DNA from: a virus
DNA: 22,521 nt
Virus record (IMG/VR): IMGVR_UViG_3300006637_000037
Location: 1-22,521 of that record
Strand: one strand, 5' to 3'
Shown here: one piece after another, positions 1-22,521 of the stretch
How the letters are laid out: each line of letters begins with the position of its first letter
How positions within the stretch are numbered: the stretch's first letter is position 1
Made by a program: the position numbers and the translations under genes
Notes under the pieces: model-generated
What the model was told of the DNA's origin: nothing
The model's database searches: none
The model's input: the letters and a program-made list of their open reading frames with translations, nothing else

Positions 1-62
1 CCAAAGGTTATAATACCCTTGCTCTTATTCTCCTTGAATACCGGCAGTTTAGACTCTGCCAT
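1..62 (-). CDS. 5' end of a gene cut by the left edge; possible portal protein
   Basis: An ATG at 62 opens a frame that stays open to the window edge, giving 20 full codons that begin MAESKLPVF and continue to KGIITFG. It starts 16 bases after the stop of the upstream membrane-protein gene, so it belongs to the same run of genes. The basic stretch followed by GIITFG resembles the start of portal proteins of Bacteroidota siphophages, which often begin with a short basic stretch and then a Gly-aromatic-Gly turn before an acidic N-x-P motif. The rest of the window has a terminase, protease, scaffold and capsid gene but no portal, which makes this the natural candidate. With so few residues this is inference; an endolysin or another structural protein is possible. 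Confidence 0.5.
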   Translation of the reverse strand, partial: MAESKLPVFKENKSKGIITF

Positions 63-78
63 GTTTATCCTTACAAAG

Positions 79-363
79 TTACTTTCCATTTCTTACGAAT
101 GTGTTATAGTGGAATATCGATGCCCATGTGAATAGACTTGCATACCCAACGTTTATTATTATCTCTGGTATCGGTGGGTATTGACCTACCAATACGTTGT
201 ATAAAGCACCCATTGAAGGGATAGCCAAGCCAACCCTTAACAACCACCTCTCAACTATATTCAATCGTGCCAATGCCTTGACCTCTCTCCCAAATACGAA
301 TATGTAGAATAATGTCGCATTGATAAAGATAAGTATGTTGGCTAATTCATTTATTATCTGCAT
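79..363 (-). CDS. Small multi-pass membrane protein, holin-like partner
   Basis: A 94-residue protein starting MQIINELANILIFINATLF. It has three hydrophobic segments: about residues 3-21, 39-57 and 66-84. A longer reading from a GTG at 405 exists, but that adds a basic, non-hydrophobic stretch and deepens the overlap with the preceding gene, so I prefer the ATG at 363, which overlaps its neighbour by 17 bases. It follows another small membrane protein directly. Such pairs in phages are commonly holin and holin-partner (antiholin or spanin-like) proteins acting in the host inner membrane at lysis. No lysis enzyme is visible beside it, so the role is inferred from size, topology and position only. 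Confidence 0.6.
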   Translation of the reverse strand: MQIINELANILIFINATLFYIFVFGREVKALARLNIVERWLLRVGLAIPSMGALYNVLVGQYPPIPEIIINVGYASLFTWASIFHYNTFVRNGK

Positions 364-646
364 CGAGTTTATCTTTAAAGAATTTCTTACTGAACGCCTC
401 AACACCCTTCAATCCCAAGAACCCAAGTATAAAGGCAACTCCATTTGAGTAGTTAGTATCGTTTATCTTAACCAAGTCACATACAACTGGTGTTAAGTAG
501 TTGGCTGAGGCAACTCCGGTTATGATAGCAAAGAACGTTTGCTTGATGTTCTTGGTAGCACCCTTGCCAACCAATAGAAGTGAACCGAACAACCCAGCAA
601 TGGATTGCATAACGTTTATACCTATCTCGTCTAAAAAGGTTTTCAT
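347..646 (-). CDS. Putative holin (small membrane protein)
   Basis: A 99-residue protein with an amphipathic start (MKTFLDEIGINVMQ), hydrophobic segments near residues 14-28, 36-58 and 68-84, and a charged tail rich in Lys and Asp (KKFFKDKLDADNK). Size, several membrane spans and a charged C-terminus fit class I or II holins, which form lethal inner-membrane lesions late in infection. Its ATG overlaps the stop of the preceding structural gene as ATGA, so the two are probably translationally coupled. It lies at the end of the visible late genes, next to a second small membrane protein. A membrane protein of unrelated function cannot be excluded from sequence alone. Confidence 0.6.
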   Translation of the reverse strand: MKTFLDEIGINVMQSIAGLFGSLLLVGKGATKNIKQTFFAIITGVASANYLTPVVCDLVKINDTNYSNGVAFILGFLGLKGVEAFSKKFFKDKLDADNK

Positions 647-1008
647 TCTCCGTATATTTTTTCGTTAAGTGTTGGTGTGTAACTTGTAGTTGTTGTGCCC
701 TCTGTGCATTTCAACATACCTTGCTCAACTAACTCATCGGCTAAGGATGGATCAAGGTTGCTATCACTTGTTTGAGCATAGACCTTGTATTCATACTCTC
801 CGGTGTATATGTCTGCCGTTGTGCCTTCGATAAATTGAAACTGATTGTATCTATCAGGGTAACTGCTCACATCTGCCATAATGAAGTTGTACTTTGTATT
901 CGTTGTACGATTGGTCAGATTAAATAAAAATGTAGGGCTTGATATGGTTACCTTCTCGGTTAACGTTAGGTACCAATAAGCCGTTTCGTCTTTTTCTATC
1001 GTGAGCAT
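643..1008 (-). CDS. Small virion structural protein (conserved, function unknown)
   Basis: A 121-residue soluble protein with alternating polar and hydrophobic residues suggesting a beta-sandwich. It starts MLTIEKDETAYWYLTLTEKV, contains a block ending in GEYEYKVYAQ near residue 75 and a C-terminal VEQGMLKC stretch. I recognise this pattern from uncharacterised proteins of Bacteroidota phages encoded among virion genes, where a head-tail or tail-surface component is likely; that is recollection, not a search. The gene is the first after a terminator (1041-1070), its ATG follows an AT-only leader, and a TATATTTG element lies 15 bases upstream, so it may be transcribed partly from its own promoter. 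It ends in an ATGA overlap with the putative holin. Confidence 0.65.
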   Translation of the reverse strand: MLTIEKDETAYWYLTLTEKVTISSPTFLFNLTNRTTNTKYNFIMADVSSYPDRYNQFQFIEGTTADIYTGEYEYKVYAQTSDSNLDPSLADELVEQGMLKCTEGTTTTSYTPTLNEKIYGE

Positions 1009-1022
1009 TTATATATATATAG

Positions 1023-1030
1023 CAAATATA
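1023..1030 (-). promoter_or_regulatory. Candidate Bacteroidota -7 promoter element (TATATTTG)
   Basis: The minus strand reads TATATTTG here, an exact match to the Bacteroidota sigma consensus TAnnTTTG. It sits after the terminator hairpin and 15 bases before the ATG at 1008, so a transcript would have a leader of only a few bases. No clear TTTG -33 box lies at the usual 19-21 base spacing, and the region is very AT-rich, so a chance match is possible. Confidence 0.35.
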
Positions 1031-1040
1031 TAAAATTGGC

Positions 1041-1070
1041 AAAAAGAAAAGGGCAACCAATGGCTGCCCC
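1041..1070 (-). terminator. Rho-independent terminator after the tail tube gene
   Basis: On the minus strand GGGCAGCC, a 3-base ATT loop and GGTTGCCC form an 8-bp stem with one G-U wobble, followed by TTTTCTTTTT. The variable pair is a wobble only in the minus-strand RNA and a mismatch on the plus strand, which supports the direction. It ends the capsid-tail tube transcript. Confidence 0.85.
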
Positions 1071-1092
1071 TTTAGGAAAGAAACTATGAAAA

Positions 1093-1599
1093 CTAAATAC
1101 CTAATGTAGTTACTACTGCACTCTGTACCAAGTAAGGTGCTTCTGTTTCAATAGCACTCAATGTAAAGTTGTACCCTTGTACATCTCCCATTGCTGCACC
1201 GCTTTCAGCAGTCATTGAAGTAATATCGCAACCATACTCATACCCACATAACCAGTAGTTGTCGTTGTTGTCTTTTACAATGCAGAATACTCTGTTCTGT
1301 GCTAACAACTTCAACTCATTACGCTTTGTAGTTGACAACTTGCGAAGTCTTGCTACAACGTCTGTCTGATTGAATACAGTACCATTGTCTTGAGATACGT
1401 TAGTAGTAGTTGTCATTGAACCTATGCCCTTTGGAAGTTCATAAGTGTATACATCTCCACTTGCTACTGTTGATGCAGTCACCTCGCCACCGCTAACAGT
1501 GAACCCAGATGATGCCCAATCAATAACGTGGATACTCTTGATACCACCAACGCTATCCTTACAATCTAAAGTGAACCCTTGAGTTAAATTACAAGCCAT
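1093..1599 (-). CDS. Probable major tail (tube) protein
   Basis: A 168-residue protein beginning MACNLTQGFTLDCKDSVGG, with two early cysteines, a Thr/Ser-rich middle (SMTTTTNVSQ) and a C-terminal part containing GAAMGDVQGYNFTLSAIE. The pattern of Gly-x-x-x-Gly-Asp, aromatic, then alternating beta residues ending in x-E-x-x-x-P is like that of phage tail tube and major tail proteins. It lies immediately after the major capsid gene with only a short gap and is followed by a strong terminator, as expected for an abundantly made virion protein. I recognise the N-terminus as recurring in Bacteroidota phages, usually unannotated. A head-completion or decoration protein is the main alternative. Confidence 0.55.
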   Translation of the reverse strand: MACNLTQGFTLDCKDSVGGIKSIHVIDWASSGFTVSGGEVTASTVASGDVYTYELPKGIGSMTTTTNVSQDNGTVFNQTDVVARLRKLSTTKRNELKLLAQNRVFCIVKDNNDNYWLCGYEYGCDITSMTAESGAAMGDVQGYNFTLSAIETEAPYLVQSAVVTTLGI

Positions 1600-1625
1600 A
1601 ATCTTATGCTTTTAAAGGGTTAGAC

Positions 1626-2555
1626 TTACGCAAGGATAAACTCAACAATCTGGTCAGGGAATGCTACTTGACAACCATACTTCATGGTAGCACGGAAACG
1701 AACCTCGTCGTTATCGTTGCTATACCAGAACTTGTACTCCTCCTCCTCGTTTGCAAGGTCAGTACCTACAAAGAAGTTAGAGATACGTCCTAAGTACATC
1801 TTATCAACTCCGTTCAATCCACCAACACCAACCATCTTAACGTTAGTTGCTGGAATCATTATTTCCATACCTTCGCTATCAGCAGCGTAGTGGAATAAGT
1901 TGTTGTTGCGTAAAGCAGTAGTATACTTCTTGAAAGTATCAATACCCACGAACAATACTAAGTCATCAGCGTCTGCGATGTCTGCTGGAGTTGCAGCATA
2001 CATATCATCAACTAAGTCATCGATGTTAGAAGTAGTGATAGCAGTAGCACTTGAAGTGTTACCAGCAACCGCAGTTGCATCACCGATAATCTTAACGAAT
2101 CCGTCAAACTTGTTAGTGTTAGGGTTAGTGTTTGAAGTTGCAGTATCACCTTGCCACATTGCTACTTCTAATAACTTAGCAATCTTGCTTGACTTCTCGT
2201 TTCCGATTTGCTCTTCAAATGGAACTGCCTCAGGAGAACCTGCTGCAATTTGAGTCTGCATCCACTTTGCCTCTAAAGTTTTAGGACATAAAGTCTCTTC
2301 AACCTTAATCTTACCTACTGTGATAGTACGCTGAGAGAATGTAGTGTTACCTGATGCAGTATACCCACAACCATCAGCTTGGAAGTATACATCAGAATCA
2401 AGGATGTTAAGTGCTTCTGCACTCTTAACTCCTACTTGAACTTGCCCAGCTGCTTGTAATAAAGCAGCAGTCTTGCCACCAAATAGTGACTTCACAACCA
2501 ACTCGGTTGATTGCTCATTAGTGTAGTTGGTTAAACCAGTTACGTTAAATGCCAT
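1626..2555 (-). CDS. Major capsid protein (HK97-fold type)
   Basis: A 309-residue protein in the right place, directly after a scaffold and a prohead protease. It begins MAFNVTGLTNYTNEQSTELV, has a central helix-rich region with KIAKLLEVAMWQGD (the spine helix typical of this fold), a NPNTNKFDGF loop, and a C-terminal beta region ending KYGCQVAFPDQIVEFILA. The run of acidic residues NEEEEYKFWYSNDNDEVRFRA matches the P-domain end of capsid proteins of this group. It would form the icosahedral shell, with any protease cleavage near the N-terminus. The ATG at 2555 lies 3 bases after the scaffold stop codon. I am confident of the role and less so of the exact subfamily. Confidence 0.85.
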   Translation of the reverse strand: MAFNVTGLTNYTNEQSTELVVKSLFGGKTAALLQAAGQVQVGVKSAEALNILDSDVYFQADGCGYTASGNTTFSQRTITVGKIKVEETLCPKTLEAKWMQTQIAAGSPEAVPFEEQIGNEKSSKIAKLLEVAMWQGDTATSNTNPNTNKFDGFVKIIGDATAVAGNTSSATAITTSNIDDLVDDMYAATPADIADADDLVLFVGIDTFKKYTTALRNNNLFHYAADSEGMEIMIPATNVKMVGVGGLNGVDKMYLGRISNFFVGTDLANEEEEYKFWYSNDNDEVRFRATMKYGCQVAFPDQIVEFILA

Positions 2556-2558
2556 AAT

Positions 2559-3110
2559 TTATTTTTTTAATGTTTTTGCGATGTTTAAAATGTTGTTAAA
2601 TCTCTCTTCTTTTTTAGACAACTTAGCTGGTGCTTTAGTTGGCTCATCTGATGGAAGGTTAGCCACCTTTTCTACAAGGTCAACAGTCTTTGAAAAACCT
2701 GATTTCATTTTTTTCATTTCAGACTTTAATGCTTCAACCTCCTCTAATACCGGTGCGATTGCTTCAGCTATTGCCTCTAATACCTCAACTGTAACCTCTG
2801 GTGCTACTTCCTCAGGTACTTCAACTTCAACTTCTTCCATCTCCTCAGCAACTTCTTCAGATGGCTCAACGATTTCAGTTACGATACCACCTTCAGTTGT
2901 GATAAGTTTACCACCTTCAACCTCATGTGTTGCGTCTGGTGCTGGGATAAGCCCCTCGCCAGTTTGAACGAATATAGCAGTACCTACTGCCAACTCGCCT
3001 TCCCATTCGATGACAGTACCATCTACTAACGTAGCGGACTCCATCTCCACCTTTTGATCATCTCCGAACAATAGGTGTCTGATTTCTTTGATTACTTCTT
3101 TACTATTCAT
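2559..3110 (-). CDS. Capsid scaffolding / assembly protein
   Basis: A 183-residue acidic protein starting MNSKEVIKEIRHLLFGDD. Residues about 15-75 form a small beta-rich segment (GTVIEWEGELAVGTAIFV). About residues 80-120 are a low-complexity Glu/Val/Pro stretch, about 120-150 are a predicted coiled coil, and the C-terminus is basic (KLSKKEERFNNILNIAKTLKK). Acidic low-complexity plus coiled coil plus basic tail, placed between protease and capsid genes, is the standard signature of a phage scaffold that guides procapsid assembly and is then removed. A start at 3161 would add 17 residues that overlap the protease gene; the ATG at 3110, preceded by an AT-rich leader, is preferred. Confidence 0.75.
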   Translation of the reverse strand: MNSKEVIKEIRHLLFGDDQKVEMESATLVDGTVIEWEGELAVGTAIFVQTGEGLIPAPDATHEVEGGKLITTEGGIVTEIVEPSEEVAEEMEEVEVEVPEEVAPEVTVEVLEAIAEAIAPVLEEVEALKSEMKKMKSGFSKTVDLVEKVANLPSDEPTKAPAKLSKKEERFNNILNIAKTLKK

Positions 3111-3142
3111 TTTATTATAATTAGTGTTAATGTTTTTTTGGC

Positions 3143-4351
3143 TCAATTTTTTCCATTCCACTTGGCTACTATGCTCTTTAACTCACTCAATAGTTTGTCC
3201 TCAGGCTCAGCCATATCAAAGTAACCCTCAACCGAGAATCCTTTGAACTCGCCATCCTTAACCCTCTGCCAGATGCTATCATCGTTAACTATGTATGATA
3301 AGAACCAAGAGCCATCAGCAACCTCCTCATATCCTTTAGGAGGCATGATGCCACGCTCTCTATCAACGATAAACGACTCTAACAATGAAAGCCCTTGTGT
3401 AGGTGCATCGTGGTGTATGTTAACGCTATCGTACTTATCACCCTTTGCCCACTTCTTGGCAATCTCAAAGATGGTATCTCTATCGAATACCACATAGTAC
3501 TCACCTCTTGCCTCATCATATCTATAAATGGGTTTGTCTGCTATCATAGCAGCACCCGATATGATACGCTTCTCCTCATCTTGGATAGCGAAATTATGAC
3601 TTATTGAATGTTTAGTTGAATGAACTTGCTCTGCTGAACAAGGCATCCACTTGTCACCCATTTGATGAGAACCACTGCAACCGATTTTATCAGCGTATGC
3701 TTCTGCCTCTTCTTTAGTATCAAATAGTGGTAAGTCTTCAGTGACATAATCAGGTAACTCGGCAACGTCTACATCGTATCTTGACTTGCGTCTTGCTTTC
3801 CTTAACTCAAGTTCCTCAAGTTTACGCTCGGTCCAACGTAGCATCTCATCACCACCCCATAATAGGTAGGAAATAGTGCCACACGCTTTAGTGTCCTTTG
3901 GGTTATAGTATTCCTTACCTCTTGATAGGTAGGAATAAGTACGCTTGATTGTTTCCATTGAGATAGGCTCACCATTGGCAAGTTGTCTTGCTCTATTCTT
4001 ACCCACCAACGTAGCACAATCGTTATTGACTGCCTCGTTTAGTTTGATACCACGTTGAGCGTTCTGACTCGCTGCCTTTGGGTAATCTTGATAGGACTCA
4101 AACTTCTGTCCTTCCCAATAGTTGTAGCATATAGCAAGTGCCTGGTCTTGGTCGTAACCTTCACCGGTAACAACCTCCATACATCTACCTATGAAGTCAT
4201 CCTCGCTCTCGCCTACATTAGGCTTAACGAATTGATCATTGAAGTATTGGAAATCCCTCTCGATTGCTGGGTTGGTAACAAGAGAAACAAACTCAACGCC
4301 GGTTTCATCCTCTGGGTTTATTATTAACCTATATATTGGTAGTTCATTCAT
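3143..4351 (-). CDS. Prohead protease (XkdF-like) with inserted modules
   Basis: A 402-residue protein from the ATG at 4351, which overlaps the previous stop as ATGA; a longer frame to 4483 is out of keeping with this coupling. Residues 1-40 (IYRLIINPEDETGVEFVSLV, then TNPAIE) and 258-380 match the two ends of an XkdF-like serine protease: a histidine pair in NIHHDA near 313, ESFIVD at 325-330, and GFSVEGYF at 371-378. Between them lie inserted modules: a Cys-containing helix motif (GRCMEVV to QALAICYNYWE, 55-80), a helical domain starting YPKAASQNAQR (90-180), and a short Cys/His motif (CSGSHQMGDKWMPC, 225-238). It would cleave scaffold and capsid during maturation. The insertion explains the length above the usual 200-300 residues. 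Confidence 0.75.
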   Translation of the reverse strand: MNELPIYRLIINPEDETGVEFVSLVTNPAIERDFQYFNDQFVKPNVGESEDDFIGRCMEVVTGEGYDQDQALAICYNYWEGQKFESYQDYPKAASQNAQRGIKLNEAVNNDCATLVGKNRARQLANGEPISMETIKRTYSYLSRGKEYYNPKDTKACGTISYLLWGGDEMLRWTERKLEELELRKARRKSRYDVDVAELPDYVTEDLPLFDTKEEAEAYADKIGCSGSHQMGDKWMPCSAEQVHSTKHSISHNFAIQDEEKRIISGAAMIADKPIYRYDEARGEYYVVFDRDTIFEIAKKWAKGDKYDSVNIHHDAPTQGLSLLESFIVDRERGIMPPKGYEEVADGSWFLSYIVNDDSIWQRVKDGEFKGFSVEGYFDMAEPEDKLLSELKSIVAKWNGKN

Positions 4352-4704
4352 ATCTCGTCTGTTGGTTCTGGGAAGTACTCGGGATGTAACTCTTTGCAAG
4401 TCTTTGTCCATTCGGCTATTGCACTTGATGAACCAAAGGTATGAACGCCCATCGGTGGACACCATACCATCTTGTCTTGCCATTGAGCATCACCACTCCA
4501 AAGTACGTCTACATGGTACTTGTCAGATACAACTGGTTCGGTTATTACTTCGCCCTCTGAATCGTATGTGCCATCGGTTAGGACTATGTTGCCTAATCTA
4601 ACTATTGAGTGTGAGTGTGTAGGGTTACCCTCCTCATCAACTCCTAATGCTTCGATGTAGGTGTTGGCTTCTGTTTCGTTTGTAAATGAATATTTTCTGA
4701 ACAT
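4348..4704 (-). CDS. Conserved small phage protein, function unknown
   Basis: A 118-residue acidic protein starting MFRKYSFTNETEANTYIEAL. It contains a His-rich turn (GNPTHSHSIVRLG, 27-39), a central beta region, KYHVDVLWSGD (62-72) and a C-terminal helix with CKELHPEYFPEPTDEI. I recognise similar unannotated proteins near head or tail genes in marine Bacteroidota phages but know no role. It overlaps the prohead protease start as ATGA, so it is probably co-translated with the head genes, which argues for a virion or assembly role. It lies directly after the homing endonuclease, which has probably inserted between it and the tail fibre gene. No enzymatic motif is visible. Confidence 0.6.
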   Translation of the reverse strand: MFRKYSFTNETEANTYIEALGVDEEGNPTHSHSIVRLGNIVLTDGTYDSEGEVITEPVVSDKYHVDVLWSGDAQWQDKMVWCPPMGVHTFGSSSAIAEWTKTCKELHPEYFPEPTDEI

Positions 4705-4706
4705 TT

Positions 4707-5222
4707 TTATACTTTTTCAAATGTGTACCCCGCAAATGTCTTACACTCACCCTTTAGGTGTGCAGATAACATTGTGTGTGATAAATTGTAAAATCTTGAT
4801 GCTTCTGCTTGACTATCAAATATTTTATTTGTTTCCTTGCATTTCACTTTGCACCTTTTCTTACCTTTTAAATTATTGTCTAAAGCGTGTTGATGGTTCA
4901 TTTTATAATCACACCATTCTAAATTGTCAATGTGATTGTTTGTTTTATTGCCATCCTTATGGTTAATAAACGTGTATTCACTTGAATTTAAAAAAGATTG
5001 TGCAACTAATCTATGAATTTTGTGTGCTTTTACTTTACCATTCTTGCAAAGACTTACTCTTTCATATCCTAATGAATCAACAATTTTTTTTATCTCTTTG
5101 CCTTTCCATTTTTTTGGTGTGCCATATCTTGATTTAATAACACGGTCTAAACTTCGCACATTGCCATAATTAGAAATTTGATACAACCCTTCGTATCCTT
5201 TTATGTTTTTATATTCTTCCAT
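4707..5222 (-). CDS. Free-standing HNH homing endonuclease (NUMOD4-HNH-NUMOD1)
   Basis: A 171-residue protein from the ATG at 5222 (an ATG at 5252 is also possible and would give a TAATG overlap with the fibre gene). Residues 3-50 are a NUMOD4 motif (IKGYEGLYQISNYGNVRSL). Residues about 70-112 are an HNH_3 core with HRLVAQSF, INHKDGN and NHIDNLEW giving the His-Asn-His pattern. Residues about 128-170 resemble a NUMOD1 DNA-binding segment (SQAEASRFYNLSHTMLSAHL). Such enzymes cut a specific DNA site and spread by copying into uncut relatives. The gene is clearly more AT-rich than its neighbours (17 G+C of 60 in 4921-4980 against 22 of 60 in 10021-10080), fitting a mobile gene lodged between structural genes. 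Confidence 0.85.
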   Translation of the reverse strand: MEEYKNIKGYEGLYQISNYGNVRSLDRVIKSRYGTPKKWKGKEIKKIVDSLGYERVSLCKNGKVKAHKIHRLVAQSFLNSSEYTFINHKDGNKTNNHIDNLEWCDYKMNHQHALDNNLKGKKRCKVKCKETNKIFDSQAEASRFYNLSHTMLSAHLKGECKTFAGYTFEKV

Positions 5223-5251
5223 ATTGCAATATACAAAATTCGTATTAAACA

Positions 5252-6949
5252 TTATAAAGTTGTTAAGGCTGCTAATTCGTCATTGGATAGACGGGTAGGG
5301 AATAAGATTGCTTGATTAGTTTTGTTTATTACATTTATGCTTGGGCTTGGATAATAAGAACCAATAAGTAATTCACTCATTGCTGGTACTGAACCACTTG
5401 TGTCCGTTCCAATTTGTATGCCATTTACATATAAGATAAAATCATTTGTTTTGTATGCATAGGCAACTTTTACTTTTGTCCCCTCAGCATATACGCCTGA
5501 GTTTATTTGGGCTTGTTCACTTGAACCCGAAAATGACCAACCTCTTATTTGATTTGTAGCGGTTAAGGTTATGTTTTGAGAATCGTTATATAAACCTCCT
5601 GAGCCACTTATTCTATAATGACTAAATAATGTGCCAGTTGGAGGCATAATAAACTCCGCATACATAGTCCCCTCCGTCTGCCCAATCAAAGAACTAATAC
5701 CCGTCTTATAACAAGAATCAGCCGACCTCGTAACACTACTACCATAGGTAGGTATGTAGGATGTGGGGTAACTTCCAGCCTCAGCCATAGCCCCATAAAT
5801 AAGTAGGTCAGCCGTATCGCTATTTATACCACCAAAAATGAGTAATTGAAACCTATCCGAACTGCTTGAATCTGTTACATCAAATCTTTGCCATTCGGTT
5901 GTAACATCAATGCTCTTAAATGTAGAACCACTTCTAATGCGCACATTACTTGTGCCACTTAAAGATTTTATATAAATGCTATTAGTAGTTGCAGTTCCCG
6001 TTGCAGTATAGTTATAGGCAATATATGATATGTCCGAAGTAGTAGTTCCCCCATTTAGATTTAATTGTAATCGAGAAGCGTTTTGCAATCCTTCTGGAGA
6101 TATTCCGTAATTGTCAGTAACAATAGCATTTGATCCCGTTCCTGCTGAAACTTTATTCCAAGAAGAATTTCCAAAGTACTCCGACTGCGTTACTACGTTA
6201 CTCCTCTGAGGCTCTAACAACAACGCTGGGCAACTACCACCCGAATAGTCAAGTCTTGGCATATCCTCTAATATACCCGCTTGTGCAGTTGTGGTGGTTG
6301 TTTCTATGTAGTCGGTTGCAACTAAGCCGCTTTCAAGTTGTGCGTCTTGGATGTAGATGTAATTTCCACTAATACCAGTATGGCTATTGTTGTTAGCTGG
6401 TGAAACTAAAAGTAATTGGTCAGCTTTGTTAGTAACAATAGAACAACGATACCAACCATTTCCTATATCTTCCATTGATGCATCAATAGGAGAACCACCA
6501 GTAGTACCTACCGCACCAGTTGATAAATTAAAATATGCTGATTGGTCTGTTCCAGTATGGTCAATATATAAATATAAAGAATTTACATCTCCAGCTTTAG
6601 CATAGATACTTGTTGTGCTAACTCCAGCGTTTGTTATGGTTTGAGTAATACGACTCCAACCACTTGTATCAGAGGTTAATTTCCAAGCACTTGTACCTCC
6701 ATCTTTGTCCGATTGCCCACTTGTTAGAATTGCCCCTGATCTTGACCAAGTCGTACTAAACGTATTACTCTGCAATAATACATTCTCCCTACCCTTCTCA
6801 ATTAACCCCTCACTATTAACACGAGTAGCCGCTAAGTTAGAACCACGACTGAAAGTGAAGTCACCATCTCCATTTGTTGGTTTGACACTATACAACTTGC
6901 CGTCTTTATATCCGCTTGGTATCATCACCAAACTTGCATCGTTTATCAT
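5252..6949 (-). CDS. Tail fibre / receptor-binding protein with lectin-like domains
   Basis: A 565-residue protein from the ATG at 6949, which overlaps the stop of the preceding 45-residue gene as ATGA (an upstream TTG at 6973 is unlikely). The N-terminus (GDFTFSRGSNLAATRVNSEG) is a segment I know from phage tail proteins. Two similar beta-sandwich, carbohydrate-binding-like domains follow, at about 55-200 (starting LLQSNTF, ending GNGWYRCSIV) and 250-400 (starting VVTQSEYFGNSSWNKV, ending EWQRFDVT). The last 150 residues look like a LamG / concanavalin A-like lectin domain (GTMYAEFIMPP, FILYVNGIQIGTD). It probably binds surface glycans of the host. No catalytic residues for a depolymerase are evident. 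Confidence 0.75.
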   Translation of the reverse strand: MINDASLVMIPSGYKDGKLYSVKPTNGDGDFTFSRGSNLAATRVNSEGLIEKGRENVLLQSNTFSTTWSRSGAILTSGQSDKDGGTSAWKLTSDTSGWSRITQTITNAGVSTTSIYAKAGDVNSLYLYIDHTGTDQSAYFNLSTGAVGTTGGSPIDASMEDIGNGWYRCSIVTNKADQLLLVSPANNNSHTGISGNYIYIQDAQLESGLVATDYIETTTTTAQAGILEDMPRLDYSGGSCPALLLEPQRSNVVTQSEYFGNSSWNKVSAGTGSNAIVTDNYGISPEGLQNASRLQLNLNGGTTTSDISYIAYNYTATGTATTNSIYIKSLSGTSNVRIRSGSTFKSIDVTTEWQRFDVTDSSSSDRFQLLIFGGINSDTADLLIYGAMAEAGSYPTSYIPTYGSSVTRSADSCYKTGISSLIGQTEGTMYAEFIMPPTGTLFSHYRISGSGGLYNDSQNITLTATNQIRGWSFSGSSEQAQINSGVYAEGTKVKVAYAYKTNDFILYVNGIQIGTDTSGSVPAMSELLIGSYYPSPSINVINKTNQAILFPTRLSNDELAALTTL

Positions 6950-7083
6950 AATCTTAAACCTTTTATTGTACAACTATTTGCCTCAACAACCCCACCATCG
7001 GCAAGTACCCTCGCCTTGAAGTCATTGAATAAACTAAACGCTAAACCTCGATAGCGTAATGAATATATCCTTACTCCTATCAT
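6946..7083 (-). CDS. Very small conserved protein in the tail module (45 residues)
   Basis: A 45-codon frame from ATG at 7083 to TGA at 6946. It fills the gap between the 89-residue gene and the fibre gene exactly, with an ATGA overlap at both ends (7080-7083 and 6946-6949). The protein begins MIGVRIYSLRYRG and contains FKARVLADGGVVEANSC, a short motif I recognise from small proteins beside tail fibre genes of Bacteroidota phages. Perfect fit between coupled neighbours is strong evidence that it is translated. Function is unknown; a fibre-attachment or tail-surface peptide would fit the position. It is easily missed by annotation pipelines because of its size. Confidence 0.7.
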   Translation of the reverse strand: MIGVRIYSLRYRGLAFSLFNDFKARVLADGGVVEANSCTIKGLRL

Positions 7084-7349
7084 ACGTTGTACATCACGAC
7101 TGAACCACTTGTCAAAGTGATTGATGAGATACTCTTGCCGTTAGGTACCGATATGAATATACCCGAATAAAGGGTAACACCACTCAATCCTAATGAAGTC
7201 ATTAATGATGCACCATTCTCATCTAATATCGCAGATACAACTGCATCAGCGTTAACGACAAAGCCTTGCCAGTTACCGGTGTTTGCACTTGTGTTACTTA
7301 CTACCTTGCTGCCGGTGAACCCCGACATAAATTCTGTTGCTGAACTCAT
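7080..7349 (-). CDS. Small tail-module protein of unknown function
   Basis: An 89-residue, mostly beta protein with no charged clusters. It begins MSSATEFMSGFTG, then has WQGFVVNADAVVSAILDENG and ends with LTSGSVVMYNV. The pattern, hydrophobic beta strands separated by Ser/Thr/Gly turns, recurs in small proteins encoded between the tape measure and fibre genes of Bacteroidota phages; I know no experimental role. The ATG at 7349 follows an AT-rich leader (TATATATAAGT) in the 31-base gap after the tape measure. It is coupled by ATGA to the 45-residue gene and through it to the fibre gene, suggesting the three products act together at the tail tip or on the virion surface. Confidence 0.65.
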   Translation of the reverse strand: MSSATEFMSGFTGSKVVSNTSANTGNWQGFVVNADAVVSAILDENGASLMTSLGLSGVTLYSGIFISVPNGKSISSITLTSGSVVMYNV

Positions 7350-7380
7350 ACTTATATATAGTGTTTTTTTATTTTTGGCT

Positions 7381-9384
7381 TTATTCTACTAAACTAACCT
7401 TTTGGGTATTGCTTACCTTCGCTTGTGTTGATGTGATGTCTGACTCAACAACGTACACCTTCCTCATCTGTGTTAACTCGTTATCTGAGTTGATTACTCC
7501 ACCCAATCTTGGTGCATTTAATTGAGGTACTCCAGGTGATGATGGGACACCTCCCTTTGCACCTCCGGTTGGTGCTGGTGCTTTAATAATGTCGTATGCT
7601 CTCTTTGAGTTGGTAAGTATAGTACCGGCAAGTGCTATGTACTTTGCTATACCAGCAAGTCCACCAGTTAATACGTTGTCCGGTGTAGGTGATTGAGAGT
7701 TAGCCAATGCAGATGATAATGCCTTCGCCGTATCAGCCCCTATCTGTGCCAATGCCAATGCCTTACCTACCTTTGATTGTTGACCAGCTAACCCGATTAA
7801 TGCGTTTGCCAATCCTTGTGCTTCGTTGAATAGTCTATCCTTAACGTCTTGAACGGCTTGTTCGCGTTGAATCTCTGCTTGTTTGTTCTCCTCGTCTACT
7901 TGTGCAAGGTACTCTTGAAGTGCAACCTCCTCCTCGACTTGTTTGTTGAACGCCTCTAAGTTCTCGGCATCTACTTGAGCCAAGTATTCTTGCAATGCAA
8001 CTTGTTCCTCGACTTGCTTGTTGTGTTGCTCTTGATTAATCTTATCTATCTCAGCGTTCCTCAAGTACAATGCATCCTTATACGCTTGTGTTTCCTTGTC
8101 TAAACCTTTAACCAGGTCTTGGAACTGCCTCTCTGCTAATATGCGCCTCTTTTCATACTCATCCTTATCTATCAACTCACGTTGCCTTGCAAGGTCTTGA
8201 GCAAGTTTTAATAAAGCATCGTTGTTCTGTTTTTCAGTTTGTACTGCCTTCTCTTTATCCGCCTTTTGCTTGTCCTCAAATGATTTGTTTGATTTGCTCT
8301 TAATACCATTAGCCTTCTCAAGTTCATTTGCACTCTTAATAAGTGCTTCCGCCTCATTTTTTAAGTTAACTGATAATGCCTCTTTGTCTTTTTTGATTTT
8401 AGCAGCTCTTGTTTTATCAAGATTTTTTTCTAAATTATTAGCTGCTTGTTCTTGCTTGAAATATCCACCAGTAACATCATCAACCAACTTACCCATCAGT
8501 TTCTGACCGCTTAATACAATGTTTTCAGTTGAGCTTAGTTGCTTTTCGTTTTGTGCAGTGATAGCATCTGCTTGTGCTTGTGCTGCCTTTTCTAATAAAG
8601 CGTTTGCTAATGCTCTCTTTGCAGTTGCTTGAATATATGCCTCTGTCTTGGATACATAGTTAGCCTCTGCCTCCTCTATTGAATTAGCAACACCTAATGA
8701 ATCACCTAACGTTTCATTGTATTGGTGTAAAGCCTCCTCTTTAGATATAACTCCATCTTTGGCTAAGTCAAATGCAAGACCAACTTCATTTACTTGCTTT
8801 GTTGTTTCTGCTACGCTTTTATTGTATGTTTCTTGAGCATCATTCAACGCCTTCTGTGTTTCTTCTAAACCTTCAGCGCTATCAGCAAGGTCATCCCAAT
8901 ACTCAATCAATAAACCAACCGCAACAATCAATGTCCCTATACCAGTAGATGCTAATGCAATCTTACTTGCCTTACTAAAACCTTGTACTGATTTCGTTAA
9001 TGTGCTTTTAAATCCTTTCGCCAGGTTCTGTACTTCTGGTAAGAACTTCTTAAACCCGACTAACCCCTTAGACAATGACATTACCCCTTGCACCTTGAGG
9101 AGAGTGTTGTTTAACTCCTCAGATTGAGTGCCGAATAAACTCATTGCACCGATAGCAGCCTTGAATCCACTAACTAACGCCTTTGAGCCTTTGAATACTC
9201 CATCTACTTCAAGCTTTGCCTTCTTAGATGCATCTGCCGTCTTTGTCTGGGCTTTACTAAAGTCATCCGTTGCCTCACTTGTCGCTTCAATCGATTGAGT
9301 TAGTTGATCAAAGTCTTGTGATGCTTGTTGAACCGTGCCGTTGTCGTTAACGTCAATGTCTATGTTTACCTCTTGGTTTATCAT
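7381..9384 (-). CDS. Tail tape measure protein
   Basis: A 667-residue protein that sets tail length and helps deliver DNA. Residues 1-160 are helical and polar. A hydrophobic segment (IALASTGIGTLIVAVGLLIEY, near 144-164) may cross the host membrane. Long coiled coils rich in Ala, Glu, Lys and Gln run from about 165 to 520, followed by an Ala/Leu-rich hydrophobic region (520-610) and a Gly/Pro-rich tail. A 21-residue direct repeat (NKQVEE-VALQEYLAQVD-EN) occurs at 455-475 and 480-500. By the lambda rule of about 0.15 nm per residue the tail would be near 100 nm, if the protein is unprocessed. Its ATG overlaps the preceding stop as TAATG. The protein makes this phage a siphovirus or myovirus; no sheath gene is seen. 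Confidence 0.88.
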   Translation of the reverse strand: MINQEVNIDIDVNDNGTVQQASQDFDQLTQSIEATSEATDDFSKAQTKTADASKKAKLEVDGVFKGSKALVSGFKAAIGAMSLFGTQSEELNNTLLKVQGVMSLSKGLVGFKKFLPEVQNLAKGFKSTLTKSVQGFSKASKIALASTGIGTLIVAVGLLIEYWDDLADSAEGLEETQKALNDAQETYNKSVAETTKQVNEVGLAFDLAKDGVISKEEALHQYNETLGDSLGVANSIEEAEANYVSKTEAYIQATAKRALANALLEKAAQAQADAITAQNEKQLSSTENIVLSGQKLMGKLVDDVTGGYFKQEQAANNLEKNLDKTRAAKIKKDKEALSVNLKNEAEALIKSANELEKANGIKSKSNKSFEDKQKADKEKAVQTEKQNNDALLKLAQDLARQRELIDKDEYEKRRILAERQFQDLVKGLDKETQAYKDALYLRNAEIDKINQEQHNKQVEEQVALQEYLAQVDAENLEAFNKQVEEEVALQEYLAQVDEENKQAEIQREQAVQDVKDRLFNEAQGLANALIGLAGQQSKVGKALALAQIGADTAKALSSALANSQSPTPDNVLTGGLAGIAKYIALAGTILTNSKRAYDIIKAPAPTGGAKGGVPSSPGVPQLNAPRLGGVINSDNELTQMRKVYVVESDITSTQAKVSNTQKVSLVE
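7885..8022 (-). repeat. Two 63-base direct repeats within the tape measure gene
   Basis: Copies at 7960-8022 and 7885-7947 each encode 21 residues (NKQVEE-x-VALQEYLAQVD-x-EN), separated by 12 bases coding LEAF. The protein copies differ at two positions while the DNA differs at more, mostly synonymous, sites. The duplication is therefore not recent and the amino acid sequence has been kept. Confidence 0.8.
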
Positions 9385-12158
9385 TAGTGTCCGTGTGTTA
9401 TTATCCAGTATTGTGTGCCATCGGATACAACTTGGTCATATCCATTCTTTGCGTTGCTTGAGTGTGTGGTTGCATCGTCTATTAATATTGAACCATCTCC
9501 AGCCGTTATATCTATTTGATTGGATGCGTCTATCTTTTTAATTACATACATCTTACCGCTATTGTTAGTTGGATCGGGTAGTACTACATCGATACTCCCT
9601 CCACTTGTATCACATAGTATTAACCAATCATCATAGGTTGGTGTGTATGGGCTATCGGTGTTGTCAATAGTAACCACCTTGCCACTACCTAACCAAGTTC
9701 CGAGTACCGGTTGGTTCTCTACATACACCCTATCTGATTCGGGGATAGAGAAGTCCGTGCAACGTATAGCAGTAACGTTTTGGAAATCCCTTGATATGCC
9801 GGTGTTAGTACCACCGAGAACTGTGTTATAAATACCTTGTACGTTGTTGCCATCGCCAGTGCTTATGTTGTCATCATCTCCTTGATTGTCCCCTATGTTA
9901 ACACCTCCACTTGATGTACCCAAGAAACCACCACGCCCCTCTGTTGGGAAGTAATCTCCTTGTACACCACTACCATCATATCCACCTACCCCAACTGCAC
10001 CAGTGTTCCTTGCGAATGGTTGGTAATAAGTAGCAAGTAAGAACTCACACTCAAACACTCCATCCTCTAAAGGTGTATAGTCGGTAACCTTATTGAGCCT
10101 CCAGTATTGGTTCTCAAAGAAGTATAGGTTGTTGAACTTTAGGTTTACCCAATCATTAGGAGTGATTCGGAAGTACCCCTTAAAGATTTTAGAGTCCTTG
10201 TCGGCTATCTCGATAATAGTCTTGAAGTAGTACTCATTAACCAGGTTCTGATTGCTATACTCAAAGCCTATGTATGTCTTTGTACTTTGAGGTATACCAA
10301 AGCATAGGTCAAACTGCATATCGCTTGGATCATCGATGTGTAGAGTAACCGGATACTTAGTTGTATTAGCCGTTCCTGGTGTTTGGTTAAAGGTATAGTA
10401 TGCTGATGTAGTTGCTGCACCTCCATAGTACAACACCCTTAAGTTAGCATCGCCCTTTGGTATGTGAGAATAGTATCGAGTACCCTCTTGCATCATTATG
10501 GTAGGTGAGAAGGTTACGTCAATTAACTTTTCAGTCTTAATGAAGTCGTTGTCAATCCTTACTGTCCTATCGCCATATACTCGGTCGTATTGCTCTTTAT
10601 ATAGTTTGTTCTCCTCATCGTCTGTATCCTTGTAAGTGAACTTATAAGGGTTGCTCTGCAAGTCACCCATAGGGATGATTTGAGTCGGTTGAGAGTAATC
10701 AAGCTTAGCGGACCAGTTCACGTTGTCCCCATCATAGAAGTCATCACGAGGCACTATCCTTAACTCCTTACTATCAGTGTCCTCTATATATAGGTTGAAC
10801 ATCTTAACGAAGTTCAATAGCAAGTCCTTCTGTGTATACTCACCACTAAAGAACTGAGAGAAGTCAAGTCCATTGTTATACCCTAATAGGTTGGCTTTAG
10901 TTTCATTATAAACATAGCAGTTAGTTGTAAGTTGTTGAGTCGCTGAAACTCCTCCAGCATCTCTTGTAACACTATACTTAAACTGAACATAGTCACCATT
11001 GTTTAGGTTTCTTAACTGAACTGTACTTTGACCAGTTGTTTCTCCGTCACTAATAGATACATACATAGTGAAAGCAGATTGTCCATTAATCAATCCATCA
11101 ATCTCAATATCAATGTCACCAGATGAACCAACCCTTTCCAGTATTAAGGTGAATACATAACCAGCCGTATCAGGTGCAGTATACTTATAGGTAGTTGTAT
11201 CAAAGTTACCACCATTATCAAAGTTACCTCCGGTACTATCGTTGTTAAATGGTAATAGGTCGCCAGTGTTTAAGGTTACACCACTTGAGAATTGTGCTTG
11301 AAATAGTCTGTTGGTTGTGGTTGTCGAAGTAATACCTCCAAACTGATAGGGTAATACAAGCCGTTTAAATCGGTCTGTGTTAAAGAACGAGTCGCTTGTG
11401 TAGGTATACCCTACCGAACTAAATATCTTGTCTATAACGGTCTTGGCATACAAGCAAGGGATATGGTCATCCACTCTCCACTTATCAACGTTTGCTACAT
11501 TATGCTTGGGTAATGGTTGCATCCATACATACCCTTGACCATAGGCAAAAGAAGTAGGGCTACCATCAACGTATATCTGATTATCCCATGAGTCAATCAC
11601 ATTGGTGATGTTCATGGTGTGGTTGTACTCACTGAAATTAAGGTCGCTTAACTTAGCGTTCTCAAGTGAGGTGAATAGGTCAGCCGTCTGCCCATGTATA
11701 GTAGCGTTGTATATGATGTCCTTTGAGTCGTTAACAACTATCTCTGTCAAGCGTATGAACCCTCGTATCTGTTCCATACCATCAACCAACACCACAACGT
11801 TTGCCTTCTTGTTCGGGTTAAAGTCTGGTGCTAATTGGGAACTGCCGGTTATCTCATTACCCACCTCAAAGATGTGTGAGAATATACGGTTGTTGTTCTT
11901 AGTGCCTGGTAGTGTGATGGTCTTACTCCAATCGCTCGACCTACTCTGTGGCTCTTTGATGTCGGCAATAGAGCGTGTTATCTGAATGGTGAAGTCATCA
12001 AGCAAGTCTAACTTGGCATTTGTGTACCCTCCTCCTCCTAATGCTTCAATACCAGCCTCAAGGCACTCTAACGACTCGCATACACCTCCACCCGATAGGA
12101 CTCTTGGTGCATAGCTCTCAAATAGGTTTTTTGGAATGTCAATTATTATCTCTATCAT
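9384..12158 (-). CDS. Large tail-tip / baseplate-hub protein
   Basis: A 924-residue protein, the largest in the window. After a Gly-rich start (residues 22-45), residues 50-100 carry LLDDFTIQITRSIADI and WSKTITLPGTKNNNRIF, a signature I associate with tail-tip proteins of Bacteroidota siphophages. The middle is beta-rich, with two copies of NGGNFD in tandem (encoded around 11199-11228) and a stretch consistent with hub domains. The last 100 residues (VVLPDPTNNSGKMYVIKKID, ending YWIITHGH) resemble the C-terminal tip domain of phage fibres. It is coupled by ATGA to the previous gene and lies just before the tape measure, reversed relative to lambda, where the tape measure precedes the tip genes. 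A role in the adsorption apparatus is inferred from position and domain pattern. Confidence 0.7.
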   Translation of the reverse strand: MIEIIIDIPKNLFESYAPRVLSGGGVCESLECLEAGIEALGGGGYTNAKLDLLDDFTIQITRSIADIKEPQSRSSDWSKTITLPGTKNNNRIFSHIFEVGNEITGSSQLAPDFNPNKKANVVVLVDGMEQIRGFIRLTEIVVNDSKDIIYNATIHGQTADLFTSLENAKLSDLNFSEYNHTMNITNVIDSWDNQIYVDGSPTSFAYGQGYVWMQPLPKHNVANVDKWRVDDHIPCLYAKTVIDKIFSSVGYTYTSDSFFNTDRFKRLVLPYQFGGITSTTTTNRLFQAQFSSGVTLNTGDLLPFNNDSTGGNFDNGGNFDTTTYKYTAPDTAGYVFTLILERVGSSGDIDIEIDGLINGQSAFTMYVSISDGETTGQSTVQLRNLNNGDYVQFKYSVTRDAGGVSATQQLTTNCYVYNETKANLLGYNNGLDFSQFFSGEYTQKDLLLNFVKMFNLYIEDTDSKELRIVPRDDFYDGDNVNWSAKLDYSQPTQIIPMGDLQSNPYKFTYKDTDDEENKLYKEQYDRVYGDRTVRIDNDFIKTEKLIDVTFSPTIMMQEGTRYYSHIPKGDANLRVLYYGGAATTSAYYTFNQTPGTANTTKYPVTLHIDDPSDMQFDLCFGIPQSTKTYIGFEYSNQNLVNEYYFKTIIEIADKDSKIFKGYFRITPNDWVNLKFNNLYFFENQYWRLNKVTDYTPLEDGVFECEFLLATYYQPFARNTGAVGVGGYDGSGVQGDYFPTEGRGGFLGTSSGGVNIGDNQGDDDNISTGDGNNVQGIYNTVLGGTNTGISRDFQNVTAIRCTDFSIPESDRVYVENQPVLGTWLGSGKVVTIDNTDSPYTPTYDDWLILCDTSGGSIDVVLPDPTNNSGKMYVIKKIDASNQIDITAGDGSILIDDATTHSSNAKNGYDQVVSDGTQYWIITHGH

Positions 12159-13312
12159 AAACGCTGACTCTTGTCGGGGATAGACGTTTCAATCTCAAGT
12201 TGTAGGTTGAACACCTTGTCGTTGATGTGCTTCCTCTCCTCATATTGTGAGGTGGTTATGTTAACCGCTTTCAACGTGCCGTCATATAGCCATACTCTTG
12301 GACTCATTACCAACTCCTTTAACCATATCGCCTCTGCCTCTGTTATGTTGTTGGAGTTTAATGTTATCCTTTCGTTTGCCTCTGTGTAATAGTTGGACTT
12401 GGAGTGCGAGTCTACACCATAAGAGTACACACCACCACTTAAAGCGTATGGGTTGCTCTTATAAGACTTGCGAATGATGTCAATGGCATCTCTCCTTATC
12501 ATGTCAAATCGGAATGATTCAACGCCTCCTAACCTATTCAAGAAAAACAAATCAGTAGTGTTGTACTTACTGCATCGGTCATCAATAGTAATAGTATAAA
12601 CAGAACCAATAGCACTACCTCCACTATTCTTTGGAGTGATGGTATACGATGTCGTGCCACTTGGTATGCCTCCCGATATGTTCGATCCAATCGGTATGCG
12701 AATGACTTTATTGGTTGGGCAACTGATGTTGACACTACCAGAAGGAGAAAAACTAACAGATATAGTGTTGATTGTGCCATCGTTAAGAAGGTAGAGCCAA
12801 TCTTTTTGGTCACGATGTATACGCTTTGCATTGTTGTTTGTCAAGAACTGTGCAGTACTACCCGATGCCATCAGATAGTCGGTTAAGTCATAGTTAACCC
12901 AATCGATAGGGTTGATGTATCCATTCCATACAGTTGTACCGGTTACGCTTGTAACCCCAGTCGTTTGTACGATAGGTGATGTGGTGCCAGTGCTATACTC
13001 ATAACCAAAGTCAACTTTATAGTCATAGAACGAGTTGGTGCAACCACTTGCTGCCGTATCATTGTAGTTCCAATCATGAGTTACATAGTCCTCAAGTACC
13101 CTTGCTATGTTTACCACTCCTTCAGTAGATGATTGATAGTGTATAGGGAACTTTAAGCGTGTTATCAATGCCCCTCCACTTGTCTTGATGTCCGCTATGA
13201 ACTTGTAGTTGTAGTTTGATGAGTAACCACTTGCATCTGTAACCACATAAATGTTGTCGTTGTATGCTGGTTGATAGTTACCATTCTGATGGTTAACTGT
13301 AAGTGCTGCCAT
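12155..13312 (-). CDS. Tail structural protein (distal tail or tip component)
   Basis: A 385-residue beta-rich protein starting MAALTVNHQNGNYQPAYNDN, with a segment YKFIADIKTSGG and ending LEIETSIPDKSQRL. The C-terminal third (VESFRFDMIRRDAIDIIRKSYKS) is helical, then beta. Bacteroidota phages often carry this type of protein beside the large tip protein, and some are listed as virion structural proteins. It starts the tail transcription unit directly after the terminator at 13352-13394, with a leader TATTTATAATAA before the ATG. A TTTTG lies 20 bases upstream of that leader, giving a weak promoter candidate. It overlaps the next gene as ATGA. No enzymatic motif is seen, so the exact place in the tail is uncertain. 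Confidence 0.6.
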   Translation of the reverse strand: MAALTVNHQNGNYQPAYNDNIYVVTDASGYSSNYNYKFIADIKTSGGALITRLKFPIHYQSSTEGVVNIARVLEDYVTHDWNYNDTAASGCTNSFYDYKVDFGYEYSTGTTSPIVQTTGVTSVTGTTVWNGYINPIDWVNYDLTDYLMASGSTAQFLTNNNAKRIHRDQKDWLYLLNDGTINTISVSFSPSGSVNISCPTNKVIRIPIGSNISGGIPSGTTSYTITPKNSGGSAIGSVYTITIDDRCSKYNTTDLFFLNRLGGVESFRFDMIRRDAIDIIRKSYKSNPYALSGGVYSYGVDSHSKSNYYTEANERITLNSNNITEAEAIWLKELVMSPRVWLYDGTLKAVNITTSQYEERKHINDKVFNLQLEIETSIPDKSQRL

Positions 13313-13351
13313 TTATTATAAATAGCGTTTTAAGGATAGTGTCCCAAAATG

Positions 13352-13394
13352 AAAAAACCCCACCGAAAGGACTTGCAATTTATCCGGTAGGGTT
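13352..13394 (-). terminator. Rho-independent terminator between packaging and tail genes
   Basis: On the minus strand AACCCTACCG (13394-13385) pairs with CGGTGGGGTT (13365-13356) in a 10-bp stem with one U-G wobble, a 19-base loop and a run of six T. The odd pair is a wobble only in the minus-strand RNA, which fixes the direction. It follows the stop of the frameshifted chaperone frame by about 30 bases. Confidence 0.85.
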
Positions 13395-13415
13395 CCAACT
13401 ATTAAAATGGATATA

Positions 13416-13423
13416 CAAATATA
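13416..13423 (-). promoter_or_regulatory. Candidate Bacteroidota promoter (CTTG-N20-TATATTTG)
   Basis: TATATTTG matches TAnnTTTG exactly, and CTTG (three of four to TTTG) lies 20 bases upstream on the minus strand, close to the usual Bacteroidota spacing. It sits one base after the chaperone -1 frame stop but upstream of the terminator hairpin. Transcripts would therefore be short, unless the hairpin is read through. Confidence 0.35.
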
Positions 13424-13424
13424 C

Positions 13425-14152
13425 TTACAATAATTCATTTAAACAAGCACAAACATAACTTTCAAATCCTTTATTGGCTGCTTGGTTCAATCGCTTGTTG
13501 CGTTCCTTTGTGATAGTGGTGTGAAAGGCTAAGGTGTTAAAGAACTCCACCAATGGCATCTCCAAGATTAAGTCCCACTCTGTCCGTTTGCCTCCAGCGA
13601 GTCGGTCGATGAGCGATAACCATCCAAAAGTTCCTCCATTTCCACCCTCCTCTCCTCCAAAAAGGATAGGGTAGCGTCCAACAACTTCGGATAGAGAGCC
13701 GAAAAAAAAAGCGCATAGTTATTGAAGTCTACTGCCTTAAGGTCTTTGAAGTTCTCCACCTTCCAATCATAGTCATCCTCAATACGCTTACCCCAGAAGT
13801 TAACTCGATAGGATAGTAATGCTATGATGATATGAAGGTTATCAATGATGTCCTCTTTGGCTACCTCTTGCAACTCAATGAAGTGATGTGCTTTCATCTC
13901 CTTTGCATTGGCAACCAACTTGAAACGTCTGTTCTTGTGTTTGAATGAGAAAGTAAACTTGCTCTTGGGCATCTCGCTTAAGAACGATAGGTCAAACTCT
14001 TTGAGCTTCTTCATAGTCCATTGCTGGACCTCCTCGTATGGTATGCCCTTTATGATAGCAACTATGTGTGCTGCTCTCTCGATAGGGTTAAACGTATCGT
14101 CAATCTCTTGTATGGCTTGTAACTTGCCAATGGTTATATCATCCCAGTTCAT
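13425..14152 (-). CDS. Tail assembly chaperone, extended -1 frameshift product (GT-like)
   Basis: If ribosomes slip back one base on the T run at 13702-13710, the first 150 codons of the 194-residue chaperone join a second frame of 92 codons that is open to a TAA at 13425, giving about 242 residues. The extension begins FGSLSEVVGRYPILFGG and contains FGWLSLIDRLAGGKRTEWD and ILEMPLVEFFNTLAF, a well-formed helical domain that resembles the C-terminal part of tail chaperone T domains. It has no start codon of its own in a sensible place, and half of it lies beyond the end of the first frame. In lambda the G and GT proteins bind the tape measure and recruit tail tube protein. The frame arrangement is seen directly; the slippage is inferred. 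Confidence 0.75.
13568..14152 (-). CDS. Tail assembly chaperone, unshifted product (G-like)
   Basis: A 194-residue helical protein starting MNWDDITIGKLQAIQEIDD. It has KFTFSFKHKNRRFKLV and MKAHHFIELQEVAKED in the middle, and a Glu-rich helix after residue 165 that ends in a polar tail (SLEANGQSGT). The start (short helix, NPIERAAHIVAIIKGIPYEEV) is typical of tail chaperone proteins in Bacteroidota phages. Codons 148-150 (CTT TTT TTT) lie on the slippery run, so this is the zero-frame product. It overlaps the upstream nuclease gene by 14 bases. In the usual order such genes precede the tape measure, and here they do, with two tail genes and a terminator between. Confidence 0.78.
   Translation of the reverse strand: MNWDDITIGKLQAIQEIDDTFNPIERAAHIVAIIKGIPYEEVQQWTMKKLKEFDLSFLSEMPKSKFTFSFKHKNRRFKLVANAKEMKAHHFIELQEVAKEDIIDNLHIIIALLSYRVNFWGKRIEDDYDWKVENFKDLKAVDFNNYALFFSALYPKLLDATLSFLEERRVEMEELLDGYRSSTDSLEANGQSGT
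13702..13710 (-). promoter_or_regulatory. Programmed -1 frameshift site (run of nine T)
   Basis: The minus strand reads C followed by nine T and C. In the zero frame this is CTT TTT TTT TCG, containing the slippery heptamer T_TTT_TTT at 13709-13703. Both tRNAs can re-pair perfectly after a one-base slip. The new frame stays open for 92 codons, past the zero-frame stop. Confidence 0.75.
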
Positions 14153-14477
14153 AATCTATTATTGTTTCTTGAAACTCCTCAAAGGTACGACATACAACAT
14201 ACTTGTACCCTCTCGATTCTGCATTTGCTTGAAATAGTACTTGGTTCTCTGTTTGTTTAGTCTTAGGCAACTTCATCTCTATGAATAGTCCATTGTATCC
14301 ACCACTTGCACTCATAACGAATAGGTCCGCTACTCCACTCAACACACCCTCTCGCTTTAAGGTCACCGCTTGTCTTATATCTCGGTTGCCTCCATTAGGT
14401 ATGGCAAAGATAACGTGGAAAGGGTATTGGTACCTAAACCACTTGACACACTCTGCTTGTAAGGTTGATTCACGCAT
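14139..14477 (-). CDS. VRR-NUC domain nuclease
   Basis: A 112-residue protein from the ATG at 14477 (MRESTLQAECVKWFRYQYP); the frame is open further upstream but lies inside the terminase gene. It is a single VRR-NUC (PD-(D/E)xK superfamily) domain: an early Glu in LQAE, IPNGGNRD, GVADLFV with the catalytic Asp, and FIEMK with the Glu-x-Lys pair. Such small nucleases resolve branched DNA or act in replication and packaging; in phages they often lie beside replication or terminase genes. It overlaps the terminase by 8 bases and the chaperone by 14. Length fits a stand-alone phage form. Confidence 0.85.
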   Translation of the reverse strand: MRESTLQAECVKWFRYQYPFHVIFAIPNGGNRDIRQAVTLKREGVLSGVADLFVMSASGGYNGLFIEMKLPKTKQTENQVLFQANAESRGYKYVVCRTFEEFQETIIDYELG

Positions 14478-15654
14478 ATAAAAATAGTCCTGGTTTGTTG
14501 TGTTGTTTGCAATCCCATGCAAGAGCCAGGCTCATCACACAATCATCGTGCAACCCTTGAGGTGCTTCATACTTAACTCCGGTTCGTGAATAGTTAAACT
14601 CAAAGTTACGCATCTCATCGGCAATAGCCCCATCTGGGAAACCTATGTTGCCACCTTGCACTGCCATAACTAACCCTTCAATGAGTTGTTGCTTTGATTG
14701 AGAGGTAAACTTAAACCCCTTAACTCTTGGATGCTCTCTTTGTAGTTGCTCAACGATAGGATCTCCTACACCGGTTGAGTCAATGAACGCTGGTGTGTTG
14801 CCTATCGTTTGTTTTATGGTTGCTAACGTCTGCGACCAATCCTTTTGAAACCTATCGAAGTATGCTACATTGCCCTCTTGATTAAGCCCTATGATAACAG
14901 TCCAATCCGTATACTTAGCAAGGTCTATGCCATAGCAAGTAGGTACTCCGTTGATTGATGTTATGCAGTTATCGATGTTAGTATGCCCAAAAGGGTTTGA
15001 GTTGTCCTCTGATGGTTCGGCAAGGTATAACTCTCTAAATATGTAATCGGGTAGGTCACGCTTGGCTTGTTCAATCTCCTCAACCTTGAGTATACCTTCC
15101 TTCGCTGCATCGTAAGCCGTTATCTTAAAGTACTCCATGTTTGGATCACCCGACTTGGCTCTCTCTCCCAACTTATAGAACCAATTCTTCTTACCCTTGA
15201 CATTACCTATCAACTTACACTTGCCTTGTGTTGCAGTTAAGGTTGAACGTAGAGCAAACCAACTGTCCTCTCGTGAACGTGACGCCTCATCAAAGACGGC
15301 AGCGTACACATCCTCGCCATATAGGTTGTCTGGCTTCTCTGCTGACTTAAACTCAATGCGTGAACCCATAGGAGTGGTTAAGACTAACTTGCTCTCATTG
15401 GATATAAAGAAGTCCTTGATGTTTACTTGAGCCTTCATACGTCTAAAGGCAATCTCTGCTTGTTGGTATACCGGTGCAACCCACCATACCGATTGATTGT
15501 TGTTAAGGTTAAGTGCTTGTTCAAATAGCCAGATGATATGACTTGCCGTCTTACCGGTCTTGGTTGATGCTGCCGTTATCGTGTAACGTGCTGGGCTATC
15601 AAGGATGGCTTGTTGGTATGAGGTGAGGTATGGTCTATCGTAGTTTATTTGCAT
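14470..15654 (-). CDS. terL: Terminase large subunit
   Basis: A 394-residue packaging motor. The ATPase part shows a Walker A-like loop AASTKTGKT (28-36), Walker B YAAVFDEA (117-124) and a coupling motif around LIGNVKGKKNW (148-158). The C-terminal RNase H-like nuclease has Asp in YGIDLAKYTDWTV (D244), in FIDSTGVGDP (D292) and in LHDDCVMSLALA (D370/D371). It cuts concatemeric DNA and drives it into the procapsid through the portal. The protein is on the short side for the family, but all motifs are present. It overlaps the upstream membrane-protein gene by 10 bases. Small terminase and large terminase are separated here by three other genes. Confidence 0.93.
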   Translation of the reverse strand: MQINYDRPYLTSYQQAILDSPARYTITAASTKTGKTASHIIWLFEQALNLNNNQSVWWVAPVYQQAEIAFRRMKAQVNIKDFFISNESKLVLTTPMGSRIEFKSAEKPDNLYGEDVYAAVFDEASRSREDSWFALRSTLTATQGKCKLIGNVKGKKNWFYKLGERAKSGDPNMEYFKITAYDAAKEGILKVEEIEQAKRDLPDYIFRELYLAEPSEDNSNPFGHTNIDNCITSINGVPTCYGIDLAKYTDWTVIIGLNQEGNVAYFDRFQKDWSQTLATIKQTIGNTPAFIDSTGVGDPIVEQLQREHPRVKGFKFTSQSKQQLIEGLVMAVQGGNIGFPDGAIADEMRNFEFNYSRTGVKYEAPQGLHDDCVMSLALAWDCKQHNKPGLFLYA

Positions 15655-15899
15655 ATAAAGTATAAAACTATTAATACACCAATCATATACCCTATGCTTA
15701 ATGCTATGGCTTGTTTGATACGTTCACCCCAGTTCTTCGCTTCTATCATATACCCCAAGAATGGCAACCCTAAGAATGGACCGATACCGGCAAAGAATAG
15801 CATCATAGGTACATCGCCAATAGCCACACTCCTTATGTAGAAGGTAGAGCATATCTCAATGATCAATGCTGATAACGCTATGATGATGTACTTTTGCAT
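15645..15899 (-). CDS. Small membrane protein between glycosyltransferase and terminase
   Basis: An 84-residue protein with about three membrane segments: residues 3-22 (YIIIALSALIIEICSTFYI), 30-50 (MLFFAGIGPFLGLPFLGYM) and 62-82 (QAIALSIGYMIGVLIVLYFI). A short basic-acidic linker (EAKNWGERIKQ) separates the last two. It overlaps the glycosyltransferase end by 22 bases and the terminase start by 10, so it is embedded in the packaging transcript. Possible roles are superinfection exclusion, a membrane partner of the glycosyltransferase, or a second lysis protein; the sequence does not decide. Confidence 0.6.
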   Translation of the reverse strand: MQKYIIIALSALIIEICSTFYIRSVAIGDVPMMLFFAGIGPFLGLPFLGYMIEAKNWGERIKQAIALSIGYMIGVLIVLYFICK

Positions 15900-16912
15900 A
15901 CCCTATGCAATAGGTCTAATCTCTTTTTGTTAATCTCTTTTAGGTTATGGTGTTCATTGCAATACCGATAGTTGATACCACCTACCTCCTTCCATTTTCC
16001 CGACTCGATAAGTCTACTCAATGGCTTTGCCCAATCGTTTTGGGTTACAAAGAATACACCTAAGTTACTCTTATGGTTAGTGTATGGCTCAACGTCTGAC
16101 ACGAATATAGGCAACTTGTATGCTGCTGCCTCTACTATTTTTAGTTCACTCTTGTGCTTGTTAAAGTGCGACTTGGTTAATGGTGCAAGTGCTATGTCTA
16201 TCTCTGCATAGGCACTACCATACTTATCTGCTGATGTACCGGTAATAGTCTGAAACCACTCAGGTCTGTTGGCTCTGCTCTCTCCGGTGATTGACTTCTC
16301 CATCATTGCCCACTCTTTAGTATTCTCGTGAAAGCCACACATCAAGAACCTCCACCCATATCGCTCACAAACGTATTTAATTTGATTCTCCAAGAGTTTT
16401 AGGTCTTCCGTGTGGGATAACCCTCCAACCCAACCGATAGTCGGTGTATGGTCTTTGTTTGCCTTCCATTGGCTTTGGTTTAAATCGAGTGCATTAGGAA
16501 TGACTTCAATGTTATCTCCTTTATAGAACTCCTTTGCCTTCTCCAAGAGTTGTGGTGTGGTAACGCTAACCCCATCGGCATAGTGTAAAGCATCCTTGAT
16601 GCCGTTCTTAATATATGCCCGATAGAACTTGTATGCTGGGTTATGCTTTGGTAATACCCAATAGTCGTCTAAATCAACTATGTATGGTATCTTGTGCTTG
16701 GCAAGTATAGGTAGTATGTTGTATTGTAGATTGCCTAACCACCGATTGAATATGACACAGTCATACTTTTGATACTCAAGGTCGCCCCATTCGGATTGCC
16801 TCATTGACACATCAACTGTGATGCCCTCATCAACTTGCAACCGAGCATAAGGAGTGTAGAGTCTGTGAAACCCTACACCCGTGATGCCATCAAATAAAAC
16901 TAATACCCTCAA
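15878..16912 (-). CDS. GT-B fold glycosyltransferase (GT4-like)
   Basis: A 344-residue glycosyltransferase starting at a TTG codon whose last two bases begin the upstream TGA stop (TTGA overlap). The start is supported by the canonical opening RVLVLFDGITGVGFHRL of GT-B enzymes. Residues 1-145 are the acceptor domain (VDLDDYW at 79-85, IPNALDL at 138-144). Residues 155-330 are the nucleotide-sugar domain, with GWVGG at 160-164 and a HKSELKIVEAAAYKLPI motif at 253-269 where the conserved Lys and Glu contact the donor. Substrate is unknown; glycosylation of a virion protein, host surface glycan or DNA is possible. Glycosyltransferases of this kind are common in Bacteroidota phages, but the position between terminase genes is notable. 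Confidence 0.85.
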   Translation of the reverse strand: MRVLVLFDGITGVGFHRLYTPYARLQVDEGITVDVSMRQSEWGDLEYQKYDCVIFNRWLGNLQYNILPILAKHKIPYIVDLDDYWVLPKHNPAYKFYRAYIKNGIKDALHYADGVSVTTPQLLEKAKEFYKGDNIEVIPNALDLNQSQWKANKDHTPTIGWVGGLSHTEDLKLLENQIKYVCERYGWRFLMCGFHENTKEWAMMEKSITGESRANRPEWFQTITGTSADKYGSAYAEIDIALAPLTKSHFNKHKSELKIVEAAAYKLPIFVSDVEPYTNHKSNLGVFFVTQNDWAKPLSRLIESGKWKEVGGINYRYCNEHHNLKEINKKRLDLLHRVCKSTSS

Positions 16913-17133
16913 AATGGTAAATCGTTCTTTGGTTTAGGCACTGCCACCCAATGGGTTGCCTTGCTCTTTTCGTTTTGGCTCTTTAGTTTGCCCACCCTTA
17001 AGCGAATGTCCCCGTAAGAGTTCTTCTCTAACTTGCCACTTCTGATTGCTTGTTCTAACTTCTCAAGGTTGATTGAGATGTTTGTTCCATACTGGTCCTC
17101 CCAGCCGTTTCCTAAATAAATTGTTTCTTCCAT
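16909..17133 (-). CDS. Small protein of unknown function
   Basis: A 74-residue, basic, soluble protein starting MEETIYLGNGWEDQYGT. A central helix (NLEKLEQAIRSGKLEKNSYG) is followed by a beta turn (DIRLRVGKLKSQ) and a C-terminal THWVAVPKPKNDLPF. I have seen similar short proteins beside replication or packaging genes of phages, with no known role. The start lies one base after the small terminase stop, and its TGA overlaps the TTG start of the glycosyltransferase, so the three are probably read together. There is no membrane segment and no cysteine motif. Confidence 0.6.
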   Translation of the reverse strand: MEETIYLGNGWEDQYGTNISINLEKLEQAIRSGKLEKNSYGDIRLRVGKLKSQNEKSKATHWVAVPKPKNDLPF

Positions 17134-17134
17134 A

Positions 17135-17503
17135 TTAGTTTGGTTTATCTATGTTTAATGTTACGTTGATGACCTTTGCCTCAACCGTTGCGTCTACCGT
17201 CTCCTTTGGTTTGCCGAATACCCTACTCAATAAAGTATCCATTGAATAAAGTGAACCCTTCTCGTATGATTTAATGATAGCCCTTGCAACTGTCTTTTCA
17301 AGCATAGTCGCTTCTTCGTTTTTGAGAACCTCCTTAATAGTCTTTTCATCCATAGCCATTATTGCTTGGATAGAGTCGTTGACCTCTGAAAGTTTATAGC
17401 CTTCCTCTTTCATTAGAGTGGTGAACTTTTTAGGTCTGCCCTCCATCCATCTGCGTTCATCTTCGCCTTTCTTAAATGGTTTGAGATTTTGTTCGTTTGC
17501 CAT
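17135..17503 (-). CDS. Probable terminase small subunit
   Basis: A 122-residue protein with a basic, DNA-binding-like N-terminus (FKKGEDERRWMEGRPKKFTT), helices at about 35-90 (KTIKEVLKNEEATMLEKTVARA), then LLSRVFGKPKETVDATVEAK and a short beta end. The GRPKKF start and the RVFGKPKE motif are typical of small terminases and of related DUF5681-like phage proteins, which recognise the packaging site and recruit the large subunit. The ATG at 17503 comes after a 17-base gap. Separation from the large subunit by the glycosyltransferase group is unusual. A DNA-binding protein of other function remains possible. Confidence 0.65.
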   Translation of the reverse strand: MANEQNLKPFKKGEDERRWMEGRPKKFTTLMKEEGYKLSEVNDSIQAIMAMDEKTIKEVLKNEEATMLEKTVARAIIKSYEKGSLYSMDTLLSRVFGKPKETVDATVEAKVINVTLNIDKPN

Positions 17504-17520
17504 AAATATTCACAGATTGC

Positions 17521-17841
17521 TCACAGGTTTTTGTCAAAATTATATTCTTCAATTTGAAATTTATGTAGTTCACTTGCTCTCATACCCATAAAATGAGAAT
17601 CAGTTGGAACAAAATATTTCCAACCTTTTGACATACCTCTATTTATATAATAACAAAACAACAATGCTCTTTTGCCTGTATTCTTTTGCATAATAATTGA
17701 TGCAGTATCTTCACTTGTAGGTATTATTTTATATATGTTAAAAGTTTCTTGATTGTAGTTACCTTCTCTATCTTTTCGCGAATACCTATTTGCAAGTTCT
17801 TTGGCAAAATCATTTAATTCTATTGCTTTGTTTTTGTTCAT
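17521..17841 (-). CDS. AT-rich gene of unknown function
   Basis: A 106-residue protein starting MNKNKAIELNDFAKELANRY. It has KDREGNYNQETFNIY, a hydrophobic beta region (GKRALLFCYYINRGMSKGWK) and a C-terminal KFQIEEYNFDKNL. I do not recognise a named domain, although the block around INRGMSKGWKYFVPTDSHFM looks like a conserved family core found in other Bacteroidota phage or bacterial proteins. The gene is clearly more AT-rich than its neighbours (14 G+C of 60 bases in 17641-17700) and lies between the HNH nuclease and the small terminase, which suggests a recently acquired accessory gene. The start codon overlaps nothing; 1 base separates it from the HNH stop. Confidence 0.6.
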   Translation of the reverse strand: MNKNKAIELNDFAKELANRYSRKDREGNYNQETFNIYKIIPTSEDTASIIMQKNTGKRALLFCYYINRGMSKGWKYFVPTDSHFMGMRASELHKFQIEEYNFDKNL

Positions 17842-17842
17842 T

Positions 17843-18106
17843 TCACTTTGTTTTTATCCTATTCATATATGCAATGTGAGTTGCTTGTAATAGTCCTTTG
17901 TATTGCTTCTTATCACCATACTCAACGTGACAAGTTCTGCATAGTAGCATTAGGTTTTCAATCGTGTCCTTTGTATTGCTGCCACCCATACCTCGTGCCT
18001 CGATGTGGTGTATATCCTGACCGGTGCTTCCACATAGTTCACATGGCATCCAATCGGTTGTGTCAAAGCCCATCTCCTTCAGATATATTTTAGTATGCTT
18101 TTTCAT
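17843..18106 (-). CDS. HNH nuclease (packaging-associated type)
   Basis: An 87-residue protein with a complete zinc-binding HNH fold: CELC at 22-25, HHIEARGMGG at 33-41, and NLMLLCRTCH at 51-60 with the second Cys pair and the final His. Small HNH proteins next to terminase genes occur in many HK97-like phages, where they are needed for terminase-linked DNA cutting; that is family knowledge. The gene ends 1 base before the AT-rich gene and begins 17 bases inside the methyltransferase gene. A homing role is less likely, because the protein has no NUMOD or other DNA-targeting domains. Confidence 0.85.
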   Translation of the reverse strand: MKKHTKIYLKEMGFDTTDWMPCELCGSTGQDIHHIEARGMGGSNTKDTIENLMLLCRTCHVEYGDKKQYKGLLQATHIAYMNRIKTK

Positions 18107-18602
18107 ATATGCCTATGCTATCCTTCCAAGCAAAGCCTCCATCGTTGTTAGGTGTTGCAATGTATGAGTCTAAAAGTACAACCTTTTGTTTGTTGCGTCT
18201 GCCCCACTTCTCAAGTGCCTTCCAAGAGTCTTGATAGAACCTCCAGTTGTCAACCGGAAACCTATGCTCTGGTCCGTTTGATGGTGCATTGATATACATC
18301 TTACCTCCTGGCTTAAGTACTCTGCACATCTCCAAGAACGATACCCAAAACATATCGTCATGCTCAAAGCATGAGGTTGATACTATCACATCAAAGGTGT
18401 TGTCCTCAAAAGGTATGTCGTGGCTTGTACCTATTACATCAACGTTCTTACCCTCTGCCATATCCATACCGGTATAGTCGTACCCATCAAACAAATCCTT
18501 AAGGCATCCATTGACATCCATTGAGCCAATGTCAAGTACCTTACCCGATTGGCAATACTTACTTACGAACTTTTGTGCTTCTCTTTTTGCTGATAGGTGC
18601 AT
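18090..18602 (-). CDS. SAM-dependent methyltransferase (Methyltransf_11 type)
   Basis: A 170-residue class I methyltransferase. Motif I is VLDIGSMDVNG (22-32), which binds the methionine part of SAM. An acidic residue follows in YTGMDMAEG (43-51), then TFDVIVSTSCFEHD (69-82) and RVLKPGGKMYINAPS (94-108) form the rest of the core. Target is unknown; such enzymes in phage genomes are often linked with glycosyltransferases in modifying sugars or capsid proteins. The N-terminus overlaps the previous gene by 44 bases, and there is no later ATG before motif I, so the overlap is probably real. The protein is short but complete for the fold. Confidence 0.8.
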   Translation of the reverse strand: MHLSAKREAQKFVSKYCQSGKVLDIGSMDVNGCLKDLFDGYDYTGMDMAEGKNVDVIGTSHDIPFEDNTFDVIVSTSCFEHDDMFWVSFLEMCRVLKPGGKMYINAPSNGPEHRFPVDNWRFYQDSWKALEKWGRRNKQKVVLLDSYIATPNNDGGFAWKDSIGIYEKAY

Positions 18603-18849
18603 CGGTTGTTATTTCAATCTCTGTTGCTTTGATAGGTTGGTACTGAGCTTCTGCTCTAATAACCATAGAGAGCATACCATCTACTACACAACTTGAACAA
18701 GTGGGTAATGGTCTTCCATTCTCCTTGAGATAGATTTTGCGAAACTCAACGTTTACCTCTGGTGGCATACGGAGTACTTGTTCTTTTTTCCATTTAAGGA
18801 ATAAAGGTTTAACCACATCAATGATGTATTTTGCTTCTTCTTGTGTCAT
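18559..18849 (-). CDS. Conserved 96-residue protein, function unknown
   Basis: A basic protein starting MTQEEAKYIIDVVKPLFLKW. It has a helical N-terminal half, PLPTCSSCVVDGML near residues 48-61 with a CxxC pair, and a lysine-rich C-terminal tail (SKKRSTKVRK) that could bind nucleic acid. The CSSCV pattern may bind a metal, but there is no second pair in the chain, so a dimer would be needed. It is coupled by ATGA to the small membrane protein upstream and overlaps the methyltransferase by 44 bases. I recognise similar small proteins in Bacteroidota phages but know no function. Confidence 0.6.
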   Translation of the reverse strand: MTQEEAKYIIDVVKPLFLKWKKEQVLRMPPEVNVEFRKIYLKENGRPLPTCSSCVVDGMLSMVIRAEAQYQPIKATEIEITTDAPISKKRSTKVRK

Positions 18850-19049
18850 ATATATTTATTTAAAAGTGTTGCTATAAGTCCAGATACCGATGCATAAAGT
18901 ATGCCCTCTATTGAATGAAACCAAAAGGCACTCATCCAAAATGCCATACATAACTCGCAGCTCAATGGCTTAACGAACCGGTATCCTATCTCCCTAACCC
19001 ACAGTATCGCCAAGAACGATATGCCGATAATTTGTAGTAAAGTGATCAT
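18846..19049 (-). CDS. Small membrane protein with a CxxC motif
   Basis: A 67-residue protein with an N-terminal membrane segment (residues 2-20, ITLLQIIGISFLAILWV), a basic loop, CELCMAFWMSAFWF at 31-44 leading into a second hydrophobic segment, and a third near 49-64 (GILYASVSGLIATLL). A Cys-x-x-Cys followed by an aromatic membrane segment resembles the DUF1360-like small membrane proteins (C-x-x-C-x-G-F-W). The ATG lies 56 bases inside the sigma-like gene, a long overlap, but the protein is convincing. Function is unknown; membrane modification or exclusion is possible. Confidence 0.6.
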   Translation of the reverse strand: MITLLQIIGISFLAILWVREIGYRFVKPLSCELCMAFWMSAFWFHSIEGILYASVSGLIATLLNKYI

Positions 19050-19500
19050 TTGCTTTTTGTTTTATTGTGTTTATTACTCGTAGTATCTCTTGTCTTGATA
19101 TTTCGGTTACCCTTGATATGCTTCTGGCTGAACGAGGCTTGATACCCTTATCCTTGTCACCTTTGGAATATAGTTGCCATATCCTTGTTTCGTACCAGTC
19201 ACATTTTTTAACCACTTGCTCAATCGATAGGTAAAAGTACTCGTTGTATAACTTCTCCTCAATGTAAGGTATCTGCACATCCTCTGTATCATATAAACCA
19301 ATGGGTTGTTTGAAGTGCTTGTCAAAGGTTGTTCTTTTGCCATAGAATTGGTTTAAACATATCCTGATAACGATGCCCTCCCAATAACCAGAGGCATACT
19401 TGCTCTCTATCCATTCGGAGTCCTTCTCGCATAGTATAACAAACAATTCTTGATATAAGTCGTTGGCTAACTCTCCACCTATCTTGACACAAAACTCCAT
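18994..19500 (-). CDS. Sigma-factor-like regulatory protein
   Basis: A 168-residue protein with an N-terminal ELANDLYQELFVILCEK (10-26), which matches the DLxQExF helix of sigma region 2, and a C-terminal helix-turn-helix-like segment (SARSISRVTEISRQEILRVI, 124-143), as in sigma region 4. Bacteroidota phages often carry such ECF-like proteins and they may redirect host RNA polymerase to late genes. The frame stays open 17 codons upstream of the ATG and those codons read like a continued helix (ADIIKELTQESWL), but without ATG, GTG or TTG, so the true start may be a non-standard codon. It lies 81 bases after the DnaA-like gene and overlaps the next gene by 56 bases. Confidence 0.7.
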   Translation of the reverse strand: MEFCVKIGGELANDLYQELFVILCEKDSEWIESKYASGYWEGIVIRICLNQFYGKRTTFDKHFKQPIGLYDTEDVQIPYIEEKLYNEYFYLSIEQVVKKCDWYETRIWQLYSKGDKDKGIKPRSARSISRVTEISRQEILRVINTIKQKANDHFTTNYRHIVLGDTVG

Positions 19501-19581
19501 CAGCCATGACTCTTGCGTGAGTTCCTTTATGATGTCCGCCTTTTTGATGACTCAAAGTTTATTACATTATTGTAGTACTTA
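19501..19581 (-). promoter_or_regulatory. Gap before the sigma-like gene, possible promoter
   Basis: This 81-base gap is the only sizeable one in the right half. No hairpin is evident. The minus strand has TAATAAACTTTG, which contains TTTG after a TA at one base more than the TAnnTTTG spacing. The 51 bases nearest the gene are an open extension of the sigma-like frame, so the usable leader is short. Confidence 0.25.
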
Positions 19582-20016
19582 TCAACATATTCCCAACATC
19601 TCAATAGTTTGGTTGTAGTAATCGCACTCAGGTTGGTAGCCCATGTCCAAAAAGTCTTGGTAGGTATCCTTGCCATGTATGACGCTTGAATGATCTCGGT
19701 TAGTGAACAACCCTATCTTGGTCAATGGTAAACCTAAATGCCTTGAGGCAATGTAAAAGAACAAATGCCTGGCAATGACATATTCCCTCTTGCGTGACCT
19801 TGAGCATAACTCCATCGGTAACACTCCAGTTGTACTGCATACTATGTCCAACAACTGCTCTAATGTAGCGTTAGCCATCTTTGGCTTAAATGGTTTAGCA
19901 ATCTGGTTTCTTAATCGTTCAATCTCCTTTTCAAGGGATAGTACCTTGTTGCGGTGTGACACCTTCTGCCTTGCTAATTGGCTTTTTAGTTTGATGTATT
20001 CATATTCGTAGTTCAT
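19582..20016 (-). CDS. DnaA domain IV-like DNA-binding protein with coiled-coil N-terminus
   Basis: A 144-residue protein. Residues 1-40 form a coiled coil (SHRNKVLSLEKEIERLRNQI). Residues 50-120 match the C-terminal DNA-binding domain of bacterial DnaA: a helix starting LEQLLDIVC, CSRSRKREYVIARHLFFYI at 71-89, GLPLTKIGLFTNRDHSSVIHG at 95-115. The DHSSVIHG is the DnaA signature (D-H-T/S-x-V-x-x). There is no AAA+ domain, so it could recognise DnaA boxes but not load helicase by ATP-driven assembly. It lies one gene from the DnaB helicase, coupled by ATGA to the methyltransferase. Roles as an origin-binding protein of the phage or as a competitor of host DnaA are both plausible. Confidence 0.82.
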   Translation of the reverse strand: MNYEYEYIKLKSQLARQKVSHRNKVLSLEKEIERLRNQIAKPFKPKMANATLEQLLDIVCSTTGVLPMELCSRSRKREYVIARHLFFYIASRHLGLPLTKIGLFTNRDHSSVIHGKDTYQDFLDMGYQPECDYYNQTIEMLGIC

Positions 20017-21056
20017 AGTTGTTTAAATATTTCGTATGCTACTTGTGGCACTATTGCGTTTCCGTATCCTTTGATGCTTTCTGATCTCCACTTTGAAAAG
20101 GTAATTCCGTCCAATTCGGTGGGAAGCCCATCATCTCCGCCACAAATCGGGGATTGAGTTGGGAAGTTTGACCAGTCATTTGTCGAACTCTTTTTGTCAT
20201 TGAATCTTGATTTTCTAATCCTGTTATCTTGTCCCCTTCCTGTGCTTGTGGTGTCGGTAGCATCCCCATTGCCATCGCTCTGTTCAATGTCACGCTGTGC
20301 ATACTCCCCTCCTTGACTTGTGTTGATTTCATCGTTGCTGTCGCATTTGTTGAGTCCATTGCTGTTGGTGTCGGTAGCATTTGTGGAATTTGAAAATTTC
20401 TGAATGTTTCCACATGATTCACACCTTGTTTCTTTAATTCTATTGCAAAAACTCTGTCCACTAACAATTCTTGTACTTTTGGCTTTTCCCCTGACAATAG
20501 AGCATTCACTACACCCTTGTGAGGAATCCCACCCCTTCCGTGTGTCCCTGGACATATTGTCGGTAGCATTTTTGATTCCAACAAACCAGCATCTGTCTCG
20601 TCTATGCGGTGCGTTTTTGGCTGCAGCTGGAATAATAAACGCTTGAACTTCGTACCCTTCAGCTTCCAAGTCAATGCACACCTGTTCGAAAACCATTCCG
20701 CCGTCAATATTCGTGATACCAAAGACATTTTCTGCAATGACATATTTGGGTTTAATTTCTTGTATTGCTCTAAGCATCTCTCCCCATAGATAGCGTTCGT
20801 CTTTTGTTCCTTTTCTTTTTCCAGCCATTGAGAATGGTTGGCATGGGAATCCTCCTGTGAAAATGTCAATTTTGTTTGCATATTTTTTAAAATCAGTTTT
20901 ACATATATCAATTAAACTATCAGCATTAGGGAAATGATATTCTAATACTTTGCGTGGAAATTCCATCCACTCGCAGTGGAATACGTTCTCCCAACCCATC
21001 CATTCGGCAGCAAGATCAAAGCCACCTATACCACTAAATAAACTTCCGTGCCTCAT
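20013..21056 (-). CDS. DNA (cytosine-5) methyltransferase
   Basis: A 347-residue enzyme that methylates C5 of cytosine in DNA. Motif I is LFSGIGGFDLA (6-16), motif IV GGFPCQPFS with catalytic Cys72, motif VI AENV (108-111), motif VIII APHRRDRCWFVG (149-160), and motif X YGNAIVPQVAYEIF (331-344). The region between VIII and X (160-320), where the target recognition domain lies, is unusually rich in Asn, Thr, Ser and Asp, with three NATD or DATD motifs at 63- and 39-codon spacing. The N-terminus is in ATGA overlap with the helicase and the C-terminus with the DnaA-like gene. No restriction partner is visible, so it is probably an orphan enzyme protecting phage DNA. A second frame is open inside the same DNA. 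Confidence 0.92.
   Translation of the reverse strand: MRHGSLFSGIGGFDLAAEWMGWENVFHCEWMEFPRKVLEYHFPNADSLIDICKTDFKKYANKIDIFTGGFPCQPFSMAGKRKGTKDERYLWGEMLRAIQEIKPKYVIAENVFGITNIDGGMVFEQVCIDLEAEGYEVQAFIIPAAAKNAPHRRDRCWFVGIKNATDNMSRDTRKGWDSSQGCSECSIVRGKAKSTRIVSGQSFCNRIKETRCESCGNIQKFSNSTNATDTNSNGLNKCDSNDEINTSQGGEYAQRDIEQSDGNGDATDTTSTGRGQDNRIRKSRFNDKKSSTNDWSNFPTQSPICGGDDGLPTELDGITFSKWRSESIKGYGNAIVPQVAYEIFKQL
20051..20911 (-). CDS. Overlapping +1-frame ORF inside the methyltransferase gene (LPTP-type protein)
   Basis: On the same strand but in the +1 frame of the cytosine methyltransferase, an ATG at 20911 opens 286 codons to a stop at 20051. The product has features I associate with a phage protein family of unknown function: EDSHANHSQWLEKEKEQKT, FSNRCALTWKLKGTKFKRLL then FQLQPKT, repeated MLPT motifs (MLPTICPG, MLPTPTAMD, MLPTPQAQE), and a C-terminal LNPRFVAEMMGFPPNWTELP. 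The second frame covers motifs IV to X of the methyltransferase, whose own frame is also fully conserved in the motifs, so both are protein-like at once. Whether it is translated is unknown: no ribosome site is evident. A long chance frame with misleading similarity is the alternative. Confidence 0.35.
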   Translation of the reverse strand: MIYVKLILKNMQTKLTFSQEDSHANHSQWLEKEKEQKTNAIYGERCLEQYKKLNPNMSLQKMSLVSRILTAEWFSNRCALTWKLKGTKFKRLLFQLQPKTHRIDETDAGLLESKMLPTICPGTHGRGGIPHKGVVNALLSGEKPKVQELLVDRVFAIELKKQGVNHVETFRNFQIPQMLPTPTAMDSTNATATMKSTQVKEGSMHSVTLNRAMAMGMLPTPQAQEGDKITGLENQDSMTKRVRQMTGQTSQLNPRFVAEMMGFPPNWTELPFQSGDQKASKDTETQ

Positions 21057-22276
21057 AATGCCTCTTTATATCTTGTGTACTTACCCTCAAACGTGCAAGG
21101 TATAGTTGCACATTCTCCGTGTCGGTTTTTTCTAATGATTAACTCTGCATCCAACTCTAACTCTGGTTTATCCTCCTCATAGTATGCCGGTCGAAAGGGA
21201 AACATTACTACATCAGCATCTTGCTCTATTGCACCCGACTCCCTTAAGTCTGAAAGTAAAGGTCGCTTGTCTGCTCTCTCCTCACTCTTTCTTGATAACT
21301 GTGCTAATGCTATAACTGTAATGCCTAACTCCTTTGCCATTATTTTTAACTGACGGCTTATCTCTGCAATCTCTTGTTCTCTATTTTGTTTAGTTCCTTT
21401 GAGTAGTTGCATATAGTCTATGACAACCAAGTTCAATCCTTGCTTGGCTTTGTGTAAACGTGCCTTTCCTATTAAGTCGTAAATGGTCATTGTGGCATCA
21501 TCATCAACCGACAAGTCACCATTGAATGAGTTAACTACTCTTGCCATTCGTTCAAGGTCATCAACAGTCACCTTTGAGTTTCGTATCTTGTAGTTATGTA
21601 TCTCACCCATCGTTGCAAGGAATCTCTTGGCTAACTCCTCCTTGCTCATCTCCAAAGAAAAGAACAACACATTGCCAAACTGACTTGCCTCTATGCTTAA
21701 GTTCATAGCCATAGCCGTCTTACCCGAACCAGGTCTACCGGCAAGTATAACCACGTTTCCTTTGTTCCACCCACCCAAGTACTTATCAAGGTACTTCCAT
21801 CCAGTAGGCATACCCATTCTCACCTCACCCCTCTTAACACTATCCTCAATCTCATCGACAACCTTACCGGCTATCGTTGTCATAAAGTCGCTTGTCTTAT
21901 GGATGGATAGTTGTGCTTGTTGAGTTAGGTTATTAAGGTTGGTTATGATGTCTGGTAAGTCTTGGTTCATATTGAAGTTAGCAAGTGCATTCCTTAACTG
22001 TTTAGTTTTATAGTCAATCTCAAGTGATGTGATTATCTTTTCAATGTGGCTATCTGTACTAACCAAGTTAGGACTTTGAGCAATGTATTGGATATGCTCT
22101 TTAAACTGCATACCTACCGATGGTAAGTTGATTGGCTCATTGGTAATATACATCTCTCGCATACGTTCAATAATATCCCTATCCTTACCCTGTAACCATA
22201 TAGGGTTAAGTTTGGAAAGGTGAACGTGTGTGCTTGGGTATACTAAAAATATCCCTATTAGTTCTTGGTTAATCAT
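21053..22276 (-). CDS. dnaB: Replicative DNA helicase, DnaB family
   Basis: A 407-residue ring helicase that unwinds the replication fork. Residues 1-110 are the helical N-terminal domain, shorter than in E. coli DnaB. The RecA-like domain shows Walker A GRPGSGKT (180-187), LFFSLEMSKEELAKR (204-218), Walker B LVVIDYMQLL (283-292), ALAQLSRKSE (323-332), and the arginine-finger region LRESGAIEQDADVVMF. It is the clearest replication gene in the window and presumably acts with the truncated gene before it, which it overlaps by 8 bases. The ATGA overlap with the methyltransferase downstream links replication and DNA modification in one transcript. Confidence 0.93.
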   Translation of the reverse strand: MINQELIGIFLVYPSTHVHLSKLNPIWLQGKDRDIIERMREMYITNEPINLPSVGMQFKEHIQYIAQSPNLVSTDSHIEKIITSLEIDYKTKQLRNALANFNMNQDLPDIITNLNNLTQQAQLSIHKTSDFMTTIAGKVVDEIEDSVKRGEVRMGMPTGWKYLDKYLGGWNKGNVVILAGRPGSGKTAMAMNLSIEASQFGNVLFFSLEMSKEELAKRFLATMGEIHNYKIRNSKVTVDDLERMARVVNSFNGDLSVDDDATMTIYDLIGKARLHKAKQGLNLVVIDYMQLLKGTKQNREQEIAEISRQLKIMAKELGITVIALAQLSRKSEERADKRPLLSDLRESGAIEQDADVVMFPFRPAYYEEDKPELELDAELIIRKNRHGECATIPCTFEGKYTRYKEAL

Positions 22277-22521
22277 CGAGTGTTGCTATTTTAGGTTTGT
22301 TCGAAGGTAAATCTTTTTTTACTTTATCAAAAAACAATCCCTTCCATCCATTGCTAATTGATATATCAACAACCTCATCAAATTGCTTTGCTGATACGTT
22401 GTTCATTATTTTGGTTGCTAACGTCTTTAAACTTAATTCTGATTTATACATATCCTTTATTTCCTTTTTGTATTGAATCCACCTTGCAAAGGCATCCCTA
22501 TATTCTTTATCTATTATATTT
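22269..22521 (-). CDS. 3' end of a probable replication (initiator / loader) protein
   Basis: The frame is open to the right window edge and ends at TAA 22269, giving at least 83 residues; an internal ATG at 22451 would give 60 but the conserved part begins before it. The visible sequence is ARWIQYKKEIKDMYKSELS, then ATKIMNNVSAKQFDEVVDI and SISNGWKGLFF. This W-x-x-Y-K-x-x-x-K and S-I-S-N-x-W-x-G-L-F pattern is the C-terminal helical end of many phage replication or helix-turn-helix initiator proteins, found just before a DnaB-type helicase. A helicase loader or initiator role follows from family pattern and position; the N-terminal domain lies outside the window. Confidence 0.6.
   Translation of the reverse strand, partial: NIIDKEYRDAFARWIQYKKEIKDMYKSELSLKTLATKIMNNVSAKQFDEVVDISISNGWKGLFFDKVKKDLPSNKPKIATLDD

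Follow-up and report, generated by a model that had tools for sequence, protein, structure and literature searches.

We analysed a 22,521-nt stretch of DNA (hereafter 'the window'), a 22.5-kb virus fragment from IMG/VR in which almost every gene lies on the minus strand. One of these genes contains a run of nine T residues (T9), at which a programmed -1 frameshift had been proposed from inspection of the letters. The features of the locus and its surroundings are as follows:

13425..13703, minus strand: -1 frame extension, 92 codons plus stop, a predicted helical domain with the motif FGWLxxIDRLAGGxRxEWD
13702..13710, minus strand: T9 slippage run, codons CTT TTT TTT T, with T_TTT_TTT in register
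13568..14152, minus strand: zero-frame open reading frame (ORF; short product), 194 aa, of which residues 1-150 are common to the long product
14139..14522, minus strand: VRR-NUC nuclease gene, just upstream (PF08774, E = 2.9e-6)
14470..15654, minus strand: terminase large subunit, a neighbour conserved in both families of relatives
12155..13312, minus strand: 385-aa gene, downstream, homologous to Nonlabens gene 45
9384..12158, minus strand: 924-aa gene, homologous to Nonlabens gene 46
7381..9384, minus strand: probable tape measure protein, 667 aa (phrog_1538, E = 3e-6)

Zero-frame codons 148-151 read CTT TTT TTT TCG across the run (13710..13702). A -1 shift after Phe150 would lead into 92 open codons that begin at 13703 and are closed by the stop codon 13427-13425, which lies 143 nt farther on than that of the zero frame, for a predicted long product of 150 + 92 = 242 aa; the original prediction had given all of these coordinates correctly to the base. 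From stop to stop, the -1 frame spans 13718..13425 and, because its stop sits just upstream of T9, a shift is possible only at the run. No in-frame ATG occurs until deep within the extension, and that one is not conserved (relative L005, for example, has ILNLSL), so that an internal start would drop the conserved first half of the extension, and the earlier view that the extension has no plausible start of its own is upheld. The +1 frame runs for 63 codons from stop to stop in the window. An AF2 model of the common part has a mean pLDDT of 81; the extension is modelled as helical, as had been proposed, although at modest confidence (pLDDT 72). A second contig, the 28.8-kb IMGVR_UViG_3300025630_001148, carries a gene identical to that of the window and, being longer, could provide portions of this phage that the window lacks.

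Near relatives were collected with separate searches for the common part and the extension, neither of which used a pattern covering the run, and with a third search based on the extension alignment. At all 122 of their 122 loci, the run is exactly T9 and the relation between the frames is always -1, with variable flanks. A second, distant family was reached through structure: when BFVD was searched with the common-part model, 32 uncharacterised phage proteins matched, including one of the Nonlabens phage P12024S (a match to Flavobacterium phage 6H, with a TM of 0.27 and a different gene arrangement, was rejected). In the cultured phage P12024L, the corresponding gene, P12024L_40, lies directly after the terminase gene and carries the T9 run, near position 24390 of JQ823123, in an identical register (ATA CTT TTT TTT TAT), with the -1 frame open to 24640; only the last 55 codons of that frame are annotated, as P12024L_41. 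P12024S is split likewise (P12024S_38/_39), and in both phages the annotation is of two separate hypothetical genes, in line with the original prediction that ordinary gene calling would miss the extension. Profile comparison joins the common parts of the two families (97.6%, E = 3.9e-12, 15% identity) with the slip codons for FF aligned, and the extensions likewise (hhalign 96.6%, E = 5e-10). Both families share the gene block of terminase, recoded gene, and homologues of the 385-aa and 924-aa genes. The distant family matches only PHROG 32199 (function not assigned), and the -1 relation holds in 138 of its 138 loci.

When lineages are defined by less than 90% nucleotide identity, the two families comprise 187, with 9 T in 162, 10 T in 25, and none shorter or longer; all of them keep T_TTT_TTT in register. 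Three further DNA-pattern scans for loci without the run (80, 73, and 80 usable loci) yielded no exception. The first, with the pattern HKAMAVLYRP located 45 codons upstream, found T9 or T10 with an open -1 frame in 80/80; the second, with the upstream pattern GEYxDLDTY, fetched 75 new loci, two of which end before the site, and found T9 or T10 in the other 73/73; the third, in which all synonymous forms were allowed (GTN TTY TTY TAY CRY TTA GG), found GTT TTT TTT in 80/80 listed homologues. The FF codons were part of the patterns, degenerate at the DNA level, in the distant-family searches and the third scan, and were absent from those of the initial common-part and extension searches and of the two upstream scans. 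Elsewhere in these genes, Phe is encoded by TTT in 64% of cases, and Val and Leu codons end in T in 27%. No relative was found that lacks the run or has stops in the -1 frame, either of which the original prediction had named as refuting it. By this comparative evidence, the T9 recoding is kept throughout hundreds of mostly uncultured aquatic phages and two cultured ones.

A motif scan recovered both parts of the gene in a Winogradskyella metagenome-assembled genome (MAG), a Bacteroidetes MAG, and a Euryarchaeota MAG, all of which may contain misbinned phage contigs; the contig from the last of these, PBGL02000003.1, has the common part and the extension with T9 and belongs either to a misbinned phage or to a virus of marine archaea. 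As to the host, the A2 search found no relative in genome contigs. Separately, gene 3 of Elizabethkingia phage TCUEAP1 (positions 2164-2706 of its locus), directly after the terminase gene, includes a segment, in frame, that is similar to the extension (hhalign E = 1.5e-4, probability 52%), with no match to the common part and no slippery run. This gene may have arisen by natural fusion or may be a distant relative.

Selection distinguishes the three frames. Past the zero-frame stop, 36 representatives give pN/pS values of 0.25 (-1 frame), 1.16 (zero frame), and 1.98 (+1 frame). On that value, and given its length of about three codons in the distant family, the +1 frame was rejected as coding. 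Upstream of the run, the zero frame has a pN/pS of 0.33 and its silent sites are near saturation (pS 0.80); where the frames overlap, pS drops to 0.30-0.39 in the same representatives, as is expected if both frames are read. In near relatives, the position of the -1 stop is fixed within 6 nt and the zero-frame stop drifts over about 54 nt; the nearest of them also conserve the zero-frame tail that follows the run. Across 1,262 kb of sense-strand ORFs from the relatives, just two runs of nine or more T lie elsewhere, compared with 256/256 at the site. Given this rarity, the invariance of the run, and purifying selection in the -1 frame only, chance is ruled out, and recoding at the T9 run is, on these comparisons, under selection. 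Recoding into the -1 frame at T9, the core of the original prediction, is thus near certain as judged from the alignments.

Two explanations that dispense with recoding have to be set against these results. That the extension has its own start and constitutes an independent gene downstream, as annotated in P12024L and P12024S (the 55-aa P12024L_41 and P12024S_39), is very improbable: conservation of the -1 frame sets in at the run, ahead of any start codon; the annotated 55-aa gene starts from an internal ATG and omits the conserved YPELY part; and the T run would have no cause to stay invariant. Homopolymers are error-prone, and the run might accordingly be a sequencing or assembly artefact that splits one gene, or mark a pseudogene. 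That reading we consider hardly credible at all, given that cultured genomes and hundreds of independent contigs agree on the length of the run, that the zero-frame tail is conserved in the nearest relatives, and that silent change is depressed in the overlap.

The level at which the slip occurs is less clear. The original prediction had assumed a frameshift; the recoding stands, but its assignment to the ribosome is only one possibility, and the restriction to 9-10 T suggests RNA-polymerase slippage at least as much as ribosomal slippage. If programmed transcriptional slippage alone were responsible, the polymerase would add one U at T9 and ribosomes would read the resulting T10 mRNA normally. 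Bacterial polymerase slips efficiently at runs of nine A or T, and its RNA-DNA hybrid is 9-10 bp long (PMC5009743); the run fits both this threshold and the hybrid. The confinement to 9-10 T over 187 lineages, in which the run is seen in all three codon registers, points the same way. So does the lack of RNA structure: stimulatory downstream structure was sought in 80-nt windows of 105 sequences, and none was found (mean z -0.22 to 0.11). An eight-pair stem proposed by RNAalifold for near relatives (columns 47-55 with 116-124) was rejected, as it consists mostly of invariant pairs in dual-coded codons and is broken in some relatives. Three lineages short of T on one side of the run have more on the other (AGT TTT TTT TTG; AAT TTT TTT TTT; TTT TTT TTT CTG), a pattern with a permutation value of 4.5e-4 if the two sides are independent, calculated from three lineages only and with kinship ignored. 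The case for the polymerase comes down to these three informative lineages plus the floor and ceiling on run length, and both limits have other possible sources: the floor could also stem from amino-acid constraint (V/L/I ahead of FF, F/L as the first residue of the -1 frame), and the ceiling from the mutational instability of long runs. We regard transcriptional slippage alone as evenly poised between right and wrong.

A classical programmed -1 ribosomal frameshift on U_UUU_UUU, with tRNA-Phe slipping in the P and A sites and unstimulated as in lambda G/GT, deserves substantial, if minority, weight. All lineages keep the heptamer in register, the frameshifts known from tail chaperones take place on the ribosome, and some shifts of tailed phages appear to occur without stimulators (PMC5009743), so that the absence of structure is not fatal to it. 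Against it, the heptamer needs 7 T, yet nothing below 9 was found and T lost on one side is offset on the other; besides the missing downstream structure, no Shine-Dalgarno-like element is visible upstream of the run in the alignment. Slippage by both polymerase and ribosome at the same run seems unlikely.

The function of the two products has to be judged largely from context. The recoded gene is next or nearly next to the terminase gene, and the 385-aa and 924-aa genes precede the tape measure gene; the idea that it sits before the tape measure as in the lambda G/GT arrangement does not hold. In most relatives, the recoded gene abuts the terminase gene, so that the VRR-NUC gene, found between them in the window and in only six near-relative loci, looks inserted. 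Two other observations concern the window at large. A NUMOD4/HNH homing-type endonuclease gene (4707-5252) is inserted in the structural block, and a C5 cytosine DNA methylase gene (20013-21056; PF00145, E = 1e-47) encloses a second ORF on the same strand in another frame (20051-20911, 286 aa), which has a protein-like sequence and no Pfam match and is possibly an instance of dual coding.

In tailed phages, paired small products made from one structural gene by a -1 shift are a hallmark of tail assembly chaperones. In the lambda G/GT type, the short and long forms are made at about 30:1 and are absent from virions; the common part binds the tape measure protein and the extension binds the tail tube. 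By this analogy, it is plausible that the recoded pair is a tail assembly chaperone. Of the extended tail chaperone originally predicted, the extended product is retained and the identity as a chaperone is less secure: no chaperone family was matched in Pfam or PHROG, sequence and fold searches of the PDB gave no match, and BFVD gave a single match bearing the name 'tail assembly chaperone', a weak one (E = 2e-3, TM 0.39). The pair could instead be another assembly protein working with the terminase or with the neck or connector. Its position directly after the terminase gene is conserved in most relatives, and the Nonlabens genes that follow include a weak neck/tail-completion match (phrog_5, E = 4e-4); on the other hand, pairs produced by a -1 shift typify tail chaperones, and the same gene block continues to the tape measure gene. 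We consider such a terminase or neck role a possibility to be reckoned with, short of a probable one.

Taken as a whole, the reading that we consider probable is that one start gives rise to two proteins by a slip at T9—probably of the polymerase, or of the ribosome, or of both—and that these form a set-ratio assembly pair, most likely a tail-assembly chaperone. Most copies would end at 194 aa in the zero frame, and a minority would be recoded at T9 into the -1 frame to give the 242-aa protein, in which the last 44 residues are exchanged for the conserved 92-residue helical domain. The slip would consist of RNA polymerase adding one U on 9-10 T, of a ribosomal -1 shift on U_UUU_UUU, or of both. 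The two proteins would then act as an assembly pair of set ratio like lambda gpG/gpGT, with the common part and the extension presumably binding different tail partners. The two-product reading follows from the invariant run, the two selected frames, the fixed -1 relation, and the lack of another plausible start for the second frame. Several points weigh against parts of it: amino-acid preference alone (V/L/I ahead of FF and, in the -1 frame, F/L right behind it) could account for two of the nine T's; the selected core might be the T_TTT_TTT heptamer alone, which only three lineages oppose; the recoded gene is not adjacent to the tape measure gene in either family; and the sole chaperone-named fold match is weak, with none in the PDB.

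In the open-access literature, we found no prior report of the T9 case under tail-chaperone transcriptional slippage or frameshifts of flavobacterial phages, nor, in what was searched of it, any phage assembly gene that uses programmed transcriptional slippage; a paper on North Sea flavobacterial phages mentions neither frameshift nor chaperone (PMC8776804). The reading proposed here names a hidden product in a large group of phages in which gene calling yields 'hypothetical protein' (PHROG 32199), and provides a marker sequence for the assembly gene next to the terminase gene. With 9-10 T over 187 lineages and the cultured Nonlabens phages P12024L/S, the gene is also a natural test case for ribosomal versus transcriptional slippage. 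A broader proposition is that widespread aquatic, largely Bacteroidota-type tailed phages set the ratio of a lambda G/GT-like pair by RNA-polymerase slippage at T9-T10, kept at about 15% protein identity; to this we give nearly, but not quite, as much credence as doubt. If polymerase slippage is true, assembly-protein ratios in phages are not tied to the ribosome, contrary to the usual assumption.

Among known systems, lambda gpG/gpGT (Xu, Hendrix and Duda 2004; PMC5009743) resembles the window gene in being a small gene of the structural block with a -1 shift near its end, and in having a short form and a C-terminally extended form with a shared N-terminus, which in the window gene is supported by conservation only. 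The two differ in that no sequence or fold relation is detectable; in that the window gene has a T9 run, at which the slip may be transcriptional, in place of the lambda slippery heptamer; and in that it lies next to the terminase gene, whereas genes of the lambda G/GT type lie immediately before the tape measure gene and after that for the major tail protein. Established cases of transcriptional slippage (Thermus dnaX, Shigella mxiE/spa13/spa33, and Citrobacter tssM) are alike in having 9 (10) T and no obvious RNA stimulators. In them, an extended product is made by one-base insertion, as it would be in the window gene if the polymerase slips. Further counterparts are PHROG 32199 and the P12024L_40/_41 and P12024S_38/_39 genes (Inhavirus): although these have about 15% profile identity to the window gene and are annotated as separate proteins with no function assigned, they are homologous to it in the gene as well as in the -1 extension, and their T9 has an identical register.
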